A stretch of 64,000 nt of DNA from Marinomonas sp. SBI8L. GTDB taxonomy: Bacteria; Pseudomonadota; Gammaproteobacteria; Pseudomonadales; Marinomonadaceae. The stretch lies in contig NZ_JSEO01000009.1 of the NCBI RefSeq assembly GCF_001624705.1, positions 158,614 through 222,613 on the forward strand, given 5' to 3'. The position numbers and the translations under genes were made by a program. Below the pieces are notes generated by a model. That model was given only the letters and a program-made list of their open reading frames with translations, did not search any database and was not told the DNA's origin. Positions 1 to 64,000 of the stretch are shown here, piece after piece (positions within the stretch are counted from its first letter, which is position 1; each line of letters opens with the position of its first letter).

Positions 1-549
1 TTCTGCAAGGCTGTCGAATACAGCAATAGCTGGTTTCGCTTTCTCACCAACGAGTGTTAGCGCAATACCTAAACCAATCGCAAAAGCGATGATCTGTAGA
101 ATGTTGCCAGACGCTAATGCATTGATTGGGTTTTTAGGGATGATATTCAGTAAGGTTTGCACTAACGGTGGTGCATCTTTACCTACCGCAGCACCTGCTT
201 CAACCGTCATGTTAAGACCTGCACCAGGCATGAAAACAGCAGCCAGTGTTAAACCTATAGTAATGGCAACGGCTGTTGTACCTAGGTAAAGGGCAACAGA
301 TTTCATACCAATGCGGCCCATTTTGCGTGTGTCTTCTAATGACGTTACACCAACAACCAAAGAACAGAAGATCAATGGCACAATCAGCATTTTGATTGCA
401 TTAATGAAGAGGGTTCCTATCGGTTTTAATACTTCGGCGTTAGGGCCTAAGATAGCCCCAGCGATGACGCCAAGAACCATACCGATAAGAATTTTATGCC
501 ATAAGGCTAGACCTGGCTTAGCAGGGCTTTGTGCTTGAGATATAGACAT
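1..549 (-). CDS. Dicarboxylate/amino acid:cation symporter (DAACS family), partial
   Basis: Reading the minus strand from the ATG at 549 gives an open frame of about 183 residues that runs off the left edge, so only the N-terminal part is present. It shows hydrophobic helices typical of the DctA/GltP/GltT family, with the stretches IGMVLGVIAGAILGP, NAIKMLIVPLIFCSLVVGV and, later, IPKNPINALASGNILQIIAF. Members are inner-membrane carriers that take up C4-dicarboxylates or acidic amino acids with Na+ or H+. It lies 76 bp downstream of aspA on the same strand with no terminator seen between them, so it is probably co-transcribed, which suggests aspartate, glutamate or fumarate/succinate as substrate. 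DctA and GltP cannot be separated from this fragment. Confidence 0.88.
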   Translation of the reverse strand, partial: MSISQAQSPAKPGLALWHKILIGMVLGVIAGAILGPNAEVLKPIGTLFINAIKMLIVPLIFCSLVVGVTSLEDTRKMGRIGMKSVALYLGTTAVAITIGLTLAAVFMPGAGLNMTVEAGAAVGKDAPPLVQTLLNIIPKNPINALASGNILQIIAFAIGLGIALTLVGEKAKPAIAVFDSLAE

Positions 550-625
550 GTGATTACCTTTTTATAATTAGATTTACGCCTACTAATAGGCTTGGACATA
601 TTTAAGTTATTGTTATATTTCGGTT

Positions 626-2065
626 TTAAGAGGCTTGTGCTTCCCTATGTTGAGGTTTAACCATGTTCTTTGGTTGTAAGCAGGTTTTAAGCTCTTTTTC
701 ATCCATGAGGTTTTCATCTAACACCAGATCTAACACACTGCGACCAGTGGCTAGAGCCTGTTTAGCAACACGGGTTGCTGTTTCATAACCCAGAGTTGGC
801 GCTATGGCTGTGATAATGCCAATGCTGTTATTTACCAACTCTTGGCATCTATCTTTATTGGCTGTAATCCCTTGAATACAGCGTGTTTCTAGCATGCCCA
901 TGGACTTAGTCAGTAGACGAATAGACTCAAGTACCTTGTAGGCAATTAAGGGTTCCATGGCATTGAGTTGAAGTTGGCCCGCTTCTGCAGCAAAGGTAAT
1001 CGCAAGATCATTCCCCATGACTTGATAAGCCACCTGATTCATGGCTTCTGGGATCACAGGGTTAATCTTGCCTGGCATGATTGAGCTACCTGGTTGTGCT
1101 GCAGGCAGTTGGATTTCAGCTAAACCACAGCGAGGGCCCATGCTTAAAAGGCGTAAGTCGTTGGATATTTTCGATAGCTTGACGGCTAAGCGTTTCAACA
1201 TACTAGAGAAAAGAACAAAGGCGCCCATGTCAGAGCTTGCTTCGATTAGATCTGTAGCAAGAATAAAATCTATGCCTGTTAGGTTTGCTAACTCTTGTAC
1301 GGCTAGTGGCGCATAATCTGAGTGGGTATTAATGCCTGTGCCAATTGCTGTGCCACCCAGATTTACTTCTTTAAGTAACTGGGACAGGTCAGCAATTCGT
1401 TGAATATCTTCGTTTAGCGTACTGGCAAAAGACTGGAACTCTTGCCCTAGAGTCATGGGTACTGCATCTTGTAGCTGAGTACGGCCCATCTTGATAATGT
1501 CGTTAAACTCTAACGCTTTATTGCTAAAGGTATCGCGCAAAGAGGTCAGGGCTTCAACCAGTTGGCTATGCAGTAAAATAATGGAAAGGCGAACGGCAGT
1601 TGGATAAACATCATTGGTGGATTGGGATTTATTGATGTCATTATTTGGGTGAAGGTGAGTATAGTGTCCCTTCTCCTTACCCATAAGTTCTAGGCCAATA
1701 TTAGCGATAACTTCATTGGCATTCATATTGGTGGACGTACCTGCCCCACCTTGAATCATGTCGACAACAAAGTCTTCATGGTGATAGCCCTGTAGAACTT
1801 TATTGGCCGCAGCCTCTATGATTTGTGTTTTGTGATCGGACAATTGCCCCAGCTGATTATTGGTTTTGGCGCAGGCAAGTTTCACATAAGCTAGCGCATT
1901 AACAAGCTCAGGAAAGTGATTGATAGGTATGCCTGATAAATCAAAGTTGTGGCATGCGCGGCGGGTTTGAATACCATAATAAGCACTTTTAGGCACATCA
2001 AGTTCGCCTAATAAGTCTTTCTCTTTGCGCATGGATTGCAATGTGTCAGTCGCTGGTGTGTGCAT
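626..2065 (-). CDS. aspA: Aspartate ammonia-lyase (aspartase)
   Basis: This 479-residue protein has the length of E. coli AspA and catalyses the reversible conversion of L-aspartate to fumarate and ammonia in the cytoplasm. The fumarase/aspartase superfamily signature GSSIMPGKINP is at about residues 326-336, and the substrate-binding segments GGAGTSTNMNANEVIAN (about 106-122) and HPNNDINKSQSTNDVYPTA (about 139-157) are of the aspartase rather than fumarase C type. It is the first gene after a sigma-54-type promoter at 2140-2155 and is followed by a symporter gene. The product, the transporter and the upstream two-component system together suggest growth on acidic amino acids. Confidence 0.95.
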   Translation of the reverse strand: MHTPATDTLQSMRKEKDLLGELDVPKSAYYGIQTRRACHNFDLSGIPINHFPELVNALAYVKLACAKTNNQLGQLSDHKTQIIEAAANKVLQGYHHEDFVVDMIQGGAGTSTNMNANEVIANIGLELMGKEKGHYTHLHPNNDINKSQSTNDVYPTAVRLSIILLHSQLVEALTSLRDTFSNKALEFNDIIKMGRTQLQDAVPMTLGQEFQSFASTLNEDIQRIADLSQLLKEVNLGGTAIGTGINTHSDYAPLAVQELANLTGIDFILATDLIEASSDMGAFVLFSSMLKRLAVKLSKISNDLRLLSMGPRCGLAEIQLPAAQPGSSIMPGKINPVIPEAMNQVAYQVMGNDLAITFAAEAGQLQLNAMEPLIAYKVLESIRLLTKSMGMLETRCIQGITANKDRCQELVNNSIGIITAIAPTLGYETATRVAKQALATGRSVLDLVLDENLMDEKELKTCLQPKNMVKPQHREAQAS

Positions 2066-2139
2066 CTTGTTCTCATTCTTATCATAATTATTTCAAGCAA
2101 TTTCAGGCTTAAAGCCTGTGCTTGATTAGTGAACTAGAT

Positions 2140-2155
2140 TGCAATTCGGGGGCCA
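2140..2155 (-). promoter_or_regulatory. Sigma-54 (RpoN) -24/-12 promoter of aspA
   Basis: On the minus strand the bases read TGGCCCCCGAATTGCA. This matches the consensus TGGCACG-N4-TTGCW with the GG and GC elements at the correct spacing; only two of the defined positions differ. The predicted start would be near 2129, leaving a leader of about 64 nt before the aspA start. An NtrC-family activator is encoded just upstream on the same strand. Confidence 0.8.
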
Positions 2156-2277
2156 GTTTTTTATATATGCTTAACTGATTGAAATATAAGGAAAAAATAT
2201 AATATCGAAGAGGGTGAAGGGGTATAACTCAGGGAATAGGGATAAATGACTTTTGATAAAACCCTTATTTATCAGTT

Positions 2278-2318
2278 GGTTAGCTTGCTAACCTAGGTTA
2301 TAGAATTAACCTAGGTTA
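2278..2318. promoter_or_regulatory. Tandem palindromic sites, probable activator-binding (UAS) region
   Basis: Two copies of the perfect 12-bp palindrome TAACCTAGGTTA lie at 2289-2300 and 2307-2318, 18 bp apart. A further inverted repeat GGTTAGC-TT-GCTAACC at 2278-2293 overlaps the first. They lie between the stop of the response-regulator gene and the sigma-54 promoter, about 135-180 bp upstream of the promoter, which is where NtrC-family activators normally bind. That the neighbouring regulator binds here is inference. Confidence 0.65.
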
Positions 2319-2345
2319 TAGGGGTTAAATTAGGGTAGGAAGCCG

Positions 2346-3767
2346 TTACTGGCTATTCGCCTTTTTAATGCGTTTACTTAAAGCTGGTTGAGAGATTCCC
2401 ACAAGGCGGGACGCAATAGACTGGTTACCTTTGGCTCTTAACATGGCTTCTTCTATCAGTAGATCACCAATTTCAGTTAGGGAGGGTAAGCTTTGTTCTG
2501 GGTTAAAGCTGATACAAGCTTGTTCTTCTGTGCTATCAGTCCAAGCTTGAGATAAGTCTTTAGGGCTGATGAGATCTTTAAATGAATCCATAGATAACAT
2601 CTTGCTACGATGTAACCCCATTGCTTTAAATGCTAGCGCTCTTAGCTCTCGTACATTGCCAGGAAAGGCATAATTAGATAATAAAACAGGCAGTTCTTTT
2701 GGAATAGCTGGCTTAGTTTTATTCAACTCGGTTGCGGCTTCTTCAAGAAAAAGGTCGAGCAGAATGGCGATGTCACCACGGCGTTGGCGCAGTGGCGGGA
2801 TACTGACTTGATGGGTTTGTAAGCGATAATAAAGGTCTTTTCTAAACTCGCCTGCTTCTTGTTTTTGCGTTAAATCCTGATGAGTAGCGACCACGACTCT
2901 GGCATTAAGGCGTTTAGGGTGGTCACTGCCAAGTGGATAGTATTCACCTTCTTGCAATAAGCGCAGTAATTTCACCTGAGACATCAGGCTCAAATCACCT
3001 ATTTCATCTAAAAATAAGGTACCACCATTGGCTTGTTCTATCATGCCTGCTCGAGCTTTTTCGGCTCCTGAAAAAGCCCCTCGGCTATGACCAAATAGGG
3101 TATCGGAGAACATATTATCATCCAGCCCAGCCACGTTAACACTGACAATGGGGCCAGACTTGTGACTCAGTTTGTGAATCGCTTGGGCGATGAGCTCTTT
3201 ACCCACACCGCTTTCACCATTAATCATAATTGGCTGGTTACTGGCAGCAATCGCTTCTAAATACTGGAAAATAGAACGCATGTTTTTGTCTAGGGTGAGA
3301 ATGCTTTCGAACACTTCTGGGTGTTCTAAGGTGTCATTCAAAAACCGAGACCTTAATTTGTCATTCTCAGAGCGCATTTCGATACTGCGAATGGTGCGCT
3401 TGATACCTTCGATTAAGTGTACTTCGTCTGTGGTTTTGACAAAGTAATCCAAGGCCCCCAAACGTATGCATTGCATGGCAATCTCGATTTGATTGAGACC
3501 ACTGATAATAATGACCTTTACATGAGGGTGCGTTTCTAGAATTTGCTCAAGCAGCGACATGCCCGTCACATTGGGCATGTTGAGGTCTAGCAGCACAAGC
3601 TCAATCGGGTGTTGCTCTAACATATCTAGCACATTACGACTGTCATTGGTTTGGAACAGGTGATTAATACCGCCACGACGTTTGAGTGTCATGGTTAAAC
3701 TGCGTAAGAATGAATCTTCATCGTCGACTAATAAAATGCCAAAGTCTGGGTAAAGGTTGTTACTCAT
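2346..3767 (-). CDS. Sigma-54-dependent response regulator (NtrC/DctD family)
   Basis: The 473-residue protein has a receiver domain (about residues 9-125; phosphoacceptor D61 in LVLLDLNMP, conserved K111), a sigma-54-interacting AAA+ domain (Walker A GESGVGKE at 184-191, Walker B GGTLFLDE at 248-255) and a C-terminal Fis-type helix-turn-helix ending at the C-terminus. The sigma-54 contact loop reads GAFSGA (230-235) instead of the usual GAFTGA, a conservative change. The start codon overlaps the stop of the sensor-kinase gene by 4 bp (ATGA), so the two are translationally coupled. It probably activates the aspA-symporter promoter at 2140-2155 after phosphorylation by the neighbouring kinase. 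Confidence 0.9.
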   Translation of the reverse strand: MSNNLYPDFGILLVDDEDSFLRSLTMTLKRRGGINHLFQTNDSRNVLDMLEQHPIELVLLDLNMPNVTGMSLLEQILETHPHVKVIIISGLNQIEIAMQCIRLGALDYFVKTTDEVHLIEGIKRTIRSIEMRSENDKLRSRFLNDTLEHPEVFESILTLDKNMRSIFQYLEAIAASNQPIMINGESGVGKELIAQAIHKLSHKSGPIVSVNVAGLDDNMFSDTLFGHSRGAFSGAEKARAGMIEQANGGTLFLDEIGDLSLMSQVKLLRLLQEGEYYPLGSDHPKRLNARVVVATHQDLTQKQEAGEFRKDLYYRLQTHQVSIPPLRQRRGDIAILLDLFLEEAATELNKTKPAIPKELPVLLSNYAFPGNVRELRALAFKAMGLHRSKMLSMDSFKDLISPKDLSQAWTDSTEEQACISFNPEQSLPSLTEIGDLLIEEAMLRAKGNQSIASRLVGISQPALSKRIKKANSQ

Positions 3768-5554
3768 GCATGTGCCTTTTGGTTAGCTTTTAGATTAAAT
3801 ATAGGGAGAGTCAGAGTGACAGTGGTGCCCTTTTTCAAAACGGATTCAAAGCTGAGTTGCCCGCCATGCTCACTGACAATATTGGACGAAATAGACAGGC
3901 CTAACCCTGTTCCGCCTTGGTCCCTTTTAGTGGTGAAGAAAGGGTCTTCTAATCGTTTGAGGTTTTCAATGGCGATACCACAACCCTCATCTTTAATTTC
4001 TAATACCAGCAAACCTTTGCTTCTATCCATATAGGTTCTGATATCGATGCTTTTCTCTCTTGAGGTGAGCGATTGCGCAGCATTAAGGATGAGATTGATG
4101 ATGACCTGCTCAATGCGTTGTGCACTGCCTAAAAAGGTCGGTAATTTATCTTCAAATTTAATGCTGACATTGTCACTGTAATTTCTGACGGTTTGCTCTA
4201 TTAATCGATAGGAGGTAGAAACCAACTGATTAATATCCACATGCTCTGTCAGTTCAATATTTTCTTGGCGACCAAAATCCCTAAGATCATCAACGATACG
4301 GCTAATACGCTGACTGCCTGCCATCATGTCATTAAGCATCTTAGGTAATTCATCTCGCATGAGGGAGTATTCAATGCCAGCCAGATAAAACTCACCTTCT
4401 TTTTGATAATGATCCTCAAGAATTTCTTCGAGATCTCGGTGTACTTCTTGAATGGCGGGAATGTTAAGTAGCATCAGGCTACAAGGGTTATTAATTTCGT
4501 GAGCAACCCCTGAAACCAGCACCCCTAAGGAAGCCATTTTGTCCGCTTGAATTAATTGCTGTTGTTGTAACTCAAGCCTTTGGGTTCGTTTGAGCACTTC
4601 TTTGGAAAGCATACGGTTCCAAATGAGTGATCCTCCTAAAAAGAGCAATAGTAAGGACGAGACGATAAGGGTGAATTGGCCAATAAGCTTCCAATCTGGC
4701 CCTTGATTACTTAAAGGCCCTAACCATTTGTCATAGATTTCTTGTTGGCGTCCGGTATTTTTTAAGATGGCCATACCTTCACTAAATTTAGCGATTAGGT
4801 TTTCATTTTTTTGTAGCGCGGCGTAACCATACCTTTGGGTGCCATAGGGTTGAGTAATGGACCTTAAATTAGAAAGTGCGAGTTCTTTCCCTAAATACAG
4901 GCCAGGTAAGTTAGCTACTAAGGCATAATCATTCGCCCCCGACGCGACTAAGCGCAGGGCATCTGCATGGGTCTTAACCAGTACTAGCTCGGCGTTTACC
5001 TTATTTTCAACCAGATAATCGTGCATGATGCCTTGATCTTGTACGACTAATCCTTGGCCTTCAAAGTGATTCAAATTGCTAATTAAAGGTAAACCCTTTC
5101 GAGTGAAAATAGATTGATTAATCAAGGCGTGGGAAGGGGAAAAGGATAAGGTCTTGGCGCGAGAATCTGAATAGACCATACCCTGTAAAATATCGATTTC
5201 TTGGTTATCTAATTGCTGGCGGACACTGCTCCAGCTATCAAAAACAAATTCAACCTTCATGCCCATGACTTCAGCAATTGCCAAGGTCAGCTCCGTATTA
5301 TAACCGTCAGGTTCTCCTTGGCTGTTAAGGAATTCATAGGGCGGGTAATTAACATCACCACCGATACGAATCACCTGATCTTGGGCGAAAAGGGACAGGG
5401 AAAATAGCAAACTAGCCACTAACAAGAGACCATTTAATAGGACTTTATTCGTGAAAATCGCCTCTTTAAGCTTTAAAAAGGTTAGCTGTAAAGTCTTTAG
5501 ACTAAGGCCTGCTTTAGCTTGGTTATGGGTGTGTTTTTTTCGAGAGTCAGACAT
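3764..5554 (-). CDS. Sensor histidine kinase with periplasmic solute-binding domain
   Basis: The 596-residue protein has an N-terminal membrane segment (about residues 38-57), a periplasmic domain of the SBP_bac_3 amino-acid-binding type (about 60-280, beginning IRIGGDVNYPPYEF), a second membrane segment (about 292-312), a DHp domain with H352 in the H-box GVAHEINNP, and a HATPase domain with N-box NLILNAAQSL and G-boxes DEGCGI and GTGLGLSI. It probably binds an amino acid or organic acid directly in the periplasm and phosphorylates the overlapping NtrC-type regulator. The N-terminal 35 residues before the first helix are unusually long and basic, so a later start is possible, although no better in-frame start is evident. 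Confidence 0.9.
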   Translation of the reverse strand: MSDSRKKHTHNQAKAGLSLKTLQLTFLKLKEAIFTNKVLLNGLLLVASLLFSLSLFAQDQVIRIGGDVNYPPYEFLNSQGEPDGYNTELTLAIAEVMGMKVEFVFDSWSSVRQQLDNQEIDILQGMVYSDSRAKTLSFSPSHALINQSIFTRKGLPLISNLNHFEGQGLVVQDQGIMHDYLVENKVNAELVLVKTHADALRLVASGANDYALVANLPGLYLGKELALSNLRSITQPYGTQRYGYAALQKNENLIAKFSEGMAILKNTGRQQEIYDKWLGPLSNQGPDWKLIGQFTLIVSSLLLLFLGGSLIWNRMLSKEVLKRTQRLELQQQQLIQADKMASLGVLVSGVAHEINNPCSLMLLNIPAIQEVHRDLEEILEDHYQKEGEFYLAGIEYSLMRDELPKMLNDMMAGSQRISRIVDDLRDFGRQENIELTEHVDINQLVSTSYRLIEQTVRNYSDNVSIKFEDKLPTFLGSAQRIEQVIINLILNAAQSLTSREKSIDIRTYMDRSKGLLVLEIKDEGCGIAIENLKRLEDPFFTTKRDQGGTGLGLSISSNIVSEHGGQLSFESVLKKGTTVTLTLPIFNLKANQKAHA

Positions 5555-5593
5555 CTTATTCCAACAAGTGTTAGCAATTTTGCGCGAATGGAT

Positions 5594-5618
5594 AAATTCA
5601 TCTTAAATGAAATTCATC
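5594..5618. repeat. Direct repeat upstream of the sensor-kinase gene
   Basis: The 9-mer AAATTCATC occurs at 5594-5602 and again at 5610-5618, 16 bp apart, in the 151-bp gap upstream of the sensor-kinase gene. A tandem arrangement with near helical-turn-and-a-half spacing could be a regulator site, but nothing links it to a protein. Confidence 0.35.
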
Positions 5619-5705
5619 CTTTGAATCTATTACTTATTTCGCCAGACACAAAGAATGTCTAAATTCTAAAAAGAGGGTATTTAATGACTAAAACGTGCAA
5701 TCACA

Positions 5706-6278
5706 CTATTTCTTAGTTTGCTCTGGAAAGGTTTCTCTCAGTTTCTTTTTAACTTCACTGGCGGCACCTTTAGGGCTATCTCCTTGCCATGACCAAGACT
5801 CAGTATGAAACTGATATGCCTTGTAGTTCTGGCTTTTAGCTTCACCTTTAACAAAATGGCTGAGACAGAGCACTGTGACAAGCGGTTTGTCTTGATGCCA
5901 AAAAAAAGCGGCATTTGAATTGAATAAGCGCCACTCATGACATAATTCGAACTCTAGTTTCAATAGGGATAAATGCTTTGAAAAGACTGGCATTTCAGTT
6001 TTTGAATAATCAAGAGAGATTTCTGATTTTGATTCATCTAATATTGATTCTTCCTCCTCGGTCGAAGAGTGGGCTATATCTTCTTGGTGCGTACTAGGGT
6101 GTTCTGGGTGAACAACGTCTGTGACGACTGAGTGGATTTGCATCTTCTTTTCTTGAGGCTGGGTTGGCTCGTTAGAGCGGCTATCTCTAGCTTGTCTCTC
6201 TTGTTCTTCTTGGTGCTCTTTTCTTTTTACTAAAATAAAAATGATGATAAATAGACTTATCGCAAATAATAACCACAT
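5706..6278 (-). CDS. Membrane-anchored protein of unknown function
   Basis: I do not recognise this 190-residue protein. It begins with a single hydrophobic segment (residues 2-17, WLLFAISLFIIIFILV) followed by a charged region rich in E, Q, R and K. A low-complexity linker (about 35-90, with HPEHPSTHQED and STEEEE) leads to a more globular C-terminal domain (about 95-190) with several aromatics, including WSWQGDSPKGAASEVKKKL. The layout suggests a protein tethered to the inner membrane with a cytoplasmic C-terminal domain. It stands alone between the two two-component systems, with 87 bp to the EnvZ-like gene and 151 bp to the other kinase gene. Codon use looks like that of its neighbours. 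Confidence 0.7.
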   Translation of the reverse strand: MWLLFAISLFIIIFILVKRKEHQEEQERQARDSRSNEPTQPQEKKMQIHSVVTDVVHPEHPSTHQEDIAHSSTEEEESILDESKSEISLDYSKTEMPVFSKHLSLLKLEFELCHEWRLFNSNAAFFWHQDKPLVTVLCLSHFVKGEAKSQNYKAYQFHTESWSWQGDSPKGAASEVKKKLRETFPEQTKK

Positions 6279-6365
6279 GATGCGGACCCAACTTAAGTGT
6301 ATTGCTTAAGTATAGACGGGCTTGGGAAGAAGTAAGCTGGGGTCGCACATAGCTTATAACCCGTT

Positions 6366-7859
6366 TTAGTGTAGCGGCAGAATGAGTTTCGCTTCTAGGC
6401 CGCCTTCTGGACGGTTAATCAGATGAACTTCGCCCCCATGGGCGCGTGCAATATTACGGGCAATACTTAAACCAAGGCCCATGCCACTTGGGTGATTAGC
6501 ATGTTTAATTGTTAGTCGAGTATAAGGTTGAAAGACCTTTTCCATTTTTTCAGTTGGAATCCCTGGCCCTTCATCTAGTATGCGAATTGTTACCAGCTCA
6601 TCATCATTATCTAACTCAACTTTTACCCTTTCACCGTAATACAAGCCATTATCTATCAGGTTAGTTAAACAGCGTTTTATAGCGAGAGGTTTACCGATAT
6701 AAGGCTGATCAAGTTCACCACTTAATTGCATGTTTCTTTGGGCTAATTGAGCGCTATTTTGCAAATCCTTGAGCATTTTTAAGATGTTTATTTCGACACG
6801 GTTTTCATGGATATCTGTCTCTTTCACACTTTGCAGAGCACCTTTTACCAGCATATCCAGATCTTCTAAATCACGTACCATGGCTTCTCGGGTGCCTTCT
6901 TCGTCTACCATTTCGGCCCTAAGCCTTAATCGAGTAATGGGGGTTTTTAAATCATGGGAAATAGACGCGAAGAGGCGTTCTCTGTCATCAAGGTAACGTT
7001 GAATACGGGTTTGCATTGCATTAAAAGCATGTGCGGTATTACGTATCTCTTCACTGCCCACTTCTTCGACAGGTTGATAATCTCCCTGACCGAAAGACTC
7101 CGCAGCTCTCGCTAATTTGGCTAAAGGTTTAGTCACGCGACGAATAATCAAGAAGCTTAATAACAGCACTGTCATGATAGAAATGGCGAGAGAAAATAGT
7201 CTGTCATTAGAGATGGGAGATGAGCCATCCAGAAAATAAGGATCAGGCATCAAGGTGGCTAAATAGAGCCAATCTTTTTCGTTGATCGGGATTTGTATCA
7301 CCAAAATAGGGGGCGTTAAAGGTTTTACTAATAAACTGTGATGACCCCATCTTTCAGGTAAATCTGACAGGCGAGTGTGGTTATTAATGACATGCAAATC
7401 ATCAGGGCTAGAAAAGGCTATTTTAGGGTTAGTAATGCCCAGCTGTTTTGCCAAGGTGTTGCGAAACTCTTCAATCACCACATTTTGTAGCGGCGATTCT
7501 TCAAGTTCATTAATGAGTATCTCTTCATTATTGACCGTAACAAAGAAACGAGTTCCCCCCATCTCCTGCAATTGGTCTATGACGATATGGCGATAGTTCT
7601 GGGGCAAAGAGGAAAAGTAGCTAATAGTGGAAGCAACACGAAAGGCCATGGGTTGGGCCACTTCTCTGACGTTTTGCTCCGCATCAGCAGCAAGCTGCTT
7701 AAGCCAAATTGTAGAACTCACCAATTGGGCGATCGTCACCCCTAAGGCGAGAATAATAAGAATCTGTCCGGTTAAGGAACTGGGTAAGCGGCGAAACTTG
7801 CTAATGGCATGTTTCACCTTGTGCTTAAGGGATGAATTAGATGGCGACTGAGTTGGCAT
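6366..7859 (-). CDS. Sensor histidine kinase, EnvZ-like
   Basis: This kinase has two membrane segments (about residues 31-53 and 221-239) flanking a periplasmic domain of about 165 residues. A HAMP linker (about 240-262), H302 in the H-box ASISHDLKTPITRLR and a HATPase domain with N-box NLIDNGLYYG and G-boxes DEGPGIP and GMGLGLSIARNIARAHGG follow. I chose the ATG at 7859 (497 residues) because GGA lies about 10 nt before it; an upstream ATG at 7874 would add five residues but has no ribosome-binding site. The gene overlaps the end of its partner regulator by 23 bp. The signal sensed is unknown; the location next to sugar genes suggests a role in carbon uptake. Confidence 0.88.
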   Translation of the reverse strand: MPTQSPSNSSLKHKVKHAISKFRRLPSSLTGQILIILALGVTIAQLVSSTIWLKQLAADAEQNVREVAQPMAFRVASTISYFSSLPQNYRHIVIDQLQEMGGTRFFVTVNNEEILINELEESPLQNVVIEEFRNTLAKQLGITNPKIAFSSPDDLHVINNHTRLSDLPERWGHHSLLVKPLTPPILVIQIPINEKDWLYLATLMPDPYFLDGSSPISNDRLFSLAISIMTVLLLSFLIIRRVTKPLAKLARAAESFGQGDYQPVEEVGSEEIRNTAHAFNAMQTRIQRYLDDRERLFASISHDLKTPITRLRLRAEMVDEEGTREAMVRDLEDLDMLVKGALQSVKETDIHENRVEINILKMLKDLQNSAQLAQRNMQLSGELDQPYIGKPLAIKRCLTNLIDNGLYYGERVKVELDNDDELVTIRILDEGPGIPTEKMEKVFQPYTRLTIKHANHPSGMGLGLSIARNIARAHGGEVHLINRPEGGLEAKLILPLH

Positions 7860-8628
7860 CTTGGCAGTCCACATCGACAGTCAGTATATAGCCTTCACCA
7901 CGTATGGTTTTGATGAGCTGAGGATGTCTTGCATCTTCATGCAAGCGCTGGCGCAAGCGGCTGATATGCACATCAATAAATCTATCCAGTGGGGCACTGT
8001 CTCGACCGCGTGTATTCTCAGCGATAAAGTCTCGACTAAGCACTGTGCCAGGATGGTTTAAAAACAGCATAAGCAGGTTGTAATCAGCGCCTGATAACGC
8101 TGCTACAGAGCCATCTTCATGGCTTAGTTCTCTAGACAGAGTGTCTAAACAGAAGTCAGCAAAACGGAAATGCTTTTGAATGCAGGGGGTAGATTTTGCA
8201 CCATTGCTCTCGTTTGGAATATCCGCCTGGGTATCAAGGTTGCTTGTTGATATCTGCTCGATACGGCGAAATATCGCCTTCATTCTGGCCAAGAGTTCTC
8301 TTGGGTTGAATGGCTTGGCGAGGTAATCGTCTGCCCCAATTTCTAATCCTATAATTCGATCCATCTCATCTGAGTTCGCCGTGAGCATAATCACAGGTAC
8401 AAGAGACTTCATTCGTAGGGAGCGGCAAACAGAAAAGCCATCTTCTCCAGGAAGCATAATATCGAGGATGATAAGGTCAGCAGCTGAATCTTGTTCAAAA
8501 TCTGCTAAAAAAGATTCACCTGAATCGGCAGTGCGAACATTAAATTGATGCTTTTCTAAATATGTTTTCAGTAGATTGCGAATTTCTGCATCGTCATCGA
8601 CGACAAATACCGTTTTAGATCGAGTCAT
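7837..8628 (-). CDS. Response regulator, OmpR family
   Basis: The 263-residue protein has an N-terminal receiver domain with acidic pocket DDD at 11-13, phosphoacceptor D56 in LIILDIMLP and K105 in LAKPFNPRELLAR. A linker of about 35 residues precedes a C-terminal winged-helix DNA-binding domain with the typical ending IKTIRGEGYIL. It is the first gene of a two-gene operon with the EnvZ-like kinase and is divergent from the fructokinase gene, with a shared upstream region of about 210 bp. It may control the sugar genes or itself; no target site is proven. Confidence 0.92.
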   Translation of the reverse strand: MTRSKTVFVVDDDAEIRNLLKTYLEKHQFNVRTADSGESFLADFEQDSAADLIILDIMLPGEDGFSVCRSLRMKSLVPVIMLTANSDEMDRIIGLEIGADDYLAKPFNPRELLARMKAIFRRIEQISTSNLDTQADIPNESNGAKSTPCIQKHFRFADFCLDTLSRELSHEDGSVAALSGADYNLLMLFLNHPGTVLSRDFIAENTRGRDSAPLDRFIDVHISRLRQRLHEDARHPQLIKTIRGEGYILTVDVDCQDANSVAI

Positions 8629-8837
8629 ACATCTCTTCTATTTATATTGATGATCGTCTGCTGATATAGGAATAGCGGCATCTTTTGAGTTTAACAAGAA
8701 TTGAATGGATAACCAATTTGTCTCTAATTAAATAAATTAAGTTGATTTAATTAAGCTTAACTTTCATACTCAAGCCATAAGGTTAAATTCGTACAGATTT
8801 TAATCAGAACTTCTAGTTATCCCATGTGAGAGAGCCC
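8629..8837. other. Divergent intergenic region, response regulator / fructokinase
   Basis: This 209-bp region separates divergent genes and must hold both promoters. It is very AT-rich, with overlapping TTAATTAAG and AAGCTTAAC elements around 8735-8765. I could not assign a clear -35/-10 pair or operator. Confidence 0.4.
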
Positions 8838-9806
8838 ATGCAAAACACAAAACTCATCGCCTTTGGTGAAGCCTTAATCGATTTCTTATCAAGTAAAACA
8901 GCTAATGAAGGCCAGGAGGAATCCTTTGTAAAGTATCCAGGTGGTGCGCCTGCTAATGTGGCGGTTGCTGCTGCTAAGCTAGGCGTGAATAGCCATTTTG
9001 TGGGGCAAGTGGGGGACGATAGCTTTGGTCACTTCTTGGCAGATTGCTTAGCAGGTTATGGCGTACAAATTGAGAATATGCGTTTTAGTAAAGAGGCGAA
9101 GACTGCGCTAGCTTTTGTCAGTCTGGATAATGAGGGTGAACGTACCTTTGAGTTTTATCGACAAGCCTCAGCAGATATTCTATATCGCGCTGAATATTTT
9201 AACGCTGATTGGTTTAAGGAGAGTCAGGGGGTTTTCCATACCTGCTCTAATACCTTAACAGACGAGAATATTACTCAGGCTACTTTAGCTGGCATGGCAA
9301 TGGCTGAAGAGGCTGGCTGGTTAATCTCTTGTGATGTGAACTTGCGCAGTAACCTGTGGCCAGACCATAAGCCTAATACGCAAAGAGTCATTGACTGGAT
9401 GATGCAGGCTCATGTTATTAAGGCGAGCTTAGAAGAGCTGGCTGAATTAACTCAAGATCCAATGGATCTGATTAAGCAAACCTTAACAAATCAGACTCAA
9501 ATTTTTGTGTTAACTGATGGGGCCAAAAGCGTGCGTTACTTTACTCGCTCGCATACCGGTGAAGTTGCAACACCTAAAGTCGAGGTAAAGGATACAACCG
9601 CAGCGGGTGATGCATTTGTCGGTGGTTTATTAGCGCAACTTATTCGTCTTGCTCCTAGTGTTCAAGCTTGTGCAGAATTAGCTGAACAAGACTGGCAAAG
9701 TATTATTCAATATGCCGTTGCTTCAGGTGCCTGTGCGGTAACAGAGTTTGGTGCTTATCCAGCATTACCGAACCAAGAACAAGTAAATGCTATCTTGATA
9801 AATTAA
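8838..9806 (+). CDS. Fructokinase (PfkB family)
   Basis: The 322-residue protein belongs to the PfkB carbohydrate kinase family. It shows the N-terminal GEALIDFL, the sugar-binding stretch YPGGAPANVAVAAAKLG (about residues 33-49), and the C-terminal family signature DTTAAGDAFVGG, whose Asp is the catalytic base. It phosphorylates a free sugar, most likely fructose, with ATP. I chose the ATG at 8838; a GTG at 8826 would add four residues. The alpha-glucoside transporter and alpha-glucosidase that follow would release fructose from sucrose, which fits fructokinase rather than ribokinase. A separate promoter for the next gene is likely, given the 438-bp gap. Confidence 0.88.
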   Translation: MQNTKLIAFGEALIDFLSSKTANEGQEESFVKYPGGAPANVAVAAAKLGVNSHFVGQVGDDSFGHFLADCLAGYGVQIENMRFSKEAKTALAFVSLDNEGERTFEFYRQASADILYRAEYFNADWFKESQGVFHTCSNTLTDENITQATLAGMAMAEEAGWLISCDVNLRSNLWPDHKPNTQRVIDWMMQAHVIKASLEELAELTQDPMDLIKQTLTNQTQIFVLTDGAKSVRYFTRSHTGEVATPKVEVKDTTAAGDAFVGGLLAQLIRLAPSVQACAELAEQDWQSIIQYAVASGACAVTEFGAYPALPNQEQVNAILIN

Positions 9807-10244
9807 GTACTTCTTAAAACGATTAAGAATAAAAAATGATCAGTTTTAAACAAAAAGTAGTTAAAAACCTCAAGAAAAGAAAAAAGTTAAATCTTAAGAA
9901 AGCTGCTTAAATTTTAAGCAGCTTTAATCTGAACCTGATTACACCTCTCCAAAAAAATACAAAGCCTCAAAATTAGAGTTTTTAAGATATTGATCTATAA
10001 TGTCTTTATTTTCTATTCTTAAAATGAATAAATCCCTCACTTTCTTACTAATCTTTTTCTATCTTTACTTAACTTTAAATTAAGACAAATTTAAGTGCTA
10101 AGTTAACTTGAAAGCCCAAACCTCATTGTTAATAATTTACGAATCTTCTTAATCCTTATAGAAGATTAAAAAAGCAAAATTTGTTTAAGCATAATAAAAA
10201 TAAAGGTCAGTTAGTTTTATCTAATAGGCCATGAAGGAGTGACA
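9807..10244. promoter_or_regulatory. Long AT-rich control region upstream of the agl operon
   Basis: No gene is visible in these 438 bp. The heptamer TTCTTAA or its complement TTAAGAA occurs at 9811, 9823, 9894, 10017 and 10146. The pair at 9811-9829 forms an inverted repeat around AACGA. A 13-bp hairpin at 9899-9925 (AAAGCTGCTTAAA arms) may end fructokinase transcription, though it lacks a T-tract. A second inverted repeat, AATCTTCT/AGAAGATT at 10142-10149 and 10160-10167, lies about 80 bp before aglE. The density of sites suggests regulator binding. Confidence 0.5.
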
Positions 10245-11603
10245 ATGAAGAAGTCTCTGTTATCCGCCACAATTGCCCTAGCAATAGGTGCTGTATCTGC
10301 TCAAACCTCTGCACAATCTCTTATTTTTAAACCTAATGAAGATTCCCGTTTTAACTGGGCCTCTTACGAAGCGCTTAAATCCACAGACCTATCTGGTGAA
10401 ACTGTGACAGTTTTTGGCCCTTGGTTAGGTGATGAAAAAGCCTCATTTGAAAGTGTTATCGCATACTTTGAAGAGGCAACCGGAGCAAAAGTAAATTATG
10501 CTGGCTCTGACTCTTTTGAGCAGCAAATTGTTATTGATACACAGGCGGGTAGTGCGCCAAACATTTCTATTTTCCCTCAGCCTGGATTAGCCGCTGACCT
10601 TGCTTCTAAAAACCTTTTAACACCGCTTGATAACAAGACGGGTGACTGGGTCAAAGAAAACTATGCTGCTGGACAATCTTGGGTTGATCTTGCGACCTTT
10701 AAAAACAAGCAAAACGAAGAAAACCTATACGGTGTTTTCTACCGTGCTGACTTGAAGTCTCTTGTTTGGTACTCACCAGAAAACTTCGCGGATGCTGATT
10801 ATGAGATCCCTGAAACCATGGAAGAGTTAAAAGAATTAACTCAAGAGATTGTTGCCGACGGCGGCACACCTTGGTGTATCGGTCTGGGTTCAGGTGCAGC
10901 GACTGGCTGGCCAGCAACTGACTGGGTAGAAGATCTATTATTACGTACTCAATCACCAAGTGTTTATGACCAGTGGGTGAGTAATGAAATCAAGTTTAAT
11001 GATCCTCGTGTGGTTGAAGCAATTGAAGACTTTGGTTGGTTTATCCGTAACGATGACCATGTTGATGGCGGTAGCCGAGCAGTCGCTGCGACTGATTTCC
11101 GTGATAGCCCTAAAGGTCTATTTGCATCACCACCAAAATGTTACATGCACAGACAAGCGTCTTTCATTCCTGCTTTCTTCCCAGAAGATACGGTTTTGGG
11201 TCTAGATGCTGACTTCTTCTACTTCCCTTCTTATGAATCTAAAGGTCTAGGTAACCCAGTATTGGGTGGCGGTACTATGCTGAGTATCACTAAAGATTCT
11301 AAAGGCGCTCGTGCTTTCATGGACTTTATCCGCACACCGATTGCTCATGAAATCTGGATGGCTCAGAAGAGTTTCTTGACTGCTCATAAAGGCGTCAATA
11401 TTGATTTGTATTCTTCTGAATCAGCGAAAAAACAAGGTGAGATCTTACGTTACTCAACCACTTTCCGTTTTGATGGCTCTGACCTGATGCCAGGTAAAAT
11501 TGGTGCGGGCTCTTTCTGGACTGGCATGGTCGATTATGCCGGCGGTAAAGATGCAAAAACCGTAGCAACAGAGATCCAAAATAACTGGGATACCTTGAAG
11601 TAA
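10245..11603 (+). CDS. aglE: Alpha-glucoside ABC transporter, substrate-binding protein
   Basis: The 452-residue protein begins with a signal peptide (MKKSLLSATIALAIGAVSAQ) probably cleaved near SAQ at residues 22-24. The mature part resembles Sinorhizobium AglE in the segments TVTVFGPWLGDEKASFESV and GSDSFEQQIVIDTQAGSAP. It would capture alpha-glucosides such as sucrose, maltose or trehalose in the periplasm. The ATG at 10245 is preceded by AAGGAG at 10234-10239. It is the first gene of aglE-aglF-aglG-aglK-aglA, and the gap after it (122 bp) holds a short CCCCTA/TAGGGG repeat that may modulate readthrough. Confidence 0.9.
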   Translation: MKKSLLSATIALAIGAVSAQTSAQSLIFKPNEDSRFNWASYEALKSTDLSGETVTVFGPWLGDEKASFESVIAYFEEATGAKVNYAGSDSFEQQIVIDTQAGSAPNISIFPQPGLAADLASKNLLTPLDNKTGDWVKENYAAGQSWVDLATFKNKQNEENLYGVFYRADLKSLVWYSPENFADADYEIPETMEELKELTQEIVADGGTPWCIGLGSGAATGWPATDWVEDLLLRTQSPSVYDQWVSNEIKFNDPRVVEAIEDFGWFIRNDDHVDGGSRAVAATDFRDSPKGLFASPPKCYMHRQASFIPAFFPEDTVLGLDADFFYFPSYESKGLGNPVLGGGTMLSITKDSKGARAFMDFIRTPIAHEIWMAQKSFLTAHKGVNIDLYSSESAKKQGEILRYSTTFRFDGSDLMPGKIGAGSFWTGMVDYAGGKDAKTVATEIQNNWDTLK

Positions 11604-11643
11604 CCCTAGCAATACCCTTAGTTCATAAACAGACTCCTAGTAC

Positions 11644-11659
11644 CCCTATGCTCTAGGGG
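11644..11659 (+). terminator. Short hairpin between aglE and aglF, possible partial terminator
   Basis: CCCCTA at 11644-11649 and TAGGGG at 11654-11659 form a 6-bp stem with a 4-nt loop. Only a weak T-tract follows. Such hairpins often reduce readthrough after a highly expressed binding-protein gene or protect its 3' end. Confidence 0.45.
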
Positions 11660-11725
11660 TCTGTTATCGTCTCACCTTTGAATGACTGGTTTTACGACTG
11701 GTTGTTTCTTCGGAATGGAGGTCCC

Positions 11726-12736
11726 ATGGGACAACTCATTTCTGCTTTGTTTGTCATGTCTATCGGTGTTTTAGGCTGTGCTGTTTATTTTTATGGCTCA
11801 AACCTATTACTCGATTTTTGCTTTCCAACAAAGAATCGCCCTCATTTAGTGATAGCTAGAAACCTACGCATTACCAACACTATTCGACCATGGTTGTTTA
11901 TTGGACCGGCGTTATTAGCACTTGGCTTTTATCTCATTTTTCCTGTATTTGACTCTTTACGTTTGTCTTTCTTAGATAGAACCGGTGAAAACTTTATTGG
12001 TTTTGATAACTATCGCTGGCTTTTTTCGAGCGCCGAATTCTTTGAATCATTTAAAAACAACATGCTATGGCTGATTGTTGTGCCAACAGCCGCAACCTTT
12101 TTAGGTTTAGTGATAGCAACCATGACGGACCGTATTTGGTGGGGCAATATTGCTAAGAGTTTGATCTTTATGCCGATGGCCATTTCCTTTATTGGTGCTT
12201 CGGTTATTTGGAAATTTATTTATGATTTTCGCAGTGGAGACGATGCGCAAATCGGTCTATTAAATGCCATAGTGGTTTTCTTTGGTGGCGAGCCTCAAGC
12301 TTGGATCACCATGCCTTTTTGGAACAACTTCTTCCTGATGGCTATCCTGATTTGGATTCAGACAGGTTTTGCCATGGTTATTCTATCTGCTGCACTACGT
12401 GGTATTTCAGAAGAGACCATTGAAGCTGCCGTGCTAGATGGTGCCAACGGTGTGCAGATTTTCTTCCGCATTATGGTGCCACAAATCTGGGGCACAATCG
12501 CAGTAGTGTGGACCACGATTACCATCTTGGTACTTAAGGTCTTTGATATCGTACTCGCCATGACAAATGGTCAATGGAATACCCAAGTATTGGCTAACCA
12601 GATGTTTGATTGGATGTTTAGGGGCGGCGGTGACTCAGGCCGTGGCGCTGTTATCGCTATTATCATCATGGTCCTTGTAATTCCTATCATGGTTTGGAAT
12701 ATCCGCCGTGCCAATGCTGAAATGGAGGGCCGTTAA
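11726..12736 (+). CDS. aglF: Alpha-glucoside ABC transporter, permease AglF
   Basis: This 336-residue MalF-type permease has several membrane helices, an early one at about residues 10-30 and another near 50-70. The C-terminal EAA motif (EAAVLDGANGVQIFFRIMVPQIWG) contacts the ATPase. I chose the ATG at 11726 because TGGAGGT lies just upstream; a TTG at 11678 would add 16 residues without a ribosome-binding site. It is followed by aglG with a 1-bp gap, so the two permeases are translationally coupled. Together they form the inner-membrane channel for alpha-glucosides. Confidence 0.9.
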   Translation: MGQLISALFVMSIGVLGCAVYFYGSNLLLDFCFPTKNRPHLVIARNLRITNTIRPWLFIGPALLALGFYLIFPVFDSLRLSFLDRTGENFIGFDNYRWLFSSAEFFESFKNNMLWLIVVPTAATFLGLVIATMTDRIWWGNIAKSLIFMPMAISFIGASVIWKFIYDFRSGDDAQIGLLNAIVVFFGGEPQAWITMPFWNNFFLMAILIWIQTGFAMVILSAALRGISEETIEAAVLDGANGVQIFFRIMVPQIWGTIAVVWTTITILVLKVFDIVLAMTNGQWNTQVLANQMFDWMFRGGGDSGRGAVIAIIIMVLVIPIMVWNIRRANAEMEGR

Positions 12737-12737
12737 T

Positions 12738-13883
12738 ATGGTTTCATCTGCAAATACTCGTTCCCCATTAACATTTGTTGTGCACCTTACGGTTCTTTTC
12801 CTTGTGGTGATGTGGACAATTCCTACTGCTGGCCTGTTTATCTCTTCGATTCGAGATAAGGATCAGCTATCTGTTTCTGGCTGGTGGACTGCATTATCTG
12901 CTTCAGAGCAGCGTTTGGTAACACGGATTGAGATACCTAAAGATCAAACCATGGAAAATGGTGTTTATGTGATCCGTGGTAATGTTTTCACCCAAGCTGG
13001 CGACAGCAGTGTTCAGCAGTTTGGTTATAGCTCACTTAAGCCACAAGCCTTTGAAGCCGGCACGAAAGCACAAATGAAAAGAGGTAAAACTCTCATAGTG
13101 CAAGCCAATGGTGACTATGTGATTACGTCACCTAAAGCCTTTAAAGGGCGAGGTCAGCGTGTTTTCTACACAGCCGAAGTACCGCCTCGATTTACCTTAG
13201 ATAACTATCGTGAAGTACTGACATCAGAAGGTTTGGGTAAGTCCTTTATTAACTCTCTTACTGTGACTATCCCTGCAACCATCATCCCCATACTGATGGC
13301 CGCATTTGCAGCTTATGCCTTAGCTTGGATGAAGTTTCCTGGACGCGCCTTAATGGTTGCTGCTGTGGTGGGACTCTTAGTTGTACCTCTGCAAATGTCT
13401 CTAATTCCCTTATTGCGTTCTTATAATGTGATTGGTGAATTTTTAGGTACAGGGTCGAAAACCTATGTGGGAATTTGGTTAGCGCACACGGCTTTTGGTT
13501 TGCCTTTAGCTATCTATCTATTGCGTAACTATATTGCTGGATTACCCCGAGAAATTATTGAATCGGCACGTGTTGATGGTGCTTCTGAATTCGATATCTT
13601 CAGAAAAATTATTTTGCCTTTGTCGTTTCCTGCATTGGCATCCTTCTCCATTTTCCAATTCTTATGGGTATGGAATGACTTATTAATCGCGATGGTTTTC
13701 CTTGGTAACAATGAAGAACAACTGGTGTTAACTGGCCGTCTGCGTGAATTATTAGGGTCACGAGGAGGTAATTGGGAAATCCTAACTGCATCCGCCTTTA
13801 TCACTATTATAGTGCCATTGTGCGTGTTTATTGGTTTGCAGCGATTCCTTGTAAGAGGTTTGTTATCGGGTTCAGTGAAATAG
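12738..13883 (+). CDS. aglG: Alpha-glucoside ABC transporter, permease AglG
   Basis: This is a 381-residue MalG-type permease. After the first membrane helix (about residues 10-32) comes a large non-membrane insertion of about 110 residues. The membrane-domain core begins near residue 160, and the EAA loop reads ESARVDGASEFDIFRKIILPLSFPA. The AglG proteins I recall share this periplasmic insertion, which ordinary MalG lacks. The ATG at 12738 follows GGAGGG; a longer frame starting at 12708 overlaps aglF and is not supported. AglF, AglG and AglK should form the transporter complex. Confidence 0.9.
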   Translation: MVSSANTRSPLTFVVHLTVLFLVVMWTIPTAGLFISSIRDKDQLSVSGWWTALSASEQRLVTRIEIPKDQTMENGVYVIRGNVFTQAGDSSVQQFGYSSLKPQAFEAGTKAQMKRGKTLIVQANGDYVITSPKAFKGRGQRVFYTAEVPPRFTLDNYREVLTSEGLGKSFINSLTVTIPATIIPILMAAFAAYALAWMKFPGRALMVAAVVGLLVVPLQMSLIPLLRSYNVIGEFLGTGSKTYVGIWLAHTAFGLPLAIYLLRNYIAGLPREIIESARVDGASEFDIFRKIILPLSFPALASFSIFQFLWVWNDLLIAMVFLGNNEEQLVLTGRLRELLGSRGGNWEILTASAFITIIVPLCVFIGLQRFLVRGLLSGSVK

Positions 13884-13987
13884 ATTTTGACCAAATTAAC
13901 CGGTCCACTGAAAGATAAATTACGACTAACAATTTTTAGAATTTAAGACGTTAGCCGACTAAGGCTAAGCGGATAAAGAGGCAACAA

Positions 13988-15088
13988 ATGGCAGATTTAA
14001 AACTAACGAATGTGAAAAAAATCTACGATAACAACGTAGAAGTCATGCGCGATATTAATCTAGACATCAAGCAAGGTGAGTTCATCGTGTTTGTTGGGCC
14101 ATCAGGCTGCGGTAAGTCCACCTTGCTACGTATGATCTCTGGACTAGAAAGCATTTCAGGCGGTACTTTGGAGATTGATGGGGATGTCGTAAATGACATT
14201 CCACCTGCCTTACGCGGTATCGCCATGGTATTCCAAAGTTACGCTTTGTACCCGCATATGACAGTGTACGACAACATGGCGTTTAGCTTACAAATTGCCA
14301 AGGTAAACAAAGAAGAGATAGATAAGCAGGTACGTAAAGCCGCTGATATGTTGCAGCTTACTAGCTATTTAGACCGTCTACCTAAAGCGCTTTCTGGTGG
14401 ACAACGCCAACGTGTGGCGATTGGTCGTGCCATTGTTCGCCAGCCTAAAGTTTTCTTGTTTGATGAACCGCTTTCTAACCTAGATGCTGCCCTTCGCGTG
14501 GCGACTCGTATGGAAATCGCCAATCTAAAAGAAAGCATGCCTGAATCTACCATGATTTACGTAACTCATGATCAGGTTGAGGCGATGACCTTAGCTGACC
14601 GTATCGTGCTTTTATCTGCGGGTAACATAGAACAAGTTGGTGCACCGCTGGATCTTTATGAAAACCCTGCCAATGTTTTTGTGGCGAAATTTATAGGCTC
14701 TCCAGCCATGAATATCATGCCTGCCACTATTACTAATTCAGAAAATGACGCTGAGCTTACTTTGAATACAGGTCACCTTGTGCAAATGCCGATTCGTTTG
14801 AACTCAAGTGAGAAAGGGCTTTTAGCACAATTTGGTGTGCGTCCTGAAGATTTAACAGTTTGTCAATCTGAGGCTGATACTGTTGTGGTTGAAGGGGATG
14901 TGTCCTTTGTGGAATCCCTAGGTGAGGCCACACTTTTATATGTAAAAACCCAAGAAGGAGCGGAACTTGTAGTCGCTAAGTTGGCAGGCACATTGCAATA
15001 CAAACGAGGCGATAAGGTTTCCTTAACAGCTAAACCCGAAAAAATGCATTTGTTTAATGCGGCAGGCGATAACTATCGTCGGCTGTAA
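13988..15088 (+). CDS. aglK: Alpha-glucoside ABC transporter, ATP-binding protein
   Basis: This 366-residue ATPase belongs to the MalK/UgpC group. Visible motifs are Walker [10 protein letters not shown] (about residues 37-45), the Q-loop region [13 protein letters not shown], the ABC signature [14 protein letters not shown], Walker [13 protein letters not shown] and the switch histidine in YVTHDQ. The C-terminal 125 residues form the TOBE/MOP-type regulatory domain. It powers import through AglF/AglG and may also be shared with other sugar permeases, as some MalK-type ATPases are. It lies 104 bp after aglG and 45 bp before the alpha-glucosidase gene. Confidence 0.92.
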
Positions 15089-15133
15089 AACAAACTTAAC
15101 TAATAACGACTGATTTACTTATTGGAGCGTCTA

Positions 15134-16753
15134 ATGACAACCAACTTAAACTGGTGGAAGGGCGGTATCATCTACCAAATATATCCACGTAGTTTTATGG
15201 ACTTAAATGGTGATGGTGTGGGCGATATCGCTGGCATCACAACTAAACTGGATTATGTAGCCTCTCTAGGCGTGGATGCAATTTGGTTGTCACCTGTGTT
15301 CACCTCGCCAATGAAGGACTTTGGCTATGATGTGTCAAACTATCGTGATATTGACCCTTTGTTTGGCTCGTTAGACGACTTCAAAAAAATGATAGCTCGT
15401 GCCCATGAATTAAATCTAAAGGTAATGGTAGATCAGGTGTTGAGCCATTCTGCTGAGTCTCACCCTTGGTTTGAAGAAAGTCGCCAGGACAAAACCAATG
15501 ATAAAGCTGATTGGTATGTTTGGGCTGATCCTAAGCCAGACGGCTCACCACCAAATAACTGGTTATCTATCTTTGGTGGCAGTGCTTGGCAATGGGACAG
15601 CCGCCGTTTGCAGTACTATTTGCATAACTTCTTAACCAGTCAGCCGGATATTAACTTCCATTGTGCTGCTGCGCGCCAAGCTCAGCTAGATAATATGCGC
15701 TTTTGGCTAGAACTAGGTGTAGATGGTTTCCGTCTAGATACTGTGAACTTCTACTACCATAGTGAAGGCTTAGAAGATAACCCACCAGTGCCGGAAGGTG
15801 AGCCAAAAACCATGGGCGCACCACATGATAATCCTTACACATATCAACGACATGTGTATGATATCAGCCGTCCAGAAAACCTCGGCTTCTTGCAAGATCT
15901 ACGTAGCCTGATGGATGAGTTCCCAGGCAGCACTACGGTAGGTGAGCTAGGGGATGATTTTCCGCTAGAGCGCATGGCAGAATACACTTCTGGTGGTGAT
16001 AAGTTACATATGGCTTATACCTTTGATTTGCTAAATACGCCACATTCACCGACTTACATTCGTGATGTCCTGAAGAATATGCAAGACATAGTGGGTGATG
16101 GTTGGCCTTGTTGGGCGCTTTCTAACCATGATGTTGTGCGTTCGGCAACACGTTGGGGTGAAGGTGAAGATGCGATTGCTTATCCTTTGGTCGCGCTTGC
16201 TTTGATTACCTCTTTACGTGGTAGTGTCTGCCTTTATCAAGGTGAAGAGCTAGGTTTACCAGAAGCGGATGTGCCTTTTGAGCGTATTCAAGATCCTTAC
16301 GGTATTCCTCTTTGGCCTGTGTTTAAAGGCCGTGATGGCTGTCGTACACCTATGGTATGGAATAAAGAAGAACAAGGCGGTTTCTCTACGACTGAGCCTT
16401 GGTTACCTGTTGATGACAGACACCTTGCTTTGTCTGTGGCAGAGCAAGAAGCTAACCCTGCTTCCTTGTTACATAAGGTTCGCCAACTTATTAAATGGCG
16501 TCAGGCTCAGCCTGAGTTATTAAATGGTGAATTGACACAAGTTGAAGTAAACAACCAAGACTTGATTGCTTACGTACGTGAGTATGAAGGCCAAAAAGTT
16601 CTGGTTGTAATTAACATGACAAAAGACGCGCAAACGGCAGACTTGTCTATGCCTGTGACTGATGTATTAGAAGGTCATGGCTTTACAGCAAGTTTGGATG
16701 AGCAAGTGCTAAGTTTACCTGCTTACCAAGCATTTTATGCGCGTATTGATTAA
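15134..16753 (+). CDS. aglA: Alpha-glucosidase, glycoside hydrolase family 13
   Basis: The 539-residue cytoplasmic enzyme hydrolyses imported alpha-glucosides. The GH13 regions are DQVLSHSAESHPWF (region I), DGFRLDTVNF with nucleophile D202 (region II), GELGDDFP with acid/base E271 (region III) and LSNHDVVRS with D333 (region IV). The numbering and sequence agree with what I recall of the Halomonas GH13_23 alpha-glucosidase HaG, which acts on sucrose and maltose and can transfer glucose. There is no signal peptide. The ATG at 15134 follows TGGAG; a TTG at 15122 is less likely. Its release of glucose and fructose from sucrose would feed the fructokinase encoded at 8838-9806. Confidence 0.92.
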   Translation: MTTNLNWWKGGIIYQIYPRSFMDLNGDGVGDIAGITTKLDYVASLGVDAIWLSPVFTSPMKDFGYDVSNYRDIDPLFGSLDDFKKMIARAHELNLKVMVDQVLSHSAESHPWFEESRQDKTNDKADWYVWADPKPDGSPPNNWLSIFGGSAWQWDSRRLQYYLHNFLTSQPDINFHCAAARQAQLDNMRFWLELGVDGFRLDTVNFYYHSEGLEDNPPVPEGEPKTMGAPHDNPYTYQRHVYDISRPENLGFLQDLRSLMDEFPGSTTVGELGDDFPLERMAEYTSGGDKLHMAYTFDLLNTPHSPTYIRDVLKNMQDIVGDGWPCWALSNHDVVRSATRWGEGEDAIAYPLVALALITSLRGSVCLYQGEELGLPEADVPFERIQDPYGIPLWPVFKGRDGCRTPMVWNKEEQGGFSTTEPWLPVDDRHLALSVAEQEANPASLLHKVRQLIKWRQAQPELLNGELTQVEVNNQDLIAYVREYEGQKVLVVINMTKDAQTADLSMPVTDVLEGHGFTASLDEQVLSLPAYQAFYARID

Positions 16754-16798
16754 TAAGCCTGAAAAGGTTTATTAAAACAGCTTTTAGTCTGTTAGTAG

Positions 16799-16824
16799 GA
16801 AGCCAGTGACATGTCACTGGCTTC
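16799..16824. repeat. Perfect 26-bp palindrome between aglA and the lacI-type gene
   Basis: The palindrome has 13-bp arms (GAAGCCAGTGACA and complement) and no loop bases. It is followed by CTCGTCTTCC rather than a T-run, so it is an imperfect terminator candidate for the agl operon. It ends 29 bp before the regulator start, so it may instead be an operator. I cannot decide between these. Confidence 0.55.
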
Positions 16825-16853
16825 TCGTCTTCCACTAATAATAAGAAGATATT

Positions 16854-17909
16854 ATGAAAGCTAACTTACCTAGACGATTAACCCTTAAAGATGTTGCTGC
16901 TAGATTAAAGGTCTCTACCGCGACAATTTCAAATGCCTTTAACCGCCCTGATCAACTTTCGGCTGAACTTAGAACCAGCATTTTGAAAGAGTGTGAAGAC
17001 ATAGGTTATTTTGGCCCTAACGCGGCAGCACGCAGTTTACGTACGGGTCGTACGGGTATTGTTGGCATAGTTTTGTCCGACAAACTGAGTTATAGCATGT
17101 CAGACCCTGTTGCCAGCCAATTTTTACGTGGTATGGCAGAAGTGCTAGACGCCCATGATTATAATATGTTGCTCCTCTCATCCCATGATGCCGAGCAAGA
17201 TGTTCAAACCCGTATGCAATCTTCCATGGTGGATGGTTTTATTGTGTATGGTCATAAACCCCAGCAATTTGCTAATGCCCCTTGGTCACTTCCTAATAAA
17301 CATACGATAGCGGTAGACAGTTTTATCCCTGGTTGTGCTTCGGTAAACGTTGAAAACTATGAAGGGGCAAAAGAGATCACCCTACACGCCCTTAAGCGTC
17401 AACCTAAAGGGGTGGCTGTTCTTGGTCTAGCGCTATTAGATACTAACCGAGTGTGTCGTATTCGTGATGATGAATTACTCGATGCAGCGGCTTCGATTTC
17501 GATTCGTCGCTTGCATGGTTACATGGATGCCTTAAAAGAGTGTGATTATGAAATCAGCTCTGAAAACATTTGGAATATTCCAGAGAGCAGTCACAAGCTA
17601 GCTCATCAAGCGGCACGTGAAGCACTGGGTATGATAGATAGACCCGAACTTATTATCTGTATGAGTGACATTATTGCGATTGCCACAGTCCAAGTTGCTC
17701 AGCAAATGGGTTTGAAAGTGCCAGAAGATGTGAATGTTGTTGGCTTTGATGGCATCCCTGAAAGTGCCAGTATTCATCCAACTATCACCACAGTGCATCA
17801 ACAAAATGAAGAAAAAGGCCGAGTCGCAGCAGAGCTCTTTTTAGGCTTAAGAGAAGCGAAAGACGAAGTACTGCAAACCGAACTTGTAGTACGAGAAAGC
17901 TGCCCATAA
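16854..17909 (+). CDS. LacI-family transcriptional regulator
   Basis: The 351-residue protein has an N-terminal LacI helix-turn-helix (LKDVAARLKVSTATISNAFN, about residues 10-29) with hinge helix NAAARSLRTGRTG (about 56-68). A periplasmic-binding-protein-like effector domain fills the rest, ending with the typical VVGFDGIPESA and TTVHQ segments. It lies directly after the agl operon and most likely represses it until an alpha-glucoside or a derivative binds. Its operator is not proven; candidates are the palindrome at 16799-16824 and the repeats at 9811-10167. Confidence 0.9.
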   Translation: MKANLPRRLTLKDVAARLKVSTATISNAFNRPDQLSAELRTSILKECEDIGYFGPNAAARSLRTGRTGIVGIVLSDKLSYSMSDPVASQFLRGMAEVLDAHDYNMLLLSSHDAEQDVQTRMQSSMVDGFIVYGHKPQQFANAPWSLPNKHTIAVDSFIPGCASVNVENYEGAKEITLHALKRQPKGVAVLGLALLDTNRVCRIRDDELLDAAASISIRRLHGYMDALKECDYEISSENIWNIPESSHKLAHQAAREALGMIDRPELIICMSDIIAIATVQVAQQMGLKVPEDVNVVGFDGIPESASIHPTITTVHQQNEEKGRVAAELFLGLREAKDEVLQTELVVRESCP

Positions 17910-17911
17910 AA

Positions 17912-17943
17912 AAGCACGCCTAAGTGATGACTTAGGCGTGCTT
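17912..17943. terminator. Bidirectional terminator between lacI-type gene and aldehyde dehydrogenase gene
   Basis: A 13-bp stem (AAGCACGCCTAAG at 17912-17924, complement at 17931-17943) with a 6-nt loop is flanked by A-rich and T-rich sequence. It sits between convergent genes. A second hairpin with 11-bp arms (TAACCTTGGCT) at 17952-17982 follows. Confidence 0.75.
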
Positions 17944-17992
17944 CGTTTTATTAACCTTGGCTTTTTAAATCAGCCAAGGTTATGTTGATATC

Positions 17993-19513
17993 TTAGAAGA
18001 AACCAAGTGGGTTAGTGTCATAACTCACGAGTAGGTTTTTTGTCTGTTGGTAATGCTCAAGGGCGAGTTTATGGGTTTCACGGCCAATGCCTGATTTTTT
18101 ATAGCCACCAAATGCCGCATGTGCTGGATAAGCATGGTAGCAGTTAGTCCAAATACGGCCTGCTTGAATACCTCGGCCCATTCTATAAGCGCGATTCATG
18201 TCACGAGTCCAGACACCAGCCCCCAAACCAAACTCAGTATCATTGGCGATACGTAGAGCTTCAGCTTCGTCTTTAAAGGTGGTAACACCCACAACAGGTC
18301 CAAAAATTTCTTCTTGGAAAATGCGCATATCATTGCTCCCTTTCATTAGGGTTGGTTGCACATAATATCCATTAGAGAAGTTACCGGATAAGCGTTCTGC
18401 ATTACCACCAATGAGGAATTCCGCCCCTTCTTCGCGGCCAATATCCATGTAGCCCATGATTTTCTCAAACTGCTCTTGAGAGGCTTGAGCACCCACTTGT
18501 GTTTCTGTGTCTAACGGGTTACCACGTACGATAGATTGAGTACGTTTTACGACCATCTCGATAAACTCTGGGTAGATGCTTTCTTGGATCAAGGCTCTAG
18601 AAGGACAAGTACAGACTTCTCCTTGGTTGAAGAAGGCAAGTACTAGGCCTTCAACCGCTTTACTGACAAACTCATCTTCATGCTGCATCACATCTTCAAA
18701 ATAGATGTTCGGTGACTTACCACCTAGCTCAACCGTAGAAGGGATAAGGTTCTCAGCGGCACAACGTAATATTTCTTGGCCAACAGGCGTTGAGCCAGTA
18801 AAGGCAATTTTTGCGATACGTGTGTTGGTGGATAGGGCACGACCCGCCTCAGCGCCATAACCATTAATCACGTTAATCACACCTGCTGGAACGAGATCAG
18901 AAATCAATTCCATCAAGACTAGAATAGTCGCAGGTGTTTGCTCAGCAGGTTTAAGTACGACACAGTTACCAGCTGCTAATGCTGGAGCAAGCTTCCAGGC
19001 CGCCATTAAAATAGGGAAGTTCCATGGGATGATTTGGCCAACGACACCTAGCGGTTCGTGTACATGGTAAGCCACTGTATTGCCATCAAGCTCAGCCATT
19101 GAACCTTCTTGAGAACGTAAGCAACCTGCGAAATAACGAAAGTGATCTGCAGCTAATGGAATATCTGCTGCAAGGGTTTCTCGTACCGCTTTACCATTAT
19201 CCCAAGTTTCAGCGACAGCGAGTTTTTCGAGGTTCGCTTCGATGCGATCTGCAATTTTAAGTAACAGGTTAGAGCGCTCTGTCACAGATTGAGAGCCAAA
19301 AGCGTCTTTTGCTCTATGGGCTGCATCAAGTGCTAGTTCGACATCTTCTGCACTTGAACGTGGAATCTGGCAAAAGGCCTCGCCCGTCACTGGGCTGACA
19401 TTGTCAAAGTATTGGCCTTTGACAGGAGCAACCCATTCGCCGCCAATGAAGTTGGCATATTTTTCTTTAAATTGAATAGGGGATTCTGGGTGACCAGGTG
19501 GTTGATAAATCAT
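17993..19513 (-). CDS. Aldehyde dehydrogenase (AldB/ExaC type)
   Basis: The 506-residue NAD(P)-dependent enzyme oxidises aldehydes to acids. The catalytic Cys is C301 in [11 protein letters not shown], the general base is E263 in VELGGKSPN, and the cofactor-binding region shows [21 protein letters not shown] and FTGSTPVG. The GEVCTCPSR form is typical of the AldB/AcoD/ExaC acetaldehyde group, so acetaldehyde from ethanol or acetoin is a likely substrate. It is transcribed divergently from an AraC-family gene, an arrangement in which the regulator usually controls the enzyme. No alcohol dehydrogenase is nearby. Confidence 0.92.
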
Positions 19514-19764
19514 CTTCTAACTCCGTCTTTTTATTTTTGTTTAAGTGTGTATCTGCTACTTATGGCTAGTCGTAATCTTTCTCATCTCTGTCAAAATGAT
19601 TGACGATGTTTTTGACTTGCTTTAAAACATCTTATGCTTGTTTTTCAAAAACCATTGCTCTGACAGTCCTAACCTTTGTTGTCTCAGTCCAAACTGAATA
19701 CTTGAGTAAAAACCAAGGAAGGCTTGTAAGCTTAAAAATAATAAAAAGATGGCGAGGCGAATTG

Positions 19765-20712
19765 ATGGCAGATTTAGCAGCACGATCTGTTTTAAAAGAG
19801 GCGAATAGCAATATCAGTAGGGCCAGATCTAATCCATTAAAAATGGTCGAGAATCGTATTGGCTTTGCTGGGCTAGAGTCTGAATTGAGTATTTATGATA
19901 CCTACGAAAGTGCGAATAGAGTCGGACTAGATTCGGACGGTATTACCCTATGCGGCATGTTAACGGGAAAGAAGGTGGTGCATTGTGATGATGTGGCGTT
20001 CGATTTTTTGCCGCAACAATCCTTTGTCATGTCGCCTAATCAACATATTGATATCGATTTTCCCTTGGCGAAGGAGCAAGACCCAACGACTTGCTTAACG
20101 ATCAATTTAAGCCAAGCTCGGATTCAGCAAATCTGTGATCAGCTTAACCTGAAGAATAAACCCATAGCCGAGATTGGTGAGTGGCGCTATCGTGACTCGG
20201 ATAATCTGCATATGGATTTATCTCAACCGACTCAGTCCTTGCTAGAAAGGCTGGTTGCGCTTTATTCAGAAAACAGTGATGAGCGAGATCTCATGATAGA
20301 GCTTGGGATCTCCGAATTGACTGTGCGTATGTTACAGCAACAAGCCCGTAACTTTTTACTTAAGCAATTAGATTACGATCCCGAACTGACTGGCTTACAT
20401 CGGGCCTTGCAACATATAGAAGATTACTTGGACTTGCCTTTAGATATGGAGCAATTGCAAAAACTTGCGTGCATGAGCCGCTCTAAGTTCTTCCAGCGTT
20501 TTAAACAACAGCTAGGTTGTACTCCTGGCGAGTATCAAATTCAAAGGCGTATTGAAGTCGCAGCAACCAAGTTGAAACAAGGGATGAGCGTGACGCAAGC
20601 CAGTATTGAAAGCGGCTTTCTTAATGTGTCTCATTTTAGCCGCCGTTTTTATTTAAGGTATGGTAAATCACCGACTGAATTTAAGCGTCTTGATAATCTA
20701 GACCAGAACTAG
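19765..20712 (+). CDS. AraC-family transcriptional regulator
   Basis: The 315-residue protein has a C-terminal AraC/XylS DNA-binding domain with two helix-turn-helix units (LDMEQLQKLACMSRSKFFQRFKQ... and SVTQASIESGFLNVSHFSRRF, ending YGKSPTEFKR). The N-terminal part resembles the cupin-like AraC_N sensor domain. The open frame extends upstream to 19600, but I prefer the ATG at 19765, which follows a purine-rich GGCGAGG. It probably activates the divergent aldehyde dehydrogenase gene. Its last codons overlap the end of the convergent patatin gene by 15 bp. Confidence 0.88.
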   Translation: MADLAARSVLKEANSNISRARSNPLKMVENRIGFAGLESELSIYDTYESANRVGLDSDGITLCGMLTGKKVVHCDDVAFDFLPQQSFVMSPNQHIDIDFPLAKEQDPTTCLTINLSQARIQQICDQLNLKNKPIAEIGEWRYRDSDNLHMDLSQPTQSLLERLVALYSENSDERDLMIELGISELTVRMLQQQARNFLLKQLDYDPELTGLHRALQHIEDYLDLPLDMEQLQKLACMSRSKFFQRFKQQLGCTPGEYQIQRRIEVAATKLKQGMSVTQASIESGFLNVSHFSRRFYLRYGKSPTEFKRLDNLDQN

Positions 20713-21756
20713 TGGCTTAATCCGGCTGATATCCTGTTTCTGAATCAGGTCATCTAGCTCTTCGGCTAATACCTGTGTCATTCTCATGACTTTTTGCCAG
20801 TAAGGGATGCGCTCTTCATCAGTCAGGTTTTTAAAATCATTACGATCTGGAATTTTTTGAAAAGGAAAAGATTCGATAAATTCAGCAGAAGGGCAAAGGA
20901 TCACTGCCTTATCATAATGACTTGCCTGTGGTGTTCTGCTTAGGGACTTATCAAACCAACCCGCTTTGGGCTTAGCATCATAGTGAGGGTAGAGGATAAG
21001 CCCTTGATTATGAAAGTCTAAGTCAAAGTGGTAATCAATCAAGCCGCCATCTCGATACATGCCTTTAGGAGCCCCTGCTATATTGGCAATACCTTCCATG
21101 ACAAGGGGAATTGAACCAGAAGCCAATAGGGCATCTTTAATATTTTCTTGAGTGAGTGTGATCTGTTGGGTGGGAATTTTAAACGGGTCACTGACTTGCA
21201 GCTTGCTATGGGCAGGCTGGAAAATAAAACGTTTAGACTGACTTGCAAGGTGTTGACGACCCAAGCGGTTTTTTACATAGCTTGAAAACATACCTGCTAG
21301 TTGTAAGCCTGTCTGTTCACTTGCGCTTAAACCTTGGCATTTGGCCACCACAAAATGAGCCTGATAGAGGGTGTTGTTGATAATTTCTTCTGCCCCTTTT
21401 TCGGCAAAAAGTTCATCGATAAGATCCCGTGTTTGTTGAGTGATTTGCTTAGCATCGGCCCCTTTTGCGTAACAGGTCTGAGAATAGATTCGGGCTAAAT
21501 TCTCTAAGGCGTCTACTGGGTCTTTACGGGCAAAGCATGAGGCGCGAAATGCACCGGCACTAGAACCAATGAAATGTAAGGGTGTTTCTCTTTTATGGAA
21601 AAATTCGGCGATTAAATAGCTATCCAAAGCATAATGAGAAAACCATTTAGGGCCGCCGCTGGCACCTAAAAAGTGGCTAAATAGATGGCTCTGAAAACCT
21701 TCTTGCTGCAGCTGTGTTAATGCCTCTGGGCCAGCATGAATTTCTAATTTAGGCAT
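20698..21756 (-). CDS. Patatin-like phospholipase
   Basis: The 352-residue protein shows the patatin serine-hydrolase motif GSSAG (residues 64-68, nucleophile S66), a preceding glycine-rich oxyanion stretch GASGGPKW (31-38) and the catalytic Asp in DGGLIDYHFD. No signal peptide is visible, so it should be a cytoplasmic lipid acyl hydrolase of unknown substrate. Its 3' end overlaps the AraC-family gene by 15 bp on the opposite strand, so both stop codons lie within CTAGACCAGAACTAG. Confidence 0.85.
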   Translation of the reverse strand: MPKLEIHAGPEALTQLQQEGFQSHLFSHFLGASGGPKWFSHYALDSYLIAEFFHKRETPLHFIGSSAGAFRASCFARKDPVDALENLARIYSQTCYAKGADAKQITQQTRDLIDELFAEKGAEEIINNTLYQAHFVVAKCQGLSASEQTGLQLAGMFSSYVKNRLGRQHLASQSKRFIFQPAHSKLQVSDPFKIPTQQITLTQENIKDALLASGSIPLVMEGIANIAGAPKGMYRDGGLIDYHFDLDFHNQGLILYPHYDAKPKAGWFDKSLSRTPQASHYDKAVILCPSAEFIESFPFQKIPDRNDFKNLTDEERIPYWQKVMRMTQVLAEELDDLIQKQDISRIKPLVLV

Positions 21757-21783
21757 TTCCCTATCCTTATCAATAACCTTTGA

Positions 21784-22353
21784 TTATATCTTTAACATAG
21801 GTAAGCCTATGGTGGCGAGTCCTAAGAGTAAAAATAAAGCGCAAGCGAGACGGCGAGACTTATCTAAATTAATACGTTGCATCAGATAATTACCTGCATA
21901 AATCATAGGCAAATTAGCGAGCAGCATGCCCAGAGTCGAGCCAATCACAACTTGTAAGGTTTGTGGAAAGTTTGCGCCTAGAATGACAGTAGCGACCTGA
22001 GTCTTGTCGCCGATTTCAGCCAATGAAAACAGGATAAAGCTGGTAATGAAGGCTCCGTATTTAAAAAGCTTATTTTCATCGTCACCCTCTTTGTCTGGGA
22101 TCAGTAACCAAAAGCCGACCGCAATGAAGCTCAAGCCAATTAACCAGGTTTGCCCATTGGCAGGTAATAAAGAGCTTAACCAGAGGCCAAAATACGCACT
22201 GATACCATGGTTGATTAAGGTGGCTAATAGAATCGCCATTATGATGGCATTTTTGGAGGCAAAACGCGTTGCAAGAAAGAGGGTCAGTAACTGAGTTTTA
22301 TCGCCGATTTCAGCCAGAGTGACTGAGCTTAGAGATGCGATTAAGGCTTGCAT
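21784..22353 (-). CDS. TMEM165/GDT1 family (UPF0016) membrane protein, probable Mn2+ exporter
   Basis: The 189-residue protein has about six or seven membrane helices and two copies of the family motif E-x-G-D-K-T (LAEIGDKTQ at about 13-21 and again in the second half), typical of the GDT1/MneA cation exporters. I chose the ATG at 22353, preceded by AGGAAC; the longer frame to 22437 reads through riboswitch sequence. Family members export Mn2+ or exchange Ca2+/Mn2+ for H+. The upstream leader looks like a Mn2+-sensing yybP-ykoY riboswitch, which supports a manganese role. Confidence 0.9.
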   Translation of the reverse strand: MQALIASLSSVTLAEIGDKTQLLTLFLATRFASKNAIIMAILLATLINHGISAYFGLWLSSLLPANGQTWLIGLSFIAVGFWLLIPDKEGDDENKLFKYGAFITSFILFSLAEIGDKTQVATVILGANFPQTLQVVIGSTLGMLLANLPMIYAGNYLMQRINLDKSRRLACALFLLLGLATIGLPMLKI

Positions 22354-22550
22354 ATAAAGGTTCCTAATGTGGGCTAACTGACAATAAGACAAAACCCCGT
22401 CGCCCACATTGGAACAGGAATTTGTCTTAAGTCTCATTAATCCCAGTAGGACTTCTTTACCACGAACTTGAGGTTCGATTATGTTGATAAAGAACCTTGT
22501 CAGCTTTAATGTGCCACTGGCAAGGAAATTACTCCCTTAAGAGGGTCGAG
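22354..22550 (-). promoter_or_regulatory. yybP-ykoY-type (manganese) riboswitch with expression platform
   Basis: The minus-strand leader contains GGGAGTA (near 22531-22538) and, further on, ATCAACATAATCG (near 22478-22490), which resemble conserved loop segments of the yybP-ykoY motif as in E. coli mntP. The platform has two mutually exclusive pairings. One joins 22360-22374 with 22402-22415 and sequesters the ribosome-binding site; the other joins 22385-22393 with 22421-22429 (TAAGACAAA/TTTGTCTTA). The class is assigned by memory of the consensus, not by a covariance model. Confidence 0.72.
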
Positions 22551-22582
22551 ATTCTAACACTATTTATGGACTAGTTTCGAGC

Positions 22583-23452
22583 CTAAAATGCATAATTTAT
22601 TCTGGCACTTGGTCCATGGGTGATGCGCTTTAAACTTGAGAGTGATAACTCGTTATTGGTCGAATCAAATAGATCGAAGGGCCTTGCACTGAGCAGAATG
22701 TCACTTTGAACTTGGTAGCCAATATTCACTGCCAGTGAGTAGTTTTCATTTTTAAAACCGTAAAAGTAACCCAGTTCGTAGTTTCCTTGGGCACCATACA
22801 ATAACCAGCTTTCACCATTCACTCCTTTGTTGCTTAAGGCATTGGCATTACTGGCTGTGGCTTGCGATAAACCTAAAACAGCAGAGGTAGAGAAGTACCA
22901 GTCCTTTCTCTCACCTTGTTCATCCGAATGAATATAGTGATAAATAGGATCATTATAGATACCAACGCCAAAGGTCGTGATTTTAAGGGCATCGTCTTGC
23001 AGGGTTTGATTGCTGTATTTAAATAGGTGTGGCACTTCACTGGTTCGATAGCCTGTTCCTAGCATCACACTTGAGTCTTTAAAGCGCTTTTTCAATATAA
23101 GCAGTTGCTTGTAGGTATTAAAAAAAGTGCCATCAGCGTTATCTGCATTCCCACTTGTGGTGCCGGCAATGACACCTTGATCAATCTGGAAAAAGTGCTC
23201 TTGCCAGACATAACTGATGGAAAATTCGCGTACTTCCTCTTCTTTATCTAGGCTAATATCCACTAAAACCGCAGGTTTGATCGGGCCTGAATAACCGTAT
23301 TGAAAGGTTTGATACTGACTGTGATCTAACGCGTACTTTTGCTCGTCTGATTGCTTAAGCCAGCTATTCTCTTTAAGGCCAAACGAAAAGTATTGTTGGG
23401 CGTGGCTAACGGAAGCTAAGCCTAGGCTAAGTAATAGAAAAAACTTTGTCAT
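22583..23452 (-). CDS. Predicted outer-membrane beta-barrel protein of unknown function
   Basis: The 289-residue protein starts with a signal peptide (MTKFFLLLSLGLASVSHAQQ, cleavage probably after SHA at 17-18). The rest alternates polar and aromatic residues in many short strands and ends with F (RINYAF), the usual C-terminal signature of outer-membrane barrels. Aromatic-rich segments such as YFYGFKNENYSLAVNIGYQVQ fit membrane strands. I do not recognise a family. It lies between hemW and the UPF0016 gene, with 27 bp to hemW's 3' end region upstream on the same strand. Confidence 0.7.
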   Translation of the reverse strand: MTKFFLLLSLGLASVSHAQQYFSFGLKENSWLKQSDEQKYALDHSQYQTFQYGYSGPIKPAVLVDISLDKEEEVREFSISYVWQEHFFQIDQGVIAGTTSGNADNADGTFFNTYKQLLILKKRFKDSSVMLGTGYRTSEVPHLFKYSNQTLQDDALKITTFGVGIYNDPIYHYIHSDEQGERKDWYFSTSAVLGLSQATASNANALSNKGVNGESWLLYGAQGNYELGYFYGFKNENYSLAVNIGYQVQSDILLSARPFDLFDSTNNELSLSSLKRITHGPSARINYAF

Positions 23453-23479
23453 ATCCTTCCTTAGGTTCCCTAGCTGATG

Positions 23480-24646
23480 TTATAAAAACATTTCTAATAA
23501 CTCGTTTAAAAAGAGTTTGCCTTTTTCTGTGGTGCAAATACGCTTTTGTTGCCAATCCTGAGCTTCTAATAAGCCTTTATCAACGGCTTCTTGTAGCTGC
23601 TTTAACAAGCTTTCAGGTGGTTGGTGTTGGCAAAACTGCTGATACTCTGCCAGATCGAAAGCTTCAAACAACCTTAACCTATTCATCATAAACTCAAACG
23701 GCATATCGTCTTTTTCAACGCTCTCTTTGATGCAAAGTGCTGCTGGTAAGTTTCCCAGATAATGGTTTGGATGGCGGGTTTTACGAGTACGAAAAATTTG
23801 ACCATCGGCTAAGGTGATTTTACCGTGAGCACCGGCCCCTATGCCAAGGTAATCCCCGAAACGCCAGTAGTTTAAATTGTGTTTGGCTTGTCTGTTTACT
23901 TGCGAGTTGGCTGATACTTCATATTGCGCATAACCTTGTTTAGTTAACAGGGCTTGCCCTATATCTTGAATATGCCAAAGGGTATTATCTTCAGGAAGTT
24001 CAGGTGGACGACGGTAAAATTCAGTATTCGGTTCAATTGTTAATTGATACCAAGACAGGTGCTCTGGGGCTAATTTGATGGCAATTTCTAGATCTTCCAT
24101 GGCCTGTTCGAGGGATTGATCAGGTAAGCCATGCATCAAATCAATATTGATATTATCAAAGCCGGCTTGGCGAGACTTATCCACAGCAGCTATCGCTTCT
24201 TCCCGATTGTGGATTCTTCCTAGGGTTTTCAACAGGTTTGGCTGAAAACTTTGAATGCCAATGGAGAGTCTATTGATGCCAGCTTTACGAAAATGAGTGA
24301 ACTTCTCTTGCTCAAACGTACCAGGATTCGCTTCCATGGTAATTTCAGCATCAGACACAAAATCTAATCTTTGTTTTAAGCCTGACATCAATTGATAGTA
24401 GAAGTCAGCGCTCATTAAACTTGGCGTGCCGCCACCAATAAACATACTTTGAATTTGACGACCTTGCACATAGGCAAGGTCAACTTCTAGGTCTGCAAAT
24501 AATTGCTTGAGGTACGCCGCTTCTGGTAGCTTGCCTTCCTCTTCAAAGCGGTCTGCCTGATGTGAATTGAAATCACAATAAGGGCACTTTCGAACACACC
24601 AAGGTAGGTGTACATAAAGGCTTAATGGCGGTAATAAATCTGGCAT
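23480..24646 (-). CDS. hemW: HemW, heme chaperone / radical SAM protein
   Basis: The 388-residue protein starts LYVHLPWCVRKCPYCDFNSH, containing the radical-SAM cluster motif CX3CX2C (about residues 16-23) in the form typical of HemW. A GGGTPSL segment binds SAM, and the C-terminal HemN-like domain follows. HemW was long annotated as an oxygen-independent coproporphyrinogen oxidase; it is now regarded as a heme chaperone for respiratory proteins. It lies 5 bp downstream of rdgB, as in Pseudomonas. Confidence 0.93.
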   Translation of the reverse strand: MPDLLPPLSLYVHLPWCVRKCPYCDFNSHQADRFEEEGKLPEAAYLKQLFADLEVDLAYVQGRQIQSMFIGGGTPSLMSADFYYQLMSGLKQRLDFVSDAEITMEANPGTFEQEKFTHFRKAGINRLSIGIQSFQPNLLKTLGRIHNREEAIAAVDKSRQAGFDNINIDLMHGLPDQSLEQAMEDLEIAIKLAPEHLSWYQLTIEPNTEFYRRPPELPEDNTLWHIQDIGQALLTKQGYAQYEVSANSQVNRQAKHNLNYWRFGDYLGIGAGAHGKITLADGQIFRTRKTRHPNHYLGNLPAALCIKESVEKDDMPFEFMMNRLRLFEAFDLAEYQQFCQHQPPESLLKQLQEAVDKGLLEAQDWQQKRICTTEKGKLFLNELLEMFL

Positions 24647-24651
24647 TGAAA

Positions 24652-25254
24652 CTAGGCTTGGGCCTGCTCAAATGCAGCAAGTAGTTGCTGTAGAGCTATG
24701 GCTCTGTGACTAATGCGATTCTTCTCATCTTTGGTGAGCATAGCTGCGCTACAGTCTCGATTAGGCACATAAAAAACAGGATCATAACCAAAACCGTGTT
24801 TACCTTGAACTTCGGTCAAGATTGAACCTTCCCATACACCGTGGAAAACCAAAGGTGTTGGGTCATCTTTATGTTTCATGTAGGCAAGAACACAATGAAA
24901 GCGTGCGGTACGCTCTTCTTCTGGCACACCTTCAAGCTTTTCTAGCAAAAGCGCATTATTGGCTTTGCTATTACCGTGTTCGCCAGCAAAACGTGCTGAG
25001 TAGATGCCTGGGGCACCATTTAAGTAATCTACTTCAATACCTGAGTCATCAGCAATTGCAGGTAACCCTGTTTGAGCGCAGGCATTACGGGCCTTTAAAA
25101 TGGCATTTTCGATAAAGCTTAAGCCATTCTCTTCGGCTTCCTCTACATTGAATTCACCTTGAGGTTTAACCTCAAATCCCAAGTTAGACAGCATGTCATT
25201 GAATTCATTGATTTTGCCCGTATTGTTACTGGCTAATACAAGGGTCTTACTCAT
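24652..25254 (-). CDS. rdgB: XTP/dITP pyrophosphatase (RdgB/HAM1)
   Basis: The 200-residue protein has the HAM1 substrate loop LASNNTGKINEF at the N-terminus, catalytic ADDSGIEVDYLNGAPGIYSARF (about residues 67-88), and the C-terminal FGYDPVFYVP and SHRAIAL segments. It removes non-canonical purine nucleotides (dITP, XTP) to protect DNA. It sits between the DUF4426 gene (15-bp gap) and hemW (5-bp gap), so the three form an operon with metX and metW. Confidence 0.95.
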   Translation of the reverse strand: MSKTLVLASNNTGKINEFNDMLSNLGFEVKPQGEFNVEEAEENGLSFIENAILKARNACAQTGLPAIADDSGIEVDYLNGAPGIYSARFAGEHGNSKANNALLLEKLEGVPEEERTARFHCVLAYMKHKDDPTPLVFHGVWEGSILTEVQGKHGFGYDPVFYVPNRDCSAAMLTKDEKNRISHRAIALQQLLAAFEQAQA

Positions 25255-25269
25255 GCAAATGATCCTTTG

Positions 25270-25704
25270 TTATCGGTCAACATAGAGGTGTTTTTTAAAT
25301 TTAACAGTCATGGGTGCGCTGTTAGCGTCGAGTTTTGCATCGACTTGAAAGCGCAGAATCTCATCGTCTGTTTTTGTGAAGGCGGCAATATAATAAATCG
25401 CGTTGCCTTCGTCTATGGTTACAAAGTCTAGTTTTACGATTTGGCCAATTAAGTTAGTCACTTTACCTGTCACTATGGCAGGTAAAGTTTGTGGAAGCTC
25501 TGATTTACTTGGCTTGATAACCGCAACATTTAGCAGGCCACGACCCTTACTTCTAATAAAACCATATTGTTGCGCAATTTTAGGGGTAAGAAAGGTGGAT
25601 TCAAAGGTGTTGAAATGTACTTCTAACTCGCCAAAGCTTTGTTTCTGCTCGGCATACGTCAGGCTACTAAAAATAAAGCAAAAGAAAATAATGATGTGTT
25701 TCAT
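25270..25704 (-). CDS. DUF4426 family periplasmic protein
   Basis: The 144-residue protein starts with a signal peptide (MKHIIIFFCFIFSSLTYAEQ) and continues with a beta-rich domain (FGELEVHFNTFESTFLTPKIAQQYG near the N-terminus, LRFQVDAKLDANSAPMTVKF near the C-terminus). It matches the DUF4426 proteins found between metW and rdgB in Pseudomonas and relatives. Its function is unknown. It lies 9 bp after metW and 15 bp before rdgB. Confidence 0.85.
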   Translation of the reverse strand: MKHIIIFFCFIFSSLTYAEQKQSFGELEVHFNTFESTFLTPKIAQQYGFIRSKGRGLLNVAVIKPSKSELPQTLPAIVTGKVTNLIGQIVKLDFVTIDEGNAIYYIAAFTKTDDEILRFQVDAKLDANSAPMTVKFKKHLYVDR

Positions 25705-25713
25705 GGAACCTTC

Positions 25714-26304
25714 CTAACGGCTAACGTGAAAAATCGCGGTTTCACTGAATAAGTTTGGCATAGCTTTAATCCACCACCTGTCTCTCAATTGCCCATCAAC
25801 TGCCGCTGATCGTAAAATTTTGATGCCTTTTTCTTGGCAAAGGGTTTCAAAATCCTTGAAAGTACAAAAGTGAATGTTGGGCGTATCATACCAATTATAA
25901 GGTAAGAACTCGGAAACGGGCATGTGACCTTTTAATCCAAGATGGATACGGTTACGCCAATGACCAAAGTTAGGAAAGGTGATTATGCATTCTTTACCTA
26001 CCCTTAGCATTTCGTCCAAGAGTAAGTCAGGACGACGAAACTGCTGTAACGCATGCGTCATGACAACAAGGTCAAAACTCTCGTTATCAAAGTTATCCAA
26101 CCCTTTATCAAGATCATGCTCTAGTACCGGCACACCATTTTCAATACATTGGTTAATGTGCGCGGCATCAATTTCAAGGCCGTAACCCTGTACCTCTTTA
26201 TTGCCAATAATATGGCTTAATAACTCACCTTCGCCACAACCTAAGTCAAGAACACGGCTTTTGGGTTGAACCCACTCATTGATAATGTCTAAATCAGCGC
26301 GCAT
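25714..26304 (-). CDS. metW: MetW, methionine biosynthesis protein
   Basis: The 196-residue protein is a SAM-methyltransferase-like fold with glycine motif LDLGCGEGELL (about residues 20-30) and the MetW-typical segment FPNFGHWRNRIHLGLKGHMPVSEFLPYNWYDTPNIHFCT. It works with MetX in homoserine acylation; in Pseudomonas MetW is required together with MetX. The start codon shares one base with the metX stop codon (TAATG). Confidence 0.94.
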   Translation of the reverse strand: MRADLDIINEWVQPKSRVLDLGCGEGELLSHIIGNKEVQGYGLEIDAAHINQCIENGVPVLEHDLDKGLDNFDNESFDLVVMTHALQQFRRPDLLLDEMLRVGKECIITFPNFGHWRNRIHLGLKGHMPVSEFLPYNWYDTPNIHFCTFKDFETLCQEKGIKILRSAAVDGQLRDRWWIKAMPNLFSETAIFHVSR

Positions 26305-27473
26305 TAGTTTGCTCCCTTATTAGTACTAGCAAGCAGCTTGTTGTGGGTTCGGTTTAAAAAGCCTGTTAACGCCGCCATGTATCTAGGCAGAGGGAAAAGG
26401 AAAGCATCGTGCCCTTGGCTAGCTTCAACTCTGGCGTAACTGACGTGCTTACCGGCTTTCACTAGGGCATCGACTATTTCTTCGCTGCGCTCAGGTGAAA
26501 AGCGCCAGTCAGTAGAGAAGGACACTAATAAGAAATCACATTTAGCAACGGAAAGTACTTTTGATAAGTCGCCGTCAGCTTTGGCTGCTGGGTCAAAATA
26601 ATCCAGTGCTTTGGTCATCAGCATATAAGTGTTGGCATCAAAGCGTTTTGTGAAAGCTTCGCCTTGATAACGCAAATAACTTTCTACTTCAAAATCAATA
26701 TCATAGTTGTACTGATACTCATCATGACGCATGGTGCGGCCGAACTTTTCACCTAATGAATCTGTTGATAAATAGGTAATATGACCAAGCATGCGAGCTA
26801 ACCCTAAGCCATTTCTTGGTAAGGTTTGCTTGGCATGATAATCACCCTGATGGAATTCTGGGTCACGGCTAATGGATTGTCGTGCGACCTCATTAAAAGC
26901 AATATTTTGCGTCGAGAGCTTAGGTGCTGAAGCAATAATGACAGCCGACTTTAAGCGCTCAGGGTAACGTATGCTCCATTGTAGAACTTGCATGCCGCCT
27001 AGACTGCCACCCACAATAGCAGCAAAGGTATCTATGCCTAGCTTATCGGCAAGACGTGCTTGGCTTTCTACCCAGTCTTCTACTGTGACAATAGGGAAGT
27101 CTGCCCCCCAGACTTGGTTGGTCTCAGGGTTAACGGTTGTGGGTCCAGTACTGCCACCGCAACCACCAAGATTATTCAAGCAGATAACATAAAAGCGTGA
27201 AGTGTCGATTGGTTTGCCAGGTCCTATCGCGTTATCCCACCAACCTGGTTTTTTATCATCCATTGCATGATAGCCCGCCGCATGATGATCACCACTGAGT
27301 GCGTGGCAAATCAAGATAGCATTTGAGCGTTCGGCATTAAGTGAGCCGTATGTCTCATAGATTAGGTCATATTGGGCTAACTCAGTGCCGCAACTTAGGC
27401 TTAAAGCCTGATCGAAGTGCGCAACTTGAGGGACCACAATACCAACGGAATCGGCTGGGATATTGTCCGGCAT
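26304..27473 (-). CDS. metX: Homoserine O-acyltransferase (MetX)
   Basis: The 389-residue alpha/beta-hydrolase acylates L-homoserine in the first dedicated step of methionine synthesis. The catalytic triad is S157 in GGSLGGMQ, D322 in [11 protein letters not shown] and H355 in SQGHDAF. I cannot tell from sequence alone whether acetyl-CoA or succinyl-CoA is used; pseudomonad MetX proteins next to MetW use succinyl-CoA. It is the first gene of metX-metW-DUF4426-rdgB-hemW. Confidence 0.94.
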
Positions 27474-27567
27474 ACGAATAGATTTCCTGGTTTGAATGGG
27501 TGACTCGAAAAGCGAAATTAGCCAGTGTTTTAAGACCTTTAAGCTGTCTAATATTTGGCTATAATGG

Positions 27568-27585
27568 ACACAGTCTATCCTGTGT
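27568..27585. promoter_or_regulatory. Inverted repeat upstream of metX
   Basis: ACACAG at 27568-27573 and CTGTGT at 27580-27585 form an inverted repeat with a 6-bp spacer, about 95-110 bp upstream of the metX start. It could be an operator; no regulator can be named. Confidence 0.35.
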
Positions 27586-27657
27586 GCATAAGGCCTTCAA
27601 GTGATCTAGTCCATTAAGCGTTTCATAAGATAGATAAGAAGTGAATAAGCCTTGATA

Positions 27658-27686
27658 AAGGAGCAAAACATACTGTTTTGCTCCTT
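27658..27686 (-). terminator. Terminator of the PepSY gene
   Basis: A 12-bp stem (AAGGAGCAAAAC/GTTTTGCTCCTT) with a short loop lies just after the PepSY stop on the minus strand and is followed by TTTATC. Confidence 0.7.
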
Positions 27687-27714
27687 ATTAGTGCTTGTTT
27701 TCTAGGTTCTTTGG

Positions 27715-29172
27715 TTATTGATAAACACGCTTGATACTTGGCATAAAACGGACAAGTATCGCATCGATAATAATCAAGCTAACTAGACAAATAGCGGCTA
27801 GGGGGAAGAATAAAGATAAGAAAAGCATGAGTATGCTGGCATTTTTCCAACGTCCTAGATTTTGTGGTAAAGGTGGAGCGCTTAAACCACGGCTCTGGCT
27901 TGGACGACGTAACCACCAGATATAGAGTCCGCTGACACTTAGTAATATGATCATGGCGCAAGCCACAGTATTTAGAATGAGGTTCCAAAGGCTGTAGTTA
28001 GCTTGGTGAAGCGCAATGCCTACCGCCATCGATTTAGCCACCAAGTTGTAATCAGCATAGCCGATATCTGCTAATACCTTGCCGGTATACTGGTCCAAAT
28101 GCAGGGTTCTATCTTGAGTCGCGTCTTGAATGTCACCACTCATAGTATTTGCTGAAATGGTATAAACCCCAGTATCGTTACTTGGCAAGCTAACAGTAAA
28201 GTGAGTGAATCCAACTTTGAGGGCGAAAGCTGATACGGAATCAAGGTCAACACCCACACCTTGTTCTATGCCCTTTGAACCTGAGTTAGTCCCAGATTCT
28301 GGTAAAGGGCTAAGCTCTAGATTCCATGGCATAGTTTCAATCACACCTGTATTTAAGCTTTTATGGTTAGCGTGAATATCGTCTGGGTCTGTGATTGGGT
28401 TAGAGTTGAAATTGGATGCTCTTTTGTCCGTTGGAAAGCTGCTCCAAGCTTGTACAAACTGCCCTCCCCAGATACCACTCCAAGCTAAACCAGAGAGAGA
28501 GAAAAAGACCAAAAAGACAAGTGATGCTAGGCCTGTGATGGAATGCAGGTCACGCCAGAACATCCTTTTACCATTTTGTTTTCTGATCTTCAGGGCTTGG
28601 ATAAAACGATTGCTAGTCTGCTTTTTAGCGGGACTTCTTGGCCACCATAAATAACTTCCTGTGATTGCCAATAGTATGGTAAAACTCGCCGCTAGCTCCA
28701 TTAATCTGTCACCAATATCGCCAATCAGTAAGCTACCGTGTATGTCATTACTTAATGCATAGAGGCCATTATCTAGGTTGATATCACCCAGTATTTGGCC
28801 TGTATAAGGGTTGGTAAAGACTTTGAGGTTAATGCCTTCAGACGTTTTAACGATAAATTGATTGCTCTGGTTAGGCGCTTTGCCCTGAATAAACTTTCTA
28901 ATAGTGCCTGAATAGGCAAGATCTAGGGTTTCTTTTTGAGATTCAAACGTCATTTTTGAATCTCCAACCTCGACAAAATACTTGTCTTGATAAAGCTGTG
29001 GTTCTAGAACTGGTTGATACAGCATGATGAGGCCAGTGACAGATAGGATAATTAAAAAAGGCACAACAAATAGCCCTGCATAGAAATGCCAACGCCAAAT
29101 GGAGTGATAAAACTGTCGTGAGGCGGGTTTAGATTTTTGTTTAGATTCTTGATTGGAAAGTGGAATAGACAT
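27715..29172 (-). CDS. PepSY-associated transmembrane protein (PiuB-like)
   Basis: The 485-residue protein starts with a cytoplasmic tail and the family-typical FYHSIWRWHFYAGLFVVPFLIILSVTGLIML (about residues 22-52). Further membrane helices follow near 165-185, 205-225 and in the C-terminal third, and two extracytoplasmic PepSY-like regions lie between them. The family is often iron-regulated and linked to siderophore or heme uptake and ferric reductase activity; substrates are not defined. It follows the DUF2946 gene on the same strand with a 134-bp gap, a pair commonly seen together. Confidence 0.85.
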   Translation of the reverse strand: MSIPLSNQESKQKSKPASRQFYHSIWRWHFYAGLFVVPFLIILSVTGLIMLYQPVLEPQLYQDKYFVEVGDSKMTFESQKETLDLAYSGTIRKFIQGKAPNQSNQFIVKTSEGINLKVFTNPYTGQILGDINLDNGLYALSNDIHGSLLIGDIGDRLMELAASFTILLAITGSYLWWPRSPAKKQTSNRFIQALKIRKQNGKRMFWRDLHSITGLASLVFLVFFSLSGLAWSGIWGGQFVQAWSSFPTDKRASNFNSNPITDPDDIHANHKSLNTGVIETMPWNLELSPLPESGTNSGSKGIEQGVGVDLDSVSAFALKVGFTHFTVSLPSNDTGVYTISANTMSGDIQDATQDRTLHLDQYTGKVLADIGYADYNLVAKSMAVGIALHQANYSLWNLILNTVACAMIILLSVSGLYIWWLRRPSQSRGLSAPPLPQNLGRWKNASILMLFLSLFFPLAAICLVSLIIIDAILVRFMPSIKRVYQ

Positions 29173-29247
29173 GGGAAACCTTTATTTTTATGCCAATGGG
29201 GAATTGGCAAACTAAATAGATAAAAAAGGTGCGCACACACGCACTAA

Positions 29248-29273
29248 AGCACTGCTTAAAATTAAGCAGTGCT
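29248..29273. repeat. Hairpin between the DUF2946 and PepSY genes
   Basis: A 12-bp stem (AGCACTGCTTAA and complement) separated by 2 nt lies in the 134-bp gap between the two genes. It is not followed by a clear T-tract on either strand, so it may be a weak terminator or an RNA-stability element. Confidence 0.5.
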
Positions 29274-29306
29274 CAGCTAGTACTCTTACAAGTAGCAATC
29301 AGGTGT

Positions 29307-29693
29307 TCAGGCTGATTGCAGAAGGTAAAACTCGGTACGGCTTGGTGGTGCTCTGGGATGGGCAAGCGAATAAGGTCTCTTTAATGAGACTTGGCTTGCA
29401 TAATGAACTAGGGGTGTTGAAGTTAAATTAGAAGGTGATAAAAACTCAGGAAAGCTTAGGGCGATGACATCCTGAACACAGGGGCATTGAGTGGTTTGAT
29501 GCTGCTTTGAATCACTTGCGGATGATTCTATTTTAACGAGTTCAATCCCTGCTGTGGTACACAGAGAAACCCAATAACCACTGACTTGGCCTTGGGCATT
29601 TATTGCAGGCAGAGCAAAAAAACAGCACCAGCAAAGTAATTGCAGTACTAAGAGTTTTTTAGACGCTGTGTAAGTCGAGCTTAACGTGCGCAT
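29307..29693 (-). CDS. DUF2946-like small secreted/membrane protein
   Basis: The 128-residue protein has a hydrophobic segment near the N-terminus (LLVLQLLCWCCFFALPAINA, about 13-32) that could be a signal peptide or anchor. The LCTTAGI element, a CPC motif (about 70-72) and the C-terminal RAPPSRTEFYL fit the DUF2946 family, which is often encoded near copper or iron transport genes. The Cys pair suggests metal binding. Function is unknown. Confidence 0.65.
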   Translation of the reverse strand: MRTLSSTYTASKKLLVLQLLCWCCFFALPAINAQGQVSGYWVSLCTTAGIELVKIESSASDSKQHQTTQCPCVQDVIALSFPEFLSPSNLTSTPLVHYASQVSLKRPYSLAHPRAPPSRTEFYLLQSA

Positions 29694-29775
29694 CCTGCTC
29701 CGTTTTGCCTAGGGTTAAAATGAAGAATCATAGTTTAATCTGATTCAGTTTTATCTGATAGGGGTCAAACTGTGA

Positions 29776-30417
29776 TTAATCTTTATAGACTTGAAATAAA
29801 CGATAGGTGAGTTGCCCTGCTGTCTTTTCTTTTAGTAAGTCCCAAGATTGAGTAATACTAGGTAAAGGTGTCTCTTTTTCCATTTCTAAATATACGAGAG
29901 CGCCTTCTGCTAACCAACCTTGCTCTAATAATGGCAAGATGTTTTCAACCCAGCCTTTACGAAAAGGTGGATCAATAAAGACTAAATCAAAAGGGGCTTT
30001 ATCAGCTAAGTTTGGTTGAGCTTCTATCGGCAGCTTCAATAGACTTAGCGCATCTTGATTAAGGGTTAACGCGTCCTTACAGCCAAGGGTTGCTAAGTTT
30101 TGCTGCATTTGTTGGGTAACGACACGAGAGGCATCGACAAATACACAGCTCTTCGCTGAACGTGAAAGCGCTTCTAATCCTAAAGCACCCGAGCCACAAA
30201 ATAAATCCGCACATTTAGCGCCAGGTACATAAGCGTTAATCCAATTGAAGAGGGTTTCTCTCACTCTATCCGGTGTTGGCCTAAGTCCTTCTAGCTCTGG
30301 GATAGGTAACATGCGTGAACGCCATTGGCCGCTGATAATTCTAAGTTTTGCTCTTTGCTGTTTAGACTTATTAGTCGCGTGATCAAGTTTTTTAGGGGCG
30401 CGTGAGCGGGCGTTCAT
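29776..30417 (-). CDS. rsmD: 16S rRNA (guanine966-N2)-methyltransferase
   Basis: The 213-residue SAM-dependent enzyme shows the RsmD N-terminal ISGQWRSR and RPTPDRVRETLFNW, SAM motif ADLFCGSGALGLEALSR and catalytic motif IDPPF (about residues 150-154). It methylates G966 in 16S rRNA. In Pseudomonas it also precedes the M16-like genes and ftsY, so this is the conserved location. The tail MNARSRAPKKLDHATNKSKQQR is basic and probably unstructured. Confidence 0.94.
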   Translation of the reverse strand: MNARSRAPKKLDHATNKSKQQRAKLRIISGQWRSRMLPIPELEGLRPTPDRVRETLFNWINAYVPGAKCADLFCGSGALGLEALSRSAKSCVFVDASRVVTQQMQQNLATLGCKDALTLNQDALSLLKLPIEAQPNLADKAPFDLVFIDPPFRKGWVENILPLLEQGWLAEGALVYLEMEKETPLPSITQSWDLLKEKTAGQLTYRLFQVYKD

Positions 30418-30494
30418 GGCTAATCTTCCAACTGGTAGGGCTTTTAAGGTTGGCTATTTTAAAGGCTCAACCCTGATTAAGAAAGCCCTAATAA

Positions 30495-31826
30495 CTACTG
30501 TCTTTGCTGAAGCTCTTGTAGACTCGATGTCATGATCAAGCGGCGAATATTGGCATTAAACTCTTTAAAACTGAGGTCTTTAACGGCTTCACCATAGGTT
30601 TCATTCCACTGCCCGACAGTTAGTCCCTCTTGCTCTTCTAAGGCTAGGGTTTCTTGACTTGCCATACGCGCCCACCAACTTGGAGACTGGGTATAATTAG
30701 CTAGCTTCTCTTGATAGCGGGTTAATGATTGTTCGAAAGCATCTTGGCTAAAGCTTGTGATTGACTCATCTAATACGCTTCGCGAAAAGTACTCATCTTG
30801 TCGATATTTAGCTTCTGGTTTAGAGGCATCCAAAAGTGGGCTTTGTTCATGTTGAATGCTCCACCAGGCCCATTTTTGCTGAGGTGAAGATTCAAAATGT
30901 AGTTGCACATAGCTGGGCGCACTGGCTTGTTTAAGCTGAGACAGATAATAAGGTAGCCACAATTGCAAACTGATCCATTCTTTAGCGTTGTTAACTTGGT
31001 TGAAGGCAAAAGCACCATGGCTTTGCAATAGCTGCGGACCAACTTGGGTCTGTAGCCCTATTCTTGACGCAATATTCATTGGCGCAGGCGTTTCTGAGTA
31101 GGCTGCGTTCTTTGTTAGTTGAGCGAGATAAGTCTGCATCTCCTGCACACCATTGATATTACCTGCCAAAGTAATTTTATCTATCTGCCCAAGTAGCGTT
31201 TGATAATGTTGCTGAATGTCTTGCAGAGTTAAGCTGTATTCGTCTAATACTCCATCTAAAGGCAAATTATTTGCTTGAGGGAAGAGCTTTTGCTCTAACT
31301 GAGCCTTATTAGAGAGATAATAGGGGATATGACCTTGTTGCCAATTATGAAAGGTACGATTTTTGAAGTCAGGATTGTTGAACCAAGGTATGAGTATTTC
31401 CATACTGGCAGATAAAAAGTTTGGTTCACTATTAAGTGTAATGGCGAGTTCACTTTCCTCATTACTAACATGGTAGGTGAGCTGCGTTGTTACATCTGAT
31501 AAGCGCTGGTTGATAGAACTAGTGCTTAAAGGGAGAGTATCTAGCATTAATAATGAAAAAACAGCATCGGTTAAGCCAAGTTTACTATCGTCTTTACGCC
31601 CATGATTAAAGCGGATACGTAGTTCGAGTTTATTCGTACCTTGCCAGGTGTTTTGATAAACCCAAGTAATAGGAATCTGCTTATCTGTTTGCCAATACTC
31701 TATGTGTGCTTCAGGGTATTTGGAAGGCGGTGCAGTAAGATTAAGAACCAGAACCATAAGACTAATGAAGATCATTAATCCTGCTAAGACGGGTTTACTA
31801 AATAATGGCTTGTCGGATTTTTTCAT
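30495..31826 (-). CDS. M16 (insulinase-like) family protein lacking the zinc motif
   Basis: The 443-residue protein has an N-terminal membrane anchor (about residues 12-32, VLAGLMIFISLMVLVLNLT) and resembles the M16 fold (LELRIRFNHGRKDDSKLGLTDAVFSLLMLDTLP at the position where active members have HXXEH). No HXXEH or related zinc-binding motif is present, so it is probably not a peptidase itself. In Pseudomonas two M16 genes lie between rsmD and ftsY, one active and one without the motif; only the inactive type seems present here. It is divergent from ftsY. Confidence 0.75.
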   Translation of the reverse strand: MKKSDKPLFSKPVLAGLMIFISLMVLVLNLTAPPSKYPEAHIEYWQTDKQIPITWVYQNTWQGTNKLELRIRFNHGRKDDSKLGLTDAVFSLLMLDTLPLSTSSINQRLSDVTTQLTYHVSNEESELAITLNSEPNFLSASMEILIPWFNNPDFKNRTFHNWQQGHIPYYLSNKAQLEQKLFPQANNLPLDGVLDEYSLTLQDIQQHYQTLLGQIDKITLAGNINGVQEMQTYLAQLTKNAAYSETPAPMNIASRIGLQTQVGPQLLQSHGAFAFNQVNNAKEWISLQLWLPYYLSQLKQASAPSYVQLHFESSPQQKWAWWSIQHEQSPLLDASKPEAKYRQDEYFSRSVLDESITSFSQDAFEQSLTRYQEKLANYTQSPSWWARMASQETLALEEQEGLTVGQWNETYGEAVKDLSFKEFNANIRRLIMTSSLQELQQRQ

Positions 31827-32060
31827 AAGGCTAATGGTTAATTACCGAATACTTAATGATTTACTTAAAAAGGGAGATATTCCCCGAAAGAATTCAATTA
31901 GACACTAAATTTCATTCCAATGGGCCTGTTTGCTAACAGGAATAATGTTAAAATTGATTGTTTTCTGTGCCTTTTTACCACAGGTCATCAAATTATTTTA
32001 TTCAATTCGCTGAAACATCGTGACTAAATTCGATTTTTAGCCCAGTAAGAGATCCACTGA

Positions 32061-33359
32061 ATGGAATTTGTTAATAGCATTATTGCGTTTTTTACACCTT
32101 ATTTTGGGGAATATGCCCAATATGCACCTATCGTTATTGGTGCTTTGCTCGCTATCTTGGCGTATGCAATTAAACCTCGTGTCATTAAAAAAATGGGTGC
32201 AGAGGCAAGTGAGCCAGATAAAAAAGATACAGAGCAATTAGATACGCTTGATTCAAAACAAGATTCGACGGTTTCTCAGGTAAAAGAACAAACGTCTCAA
32301 GTAGAAGCCCAAGCAGAAACCTTAGATGTCGAAGCTCAAGAGCCAAAAGCAGCTGAGACAACAACTAGTGAATTGGAATCAGCACCCGTTGCAGAGCCTC
32401 AAGTAGAGGAAGCTGACTCAGGCCTTACTTGGGCGCAAAGAGTTAAAGCCGGCTTAAGCCGTACTCGTAACGGTCTTGGTAATGGGCTTGCGAATCTGAT
32501 TGTTGGTAGCAAGCAAATTGATGATGACTTGCTAGAAGAATTAGAAACTCAGTTATTGATGGCAGATGTAGGTGTTGAAGCCACGCAAAGTCTAATCGCA
32601 ACTTTAACTGAAAAAATGAATCGTAAAGAGTTAAAAGATGCTGATGCTTTAATGGCATCTTTAAAACATGAATTAAGAGAAATGTTAGCTGGCTCTGCTG
32701 AACCTCTTGAGGTGACTGAGCCAGAGGTGGAAGGTAAAAAAGCGCCTTATGTTATCTTGATGGTAGGTGTAAATGGTGTGGGTAAAACCACAACCATAGG
32801 TAAATTGACGAAGAAGTTTCAAGCACAAGGCAAAAAAGTCATTTTGGCGGCTGGCGATACCTTTAGGGCGGCTGCGGTTGAGCAATTACAGGTATGGGGT
32901 GAACGCAATCAGGTTCCTGTGGTCGCACAACAGACAGGTTCTGATTCAGCTTCTGTTATTTTTGACGCCATTGATTCAGCAACAGCAAAAGGTTTTGATG
33001 TTGTCATAGCTGATACTGCGGGCCGTCTACAAAATAAAAGTAACCTAATGAACGAACTGTCAAAAGTGGTTCGTGTGATGAAGAAACTTGATCAGAATGC
33101 ACCGCATGAAGTGATGTTAGTACTGGACGCAGGTACAGGGCAAAATGCCATTAGCCAAGCCAAGCTCTTTAGTGAAGCAGTAGGTGTATCTGGTATTACG
33201 CTAACTAAGCTAGATGGTACTGCCAAAGGCGGTATTATTTTTGCGATAGCGAAAGAATTTGAAATCCCAATCCGATTTATCGGTGTGGGTGAGCAAGTTG
33301 ACGACTTAAGAGACTTTGATGCCGAAGTTTTTGTAGATGCCTTGTTCGAACAGGACTAG
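32061..33359 (+). CDS. ftsY: Signal recognition particle receptor FtsY, with N-terminal membrane helix
   Basis: The 432-residue GTPase docks SRP-ribosome complexes at the membrane. The C-terminal NG domain has G1 GVNGVGKTTT (about residues 235-244), G3 DTAGRLQNK, and TKLDGTAKGG. Between residue 40 and 110 lies the acidic, Glu/Gln-rich A region. Before it, residues 21-38 (YAPIVIGALLAILAYAIK) form a probable membrane helix, which E. coli FtsY lacks. It is the first gene of ftsY-ftsE-ftsX, with 77 bp to ftsE. Confidence 0.93.
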   Translation: MEFVNSIIAFFTPYFGEYAQYAPIVIGALLAILAYAIKPRVIKKMGAEASEPDKKDTEQLDTLDSKQDSTVSQVKEQTSQVEAQAETLDVEAQEPKAAETTTSELESAPVAEPQVEEADSGLTWAQRVKAGLSRTRNGLGNGLANLIVGSKQIDDDLLEELETQLLMADVGVEATQSLIATLTEKMNRKELKDADALMASLKHELREMLAGSAEPLEVTEPEVEGKKAPYVILMVGVNGVGKTTTIGKLTKKFQAQGKKVILAAGDTFRAAAVEQLQVWGERNQVPVVAQQTGSDSASVIFDAIDSATAKGFDVVIADTAGRLQNKSNLMNELSKVVRVMKKLDQNAPHEVMLVLDAGTGQNAISQAKLFSEAVGVSGITLTKLDGTAKGGIIFAIAKEFEIPIRFIGVGEQVDDLRDFDAEVFVDALFEQD

Positions 33360-33436
33360 CAGCTACCGTTTTAGTAGATGATTAATTTAAGCTGTTAGCG
33401 TTTAAGCTTGCAGAGATAGACCAATAGGATTGGCTT

Positions 33437-34108
33437 GTGGAAATCGAATTTCAAAGAGTTGGAAAGAAGTATGACAGTGGTCAGGAAGCCCTGAGCCAAG
33501 TTAGCTTTCATTTACAGCAGGGTGAAATGGCATTTTTAACAGGCCATTCTGGTGCCGGTAAAAGTACCTTACTAAAACTTATGATGATGATTGAGCGTCA
33601 GAGCTCCGGCAATATTTTGGTTGATGGCGGGGACTTAAGAAACCTGTCAAAAAAAATGGTGCCTGAACATAGACGCCGAGTAGGGGTGGTGTTTCAAAAC
33701 CACCAACTGCTGTTTGACCGCAGTGTTTTTCATAATGTTGCCTTACCCCTTCAAGTTTCTGGTGCAGATCATGCTCAAATTGGTAAGCGTGTGCGTGCGG
33801 CATTAGATAAGGTGGGTTTACTTGGTAAAGAAAAGTACAACCCTATGGCCTTGTCTGGTGGTGAGCAACAGCGCATTGGCATCGCAAGAGCCGTGGTTAA
33901 TAAACCGCAACTACTTTTAGCAGATGAGCCTACTGGTAACCTTGATCCAAAGCTTTCTGCAGAAATCATGAATCTGTTTCAAGAGTTTAATCATGTTGGT
34001 GTTACTGTGCTGGTGGCCAGTCACGATTTAGCCTTAGTTGCACGCATGAGGCACAGAGTCTTGACGCTGAATCAGGGTCGCATGGTAAATGACGGAGGCT
34101 TTAGTTAA
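33437..34108 (+). CDS. ftsE: Cell division ATP-binding protein FtsE
   Basis: The 223-residue ABC ATPase has Walker A GHSGAGKST (about residues 35-43), signature LSGGEQQRIGIARA, Walker B LLLADEPTGNLD and the switch histidine in ASHDL. With FtsX it controls peptidoglycan hydrolases at the division site. The start is a GTG at 33437, preceded by AGGAT. The stop overlaps the ftsX start by one base (TAATG). Confidence 0.95.
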   Translation: MEIEFQRVGKKYDSGQEALSQVSFHLQQGEMAFLTGHSGAGKSTLLKLMMMIERQSSGNILVDGGDLRNLSKKMVPEHRRRVGVVFQNHQLLFDRSVFHNVALPLQVSGADHAQIGKRVRAALDKVGLLGKEKYNPMALSGGEQQRIGIARAVVNKPQLLLADEPTGNLDPKLSAEIMNLFQEFNHVGVTVLVASHDLALVARMRHRVLTLNQGRMVNDGGFS

Positions 34109-35142
34109 TGAGCGCTCGTCCTAATACCAACAAAGCACCTCAAAGAGGGGCGACACGCCAAGCGAATCAGCCCGTTAATACTCAAAAGCCTAACCAAAAA
34201 GCGAAGCGTCAACCTTTCAATCTAAGTCAGCATTTACGTCAGCATCAGGCTGTCTTGATGGAAAGTGTGGTTCGTTTAATGAATTACCCTATGGCGAGCT
34301 TTATGACCCTTATGGTGATTGCGATAGCTTTGTCATTGCCAGGTGGTCTTTATGTGATGTTGAAAAACGTCCAGTCCGTGACTGATCAATGGGAGCAGCA
34401 GTCAGTCATCAGCCTTTATCTTTTTTCTGAGTTAGAAGATACCCAAGCACTGGCATTATCTCATCAGATTTCTGCTCGAGACGATGTGCGTTCTGTGTCT
34501 TACGTCTCGAAAGAAGAAGGCTTAAGGTATTTTGAGCAAGTCAGTGGTTACGAACAAATTCTATCTTCACTCCCTGAGAATCCTCTACCGATTGTTTTAC
34601 AAGTGATTCCAATGGAAACAGTGCAGCTGGATACCTTAGATATTTTAGAATCTTTAAGGATTGAATTAGAAGAACAAGAGCAAGTTGAATATGCTGAATT
34701 GGATGCCCAATGGCTACAACGTCTTGCTAGCTTTCTAAGTTTTGGCGAAAGGTTTGTCTACGCGCTTTCTAGTCTTTTGGTAATCGCAGTACTACTGATA
34801 GTAGGTAATACAATTCGAATGGCAGTGGAAAGTCGCCGCGATGAAGTCTTGGTAATGAAACTTGTTGGCGCAACAGATGCTTATATACGCAGGCCTTTTT
34901 TATACATGGGATTCTGGTTTGGGGTGCTAGGTGGTTTATGTGCCTGCATCTGTATATTAGCGGTCAGTTTTTGGGTCAGTGGACCTGCTATGCAATTAAT
35001 AGACTTGTACCATAGTGATTTTCAACTAACCTCATTTAGTGCCAGTGAAGTGGTCGTTTGTTTAACAATAAGTGCCATTATCGGCACACTTGGGGCCTGG
35101 ATAGCGGTTAATAAGCACATTAGCGATATAGAATTGCAATAA
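34108..35142 (+). CDS. ftsX: Cell division protein FtsX
   Basis: The 344-residue permease-like protein has a long cytoplasmic N-terminus (about 60 residues, rich in Q, N and R), four membrane helices (about 70-90, 228-250, 273-297 and 315-335) and a periplasmic domain between the first two. The conserved FtsX segment VESRRDEVLVMKLVGATDAYIRRPFLYMG follows the second helix. It forms a complex with FtsE and transmits ATP hydrolysis across the membrane to activate cell-wall hydrolases. Confidence 0.95.
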   Translation: MSARPNTNKAPQRGATRQANQPVNTQKPNQKAKRQPFNLSQHLRQHQAVLMESVVRLMNYPMASFMTLMVIAIALSLPGGLYVMLKNVQSVTDQWEQQSVISLYLFSELEDTQALALSHQISARDDVRSVSYVSKEEGLRYFEQVSGYEQILSSLPENPLPIVLQVIPMETVQLDTLDILESLRIELEEQEQVEYAELDAQWLQRLASFLSFGERFVYALSSLLVIAVLLIVGNTIRMAVESRRDEVLVMKLVGATDAYIRRPFLYMGFWFGVLGGLCACICILAVSFWVSGPAMQLIDLYHSDFQLTSFSASEVVVCLTISAIIGTLGAWIAVNKHISDIELQ

Positions 35143-35230
35143 AAGCTTGCAAGCTCGCGTATTTTTTAGTGTTATTGAATCGAATTTTTAAAGTTGCTAT
35201 TTGTATACACTTTCTTTTCACATTTTTTTG

Positions 35231-35258
35231 GCAACTTTGTTGATAGTATCTAGTCATA
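35231..35258 (+). promoter_or_regulatory. Sigma-E-like promoter of rpoH
   Basis: GCAACTT at 35231-35237 and TCATA at 35254-35258, separated by 16 bp, resemble the sigma-E promoter form GGAACTT-N16-TCNNA and the E. coli rpoH P3 promoter. The predicted start is near 35264, about 31 nt before the rpoH ATG. This is based on consensus recall. Confidence 0.5.
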
Positions 35259-35294
35259 GAGATAACGAAATTAATTTTAGAGGTAAAGATAGAG

Positions 35295-36161
35295 ATGGGT
35301 AAAGCTCTGCAACCAGTTGACATGATGACACCGGGTCAAAACCTCGAGTCATACATTCAGGGAGTAAGCACGATTCCAATTTTGTCAGCAGAAGATGAAA
35401 ATAAGCTGGCAGAACGTCTTTATTATGATGGTGACTTAGAAGCTGCGAGACAGCTTGTCATGTCCCATTTACGCTTTGTGGTTCATATTGCCAAAAGCTA
35501 TTCAGGTTATGGATTGAACCAAGGTGACCTTATTCAAGAAGGTAACGTTGGTTTGATGAAAGCCGTAAAACGTTTTAACCCAGAAGTGGGTGTTCGCCTA
35601 GTCTCCTTTGCTGTGCACTGGATTAAAGCGGAGATTCATGAGTTCATTCTGAAAAACTGGCGTATCGTTAAAGTTGCGACAACAAAAGCGCAACGTAAAA
35701 TGTTTTTTAACCTTCGCAGTGCTAAGAAAACGCTGTCTTGGTTTAGTAATGATGAAGTTGAATCTGTTGCAGGTGAGCTAGGTGTTAGCCCAGATGTAGT
35801 ACGTCAGATGGAAGGCCGTATGAGCTCATCTGATACTACTTTTGATGCCTCTTCTGATGATGACGATGATAGCGCATACCAAGCACCAGCAAACTACCTT
35901 GAAGACCATAGATATGATCCAGCGTCTTTGATGGAAAATGGTAACTGGGAAGAAGATTCTAATCGCCGTTTACAAGAAGCTATGGCTGAACTAGATGGTC
36001 GTAGCCGTAATATCTTAGTACAACGTTGGTTGTCTGATACTAAGTCAACATTGCATGACTTGGCTGATGAATATGGCGTGTCGGCAGAGCGTATCCGACA
36101 ATTGGAAAAGAATGCTATGGCGAAAATTAGACAGTCTATGGGTGAAGGTCAGTTTGCATAA
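35295..36161 (+). CDS. rpoH: RNA polymerase sigma factor RpoH (sigma-32)
   Basis: The 288-residue heat-shock sigma factor has region 2 ([34 protein letters not shown], about residues 49-82), the RpoH box [10 protein letters not shown] (about 134-143) that distinguishes it from RpoD, and region 4 with [24 protein letters not shown]. An acidic linker ([11 protein letters not shown]) lies between. It follows ftsX as in E. coli and Pseudomonas. A sigma-E-like promoter is proposed upstream. Confidence 0.96.
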
Positions 36162-36180
36162 AGCAAGCTGATTGAATTCG

Positions 36181-36208
36181 AAAAAAAGCCTCGTATGAGG
36201 CTTTTTTT
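36181..36208. terminator. Bidirectional terminator after rpoH
   Basis: AGCCTC/GAGGCT stem with A7 before and T7 after, between convergent rpoH and the TonB-family gene. Confidence 0.85.
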
Positions 36209-36240
36209 ATGTCTGTAGAATGTGTTTGATTGCTTCTAAA

Positions 36241-37104
36241 TTATTGGCGGCTTTGTAATTTGTGCCCTGGAATGAATTGCCAAGTCCGAATAATTTCTAA
36301 CTTATCCACTTCGGCAGCAAGCTCGCTTGGGAAGCTAGTAAAAGGCTCTGCTAAGCGTACGATGCGCATGGCAGCGTCATCTAGAATAAGAATACCTGAG
36401 CTTTGCAGTATTTCGATGTTTTCAACATAGCCGTTAGGTTGAATCATGACGGCTAAACGCAGTTGCCCATAAAGCTTGTCTCTTTTAGCTTCAGAAGGGT
36501 AGTGAATGTTACCAATCCTTTCGATACGTCGACGCCAATCATCTAAATATTGAGCATCAATAGCTGCTTTGGCCGATACGCTTGTCAGTCTGCGAATACG
36601 AGGTCGCTTAGCATAAGCTTGTCTTTGTTTATCTAATAACGCCTCAAGTGTTGCGATATCTGTTGTTAGGTGGCTTGGAATCTGGGTTTCACCTAAAAAC
36701 TGTTCTGCTAAAGTCTTGGCTTCATTACTTGCTTCATCAATAACTTTAAATACGGCGTCAGAGTTTTTTGTACTGATTGTTCTGTTATCAACTTTAGGTT
36801 GGCTAGAGGCTAATTGGGGTTGTACTGGCGGTGTGATTTCATAAATGTCATCGGCAATAAAGCGAGCATCTTCTGTGGTTGTGAGCTTTTGTTTACGCAG
36901 CTCGGTACCACTGCCTAGTTGATTAGCTTGCGCAATAAAGTCAGCTTCTTCGGATTTTTCGGTTTTATGCTGAACTAGTGTTATTTCTAAGGTTTTCGCT
37001 TTGGGAGTAGGAAGTTCGAAATCAAAGCCGACAAACATCACCAAGAGTACATGTACGCTAATAGCGAAAAATAGTGCAATTGAGAATCTGTCGGCAATAT
37101 TCAT
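36241..37104 (-). CDS. TonB family energy transducer
   Basis: The 287-residue protein has one N-terminal membrane anchor (about residues 9-28, ALFFAISVHVLLVMFVGF), a long periplasmic linker, and a C-terminal TonB domain (about 190-287) with YPSEAKRDKLYGQLRLAVMI and IRTWQFIPGHK. The linker lacks the usual Pro-Lys repeats. It couples the proton-motive force to outer-membrane transport or to another envelope process. It is 10 bp after gshB, the order seen in Pseudomonas; no exbB/exbD gene is nearby. Confidence 0.85.
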   Translation of the reverse strand: MNIADRFSIALFFAISVHVLLVMFVGFDFELPTPKAKTLEITLVQHKTEKSEEADFIAQANQLGSGTELRKQKLTTTEDARFIADDIYEITPPVQPQLASSQPKVDNRTISTKNSDAVFKVIDEASNEAKTLAEQFLGETQIPSHLTTDIATLEALLDKQRQAYAKRPRIRRLTSVSAKAAIDAQYLDDWRRRIERIGNIHYPSEAKRDKLYGQLRLAVMIQPNGYVENIEILQSSGILILDDAAMRIVRLAEPFTSFPSELAAEVDKLEIIRTWQFIPGHKLQSRQ

Positions 37105-37114
37105 TCAAAACAAT

Positions 37115-38062
37115 CTAGTTTAATTTCTTTTCAATGGCATCCATGAGATCCATGGCAATGTTTAAATCATAAGTATCGTTGAGTTCACGAATGCAGGTAG
37201 GGCTAGTGACGTTTATCTCTGTTAAATAGTCACCAATAACATCGAGTCCTACAAACATAAGTCCTTTTTCCTTCAGGGTTGGAATCACCTGCTGGCAAAT
37301 CCATAAATCTCGCTCTGATAGTTCGCGTCCTTCACCACGGCCGCCGGCAGCTAGGTTACCGCGGGTTTCGCCATCAGCTGGAATGCGTGCCAAAGCATAA
37401 GGAACTGGCTCGCCATCCACTATCAAGATACGCTTATCACCTTGTTTGATTTCAGGGATAAACTTTTGCGCCATGATTTGCTCTGTGCCCATCTTGGTCA
37501 AAGTTTCGATAATTACGCTAACATTGGGATCATCTTGGCGTAAGCGGAAGATAGAGCTACCACCCATGCCGTCTAATGGTTTAAAAATAACATCCCCATG
37601 CTCTTTATGGAATTCTTTTAACAAATCAGCACGACGAGTGACTAATACAGCAGGACAGCATTGCGGAAACTGAGTCGCGAATAACTTTTCGTTACAATCC
37701 CTCAGGCTTGCGGGGTTATTTACAACCATAGCCCCATCACGCTCGGCTTGTTCTAAAATCATGGTGCTGTACACAAATTCGCTATCAAACGGAGGATCTT
37801 TACGCATCAAGATAACATCAAGGTCGCCTAGCGCAATTTTCTCACTTTCGCCTAAAGCATAGAAATTATCTGGATCTTTGAACACTTCTAAAGGCTTGGC
37901 AACAGCGCATGCCTTGCCAGAATCTAGGTAAAGGTCTTCTTGTTCCATATAAGTAAGCTGCCAGCCTTTTTCAGCGGCTGCCCATAACATGGCTAATGAA
38001 CTGTCTTTTTTGAAATTAATGTTAGCAATGGGATCCATTACTATGCCTAGCTTAATGGTCAT
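37115..38062 (-). CDS. gshB: Glutathione synthetase
   Basis: The 315-residue ATP-grasp enzyme joins gamma-glutamylcysteine and glycine. Typical segments are the N-terminus IKLGIVMDPIANINFKKDSS, DVILMRKDPPFDSEF, KPLDGMGGSSIFR (ATP-grasp loop), and the C-terminal ITEIN-type stretch EINVTSPTCIREL. I chose the ATG at 38062, with AGGA nine bases before it; an ATG at 38071 would add three residues. It lies upstream of the TonB-family gene in the same operon. Confidence 0.94.
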   Translation of the reverse strand: MTIKLGIVMDPIANINFKKDSSLAMLWAAAEKGWQLTYMEQEDLYLDSGKACAVAKPLEVFKDPDNFYALGESEKIALGDLDVILMRKDPPFDSEFVYSTMILEQAERDGAMVVNNPASLRDCNEKLFATQFPQCCPAVLVTRRADLLKEFHKEHGDVIFKPLDGMGGSSIFRLRQDDPNVSVIIETLTKMGTEQIMAQKFIPEIKQGDKRILIVDGEPVPYALARIPADGETRGNLAAGGRGEGRELSERDLWICQQVIPTLKEKGLMFVGLDVIGDYLTEINVTSPTCIRELNDTYDLNIAMDLMDAIEKKLN

Positions 38063-38203
38063 GAGCGACATCCTAGCGTAAAGGGTTAATAAACCGCTGA
38101 CATTGATTCTATGAAAGAGGCTGACTAAACGAATAAATAAGTTTTGATGCTATAGAAATATAAGGGCGCAGAGAAGAATTAATAGGGCAAATAAAAAGAA
38201 AAT

Positions 38204-38809
38204 TTAATTGCGTCTATCGACACTGTAGATGTTCCATTTGTTGATATCGACTGTGCTATGAGCAAAGACTTCAGCAACTACTCGTCGGTTCTGGCGCTTT
38301 CCTTGTTCTGTCTCGTTACTCGCGATCGGGCGTGACTCACCATATCCCACTGCTTTTACGCGGGACTTATCTATTTTGAAAGTATTAATCAGTATGGCAG
38401 CGATAGCTTCAGATCGATTCTTTGAAAGGGTTTGATTGAGTGTGTCATTGCCCACATTATCGGTATGGCCTTCAATGACAACACTACTACCTGGATTATC
38501 TTTCATAAAATCAGCAAGTTTTTTGACTTCGCCATAATATCTGGGTCTGACTTCATAGCGGTTAGAAACAAACAATATGTTAAGTTCAACAGATAGGAGT
38601 TTAGAGTTACTTTTGTGACAGCCATAATGATCAACGGCGGCTTCTCTTGGGGTGCCTGCACATTTATCACGAATGTTAATGACACCATCCTTGTCATCAT
38701 CCTTTAGATGGTGCTGAGCCCTTTTATTACCATAAAGTGATTCAGCTAGAGAGAACCCAGAAAAAGAGCAAAGGCATACCAATAAGAGCGCAAAGATATG
38801 CCAGCGCAT
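38204..38809 (-). CDS. OmpA-family outer membrane protein
   Basis: The 201-residue protein has a signal peptide (about residues 1-22), an Asp-rich Ca2+-binding thrombospondin-type-3-like repeat DDDKDGVINIRDKC (about 37-50), and a C-terminal OmpA peptidoglycan-binding domain (VVIEGHTDNVGNDTLNQTLSKNRSEA, about 110-135, ending KRQNRRVVAEVF). It is encoded 3 bp after a TolC-type gene, so they are translationally linked. Such pairs occur in type I secretion and adhesin export operons. Confidence 0.88.
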   Translation of the reverse strand: MRWHIFALLLVCLCSFSGFSLAESLYGNKRAQHHLKDDDKDGVINIRDKCAGTPREAAVDHYGCHKSNSKLLSVELNILFVSNRYEVRPRYYGEVKKLADFMKDNPGSSVVIEGHTDNVGNDTLNQTLSKNRSEAIAAILINTFKIDKSRVKAVGYGESRPIASNETEQGKRQNRRVVAEVFAHSTVDINKWNIYSVDRRN

Positions 38810-38812
38810 CTT

Positions 38813-40297
38813 TTACCATCCGCCTTCTAAGGTATCTGGATCAACATTAAAGATGTCTTCTGATACTTCAGTATCATTTGGCTGAGAGCCATCTAGTGTT
38901 CCATTTTCTGTCACTGGAATAGGTAATTCAGACTCAGCAGCTTCAAGTTCTTCAATGGCGCTTGGCCCAGTAGGGATATAAGAGTCATCTTCAAACTCAT
39001 CATCAAAACCGAGTAAGGTAGGGCGATATATTCTGAAGGCGCGCATTAGTTCTCCTTTCGCATTAAATAAGCGAAATTCTGAAAAAAGCTCATCATAGTC
39101 AGCGTTGACATAATCTTGGCGCGATTGAAATAACTCATTTTCACTGTCTAATACGTCTAACAAAGTACGTCTGCCAAGACGGAACTGCTTTTCATAAGCA
39201 ATTTGCGACTCTTTTGTCGCGATAACGTGGGTTCTGATATGCTCTTTCTGCTCTCTTGTTGCTATATAAGCAGCCCAAGCAAGTCGGACTGTTAGCTCTG
39301 TTCCACGTAAAGTATTACGTCTAATTTCTGTCGCTTGTAGATTCTGATAAACCGCGACGTTTTCTTCTTCTTTACTGGCCCCACCATTGTATAAATTATA
39401 GTCCAACCGAATCATGGCTAATAAATCTTCGGACGGGCCTTCTGAACCATCTAGGTTATTGTCCCAGGTGCGTTCAAGTACAAATTCAACCTTTGGATAT
39501 TTATAGGACTTAGAAGCTTCCCGAAAACTTTCGGTCGCTTTAACATCCCAATTTGCACCCTCTATGGCTGGGTTTTTTGTCATTGCTTGATCTATCGCAT
39601 CTTCCAGAGAGATTGGGAGTAAGTCTCTGTCTGGTACAGGATAAATCATCTCCTCAGGGGGCAATTCACCAACGACAAAGTTATATTGGCTGTTTGCGTC
39701 CTGTAAGTTGTTAACGGCCGCTAAACGGTTTGCATGAGCTTTTGCTAGTCGTGCTGTGATTTGGCTCAAGTCCGATTGGCGTCCTACACCCGCGTCACTT
39801 TTTAATTTAATCTGACTATAAATTCTGTCGTGTGTATCTAAGTTGATCTCAGCAAGCTGAACAAGTTCCCTTTGGCGCAAAACATTTGCGTAAGCTTCAG
39901 CCACTTCTAACGCGGTATTTTCAACCGCAATGAGCGCTTCCCAGCGGCCAGCTTCTGTTTCTGCTGTGTTTCGTTCAACTTCTAATTCAGTTTCATAACC
40001 ATCAAATAAAGGTTGAGTGAAGGTGAGAGCGGTTTCTCTTCGGTTTAAGGAGGTGTCGGTATCGTATGTTATCTCACGGCCCAGGCCGACTTTTAAATCT
40101 AAGCTAGGGTAGTATTTATCATGGGCTAGTTCCGTTTTGGCCCCACGCTCACGATAGCTTGCAATCGTTCTATGAACTTCTGGGTTATTTTCAATTGCAA
40201 TATAGGTCGCTTCTTCTAATGTGATGGCAAAAGCTGAATTGGCAAACAAAAAGCTTGTTGCCAGTAACATAGAAGGTTTGCGTAATAATCTAACCAT
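38813..40297 (-). CDS. TolC-family outer membrane efflux/secretion protein
   Basis: The 494-residue protein has a signal peptide (MLLATSFLFANSAFA region) and the two repeated outer-membrane-factor halves, starting ITLEEATYIAIENNPEV and with FTQPLFDGYETELEVERN, and in the second half LRLD/LYNGGASKEEENVAVYQ. It resembles the AggA/LapE group that exports biofilm adhesins. The C-terminal 60 residues are acidic and Pro/Glu-rich. No ABC exporter or membrane-fusion gene is adjacent. I chose the ATG at 40297 over a TTG at 40309. Confidence 0.88.
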   Translation of the reverse strand: MVRLLRKPSMLLATSFLFANSAFAITLEEATYIAIENNPEVHRTIASYRERGAKTELAHDKYYPSLDLKVGLGREITYDTDTSLNRRETALTFTQPLFDGYETELEVERNTAETEAGRWEALIAVENTALEVAEAYANVLRQRELVQLAEINLDTHDRIYSQIKLKSDAGVGRQSDLSQITARLAKAHANRLAAVNNLQDANSQYNFVVGELPPEEMIYPVPDRDLLPISLEDAIDQAMTKNPAIEGANWDVKATESFREASKSYKYPKVEFVLERTWDNNLDGSEGPSEDLLAMIRLDYNLYNGGASKEEENVAVYQNLQATEIRRNTLRGTELTVRLAWAAYIATREQKEHIRTHVIATKESQIAYEKQFRLGRRTLLDVLDSENELFQSRQDYVNADYDELFSEFRLFNAKGELMRAFRIYRPTLLGFDDEFEDDSYIPTGPSAIEELEAAESELPIPVTENGTLDGSQPNDTEVSEDIFNVDPDTLEGGW

Positions 40298-40426
40298 AGC
40301 CGCGTCCAAGTTGATTTATTCTATTTAACAATAATAAGAGTTTATAGTTTTAGAATATGTAGTTGTTCTGTTAGGTATGTTTATTGATTATGAGTGCTTA
40401 AGTATATGAAATAATAGGCGAGTATA

Positions 40427-41161
40427 TTATTTAATATCGCCCCAAATTAAATTAATGCAGGTTAAAATTACAATGGGTGCCGTTTCGGTTCTTAATACTC
40501 TAGGGCCAAGTGCGACAGGCTGAAAGCCTTGTTTTATAGAGGTTTCAACTTCGTCTTCTGTGAGTCCGCCTTCAGGGCCGATTAATACTGAAATACTTTT
40601 GCTTGTAGGCTCAGGCATATCTTTCATCGGCTTGGCACTATGGTGATGCATGGTGATTTTTAACATATCCTTACAATCGACGACCCAGTCGAGAAGATTT
40701 ACAGGCTCTTTGATAAGGGGAACATGCCCTCGACCGCTTTGTTCTGCGGCACTTATTGCAATTTGTTGCCAATGTTGGCGCTTCTTATCAAGACGTTCAG
40801 AATTCAGTTTTACTTCACAGCGCTCACTAAATAATGGCTGGATTGCATAGACGCCGGCTTCCACTGCTTTTTGAATGGCATAATCCATGCGTTCACCACG
40901 AGAAAGCGTTTGACCCAGAGTTACTTTAATCGGTGACTCATTATCTAGTGTTTCAAAACTAAGCACTTCAACTTGAGCTGAGCGCTTTTCTACATTAATA
41001 AGCTTTGCCTGATACTGTCCGCCTTCACCATTAAATAGGATAAGGGAATAGTCATTTTTGAGCCTTAGCACCTTGCATACATGTTGAAATGAAGCCTGAG
41101 GTAAATCAAAAATGCTGTTTTCTTTTAACGGCAGGTCAACATAAATTCGAGGTATACGCAT
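40427..41161 (-). CDS. rsmE: 16S rRNA (uracil1498-N3)-methyltransferase
   Basis: The 244-residue SPOUT-fold enzyme shows the RsmE features FQHVCKVLRLK near the N-terminus, GPEGGLTEDEV (about residues 192-202, SAM-binding) and LGPRVLRTETAP near the C-terminus. It methylates U1498 in 16S rRNA. It lies downstream of metK but is separated by a strong terminator, so it may have its own promoter in the 146-bp gap. Confidence 0.94.
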   Translation of the reverse strand: MRIPRIYVDLPLKENSIFDLPQASFQHVCKVLRLKNDYSLILFNGEGGQYQAKLINVEKRSAQVEVLSFETLDNESPIKVTLGQTLSRGERMDYAIQKAVEAGVYAIQPLFSERCEVKLNSERLDKKRQHWQQIAISAAEQSGRGHVPLIKEPVNLLDWVVDCKDMLKITMHHHSAKPMKDMPEPTSKSISVLIGPEGGLTEDEVETSIKQGFQPVALGPRVLRTETAPIVILTCINLIWGDIK

Positions 41162-41224
41162 AAGGGTCTCTAAGTCTGTTTCTATAGTTGTAAGCTAACT
41201 AGCTTAAAAGTGGGCATAGTGACA

Positions 41225-41252
41225 TAAAAAAGCCCCCTGTTAAAAGGGGGCT
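41225..41252 (-). terminator. Terminator of metK
   Basis: On the minus strand the stem AGCCCCCT/AGGGGGCT with a 6-nt loop is followed by six T residues, 50 bp after the metK stop. Confidence 0.85.
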
Positions 41253-41307
41253 TGGCATTACAAAGTTGAAACTGACCGTTTAACGATAAGCTTAACTTTT
41301 TATCTGC

Positions 41308-42471
41308 TTATAGACCTGCTGCTTGGCGTAATGCTGCGGCTTTGTCTGTTTTTTCCCATGTGAAGTCATCGCCTTCACGACCAAAGTGGCCATAAGCCGC
41401 AGTTGGTAGGTAAATAGGGCGTTTCAGATCAAGCATTTTTACTAGGCCAGCTGGACGTAATTCGAAATGTTCGCGAACAAGTTGGCTGATTACTGCATCA
41501 CTGATTTTACCTGTGCCAAAGGTGTTGATACTGATAGATGTTGGTTCTGCAACACCAATAGCGTAAGACACTTGGATTTCACATTTATCAGCAAGACCAG
41601 CAGCAACAATATTTTTCGCTACATAGCGACCTGCGTAAGCTGCTGAACGGTCAACTTTTGATGGGTCCTTACCAGAGAAAGCACCACCACCATGACGAGC
41701 CATGCCGCCATAAGTATCAACGATAATTTTACGACCTGTTAAACCACAGTCACCCACTGGGCCACCGATAATGAATTGACCGGTTGGGTTGATGAAGTAT
41801 TTAGTGTCACTTGATAACCATTCTTCTGGTAATACAGGTTTAATGATTTCTTCAAGAACCGCTTCACGTAGGTCAGACTGAGTGACTTTTGCGTCGTGCT
41901 GAGTAGAAAGAACAACTGCATCAATCGCGCAAGGCTTGCCTTGTTCGTCATAACGGAAAGTAACTTGGCTTTTTGCGTCTGGGCGTAAGAAGTCTAAAGT
42001 ACCATTTTTACGTACTTCAGCTTGACGCTGAACGAGGCGGTGAGCATACGTAATAGGGGCAGGCATAAGCACATCAGTTTCGTTGGTTGCAAAACCAAAC
42101 ATTAGACCTTGGTCGCCTGCACCTTGTTCGTGGCCTTCTGCTTCATCGACACCAACAGCGATATCGGCAGATTGTTTACCGATTGCATTCATGACAGCGC
42201 AAGATTCCCAGTCAAATCCCATTTCCGAGGAGTTATAACCTATGTCACGAACGACATTACGAGTGATTTCTTCAATGTCTACCCAAGAATTAGTACGAAC
42301 TTCACCAGCAACGAGAACCATACCTGTTTTAACTAAGGTTTCGCAGGCTACACGTGCTTCTGGGTCTTCAGTTAGGATGGCATCAAGGATGGCATCGGAT
42401 ACCTGGTCTGCCACTTTGTCTGGGTGACCTTCTGAAACGGATTCCGATGTAAATAAAGAATATTCGGACAT
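41308..42471 (-). CDS. metK: S-adenosylmethionine synthetase
   Basis: The 387-residue enzyme makes SAM from methionine and ATP. Visible motifs include [20 protein letters not shown] at the N-terminus, [10 protein letters not shown] (about residues 115-124), the [16 protein letters not shown] loop (about 258-273) and a C-terminal RREGDDF-like [11 protein letters not shown]. The metK leader upstream (42513-42622) forms competing terminator and antiterminator hairpins. It is divergent from tkt. Confidence 0.96.
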
Positions 42472-42512
42472 TTAAGTGCTCCTCTTTAGCTGAGTAATGG
42501 CTAAATGGGCAC

Positions 42513-42552
42513 AAAAAAGCCCATTCAGCATTTATTAGGGTGCTAAACAGGC
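42513..42552 (-). terminator. Attenuator-type terminator in the metK leader
   Basis: On the minus strand GCCTGTTTAGCA (42552-42541) pairs with TGCTGAATGGGC (42530-42519) over 12 positions including three G-T wobbles, with a 10-nt loop, and is followed by TTTTTT (42518-42513). It lies before the metK start, so transcription must read through it to reach the gene. Confidence 0.72.
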
Positions 42553-42572
42553 GACTGCTTCATCTGTTTAGC
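42542..42572 (-). promoter_or_regulatory. Antiterminator hairpin of the metK leader
   Basis: GCTAAACAG (42572-42564) can pair perfectly with CTGTTTAGC (42550-42542), a 9-bp stem. The second arm is also the left arm of the terminator, so the two structures exclude each other. Confidence 0.65.
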
Positions 42573-42628
42573 TGAATTTATATAGCGTCCGCAAGCCGAG
42601 ACAAATCGACGCTTAGTAATCGGCCGAG

Positions 42629-42657
42629 ATAATGTACTAATTTAGATCAAAAATCAA
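42629..42657 (-). promoter_or_regulatory. metK promoter
   Basis: Minus-strand TTGATT (42657-42652) and CATTAT (42634-42629) are 17 bp apart. The predicted start is near 42622, after a G+C-rich discriminator CTCGGCC, a feature of growth-rate-controlled promoters. Confidence 0.5.
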
Positions 42658-42845
42658 GCGCCTGCAGAGTATTTCATAAGGTGAAATACATGATAATTTT
42701 GTAGCAGATTCATCTTTTTTTTGCATTTTATGCGGTAAATATGGGCGTTTCCCCCTGAATGAGATTGCAAGCCGAGTCGAATGAGGTGAAAATGGGCGAC
42801 CGTATTTTTAATGTAACCATTTATTGTTATCTGGAGCTGAATTAG

Positions 42846-44846
42846 ATGCCTTCTCGTAAAGACCTCGCAAATGCTATCCGTGCTTTGAGTATGGATGCCG
42901 TGCAAAAGGCCAATTCTGGTCACCCTGGCGCCCCTATGGGTATGGCGGATATCGCTGAAGTACTTTGGAATGATTTTCTAAAGCATAACCCAAGCAACCC
43001 ACAATGGGCTGACCGCGACCGTTTTATTTTATCCAATGGCCATGGATCTATGTTGATCTATTCACTGCTGCATTTGTCTGGTTATGCCTTGCCAATCGAA
43101 GAACTACAACAGTTCCGTCAATTGCATTCTAAAACACCAGGTCACCCTGAATATGGTTACACAGAAGGCGTTGAAACAACGACAGGTCCTTTAGGTGCAG
43201 GTATCAGTAATGCTGTTGGTATGGCAATTGCTGAACGTACATTGGCTGCTCAGTTTAACCGTGAAGGACACGATCTAGTTGATCACTTTACTTACTGCTT
43301 CCTAGGTGATGGCTGCCTAATGGAAGGTATCTCTCATGAAGCTTGTTCTCTAGCCGGTACTTTGGGTCTAGGTAAACTGGTTGCTTTCTGGGATGACAAT
43401 GGTATTTCCATTGATGGTCACGTAGAAGGTTGGTTTACAGATAACACACCTAAGCGTTTTGAATCTTATGGTTGGCACGTTATTGCTGATGTTGATGGTC
43501 ATGATCCAGTAGCAATCAAAGCGGCTATCGAAGAAGCTCAATCTGTGACAGATAAGCCATCTATGATTTGCTGTAAAACAGTGATCGGCTTTGGTTCGCC
43601 TAACAAATCTGGTAGCCATGACTGTCACGGTGCTCCATTAGGTGATGCTGAAATCGCAGCTGCACGTGAGTTCCTAAACTGGGAACACGCACCATTCGAA
43701 ATTCCAGCTGATGTTTATCAAGGTTGGGATGCTAAAGAAGATGGTGCAGCGGCTGAATCTGCATGGAATGATAAATTTGCTGCTTACCAAGCGGCTCACC
43801 CTGAATTAGCAGCTGAATACGAGCGTCGTGTTATCAAGGGTGAATTGCCAGCAGATTTCGAAGCAAAAGCGAATGCATATATTCAAGAGTGCCAAGAAAA
43901 AGCAGAAAATATTGCGAGTCGTAAAGCGTCTCAAAATGCAATCGGTGCCTTCGGCGCAGCGCTACCAGAACTACTCGGTGGTTCTGCTGACCTTGCCGGC
44001 TCTAACTTGACTCTATGGTCTGGTTCTAAAGGTATTCAAGATGATGCTGCTGGTAACTACATCTACTACGGTGTACGTGAATTTGGCATGAGCGGCATCA
44101 TGAACGGTGTCTCTCTACACGGCGGTTTCATTAATTACGGTGCGACTTTCATGATGTTCATGGAATACGCACGTAATGCTGTACGTATGTCTGCTTTGAT
44201 GGGTATTCAGAACGTTTTTGTTTACACTCATGACTCTATCGGTCAAGGTGAAGACGGCCCAACTCACCAGCCAGTTGAGCAACTAGCTAACCTACGTATG
44301 ACACCAAACATGTCTGTATGGCGTCCATGTGATGCTGCTGAAACAGCCGTTGCTTGGAAAGCCTCTATCGAACGTCGTGATGGTCCAACGTCATTAGTAT
44401 TTTCTCGTCAAGGCCTGAAAGCACAAGCGCGTACAGCTGCTCAACTAGCTGATGTTGCTAAAGGTGCGTATGTACTATCTGACTGTGAAGGCACTGCAGA
44501 TCTTATTTTGATCGCGACAGGTTCTGAAGTTCAATTAGCTTTAGACTCTGCTGCTGCGCTAACAGAACAAGGTAAGAAAGTACGTGTTGTTTCTATGCCT
44601 TCAACAACTACTTTTGATGCTCAAGATGCTGCTTATAAAGAGTCTGTATTGCCTCGCGCTATTACTAAGCGTGTTGCGATCGAAGCGTCTCATGTTGACT
44701 TCTGGTTCAAGTATGTTGGTTTTGATGGTGCGACTGTTGGTATGACTACTTTCGGTGAATCAGCACCTGGTGGCGTACTACTTAAACACTTTGGGTTTAG
44801 TGTTGAAAATGTTGTGGCGACGGCTGAAAAAGTCTTGTCTGCTTAA
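42846..44846 (+). CDS. tkt: Transketolase
   Basis: The 666-residue thiamine diphosphate enzyme transfers two-carbon units in the pentose phosphate pathway. The ThDP motif starts [13 protein letters not shown] (about residues 156-168), the transketolase signature region near the N-terminus reads [20 protein letters not shown], and the Pyr domain has [12 protein letters not shown]. The ATG follows CTGGAG. It heads tkt-epd-pgk-fba, whose order is common in gammaproteobacteria, and ends at a strong terminator. Confidence 0.96.
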
Positions 44847-44853
44847 ACAGCTC

Positions 44854-44877
44854 AAAAGGGGCTTCGGCCCCTTTTTT
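44854..44877 (+). terminator. Terminator after tkt
   Basis: AAAAGGGGC-TTCG-GCCCC followed by T6, a UUCG-type tetraloop hairpin 8 bp after the tkt stop. Confidence 0.9.
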
Positions 44878-44906
44878 GTACAACCAATATAAAAGTTAAC
44901 GAGAAT

Positions 44907-45929
44907 ATGCTTAGAGTTGCAATCAATGGTTATGGACGTATAGGGCGCTCAGTACTAAGGGCACTATATGAAGGTGGGTATCGAGATCAAATACAAGTTG
45001 TCGCTATTAATGAGCTGTCTGACTTGGAAACGATCAGCTATCTAACTCGCTACGATACTACCCATGGTCGCTTTCCAGAGACGGTAACGACTGAACAAGG
45101 AAGCTTGATTGTAGCAGATGATAATATTCAGGTTTTAGCCCATGAAAACCCTAACGATATTGACTGGCAAGCTTTAAATATTGATTTGCTGTTGGAGTGT
45201 TCAGGTAGCTTTTCTACAGTAGATAAGGCTCAAGCTTTTATTGATGCGGGTGTACCTAGACTCTTGTTATCGCAACCTGCTGACGCTGATGCCCAATCAA
45301 CAATTGTTTATGGCTTTAACCATAAGCATATCGAACCTGAGCAGAAGATTATCTCCGCAGCTTCGTGTACGACTAATTGTCTCATCCCTGTATTAGATGC
45401 TTTGAGTTCTTTAGTTGGTGTGGAGCATGGCACCACACAGACTATTCACTCAGCAATGAATGACCAGCCCGTTATTGATGCTTATCATACTAAAGACTTG
45501 CGCTTAACTCGTGCGGCGTTAAGCTCCATCATTCCAGTCGATACAGGATTAGCGAAAGGAATTAGTCGTATGCTGCCGGAATTAGGCGGCAAGATTGCCT
45601 GTAATGCAGTGCGCGTACCGACTCTCAACGTTTCTGTGATTGATATGGTAGTGAGAACGCATAAGCCTGTCACAGTTGAACGCGTTAACGAGTATTTTAA
45701 ATTACTTTCGCAAACCAAATATGCTGGCATATTAGGCTATTCGGAAGAAGCGCATGCATCGGTTGATTTTAACCACGATGCAAGATCCGTCATCATTGAC
45801 GCAACTCAAACCAAGGTCGTTGATGGCCGATTAGTGAAGCTATTATGTTGGTTTGATAACGAGTGGGCATATGCCAACCGTATGTTAGATGTCGCCAGTT
45901 ATTGGGCGCAGAAATTGCAAGAAAAGTAA
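44907..45929 (+). CDS. epd: Erythrose-4-phosphate dehydrogenase
   Basis: The 340-residue GAPDH-family enzyme oxidises erythrose-4-phosphate to 4-phosphoerythronate, leading to pyridoxal phosphate. It starts LRVAINGYGRIGRSVLRALYEGG and has the active-site Cys in SAASCTTNCLIPV (about residues 149-161). The Epd-type segments IHSAMNDQPVIDAYH and DFNHDARSVIID match E. coli Epd better than glycolytic GAPDH. It sits between tkt and pgk. Confidence 0.9.
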   Translation: MLRVAINGYGRIGRSVLRALYEGGYRDQIQVVAINELSDLETISYLTRYDTTHGRFPETVTTEQGSLIVADDNIQVLAHENPNDIDWQALNIDLLLECSGSFSTVDKAQAFIDAGVPRLLLSQPADADAQSTIVYGFNHKHIEPEQKIISAASCTTNCLIPVLDALSSLVGVEHGTTQTIHSAMNDQPVIDAYHTKDLRLTRAALSSIIPVDTGLAKGISRMLPELGGKIACNAVRVPTLNVSVIDMVVRTHKPVTVERVNEYFKLLSQTKYAGILGYSEEAHASVDFNHDARSVIIDATQTKVVDGRLVKLLCWFDNEWAYANRMLDVASYWAQKLQEK

Positions 45930-46013
45930 GGCAGAAAGTCGCCTTGCTTATTGATCGTTATTTATCATGATAACGACAACGTAAAGATAACTTACTTTTT
46001 ACTAGGAGCAACA

Positions 46014-47171
46014 ATGACAGTCATAAAAATGTTAGATCTTGATTTAAGCGGAAAAAAAGTTCTAATACGTGAAGATTTAAATGTGCCAGTAAAAGATGGT
46101 GTTGTAACCAGTGATGCACGTATTCGTGCTGCGTTACCTACTATTAAGCATGCTTTAGAAGCTGGTGCTAAAGTGATTGTTATGTCTCATCTAGGTAGAC
46201 CAACAGAAGGTGAGTACGAAGAAGCTTATTCTATGCAACCTGTTGCGAACCACTTATCTAAGTTACTAGGACAAGATGTTCCTCTGCAAAAAGACTGGTT
46301 AGACGGTGTTGAAGTGGAAGCAGGGCAAATTGTTTTGGTTGAAAACGTTCGCTTTAATTCAGGTGAAAAGAAAGACAATGATGCTTTAGCGCAAAAAATG
46401 GCAGCATTATGTGATGTCTTTGTGATGGATGCATTTGGTACTGCTCACAGAGCGCAAGCTTCTACTCATGGTGTTGCTAAATATGCTGCTGTTGCGTGTG
46501 CTGGCCCATTATTGGCGGCTGAATTGGATGCACTAGAAAAAGCTTTGGCTCAACCTCAGCGTCCTATGGCTGCTATTGTAGGGGGATCTAAGGTATCAAC
46601 TAAACTGACTGTGCTTGAATCTTTATCTGATAAAGTTGATCAGCTTATTGTTGGTGGTGGTATTGCGAATACTTTCCTAGCGGCAGCAGGTTTCCCAGTG
46701 GGTAAATCTTTATATGAAAAAGATTTAATCCCACAAGCGAAAGCACTGATGGCAAAAACATCCATTCCGATCCCTGAAGATGTTGTGGTTGCAAAAGAGT
46801 TTTCTGCAAGTGCAGAAGCAACAGTTAAAAATGTTGCAGATGTTGCCGAAGATGACATGATTTTGGATATTGGTCCAAAAACTGCAGCAACATTGGCTGG
46901 GCTTTTAGGCGATGCTCAAACCATTATTTGGAATGGTCCTGTAGGTGTATTTGAAATTGACCAGTTTGGAGAAGGCACTAAAACCTTGTCCATGGCAATT
47001 GCGAATAGCACAGGTTTCTCTATCGCTGGCGGTGGTGATACTTTGGCTGCCGTTGATAAGTATGAAATTCAAGACCAGGTTTCATATATTTCTACTGGTG
47101 GTGGCGCTTTCTTAGAGTTTGTTGAAGGTAAGGTCTTACCGGCAGTTGCTATGCTTGAGTCTCGCGCTTAA
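46014..47171 (+). CDS. pgk: Phosphoglycerate kinase
   Basis: The 385-residue glycolytic enzyme shows [14 protein letters not shown] at the N-terminus, [23 protein letters not shown], and the C-terminal GGGDTLAA and [10 protein letters not shown] phosphate-binding loops. The ATG at 46014 follows AGGAG; the frame is open further upstream to 45951 but that extension is not supported. Confidence 0.96.
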
Positions 47172-47361
47172 GCTTGCTCTAATTACAGAAATTATGCTGC
47201 TATCTCATTGAACTGATGGTAGCAGCAAGAGTTACAATTATAAGGCGAAAGCCAACTTTATGTGGCAACGTATCATATAAAGCTAGAAACACTAGAGAGT
47301 CATAAAATTAAACTTAGCTCATTATTAATGTCTTACGGACGTATTGTCAGAGGAAACTTTT

Positions 47362-48429
47362 ATGCCACTAATTAGTATGCGCCAGTTGTTGGACCATGCA
47401 GCAGAACACAGCTATGGTCTACCCGCGTTTAACGTGAACAACATGGAACAAGTTAAAGCAATCATGGAAGCCGCAGATGAAGTAAATTCACCTGTTATCA
47501 TGCAAGCATCTGCTGGTGCTCGTAAATATGCTGGCTCTCACTTCTTACGTCACCTTATTGCTGCTGCAATTGAAGATTACCCACACATTCCTGTTGTTAT
47601 GCACCAGGATCACGGTACTTCTCCTGCAATCTGCCAGCGTTCAATTCAGCTTGGCTTTTCATCTGTTATGATGGACGGCTCTCTATTAGCTAACGGTAAA
47701 ACACCTTCTAGCTACGAGTACAATGTTGATGTAACACGTCGTACAGTTGAATTTGCTCATGCATGTGGTGTTTCTGTAGAAGGTGAACTAGGTTGCCTAG
47801 GTTCACTAGAAACAGGTCAAGCTGGTGAAGAAGATGGTGTCGGTGCTGAAGGTACTCTATCTCACTCTCAAATGCTGACAGACCCTGCTGAAGCGGTTGA
47901 ATTTGTTAATGCAACAGGTATTGATGCTTTGGCTGTGGCAATCGGTACTAGCCATGGTGCTTATAAGTTCACACGTCCGCCTACAGGTGACATTCTTGAT
48001 ATCGAACGTATCAGTAAAATTGTTGAGCTATTACCAAATACGCATATCGTATTGCACGGTTCGTCTTCTGTGCCACAAGACTGGTTAGAAATCATCAATG
48101 AATACGGTGGTGATATTCCAGAAACCTATGGTGTGCCAGTTGAAGAAATTGTTAAAGCAATTCGCTACGGTGTACGTAAAGTCAATATTGATACTGATTT
48201 ACGTCTAGCGGCAACAGGTGCGATTCGTCGTAGTCTTGCTGAGCACAAGGGTAACTTTGACCCGCGTAAATATTTAACGGAAAGTATTAAAGCGATGAAG
48301 ACGGTTTGTATTGATCGTTATGAAGCTTTTGGTTGTGCAGGCCAAGCATCTCGTATTCGTACTATCGATCTTGAAGAGATGGCTGTTCGTTATGAGCGCG
48401 GTGAATACGCGAGTGCTCGTAAGTTCTAA
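47362..48429 (+). CDS. fba: Fructose-bisphosphate aldolase, class II
   Basis: The 355-residue zinc-dependent aldolase begins with [28 protein letters not shown], the Calvin/glycolytic class IIB form. It has [12 protein letters not shown] (zinc ligands, about residues 82-93), [18 protein letters not shown], and the later VLHGSSSVP and [14 protein letters not shown] segments. The ATG at 47362 follows GAGGA; a TTG at 47344 is less likely. It ends the tkt-epd-pgk-fba series. Confidence 0.95.
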
Positions 48430-48505
48430 ATCTTGATGTATGGCGTTAGTATTCGCTAAGTAAGAACTTTTTTGAGTGTTTTTTCATTTAATTTGCAAAA
48501 AACAG

Positions 48506-48533
48506 TTGACGAAGAATCTGACTTGCATATAAT
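48506..48533 (+). promoter_or_regulatory. Promoter of the first tRNA-Leu
   Basis: TTGACG (48506-48511) and TATAAT (48528-48533) are separated by 16 bp, just upstream of the tRNA. Confidence 0.8.
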
Positions 48534-48547
48534 GCTCGCCATTCCTT

Positions 48548-48632
48548 GCGGGAGTGGTGGAATTGGTAGACACGCTGGTTTTAGGTACCAGTGCTTTACG
48601 GCGTGAGAGTTCGAGTCTCTCCTTCCGCACCA
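48548..48632 (+). tRNA. tRNA-Leu (UAG), first copy
   Basis: The 85-nt sequence folds with a 7-bp acceptor stem (GCGGGAG/CTTCCGC), a long variable arm and encoded CCA. The anticodon loop TTTAGGT between CTGGT and ACCAG gives anticodon TAG, reading CUA and, with wobble, other CUN leucine codons. Confidence 0.95.
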
Positions 48633-48640
48633 AGAATTCG

Positions 48641-48675
48641 AAAAAACCGATACTTTATAAGTGTCGGTTTTTTTT
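48641..48675 (+). terminator. Terminator after the first tRNA-Leu
   Basis: The stem AAAAACCGATACTT/AAGTGTCGGTTTTT with a TATA loop is followed by a T-tract. Confidence 0.85.
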
Positions 48676-48704
48676 CGTCTGTAGAAAATAGATTTGATTT
48701 GGGG

Positions 48705-48777
48705 GTTGGTTTTAAATATCAGTGCTTTACGGCGTGGCTTTTTATGGAAGAGAAGTCGAGCCTTCCTTACAATGCCA
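48705..48777 (+). pseudogene. Decayed tRNA-Leu copy 1
   Basis: The segment keeps GGTTTTAAATATCAGTGCTTTACGGCGTG-like anticodon-arm/variable-region sequence, AGTCGAGCC from the T arm and GCCA at the end, but has lost the acceptor and D arms and part of the T arm. It cannot fold as a tRNA. The residual anticodon loop reads TTTAAAT. Confidence 0.75.
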
Positions 48778-48800
48778 AGCCATTACCTTTTAAAGGGCAA

Positions 48801-48834
48801 AGAAACCGATACTTTTTAAGTGTCAGTTTTTCTT
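48801..48834 (+). terminator. Terminator after decayed tRNA copy 1
   Basis: AGAAACCGATACTT/AAGTGTCAGTTTTTCT repeats the hairpin that follows the intact tRNA, with one mismatch. Confidence 0.6.
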
Positions 48835-48914
48835 TAAAAGAGAGGGGAGGAGGTTACTGAATTATAAGGCTTTGAGTAGTTTGGAAAATAATTAAACTAT
48901 TTTTCACAAAAGGC

Positions 48915-48942
48915 TTGACTGAAATTCAAACTAACCTATAAT
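48915..48942 (+). promoter_or_regulatory. Promoter of the second tRNA-Leu
   Basis: TTGACT (48915-48920) and TATAAT (48937-48942) with a 16-bp spacer, 409 bp after the first promoter. Confidence 0.8.
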
Positions 48943-48956
48943 CTCGCCCACTCTTT

Positions 48957-49041
48957 GCGGGAGTGGTGGAATTGGTAGACACGCTGGTTTTAGGTACCAG
49001 TGCTTTACGGCGTGAGAGTTCGAGTCTCTCCTTCCGCACCA
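48957..49041 (+). tRNA. tRNA-Leu (UAG), second copy
   Basis: This sequence is identical to the first tRNA-Leu across the 85-nt gene including CCA. It begins exactly 409 bp later and is part of the same tandem duplication. Confidence 0.95.
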
Positions 49042-49048
49042 AGAATTC

Positions 49049-49084
49049 AAAAAAACCGATACTTTTTAAGTATCGGTTTTTTTT
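49049..49084 (+). terminator. Terminator after the second tRNA-Leu
   Basis: AAAAACCGATACTT/AAGTATCGGTTTTT with a TT loop and T-tract. Confidence 0.85.
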
Positions 49085-49135
49085 CGTCTGTAGAAAATGA
49101 ATTCAGTAGATTTGGTGTCGTTGCTTTTAGATGTA

Positions 49136-49208
49136 AGTGGTTTTAGGTATCAGCACTTTACGGCGTGGCTTTTTAGGTATGACAAGTCGAGCCACTCCTT
49201 CCGCACCA
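49136..49208 (+). pseudogene. Decayed tRNA-Leu copy 2
   Basis: It keeps GGTTTTAGGTATCAG, CTTTACGGCGTGG, AAGTCGAGCC and the 3' end CCACTCCTTCCGCACCA but lacks the 5' half. It shares the insertion CTTTTT...AAGTCGAGCC with copy 1, so both derive from one decayed gene that was duplicated with its neighbour. Confidence 0.75.
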
Positions 49209-49230
49209 AGTCATTACCTTTTAAAGAGCA

Positions 49231-49265
49231 AAGAAGCCGATACTTTTTAAGTGTCGGTTTTCTTG
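49231..49265 (+). terminator. Terminator after decayed tRNA copy 2
   Basis: AAGAAGCCGATACTT/AAGTGTCGGTTTTCTT hairpin, the fourth copy of the same element. Confidence 0.65.
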
Positions 49266-49511
49266 TCTAAAAGAAGAGGTTACTTTCTTATTTTAGAATC
49301 CTTTCTAATACCGATCTTTTCGCTTTATTCTGGTCTAATTTTGTTGGCTTTTAGTCAGTATGAGATTGATTATCCCTAGGTGTTAGCTTGCCCTGCTTAC
49401 CAAGAGGGTATTCACTTGTTATTATGGTTCGCTCTAATGGAATTTATATTTAATCTAGGGTGCTCCAACAGGCAGGAGCTTTGATCTTGTGAGGATAAGA
49501 TTATCTTTATA

Positions 49512-50552
49512 TTGCGCTTATTAGTTGTCTTTTGTTTGTTTGCTCAGGCGGCTAAGGCTTTTCCTCAAAGTACCGATTCAGCTGTGTTGACTAATCAGGC
49601 TTTTTTTACTCAGTTTCCCTATCAGTGGCCTTTGATGGAACAGCTATCGCTTAAGGTAAAGGCGAGTCCAACCCCAAACTCTGTTGTTCAAGAAAGAAGT
49701 ATTCGAGTTATGTGGGTTATTTCTAATGCTTTCCAGGCAAGAAAGGCCTTTCCTGCTATCGAATTATTCAAACAAAGAATGAAGGCTCTGAAGCTAGATT
49801 ATCAATTGATGGTGATTCAGCATGATGAGGGTACAAGTTACCAAGAGTACATTCAACGCTTTAAGCAAGGCTTGGCATTTCAGCCTGATTATCTGATTTC
49901 CTCATTAACCTCATCAGTAAACCGTAAACTCATCGAGCAAGTACTGATAAAAGGGCAGACGAAAGTCATCGTATTTGATGCAGCGACACCTGTGATTTCT
50001 TGGCTAAATTCCCCTCCTTTAATGTATGTTGGCTTAGACGATAGGGCGATTGCGCGTCGATTTGCACAATACATCGATTCTATTTACCCCTTAGAAACTA
50101 AGATATCCGCTATTATGTTACCAGCAGGTTATGTTAACCAAACTCGCTGTGATGCTTTTATTGACGCCATGCATTCACGTGGTCGTAAGCTTTCTAAAAT
50201 TTTCTACTCTGATGCAACCGAGTTAGATGCTTATCAGTATGTGGTTAAAACCTTTTCTAAGAGTGACAAAACTGAGTTTATTTTTAGCTGTTCATCAGCG
50301 ATTGCTGCTGGTGTTATGAAGGCGGTTAAGGATGACGGTCTTAAACTTTCGACAAATAGTTGGCGCTATACTCCCCAAGAGCAAAAAGCGCTTGATAAAG
50401 GGACCTTGGTTGTCACCTTAGAGAAAGATGTAAAAGAGTTTAGTTTCGTGATAGCAGAAACGATTCAATCGGATTTAACTGGGCATGATTTGCCTAAACT
50501 TTATATTCCTTCATCCGCATTAATTTCTGCGGTATCGCCACTGACTCGTTAA
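49512..50552 (+). CDS. LuxP-like periplasmic binding protein
   Basis: The 346-residue protein starts with a signal peptide (about residues 1-16) and is an ABC-type sugar-binding (ribose/LuxP) fold. Several stretches align by eye with Vibrio LuxP, including FFTQFPYQW, DYQLMVI, PDYLISSLTSSVNRKLIEQVL, ATPVISWLNSPPLMYVGLDD and FIFSCSSAIAAGVMKAV. Of the AI-2 contacts I recall for LuxP, R212 and W284 are kept, but those near residues 70-80, 156, 263 and 304 differ. It lies 15 bp before the LuxQ-like gene. The start is a TTG at 49512; no clear ribosome-binding site or better start was found, so the N-terminus is uncertain. Confidence 0.75.
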   Translation: MRLLVVFCLFAQAAKAFPQSTDSAVLTNQAFFTQFPYQWPLMEQLSLKVKASPTPNSVVQERSIRVMWVISNAFQARKAFPAIELFKQRMKALKLDYQLMVIQHDEGTSYQEYIQRFKQGLAFQPDYLISSLTSSVNRKLIEQVLIKGQTKVIVFDAATPVISWLNSPPLMYVGLDDRAIARRFAQYIDSIYPLETKISAIMLPAGYVNQTRCDAFIDAMHSRGRKLSKIFYSDATELDAYQYVVKTFSKSDKTEFIFSCSSAIAAGVMKAVKDDGLKLSTNSWRYTPQEQKALDKGTLVVTLEKDVKEFSFVIAETIQSDLTGHDLPKLYIPSSALISAVSPLTR

Positions 50553-50567
50553 AGGGATTATTAAATT

Positions 50568-53150
50568 ATGGCAATGGATAAGGTTGCAGTAAGTCTAAGA
50601 AAGCGACATAGGATGCAAATTGCTCTTGTACTTATGTCTGTTTATATTTTAGTGGCTATTGTGCTTTTGTTTGTTACCAAGGATCAAATTGAGCGTGATA
50701 ATCAAGCAGATCTTGCGGTTCGACATTTTACGGTTTCACAGGCTTTACATGGTTTTTTGTTAAGTGCTGAGTATGAGTTAAGCAGTACAGTACAAGTCTT
50801 GCTAAATACAAAAAAACAAATGGACCTAGATTTGGGGCGTTTATTTGATCGCCATGATGAGTTCTTGTTCGGCAGTTTAGACTTCTTTTATGTAGAGTGG
50901 GCTGAGCAAGGAAGCATATTAGACCCAAGAACCCATTTGTTTACTCAAGACTCAATAGATAGGCTTATTGCTAAGTCTAAATTGGGTCGCTGGACTTTGC
51001 AGCAAACCCAAGATGGTGCAAGCATTCTGATTAACAAGAAAAAAATTGTGAACCTAGATGGTGACTGGAAAGGTTATCTATATGGTTTTATATCGCTTAA
51101 CAATAATGTCACCTTAGCAAATCGATTACTAAAGAGTGCTGAAATAGATGAGATAAAACTCTTATCTCCTGAACAAGATATCCTGTTGTCTGAGCGTCAT
51201 TTATCTTTACCAGAAAACTTAGCATTAAACTTCTATCGCGCAGATTTACAGATAGTAAAAGAAGGCTTAGCTTTCGATCTACAAATAGCCAAACAGGTGG
51301 CTAGTTCCAGCACTGTCTGGCAAAGATACCTATATTGGATGGTTTTCTTTAGCATAGGTTTGTTCCTCTTGTACTTTGTGCTTGTGCAGTTATCTCAGCG
51401 TTTATTTAACCATGCGCTGCATATGTTTGAATTGGGGCTTGATTCTGATGATGAGTCAGAGTTTATCGAGCTAAGGCACTTACAGCGTAAAATGAATGAT
51501 AAAAGTGCTCAGGTGAGTAATCAGTTAAGCCGATTCAATTTATTAATGGATGCTTCAAATGCAGCCATTATTTTTTGTGATGATGTGGCCTTGGTGCAAA
51601 ACATTAATCATAAAGCCAGTACCTTATTCTCCGAAAGTAACCGTGGCCGAACTGTATTTGATTTCATGCCTGTTGCTTGTCATCAAGCATTACAAAAAGC
51701 CTTAAAGGGTGAAGTCGGAATAGAGTTTGAGCTGACGATTCCAAATGTAAATAGTATTTATCAGTGGCAGCTCATTCCTTATATGACAGATAGCCATTAC
51801 CGAGGCGTGGCATTAATTGGGCATGATGTTACTCATATTCAACAGTTAGAATGGCAATTGAATGAGCTAAAAGTGGAAAGCTATGGACCATCAAGCTCGG
51901 TTGAAATAGATCTCATATTAAATGAGATTAATCATCAAATCGTTTTCTTTGATACCGAGTCTTTTGTTGAAGCTAGAAATTGGCAAAAGGCGATAGTCAC
52001 CTGTTTAAGTGAGCTTCTTAATGAGCCCTCTAGCATGGATCAAATTACATTAGGTGATTTGTTGCAACAGCGCCTTTTACTGACGCCTTGTGACTTAGGT
52101 AGGTTTGGCTATCTTAAAATTGAGTGTGATCTAGCGTCTGCTTTGGTGCAAAGTCGCTGGAGTACGGATTTAGGTTTATTAATTAATGCCTTGGTTTTGT
52201 CTGTACATGCTAGTGAGTTAATTGAAGAAAAGCGGCTTTCAATTTGTGTAACAGAAAATCAATTACGTTTTGAAGTGGTTGGTATCAGTGATACTCGACC
52301 TATTTTTGCTTGGTTAAATAAAACTATTTGTGGACGTTTAGGGATAGAAGCAAAACGGGTTAAGACGAATCAGATCTCCATTGTATATCCTTTAGGAGAA
52401 ACACCTCTCGGCCGTATTAACTTGCCTGATAATATTAAAGTTGCTTGGTTGGCAAATGATTATGCTATGGCCAATCAGGTTGAAGCTGTGCTGAAGAAAC
52501 TAAACTGCTCTGTACATGCATTTTCTTCCGCTGAAAGCTTTTTTACAGAAGTGGGTAGTACGGACGAGATAGATATCCTATTAATCGCTTATGACGAATT
52601 ACAGCCTGAGTGGCGAGAGCTGCCTGCTATTTTGCAAACTCGATTGGCACGCCAAAGAATTCCTGTCGCTTGGGTAGGTAATCAAGATAAGCATGAGATA
52701 GATGGCTACCCTAATTTCTCTGCTTGTGCACATGAGTACAGTCTCGCAAGATTTATTGAACCAATTTTAAGTTTGGATAGCATCGCCTTACAGGACTGTT
52801 TGGCAGATGATGATGCTTGGTTAGTTGTGGGTGGTTCAAGTATCAGTCGTGCGATATTGTATGAAGAGCTTACCCAGCTTAAAATATCCCCTTATTTGGT
52901 ACCTTCATTAGAAGGTCATTTATCACTATTTAGCCATCAAAAAGTTAAAGCCGTACTCTTGTTAGATGATGTGGATAATGAGCATATTATTTGGCTAAGA
53001 AAAGAGCACGCTAATCTGATGATAGTGTCTTTGAGTTCAGCTCCCAGTTCTGGGGTTAATCAATATCAAATGAAAAAACCTTATCGTAAAGAGCAAGTGA
53101 AATCCCTAGTTGAATTTGTTCATAATAAAATCGCCCTGTTTGAGGAGTAA
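50568..53150 (+). CDS. LuxQ-like membrane protein with degenerate kinase and receiver domains
   Basis: The 860-residue protein has TM1 (about 17-37), a periplasmic domain (38-252) resembling the LuxQ sensor, TM2 (253-275), and a PAS domain (about 322-428). Residues 430-500 hold no H-box histidine, and 500-612 resembles a HATPase fold but lacks the N-box and DXGXG/GXGLG motifs. Two receiver-like domains follow (about 622-735 and 750-856). In the first the phosphoacceptor position is A674; in the second the acidic pair is G755-G756 (VVGGSSISR), although K837 remains. It is therefore probably not an active kinase. It lies 3 bp before mtnN. Confidence 0.75.
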   Translation: MAMDKVAVSLRKRHRMQIALVLMSVYILVAIVLLFVTKDQIERDNQADLAVRHFTVSQALHGFLLSAEYELSSTVQVLLNTKKQMDLDLGRLFDRHDEFLFGSLDFFYVEWAEQGSILDPRTHLFTQDSIDRLIAKSKLGRWTLQQTQDGASILINKKKIVNLDGDWKGYLYGFISLNNNVTLANRLLKSAEIDEIKLLSPEQDILLSERHLSLPENLALNFYRADLQIVKEGLAFDLQIAKQVASSSTVWQRYLYWMVFFSIGLFLLYFVLVQLSQRLFNHALHMFELGLDSDDESEFIELRHLQRKMNDKSAQVSNQLSRFNLLMDASNAAIIFCDDVALVQNINHKASTLFSESNRGRTVFDFMPVACHQALQKALKGEVGIEFELTIPNVNSIYQWQLIPYMTDSHYRGVALIGHDVTHIQQLEWQLNELKVESYGPSSSVEIDLILNEINHQIVFFDTESFVEARNWQKAIVTCLSELLNEPSSMDQITLGDLLQQRLLLTPCDLGRFGYLKIECDLASALVQSRWSTDLGLLINALVLSVHASELIEEKRLSICVTENQLRFEVVGISDTRPIFAWLNKTICGRLGIEAKRVKTNQISIVYPLGETPLGRINLPDNIKVAWLANDYAMANQVEAVLKKLNCSVHAFSSAESFFTEVGSTDEIDILLIAYDELQPEWRELPAILQTRLARQRIPVAWVGNQDKHEIDGYPNFSACAHEYSLARFIEPILSLDSIALQDCLADDDAWLVVGGSSISRAILYEELTQLKISPYLVPSLEGHLSLFSHQKVKAVLLLDDVDNEHIIWLRKEHANLMIVSLSSAPSSGVNQYQMKKPYRKEQVKSLVEFVHNKIALFEE

Positions 53151-53153
53151 TAT

Positions 53154-53852
53154 ATGAGTTTGGTCGCTATTATTGGCGCAATGGAAGAAGAAGTCGCCCT
53201 AATAAAAGGCTGGATGACAAACCTTGAGACCCAGTCAATTGCGGGTTGTGAGTTTTATCAAGGGCAGCTAGACGGGAAAGACGTGGTATTGCTGCAATCT
53301 GGTATTGGTAAAGTAAACGCCGCCGTTTCTACTACCTTGCTTTTATCAAAATTTGCGCCGTCTAAAGTGATTAATATTGGTTCTGCTGGTGGTTATGCTC
53401 AAAGCTTAAACGTAGGTGATGTGGTTATTTCTGATCAAGTTTGTCATCACGATGTTGATGTTACTGTGTTTGGTTACAGCATGGGTCAAGTGCCAGGTAT
53501 GCCTGCAACTTATGCTGCGGATGACGCTTTAATTGCAGAGGCGAAAGCGGCTGTAGCAAGACTTGATCTAGTTAAGGCTGAAGTGGGTCTTATCGGAACA
53601 GGCGACAGCTTTATGCAAGACCCAGTAAGAGTTGAGAAGGTAAGAGCGGACTTTCCTGCTTTACTTGCTGTGGAAATGGAAGCGGCTGCAGTTGCGCAAG
53701 TATGTGTTAAGTTTGAAACGCCTTTTGTGGTTGTTCGTGCTTTATCTGATATTGCGGGTAAAGAGTCGTCACAAAGCTTTGAAGAGTTTCTAATTGTTGC
53801 TGCTAAAAACTCGTCAGCCATGGTACGTGAAATGCTAAGTGCACTTAATTAA
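53154..53852 (+). CDS. mtnN: 5'-Methylthioadenosine/S-adenosylhomocysteine nucleosidase
   Basis: The 232-residue enzyme (Pfs) splits adenine from S-adenosylhomocysteine and methylthioadenosine. It shows AIIGAMEEEVALIKGWM at the N-terminus, GIGKVNAAVSTTLLL, INIGSAGGYAQSLNVGDVVISDQVCHHDVDVTVFGYSMGQVPG and the catalytic-Asp region VVVRALSDIAGKESSQSFEEF. The product S-ribosylhomocysteine is the LuxS substrate for autoinducer-2. It follows the LuxQ-like gene by 3 bp, an operon link not usual for this gene. Confidence 0.95.
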   Translation: MSLVAIIGAMEEEVALIKGWMTNLETQSIAGCEFYQGQLDGKDVVLLQSGIGKVNAAVSTTLLLSKFAPSKVINIGSAGGYAQSLNVGDVVISDQVCHHDVDVTVFGYSMGQVPGMPATYAADDALIAEAKAAVARLDLVKAEVGLIGTGDSFMQDPVRVEKVRADFPALLAVEMEAAAVAQVCVKFETPFVVVRALSDIAGKESSQSFEEFLIVAAKNSSAMVREMLSALN

Positions 53853-53960
53853 CCTTCCTTAATCTTTTCATAACGGGTTCCCTTAACTAGATTCGCATTG
53901 TCTTTAGGGAACTCGTATAATCCCGCGCCTAATCACATCATCTGACGAGTTGGAACACGC

Positions 53961-55058
53961 ATGAGACCGGATCAAATTCAAATCGATCAATATCAGCCGC
54001 AATTGGCCGAAAAAATCAGTCACCTTGACGAACTTATGGCGACCTTGGATTTGCCGGCTGCTGAAGTTTTTGAAAGTGAAGCAAGTCATTATCGTATGCG
54101 TGCAGAGTTCCGTATCTGGCATGACGGTGATGATATGTATTACGCCATGTTTGATTCGAAAGATCCAAGAACACCCATTCGCGTTGATCAGTTTCCCGTT
54201 GCGTCATTAATGATAAATGAATTGATGCCTGCTTTGTTAGAGGCTGTTAAGACAGTTACCATATTGCGTCATAAACTGTTTCAGGTTGATTTCTTAACCA
54301 CTCAGACGGGTGAAGCACTTATTAGTATGCTTTATCACAAACCAATTGATGACGAGTGGTTTGCTGCTGCGCAAACCTTGAATGAGGCCTTCCCTCATTG
54401 TCATTTTATTGGCCGTAGTCGTAAGAAAAAAATGATATTAACCCGTGACTTTGTTATGGAGACCTTGACCGTAAATGGCAAGAAGTATCATTACCAGCAG
54501 GTTGAAAATAGCTTCACACAACCGAATGCTGGCATTAACGAATCTATGTTGAGCTGGGCGCTGGATGTAACGCAAAATGAATCTGGCGATCTGTTAGAGA
54601 TGTATTGTGGTAATGGTAACTTCTCGATTCCATTGGCGCGTCGCTTTGATCGTGTTGTCGCAACCGAAATTTCTAAAGTGTCAGTCAATTCAGCTCAGTT
54701 GAATATTGCAATTAATGGTATGTCGAATGTACAAGTCGTGAAGATGGCGAGTGAAGATGTGTCCGCTGCATTAAATGGCCAAACTGAATTACCAAAACAG
54801 CTGGTTCAAGCAGGAATGGAAAGCTTAGAGCCAAGCGTGGTTTTGGTTGACCCTCCAAGAGCCGGGTTAGATTCAGATACGGTTGAATTGATTCGTAAGG
54901 TCGATAAGATCCTTTATATTTCTTGTAACCCTGAAACACTTAAAGCAAATTTAGAAGCGCTAGCAGATACCCATGACGTTAAGCGATACGCTGTATTCGA
55001 TCAATTTCCTTATACTCATCATATTGAAACAGGTGTGTATTTGGTGCGTCGATCTTAG
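53961..55058 (+). CDS. trmA: tRNA (uracil54-C5)-methyltransferase
   Basis: The 365-residue SAM-dependent enzyme makes T54 in tRNA. It starts MRPDQIQIDQYQPQLAEKI, has SAM motif LLEMYCGNGNFSIPLARRFDRVVATE (about residues 211-236), DPPRAGLD and the nucleophile motif YISCNPETLKANLEAL near the C-terminus. A promoter-like TATAAT lies at about 53916-53921. It ends at a terminator 17 bp after the stop. Confidence 0.94.
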   Translation: MRPDQIQIDQYQPQLAEKISHLDELMATLDLPAAEVFESEASHYRMRAEFRIWHDGDDMYYAMFDSKDPRTPIRVDQFPVASLMINELMPALLEAVKTVTILRHKLFQVDFLTTQTGEALISMLYHKPIDDEWFAAAQTLNEAFPHCHFIGRSRKKKMILTRDFVMETLTVNGKKYHYQQVENSFTQPNAGINESMLSWALDVTQNESGDLLEMYCGNGNFSIPLARRFDRVVATEISKVSVNSAQLNIAINGMSNVQVVKMASEDVSAALNGQTELPKQLVQAGMESLEPSVVLVDPPRAGLDSDTVELIRKVDKILYISCNPETLKANLEALADTHDVKRYAVFDQFPYTHHIETGVYLVRRS

Positions 55059-55074
55059 GGTTAAGGTGATCAAT

Positions 55075-55101
55075 AAAAAAGCGGCTATGGACCGCTTTTT
55101 T
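55075..55101. terminator. Bidirectional terminator after trmA
   Basis: AAAAAAGCGG/CCGCTTTTTT stem with a 7-nt loop between trmA and the convergent low-complexity gene. Confidence 0.85.
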
Positions 55102-55117
55102 GTGTCTGTGATTCGAG

Positions 55118-55723
55118 TTAAGCTCGAGTACTAATTGACTGACCTAATGCTGATTCAGGGCTTATATTGTATTGAGTTACCACACTAGCACTACGGCTGG
55201 TGTTATTTGGACTCGATTGAATCGGTGGGGGAGAGCTTTCAGCAGTACGACTTTCACTTGGTTCAGGCTCTTCTCTTCTGGGCTCTTGTCTTGGTGTTTC
55301 TTCAGGTGCTTGGGCTCTTGCTTGTCCAGATTCAAGTCTTAACTCTTCTTGTGTACCTATATTTAAGGTTTGGTCATTATCAGTTTGTGAATCGCTAAAC
55401 TCTGCATTACCTGCGTTAGCGTATCTTTCTTCGCTAATCTCAATGGTTCTAAAGCTTTGGGTTATACTTCTCTCAGTTTGTGAAATCTCTGCCCTAAATG
55501 CTTCACTTTGTTGGGTGCTCTGTACTGTTTCTCTCTCTAGTGTTTCTTGGGCTAGCTGTCTGCCGGCGGCAGAAAGGTCTACTCTAACATCTGGACTAGA
55601 GATTGCAGTTGAAGGAGAAGAGAGGTTGGTGCTGGAATTTGGCGTGCCGACATTAAGCGAGTCTAAGCTTTGCGGACTCGCAAGCGTCGATCTATCAGCT
55701 ATAGGTAAGATGCCAGTTTCCAT
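55118..55723 (-). CDS. Low-complexity protein of unknown function
   Basis: I do not recognise this 201-residue protein. Most of it is Ser/Thr/Pro/Glu/Arg-rich and probably disordered, including a PEETPRQEPRREEPEPSE stretch. Residues 47-60 read VRVDLSAAGRQLAQ, similar to a short element in flagellar/anti-sigma or toxin-secretion proteins, but that alone is weak. No signal peptide or membrane helix is visible. It stands alone between convergent trmA and divergent serA, upstream region 204 bp. Confidence 0.65.
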   Translation of the reverse strand: METGILPIADRSTLASPQSLDSLNVGTPNSSTNLSSPSTAISSPDVRVDLSAAGRQLAQETLERETVQSTQQSEAFRAEISQTERSITQSFRTIEISEERYANAGNAEFSDSQTDNDQTLNIGTQEELRLESGQARAQAPEETPRQEPRREEPEPSESRTAESSPPPIQSSPNNTSRSASVVTQYNISPESALGQSISTRA

Positions 55724-55927
55724 GGGAATGCCATTTTGTACAATTTATGATCAATAAGTTTACTCTAATTTGGCCATGTCTGCCAAATTAGTTTTGCTGA
55801 ATAGTCAGTATTAATTATTTTCTTATCATAATGAAATACATTTGAGTATCTTGTCTGCGACATACATTGTTGTGTGTTAACATGTTTGTGATTTTTCCCC
55901 ACACCACGAAGAGAAGTTAAACAAGTC

Positions 55928-57157
55928 ATGAGTACCACCTCACTAGATAAAGCTAAGATTAAGATTTTACTGCTAGAAGGCGTGCATCAATCTGCATTGG
56001 ATGCGCTTAATGAAGCAGGTTATACCAATATAGAATTTCATAAAACTGCGTTAGCTGAAGATGAGCTAATCGAAAAAATCGAAGAAGCGCACTTTATTGG
56101 TATTCGTTCCCGTACTCAGTTGAATGAGAAAGTGCTTTCCCACGCGAATAAGCTAATGGCTATTGGTTGTTTCTGCATAGGAACTAACCAAGTTAATTTG
56201 GAAGCAGCGAGCGCGAAAGGTATTGCAGTCTTTAATGCGCCTTTCTCAAATACTCGAAGTGTTGCTGAATTAGTCATAGGCCAACTGATTCTATTATTGC
56301 GCGGCATTCCTGAAAAAAGTGCGGTTTGTCACCGTGGTGGATGGATGAAATCAGCTGTAGGTTCCTACGAAGCTCGCGGTAAACGTCTGGGTATCATAGG
56401 CTACGGTAGCATAGGAACACAGTTGAGTGTTTTAGCTGAGTCACTGGGTATGGAAGTTTACTTCTATGACATTGTGACCAAACTACCTTTGGGTAATGCT
56501 CGCCAAATAAAAAGCCTGAACAAGCTTTTGTCCACCTGTGATGTAATTAGTTTGCATGTGCCAGAAACAGCATCAACCAAGCTTATGATTGGTGCTGAAG
56601 AGATTGCTCGTATGAAAGATGAAGCTATCTTTATGAACGCATCTCGCGGAACCGTTGTAGATCTTGATGCCTTGGCAGCAGCCATGAGAGAAGGGCGCTT
56701 AAACGGTGCCGCAATTGATGTATTCCCTGTTGAGCCTAAAGGTAATGCTGACGAGTTCGTTTCACCTCTTCGTGGTTTGGATAATGTTATCCTGACACCT
56801 CATGTAGGTGGTAGCACAATGGAAGCGCAAGAAAATATCGGTGTTGAAGTAGCTGAAAAGCTAATTAAGTACTCTGATGTAGGTACAACGATTGCGTCTG
56901 TTAACTTCCCTGAAGTTGCTCTACCAGCACAAGATGGCAACCACCGTCTATTGCACATCCATGAGAACCGTCCTGGTATCTTGACTAAGATTAACGGCAT
57001 CTTCTCTGATAACAACATTAACATCACAGGCCAATACCTAAGAACCAGCGAAAACATTGGTTATATGGTGATGGATGTTGATGCTTCAAATAGCGACTTA
57101 GCTTTGGAAAAAGTGAAGGAAGTTGAAGGTACAGTACGCGCACGTATCTTATTCTAG
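55928..57157 (+). CDS. serA: D-3-phosphoglycerate dehydrogenase
   Basis: The 409-residue enzyme catalyses the first step of serine synthesis. It has the NAD-binding motif GKRLGIIGYGSIGTQLSVLAESLGM (about residues 150-174), catalytic His in LTPHVGGSTMEAQENIG, and a C-terminal ACT domain (about 335-409) with HENRPGILTKINGIFSDNNINI that senses serine. The length matches E. coli SerA. The upstream 184-bp gap holds no other gene. Confidence 0.96.
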   Translation: MSTTSLDKAKIKILLLEGVHQSALDALNEAGYTNIEFHKTALAEDELIEKIEEAHFIGIRSRTQLNEKVLSHANKLMAIGCFCIGTNQVNLEAASAKGIAVFNAPFSNTRSVAELVIGQLILLLRGIPEKSAVCHRGGWMKSAVGSYEARGKRLGIIGYGSIGTQLSVLAESLGMEVYFYDIVTKLPLGNARQIKSLNKLLSTCDVISLHVPETASTKLMIGAEEIARMKDEAIFMNASRGTVVDLDALAAAMREGRLNGAAIDVFPVEPKGNADEFVSPLRGLDNVILTPHVGGSTMEAQENIGVEVAEKLIKYSDVGTTIASVNFPEVALPAQDGNHRLLHIHENRPGILTKINGIFSDNNINITGQYLRTSENIGYMVMDVDASNSDLALEKVKEVEGTVRARILF

Positions 57158-57174
57158 CCGTCAGCGTTACCAAT

Positions 57175-57206
57175 AAAAAAGGGCGATCTTATATCGCCCT
57201 TTTTTT
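57175..57206. terminator. Bidirectional terminator after serA
   Basis: A6-GGGCGAT/ATCGCCC-T7 hairpin between serA and the convergent chemotaxis gene. Confidence 0.9.
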
Positions 57207-57220
57207 GTATCTTTGAAAGT

Positions 57221-59182
57221 CTAAATACCTAGGCTGACAGAAATTTCATTGACGCGTTTGGTGATGGTCGCAGAAACCTTACCTAAAAACTGCTCTGACT
57301 CATGAGCCTTATCTTTCACCTGAGACATGGCGTGATTAAGGGACTGCATTTCGGTTTTTTGCTCTGCAGCATAGCGAGTTGCCTTTTGCGCTAATTCAGT
57401 GGATTGCTTAGATTTTTCACTGACTTCAAAAGCTGAATCACCAAGTTGTGCAGTTAGGCTTATCTGGGTGTCACTGGCCGACTCTATTTTGTCTAGAGAC
57501 TGGCTTAAGTTCTGAGTTGAGGAAGTAAGACGGCTTAGAATTGAGGTGATTTCGCCCAAAGAGTCTTGGGTTTTGCTGGATAAAGTGCGTACTTCAGTAG
57601 CAACGACAGCGAAGCCTCTTCCGTGTTCGCCAGCTCGCGCTGCTTCAATTGCAGCATTTAAAGCCAGCAGGTTAGTTTGCTCAGATATGTCTCGAATAGA
57701 GGAGACAATAGAAGAAGCGTCATTGACTGAATCTTCTAAACCATTAAGTGATTGGCGGCTTTGAGTGAGCGTTTGCATCGCTATTTGATTTGCCTGTTTT
57801 AAGCTTTGCGCCTGTTCCACACTGCTTTGCATCGCAAGGCTAGTTTCGCTCGCATACCCTTCTACTTCTTGTGCTCTGACTTCTGCTTTGTTGGCAAGAA
57901 TGTTGACTTGTTCAGTAATACTCGTGGTTTTGCTTAGTTCGTGGTTTGATTCTTGATTAAGCTTGTTGATGTCATCAAAAGCATTGAGGACTTTGTTTAA
58001 GGAGTCGGATATCTTGGCAAGCTCCTTATCCCGTTTTTGTTTTTGTGTCTCAACATAAGCTAGGTATTGATTAAAATAATGCGCAGTTTCTGATAGTTCG
58101 TTTTTCTGCTTGCCAACATTAATAGGCTCTGAGCTTTGCGTCTCAACAAGAGAGGTGACAGCAGATAAAAGGTTCTTAGCGCTTTTAACAACAATACGGG
58201 AAAGGAATAAGTGAGTAAGAGCGCTGACAATCACCATCAAGAGAATAAACAAAGTAAAAGCGAAAATGATTTTTTCTTGAGTTTGCTCTGATTGAGTCGA
58301 AATAGCTTGGGTGCCTAGTTCAAGCTTTGCTTGCAGCCCACTTACTTGAGCGCGTAAATCCGCTTGGGCATTTTGCATATGAGTAATACCGCTAAGGCTG
58401 TTATTCACATCTTTCATGTATCTATTAACCCAAGAGCTAAGCTCAGACTGCATTTCGGTGATCGGACTTTCGCTTTCCTCTTGCTCTTCTTCTGCCCAAC
58501 CCATTAAGGCGCTTAAATCATCCGTTTCTTCTACTTCTTCTTGGCTTGAAAAGTTATTTGGTAACGCAGACATAGCGCTAACCGTTTTGTAAAAGGTGTC
58601 TGCTTCAGAAGCTAAAGCGGCTTTGTTCTTTACTGTATTGGCTTGTAGGAATTGCTCGGTATTATCGCTAAGACTAATAAAGTGCTTTTTAAGTTTTGCA
58701 TCCATTTCTAAAAGCATGACTTTGTCCGACAAACTTAGGTTTGTATGGGGCTGATTAATAAAGTCAGAATAAGTATCGATAGCTTGTGACATTTGGCGCT
58801 GATTGTTGCGTATTAGTGCAAAGGTATCACCTGATAATTTGCCGGCCGCTCGGATATCACCATCTAGTTTTAAACTAATGCTTTCCAAAAGAGGGCTGAT
58901 ATCGGTTTGAATTTGGCTTGGTAACTCAGTTAATTGTTGTTTGATATCTGTATTAATGAGGTTGATCGACTCTTGTAACTTGGTGGCTTCACCAAAGCTT
59001 AAGTAACTTTCAATTTTATCTTTTAGGGACACACTCGCCAGAGTTAATAGTTGGTTATATTGATCTGTCGTTGCCATCGTCTGACGAAATTGCAGGATGC
59101 TCCAAGTGAGAGTTAAGGCAAGTAAACTAGTGATTAAAAGATAGGTGAAAGTCGTAATTTTAGTAACACGAGAAATTGTCAA
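57221..59182 (-). CDS. Methyl-accepting chemotaxis protein
   Basis: The receptor has TM1 (about residues 8-30), a long periplasmic domain of about 270 residues with an acidic stretch [26 protein letters not shown]2 (about 300-325), and a cytoplasmic signalling domain with hairpin tip [39 protein letters not shown] propose the TTG at 59182, preceded by AAGGGTAAG; the frame is open to a TTG at 59278 and also has an ATG at 59218, neither with a ribosome-binding site. The ligand is unknown. It is next to a polyamine-type transporter, divergently. Confidence 0.85.
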
Positions 59183-59278
59183 AATTCTTACCCTTTGTTT
59201 ACGTATGTTACAAAACATTAAGATATTGTGAAGTAATGTATAAAAACTAGATGTCAGTTTTGTTACATTGATCCGCAA

Positions 59279-59600
59279 AATAAGAAGAAGAGTAGAATTT
59301 TTTTAAAATAAAGATTAGTGAAGAGAAATGAACATAAGATCTTCAAAATAGAAGAAAAAATGTCGAATATCGCAAATTCATAAAGGGTTTTTATAACTTC
59401 AATTTATGCTTTTTTTCACTTTTATATCAAAATTGACTTCCAAATTCATCGCAGTGTCATTATCGTGTTGTAGTTTCTTTTATAATTAAATGAATGTTTA
59501 AAGATAAAGAAACGTTCAGTTAATGTTTAAAAGACCTAGATACACAGAATGATTTAAGTCTAATCCCATATTAATAATAAAGATTTAGCGGAGTAAGAAC
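59279..59600. other. Intergenic region, chemotaxis receptor / polyamine-type transporter
   Basis: These 322 bp lie between divergent genes and are AT-rich. A TATAAT at about 59479-59484 may be the transporter -10, but no matching -35 at good spacing is evident. I see no other feature. Confidence 0.35.
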
Positions 59601-60713
59601 ATGACCCTTTCACGTCGTAATTTTGTTAAAAGTGCGACCGCAGCAGGCGCGGTTGCAGCAACACCTTTTAGTATTAGTAAAGCGGTTGCAGCAAATAAGG
59701 AACTACGTATTTATGCGTGGGCCGGCTATATCACAGATGAAATGCTTGCAGACTTTAAAGCAAAAACAGGTATTAATGCTACTTTCACTCCTTATGGTAC
59801 TAATGATGAGTTGATGAACTCATTACGTGCTACCGACGGTACTGGTTTCGACATCATTATGCCGACAGTGGACCGTGTACCTGGTTATGTTGATTTTGAT
59901 CTAGTACAACCACTAGATACGTCTCGTGTTAACTGGGAAGGCTGCCTTGAGAGTGCTGTAAAAGGCTCTGAAGTAGGTGGTATTGTTGATGGTAAACGTT
60001 ACTTTGCACCTTCTGATTGGGGTACAGAGGCGATTGCTTTTAACACAGATTACGCAAAAATTGATCGTAACAATTTAAGCTATGGTGACCTTTGGAAACC
60101 AGAGCATGCTGGTGGTGTTACCGTACGTGGACACTCAGCATTGGTAGGTATTGGTTTATGGCTTGAAAGCATGGGCAAACTACCTTACCCACTACTTGAT
60201 TCTTATAAGAATGAAAAGGCAATGCGTGCTAACTTTGACGTCATCTTGAAAACGGCTACTGAGCACAAAGCAGCAATTGCTCAGTACTGGTCTACAGAAA
60301 ACGAAGCACAAGGTGCATTCCGTACGAATGGCGCCATCATTGGTCAAACTTGGGACAGCACTGCATTCAAACTTAAGCAAGAAGGTGAGCCTATTGCTTA
60401 TGCAGCACCAAAAGAAGGTGCTCTTGCTTGGATGGAAGGCTTTGTTATTCCTAAAAATGCTAACAATGTTGACTCTGCTTACGAATTTATCAACTGGTAC
60501 TACACACCAGAAGCAGGTGCAATGTTCGTAGAATCGACAGGTTATAACTCTACTTCGAAAGGATCTGATGCGCTTCTACCAGAAGCAACTAAACAGTTCT
60601 TCCAAGAGTCTTACACTGAGAAAGAACTGAAAAATCTATGGTGGTGGCCTATCCAAGAACCTTGGTATGTGGCTTTGCGTAACGAATACCAAGATCGTTA
60701 CCTATCTGCATAG
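59601..60713 (+). CDS. Polyamine-type ABC transporter, substrate-binding protein (Tat-dependent)
   Basis: The 370-residue protein begins with a twin-arginine signal (SRRNFVKSA, residues 4-12, followed by AAGAVAATPFSIS), so it is exported folded by the Tat system. The mature part is of the PotD/PotF family: LRIYAWAGYITDEMLADFKAKTGI, FDIIMPTVDRVPGYVDFDLVQPLD, APSDWGTEAIAFN and PKEGALAWMEGFVIPK. Many PotD-type proteins use Sec, and a Tat signal is less common. It is the first of four genes for a complete transporter. Substrate could be putrescine, spermidine or an opine-like compound. Confidence 0.88.
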   Translation: MTLSRRNFVKSATAAGAVAATPFSISKAVAANKELRIYAWAGYITDEMLADFKAKTGINATFTPYGTNDELMNSLRATDGTGFDIIMPTVDRVPGYVDFDLVQPLDTSRVNWEGCLESAVKGSEVGGIVDGKRYFAPSDWGTEAIAFNTDYAKIDRNNLSYGDLWKPEHAGGVTVRGHSALVGIGLWLESMGKLPYPLLDSYKNEKAMRANFDVILKTATEHKAAIAQYWSTENEAQGAFRTNGAIIGQTWDSTAFKLKQEGEPIAYAAPKEGALAWMEGFVIPKNANNVDSAYEFINWYYTPEAGAMFVESTGYNSTSKGSDALLPEATKQFFQESYTEKELKNLWWWPIQEPWYVALRNEYQDRYLSA

Positions 60714-60725
60714 AACCTCCTAAAT

Positions 60726-60765
60726 AAAGCTCCTAGCCCAACATTTGGGGTGGGGGCTTTTTTTG
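60726..60765 (+). terminator. Partial terminator between the binding-protein and ATPase genes
   Basis: A stem of about 15 bp with several wobbles (AAAGCTCCTAGCCCA / TGGGGTGGGGGCTTT) is followed by T7. It lies inside the operon and probably sets higher expression of the binding protein. Confidence 0.7.
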
Positions 60766-60834
60766 TCCCTTATTATTTACCTGCAAAGCTTAATGTTTGT
60801 GGCAGGTTAGCGTATATGAAAGTAGAGAGAAAAA

Positions 60835-61923
60835 ATGGATAGCAGTGTTCACCTAGATAATGTTGTTATGAATTTTGGCGATTTCACTGCCGTTCAGAAA
60901 ACAGATTTAAAAATAGAATCAGGCGAATTTTTTAGTTTTCTTGGTCCATCTGGTTGCGGTAAAACAACCATACTTAACATGATTAGTGGCTTTCTAGATC
61001 CTAGTGAAGGGGATGTTAGAATTGGCGGAAAAGCCATGCGTGGCGTACCTGCTAACAAGCGCCCTACATCAATGATTTTCCAAAACCTTGCTTTGTTTCC
61101 GCTTATGACAGTGGCGGAGAATATCGAGTTTGGTCTTGAGGTGCGTGGCGTATCTAAAGCAGAGCGTAAAAAGACCTCAGATAGATTATTAGAATTAGTT
61201 GCATTAGATGGTAGTGGTACTAAACAAGTATCAGAGCTATCTGGTGGACAAAAGCAGCGTATCGCGATTGCACGTGCTTTAGCAGTAGAGCCTCAAGTTC
61301 TTTTGCTAGATGAGCCATTATCCGCTTTGGACTTAAAACTACGTCAACATATGCGTACTGAGTTAAAAGAAATTCAGCGTAAAACTGGCATTACCTTCAT
61401 CTATATTACTCACGACCAAGGTGAAGCATTAACCATGTCGGATCGAGTGGGTGTTATGTCTGCGGGTAAACTTCAGCAAGTTGCCGACCCAATTACTCTA
61501 TATCGTGAACCTAAAACAGAATTTGTTGCCTCCTTCGTGGGTGAGAACAATGCTATTGCAGGTTCAGTTGAAGGTGTTGAAGGTAATAATGTAACAGTTA
61601 ATTGCGCTGGATTAGGTCTACTAACCGGTCGTGGTATTGGTGCAATTACAAAAGGTCAGCAGGCTAACTTATTTATACGCCCTGAGCTTATCCGTGTGGG
61701 TCAAGCGGCTGATGCTGGCTGTGATGTTAGATTTGAAGCCAATATTACAGAAATTAACTTCGAAGGGTCTTACCTAACACTCAATACACAAATTGGAGCG
61801 CAAAACATTGCCGTTCAAATTGGTGCTGAGCAATATACCGCAGACCTTGTTGCTGGAGCCAAAGTGAAACTGGGCTTTATTAGCCAAGATGCAGTGGTAA
61901 TTGCAAGGGGGGAGAATGTTTAG
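60835..61923 (+). CDS. Polyamine-type ABC transporter, ATP-binding protein
   Basis: The 362-residue PotA/PotG-type ATPase has Walker A GPSGCGKTT (about residues 41-49), signature LSGGQKQRIAIARA, Walker B VLLLDEPLSALD, switch histidine in ITHDQGEA and a C-terminal TOBE domain. The end overlaps the next permease gene by 8 bp. Confidence 0.92.
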   Translation: MDSSVHLDNVVMNFGDFTAVQKTDLKIESGEFFSFLGPSGCGKTTILNMISGFLDPSEGDVRIGGKAMRGVPANKRPTSMIFQNLALFPLMTVAENIEFGLEVRGVSKAERKKTSDRLLELVALDGSGTKQVSELSGGQKQRIAIARALAVEPQVLLLDEPLSALDLKLRQHMRTELKEIQRKTGITFIYITHDQGEALTMSDRVGVMSAGKLQQVADPITLYREPKTEFVASFVGENNAIAGSVEGVEGNNVTVNCAGLGLLTGRGIGAITKGQQANLFIRPELIRVGQAADAGCDVRFEANITEINFEGSYLTLNTQIGAQNIAVQIGAEQYTADLVAGAKVKLGFISQDAVVIARGENV

Positions 61924-62803
61924 CCAATTAAAAGCAAGATTTGGTGGTGGCATGGCGCTGGGTATCCTCGCCATGATTGCCCTATGGTTACTTGTGCTTG
62001 TGATCCTACCTCAGTTCTTAATGGTAGATTACTCTTTTAGACCTAACCTACTTCCTAAAGAAGTGGGCGGACCTAAAGATACTTACTCTCTGATTAACTA
62101 TGAGACCCTGTTTGGTAACCAGATTCACCTAGCCATCTTTGCCAAAACAATTTGGTCGAGTGTTTTGGTTACCTTACTAACCTTATTGGTTAGTTACCCT
62201 TTAGCGTTTTACCTCGCTAAAGTCGCAACACCAAGACAGGCGGCATTATGTATTCTTCTCTTAATTATTCCTTTTTGGATTAATGAGATCCTAAGAACCT
62301 TTTCTTGGTACATCATACTTGCATACAAGGGTCCACTAAATGCATTGCTATTAGCGTTAGGCTTTATCGATAGACCGATTCGATTCTTGTCTGGCGATAC
62401 TGGTGTCATGATAGGTATGGTTTATGCCTATATTCTGTTCATGATCTTCCCTATCTATAATGCGATTGAAAGCTTGGATATGAACCAGATCAAAGCGGCT
62501 AGAAACCTTGGTGCTGGTTGGATAAGAACTCACTACAGAGTCATTATTCCTCACGCCAAGCCTGGTATTGCAACTGGTTGTATCATGACATTTATGTTGG
62601 CGGCGGGTAGTTATGCTGTGCCAGCATTACTTGGCTCACCTGGTAGTCGTTGGTTTACTCAGATAATTTATAACTGGTTCTTCGAAGGCGGTAACTGGAA
62701 CCAAGGTGCAGCATATGCCTTCTTGCTATTAATTATCTGTATCGGTTTCATTGCATTAGTGATGCGTGTCTTTAAAGTTGGTCTAGGAGATATCGCACGA
62801 TGA
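61916..62803 (+). CDS. Polyamine-type ABC transporter, permease PotB/PotH-like
   Basis: The 295-residue permease has about six membrane helices and the EAA loop NQIKAARNLGAGWIRTHYRVIIPHAKPG. The start I chose, ATG at 61916, follows GGGGGGAG; the frame is open further upstream to 61901. It overlaps the ATPase stop and ends with ATGA shared with the next gene. Confidence 0.9.
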   Translation: MFSQLKARFGGGMALGILAMIALWLLVLVILPQFLMVDYSFRPNLLPKEVGGPKDTYSLINYETLFGNQIHLAIFAKTIWSSVLVTLLTLLVSYPLAFYLAKVATPRQAALCILLLIIPFWINEILRTFSWYIILAYKGPLNALLLALGFIDRPIRFLSGDTGVMIGMVYAYILFMIFPIYNAIESLDMNQIKAARNLGAGWIRTHYRVIIPHAKPGIATGCIMTFMLAAGSYAVPALLGSPGSRWFTQIIYNWFFEGGNWNQGAAYAFLLLIICIGFIALVMRVFKVGLGDIAR

Positions 62804-63618
62804 AATCCGAAACTATTTTACGCTGGGGAATTCGCTTCTATATAGGTGTGTTTTTCACTTACTTATTTATCCCTCTCATTATCATGGGGGCAGCTACTTT
62901 CAATGACAGTCGTTTTCCAACGGTTTCTCCTTGGAAGGGGGCTACGTTAAAGTGGTTTGAAGCCTTGGCTCAAGATGGTGCCATGTGGCAAGCCCTTTGG
63001 ACGAGTATCATAGTTGCAGCGGGAGTTCTTGTTGTCGCTGTGCCGATTGGTATTTGCTGTGCTTTATTCTTGTCTACTTATCACGGAAAGGGAAAAACCT
63101 TTCTTTACTCCTTGATGATGTCTCCTCTTTTAACACCTGGTGTTATCGTAGGTATCTCAACACTTATTTTCTGGAAAGGAATGGGTGTGAGTGGTGGGGT
63201 GATGCTGACAGTCATTGCACAAACAACCTTTATCGCTGCCTATGTCATGTTAATGGTGCTTGCGAGGTTACAGCGTTTTGATAGAACGCTTGAGAATGCT
63301 GCTTTAAGTTTAGGTGCAAACCAATGGCAAACTTTCCGCCGTATTCTTTTGCCTTATTTAAAGCCAGCCATTATCTCTGCTGCCGCAATTGCTTTCTTAC
63401 AGTCGTTTGAAAACTACAATACGACCTTGTTTGTGAAAGGCTATGATACAACCTTAACGGTTTATATCGCTTCTAAAGTAAGAACCGGTCTAACTCCTGC
63501 AGTTAATGCCTTGGGTCTTATCATGATTTTAACCACAATCGCGATTGCGGTAATTTACGAACTTAAGCGTCGTAAAGAAGCTGCACAAGCGGCTAAGTTG
63601 GTGTCGGCTGAAGACTAG
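62800..63618 (+). CDS. Polyamine-type ABC transporter, permease PotC/PotI-like
   Basis: The 272-residue permease has about six membrane helices and EAA loop ENAALSLGANQWQTFRRILLPYLKPAIIS (about residues 166-194). It overlaps the previous gene by 4 bp. The four genes form a complete binding-protein-dependent importer, typically for putrescine or spermidine; substrate is not proven. Confidence 0.9.
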   Translation: MKSETILRWGIRFYIGVFFTYLFIPLIIMGAATFNDSRFPTVSPWKGATLKWFEALAQDGAMWQALWTSIIVAAGVLVVAVPIGICCALFLSTYHGKGKTFLYSLMMSPLLTPGVIVGISTLIFWKGMGVSGGVMLTVIAQTTFIAAYVMLMVLARLQRFDRTLENAALSLGANQWQTFRRILLPYLKPAIISAAAIAFLQSFENYNTTLFVKGYDTTLTVYIASKVRTGLTPAVNALGLIMILTTIAIAVIYELKRRKEAAQAAKLVSAED

Positions 63619-63645
63619 TTAGCTAGGTATTTAGAAATAAACTTT

Positions 63646-63692
63646 AAAAAAGCGAGTTTTGCGAATAGATGGAAGCAAAACTCGCTTTTTTT
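63646..63692 (+). terminator. Terminator after the polyamine-type transporter operon
   Basis: AAAAAGCGAGTTTTGC and its complement form a 16-bp stem around a 12-nt loop, followed by a T-tract. Confidence 0.9.
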
Positions 63693-63774
63693 GTATAAAA
63701 ACTGGCCAAATCTGAAACCCCTGCTAGGCTATTCATCACTTTTGAGATTAATTGATAAATATTCGAGAAAGTAC

Positions 63775-63802
63775 TTGCCATAAAAAATGAGATGCGTATT
63801 AT
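63775..63802 (+). promoter_or_regulatory. rRNA operon promoter
   Basis: TTGCCA (63775-63780) and TATTAT (63797-63802) are separated by 16 bp. The -10 lies within an inverted repeat GATGCGTAT/ATACGCATC (63791-63809). Upstream sequence is AT-rich, as for UP elements. Confidence 0.75.
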
Positions 63803-64000
63803 ACGCATCCACTGACACGGGGTAGCAAAAAAAGCTTACACCGACAGCTTACCAAGTAAGCGACTACAAACAGAACATTGTTTAGTAAGTCAGACGCTCT
63901 TTAAAATAGTTAATCAGATAATTTGTGTGGGCACTCGCTAGAGACTTCAGCAAGTTGTTCGAGTTGTTAATTGTTTATTCAATTGATGTTCGAATGACTA
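63803..64000 (+). promoter_or_regulatory. 16S rRNA leader with boxB-like hairpin and boxA
   Basis: The leader contains a hairpin GCTTAC-CAA-GTAAGC (63847-63861) and boxA-like GCTCTTTAAAA (63896-63906), elements of the rrn antitermination system. The sequence TAGTTAATCAGATAATTTGTGTGGGCACTCGC that follows is typical of gammaproteobacterial 16S leaders. The 16S gene itself starts beyond the window. Confidence 0.8.

Follow-up and report, generated by a model that had tools for sequence, protein, structure and literature searches.

The window, a 64,000-nucleotide stretch of a Marinomonas contig, carries at positions 49512-53852 three plus-strand open reading frames separated by intergenic gaps of 15 bp and 3 bp. 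The first encodes a LuxP-like periplasmic binding protein (hereafter P; 49512..50552, 346 aa, TTG start), the second a membrane pseudo-hybrid-kinase (Q; 50568..53150, 860 aa), and the third mtnN, 5'-methylthioadenosine/S-adenosylhomocysteine nucleosidase (53154..53852, 232 aa), which is a clear equivalog by TIGR01704 (332.8 bits, cut-off 73.8) and the only mtnN match found in this genome. The first-pass annotation had described the locus as a same-strand operon of a LuxP-like receptor, a LuxQ-like protein without its catalytic residues, and mtnN, and the coordinates bear out its gene order and spacing. mtnN is probably co-transcribed with P and Q; an Rfam scan of the operon at gathering scores returned no RNA element, and promoter-like and terminator-like sites between 48400 and 54100 showed no excess over shuffled sequences.

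The assignment of the first gene proved sound—P matched solved LuxP at 8e-35 (phmmer) and the Pfam family Peripla_BP_4 at 1.8e-13, and in our tree all 38 P rows formed one clade with support of 100/100 (one P under 300 aa, L044, was left out). We then scored the residues that we take to be the AI-2 contacts in LuxP numbering, namely Q77, S79, W82, N159, R215, T266, D267, W289, and R310. Among 39 members of the P clade, Q77, W82, T266, and D267 were retained in none and R310 in one, with N159 kept in 11, S79 in 20, R215 in 32, and W289 in all 39, whereas in 13 canonical LuxPs, drawn from the window's genome, its nearest relative G325, and other families of the order, every contact was kept in 13 of 13 except R215 (12/13). 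A further position, 213, is Cys throughout the P clade (39/39) and Gly throughout the canonical set (13/13). Because the AI-2 contacts are mostly replaced, AI-2 is an unlikely ligand for P, and the earlier proposals that this operon senses AI-2 or serves as a decoy for AI-2-like ligands found no support; the sugar-binding fold suggests a ligand that is sugar-like.

Q has the layout expected of a LuxQ-like protein, as had been proposed, running from a first transmembrane segment (TM1) through a LuxQ-type periplasmic sensor domain (residues 48-243; 50709..51296), a second transmembrane segment (TM2), and a PAS-like domain (residues 321-433; 51528..51866) to a pseudo-DHp-CA core and two receiver-like domains, all on the plus strand. 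The NCBIfam equivalog LuxQ_Vibrio aligned to residues 128-437 only (8.5e-13) and, at 47.1 bits, fell far below its cut-off of 1200. The PAS-like domain, placed by hhalign to a PAS-bearing LuxQ-like kinase and by weak PAS matches, has low pLDDT. Foldseek and VIA kinase matches, a motif scan, and column counts together define the kinase core, which is predicted to be folded (pLDDT 84) and comprises a pseudo-DHp helical hairpin without an H-box (residues 447-484; 51906..52019) and a Bergerat-type CA fold without G1 or G2 patterns (residues 489-608; 52032..52391). The first pseudo-receiver (residues 621-730; 52428..52757) is supported by column counts, secondary structure, and a receiver hmmsearch (2b4a at 1.9e-4 and 7c1j at 1.1e-3; profile range residues 613-724), and the second receiver-fold domain (residues 747-860; 52806..53147) by fold. 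Residues 430-625 yielded nothing when compared with kinases profile against profile, a HATPase profile scored no better on Q than on shuffles, and PDB profile searches limited to residues 430-620 or 738-860 found no credible match; homology of the kinase core and of the second receiver thus rests on fold, where the matches we refer to are those listed in the VIA tables. With a pTM of 0.43, the full-length model does not resolve how the domains are arranged.

The absence of catalytic motifs from Q, also part of the first-pass annotation, was confirmed across the family. HisKA, HATPase_c, and Response_reg were sought in 30 Q members at E<=1 without a match, and none of 37 members showed any of the H-box, G1, or G2 patterns within residues 430-620, although the same scan recovered H-box and G1 in all five control kinases and G2 in three of them. 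Q therefore lacks the H-box histidine and the G1 and G2 ATP-binding motifs of LuxQ, and the residue preceding its invariant Glu453 is His in 0/37. In the first receiver, for which phosphoacceptor columns were counted, column 674 is Gly in 33 members and Ala in four (n = 37), so that this domain has kept a receiver fold without the phosphoacceptor Asp and is a pseudo-receiver; for residues 747-860 the call concerns the fold alone. A handful of residues make some residual phosphate chemistry conceivable—an Asn540-Ala541 pair at the N-box helix, with the N-box-like Asn540 confined to the window's Q (1/37), His456, present in two of the 37 members including the window's own, His468 (11/37), and His791 (21/37).

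We found that P, Q, and mtnN are a genus-wide trait. Q was present in 36 of 36 Marinomonas genomes and in none of 21 genomes from other families of the order, and a profile recovered it from 49 of 49 genus genomes, in pieces in one (G011); the trio occurs as one full-length copy per genus genome, with pieces in one draft. mtnN follows the same split between genus and non-genus genomes, scoring above the cut-off in 36/36 and 0/21, respectively (four of the 21 gave weak matches below it). A sample of 293 genomes from the order yielded 17 Q matches, of which 13 were from Marinomonas and covered most of the profile and four were short segments from others, and 37 loci, all Marinomonas, were confirmed after a pattern-based search of the genome collection. 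Among 274 genomes sampled from the class, the Pfam LuxQ-periplasm domain matched the window's genome alone, a result that probably stems from how thinly the class was sampled. The order P-Q-mtnN was kept in 30 of 30 loci, the window included, and in 36 of 37 loci of a second, overlapping set, where the exception is a contig that ends inside Q. With automatically picked starts, the P and Q frames overlap in 32/37 loci and Q and mtnN overlap by 4 or 8 nt in 15/36, neither of which is seen in the window. The larger block gapA-pgk-fba-P-Q-mtnN-trmA-serA persists wherever the contig reaches (38 loci), and the surroundings of trmA in 15 outgroup loci contained no gapA, fba, pgk, serA, or mtnN. Because the neighbouring genes are conserved to the same degree as P, Q, and mtnN, their shared order is a weak argument for a functional link with mtnN.

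All three genes are under purifying selection. Across 12 close species pairs, dN/dS of Q was 0.059-0.097 in 11 and saturated in one, compared with 0.042-0.103 for P in 11 pairs and 0.015-0.044 for MtnN in 12, and the pseudo-kinase region and both receivers of Q are constrained as well (two loci, L044 with a short P and L066 with a broken Q, were left out of the dN/dS, distance, and co-variation sets; L066 was also left out of analyses A4, A5, and A6, and L047, whose flanks are missing, out of some co-variation sets). Mean distance along Q was lowest in the PAS-like domain (0.452), followed by the periplasmic domain (0.547), with values of 0.64-0.72 elsewhere. Against G325, identity was 70% for P, 82% for Q, 89% for MtnN, and 94% within the PAS-like domain; synonymous sites were saturated or nearly so. 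With a kinase fold kept, catalytic motifs lost, and the gene under selection, Q has the marks of a pseudo-histidine kinase, and may regulate a partner signalling protein. Two genomes stood apart, in that M. pontica carries Q in several pieces (L066, L108, L109) and M. rhodophyticola a short P frame of 250 aa (L044), either of which may be a draft error or a real loss.

A canonical counterpart exists in the same genome. On another contig, the window's genome encodes a LuxP with all contacts kept together with a 613-aa LuxQ that has HisKA and HATPase_c domains, gave no receiver match, and looks active from its sequence; among 49 genus genomes, such a canonical LuxP (at least 75% identity) was found in this genome and G325 only, and the remaining matches were at 35% or less. 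luxS was present in 48 of the 49 genus genomes and, among 28 genomes of other families, in six, all of one family. G325 gave no luxS match in one search of its 96% complete genome, yet keeps both the canonical LuxP and P-Q-mtnN (L107, L114), and may be an AI-2 listener without AI-2 production. A third LuxP-like protein lies on another contig of the window's genome (L093, 1067-5845), divergent from a GGDEF-EAL frame and, by eye, a binding-protein-like frame, and L105 and L106 show a similar arrangement. Of the contacts, this third protein keeps S79, W82, R215, T266, W289, and R310 and lacks Q77, N159, and D267.

We compared P-Q with 12 canonical-LuxP loci. In four from related families (L094-L097), LuxP likewise adjoins a membrane protein, with LuxQ-periplasm over the cut-off in L094, L095, and L096, but the partners carry HisKA or HisKA_3 with HATPase_c, or GGDEF-EAL, and unlike at P-Q no mtnN is nearby; indeed, no mtnN was found in any of the 12 loci (11-13 kb around each LuxP, the window genome's own included). 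The protein adjacent to LuxP, scanned in 10 loci (all but L100 and L102), contained HATPase_c in nine and GGDEF-EAL in the tenth. The L094 protein, with LuxQ-periplasm, PAS, HisKA, HATPase, and two receivers, is a live version of the Q layout and aligns to Q over residues 12-432. The variety of outputs beside LuxP in L094 to L104 (HisKA, HisKA_3, GGDEF-EAL) suggests a modular receptor with swapped output.

The input side of Q appears to have remained coupled to P. In the full taxon set, the partial correlation of P with the periplasmic domain of Q, given MtnN, was 0.69, against 0.16-0.35 for other parts of Q, and P was the best gene match to this domain in each of three taxon sets, although in a 23-taxon subset the other Q domains (0.52-0.61) came close to it (0.64). 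This pattern fits, at the level of sequence, a LuxPQ-like complex as the input. We consider it reasonably likely that P and Q together make up a two-part membrane receptor of LuxPQ ancestry in which AI-2 and phosphate chemistry have both been lost, and which acts as a docking surface biasing a partner. A small, perhaps sugar-like, periplasmic ligand would close P; closed P would shift the periplasmic domain of Q; and the signal would pass through TM2 and the PAS-like domain to the dimeric pseudo-DHp/CA and the two receiver-like domains, which might then bind and bias a partner without any phosphate of Q, as with DivL or RetS. The likeliest partner would be a response regulator or active kinase that belongs to another system. 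The periplasmic fold, its co-variation with P, the folds without recognised catalytic residues, the gene order, and purifying selection were computed; the ligand, the signal path, and the docking output we infer. Q has lost the residues recognised for phosphate signalling yet is kept under strong selection, so it probably signals by contact, and the suggestion of the first-pass annotation that Q works without its own phosphorelay is, on the grounds of conservation under purifying selection, probable. As mtnN is probably co-transcribed and overlaps Q in many species, clearance of MTA and SAH would be made alongside the receptor.

In a first alternative, MtnN itself is the target of the receptor: the receiver-like tail of Q would bind the enzyme and tune MTA/SAH hydrolysis to an outside ligand. 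The Q-mtnN overlaps, the single mtnN copy of the window's genome, the shared split of mtnN and Q between the genus and other families, the lack of mtnN near canonical LuxPs, and a partial correlation of 0.42 between the receivers and MtnN in 35 taxa all point this way, but the correlation falls to 0.17 in the 23-taxon subset, serA itself scores 0.34 with all taxa included, and the co-occurrence counts as a single event, basal to the genus. We thus regard direct action on MtnN as unlikely, and the related idea that the operon controls the flow of MtnN product lost its co-variation hint once the taxon set was changed. A more specific version is a long shot: P would now recognise a sulfur-ribose metabolite, for example 5-methylthioribose, a product of MtnN, and would drive a hybrid kinase that is entirely dead and that uses its receiver-like tail to hold and adjust co-translated MtnN. 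If true, recycling of S-adenosylmethionine would be tied to releases of neighbours or algae.

A second alternative is that P-Q is a decaying LuxPQ relic, retained merely for its position upstream of mtnN. Divergence is indeed very fast (the Q of the window shares 22-31% identity with 36 other members, though 82% with G325), and one draft genome has Q in pieces and another a short P frame. We nevertheless judge decay improbable given long open frames in the other loci, low dN/dS in all Q domains, a kinase core still predicted to fold, and the co-variation of P with the periplasmic domain. The loss of recognised output chemistry would also accord with a mere ligand trap or decoy lacking any signalling output, which is a shade less probable again, as a pure trap would have no need for conservation to peak in a PAS-like domain or for constraint on the roughly 430 residues that follow. 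Least probable of all is a working LuxPQ-type AI-2 receptor whose divergent kinase still passes phosphate to a LuxU/LuxO pathway: LuxP and LuxQ-periplasm homology, near-universal luxS, the release of DPD, the AI-2 precursor, by a Marinomonas isolate (recorded in a passage of PMC6685064), ten matches to Hpt domains in the genome of the window, and Asn540 and His456 in its Q would favour it, but catalytic patterns missing in 37/37, a Gly/Ala phosphoacceptor column, contacts lost in P and kept in canonical LuxPs, and a genome that keeps the operon without a luxS match argue against it.

The two-part contact receptor that we favour differs from Vibrio LuxP-LuxQ (1zhh, 2hj9, 2hje, 3c30) in that AI-2 contacts are mostly lost, H-box, G1, and G2 patterns are missing, the first receiver is without a phosphoacceptor, and mtnN is next in line. 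It shares a kinase fold with DivL and RetS, both among the listed fold matches; passages of PMC12189002 describe DivL as a catalytically inactive pseudohistidine kinase and RetS as acting by binding GacS. Q differs from these in having a dead first receiver as well, and in taking its input from a LuxP-type binding protein. What sets Q apart from the pseudo-receivers CikA, KaiA, and ShkA, as treated in part of PMC12632262, is that a single membrane receptor carries tandem receiver folds after a dead kinase core. Since none of the recognised chemistry survives, its output should be by contact, as for the pseudo-kinases and pseudo-receivers in the relevant passages of these two papers (PMC12189002, PMC12632262), the second of which calls the mechanisms switching pseudo-receivers a mystery.

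The gene order itself has been noted before. For Marinomonas sp. MED121, Rezzonico and Duffy (2008, PMC2561040), in the part of their paper concerned with this strain, list a luxS-negative genome with the order luxP-like, PAS protein, and pfs, and leave the role of AI-2 to experiment; genus and gene order are those of the window, and the LuxP homology was noted. The middle protein was read there as a PAS, AAA ATPase, and DNA-binding regulator, whereas the 30 Q members we scanned (a set without G325's Q, L107) contain no AAA ATPase or DNA-binding domains, and the passages on MED121 report neither a dead kinase nor genus-wide spread. Among literature titles on Marinomonas LuxP/LuxQ/luxS and on LuxP-LuxQ pseudokinases, none concerned a dead LuxQ in Marinomonas. 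What we take to be new comprises the conservation of the operon across the genus, the folds that point to a dead hybrid kinase, the evidence of selection, and the loss of AI-2 contacts. A survey, in the portion dealing with these proteins, scored Marinomonas LuxP homologues as AI-2 receptors by homology alone (PMC11069264), a call that is unsafe here. P-Q represents a two-component receptor whose recognised chemistry is lost and whose architecture is kept under selection genus-wide, with a canonical LuxP in two genomes for comparison, and thus offers a clean test of pseudo-kinase and pseudo-receiver signalling.

Two other features of the window were observed. Upstream of P, two tRNA-Leu genes (48548-48632 and 48957-49041) lie in a duplicated stretch within 48489-49274, comprising 206 nt at 87% and 137 nt at 80% with spacings of 409 and 431, the second repeat of which contains, by eye, tRNA-like remnants. 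On the minus strand, positions 22359-22549 match the manganese (yybP-ykoY) riboswitch at 45.2 bits, against a gathering score of 45.
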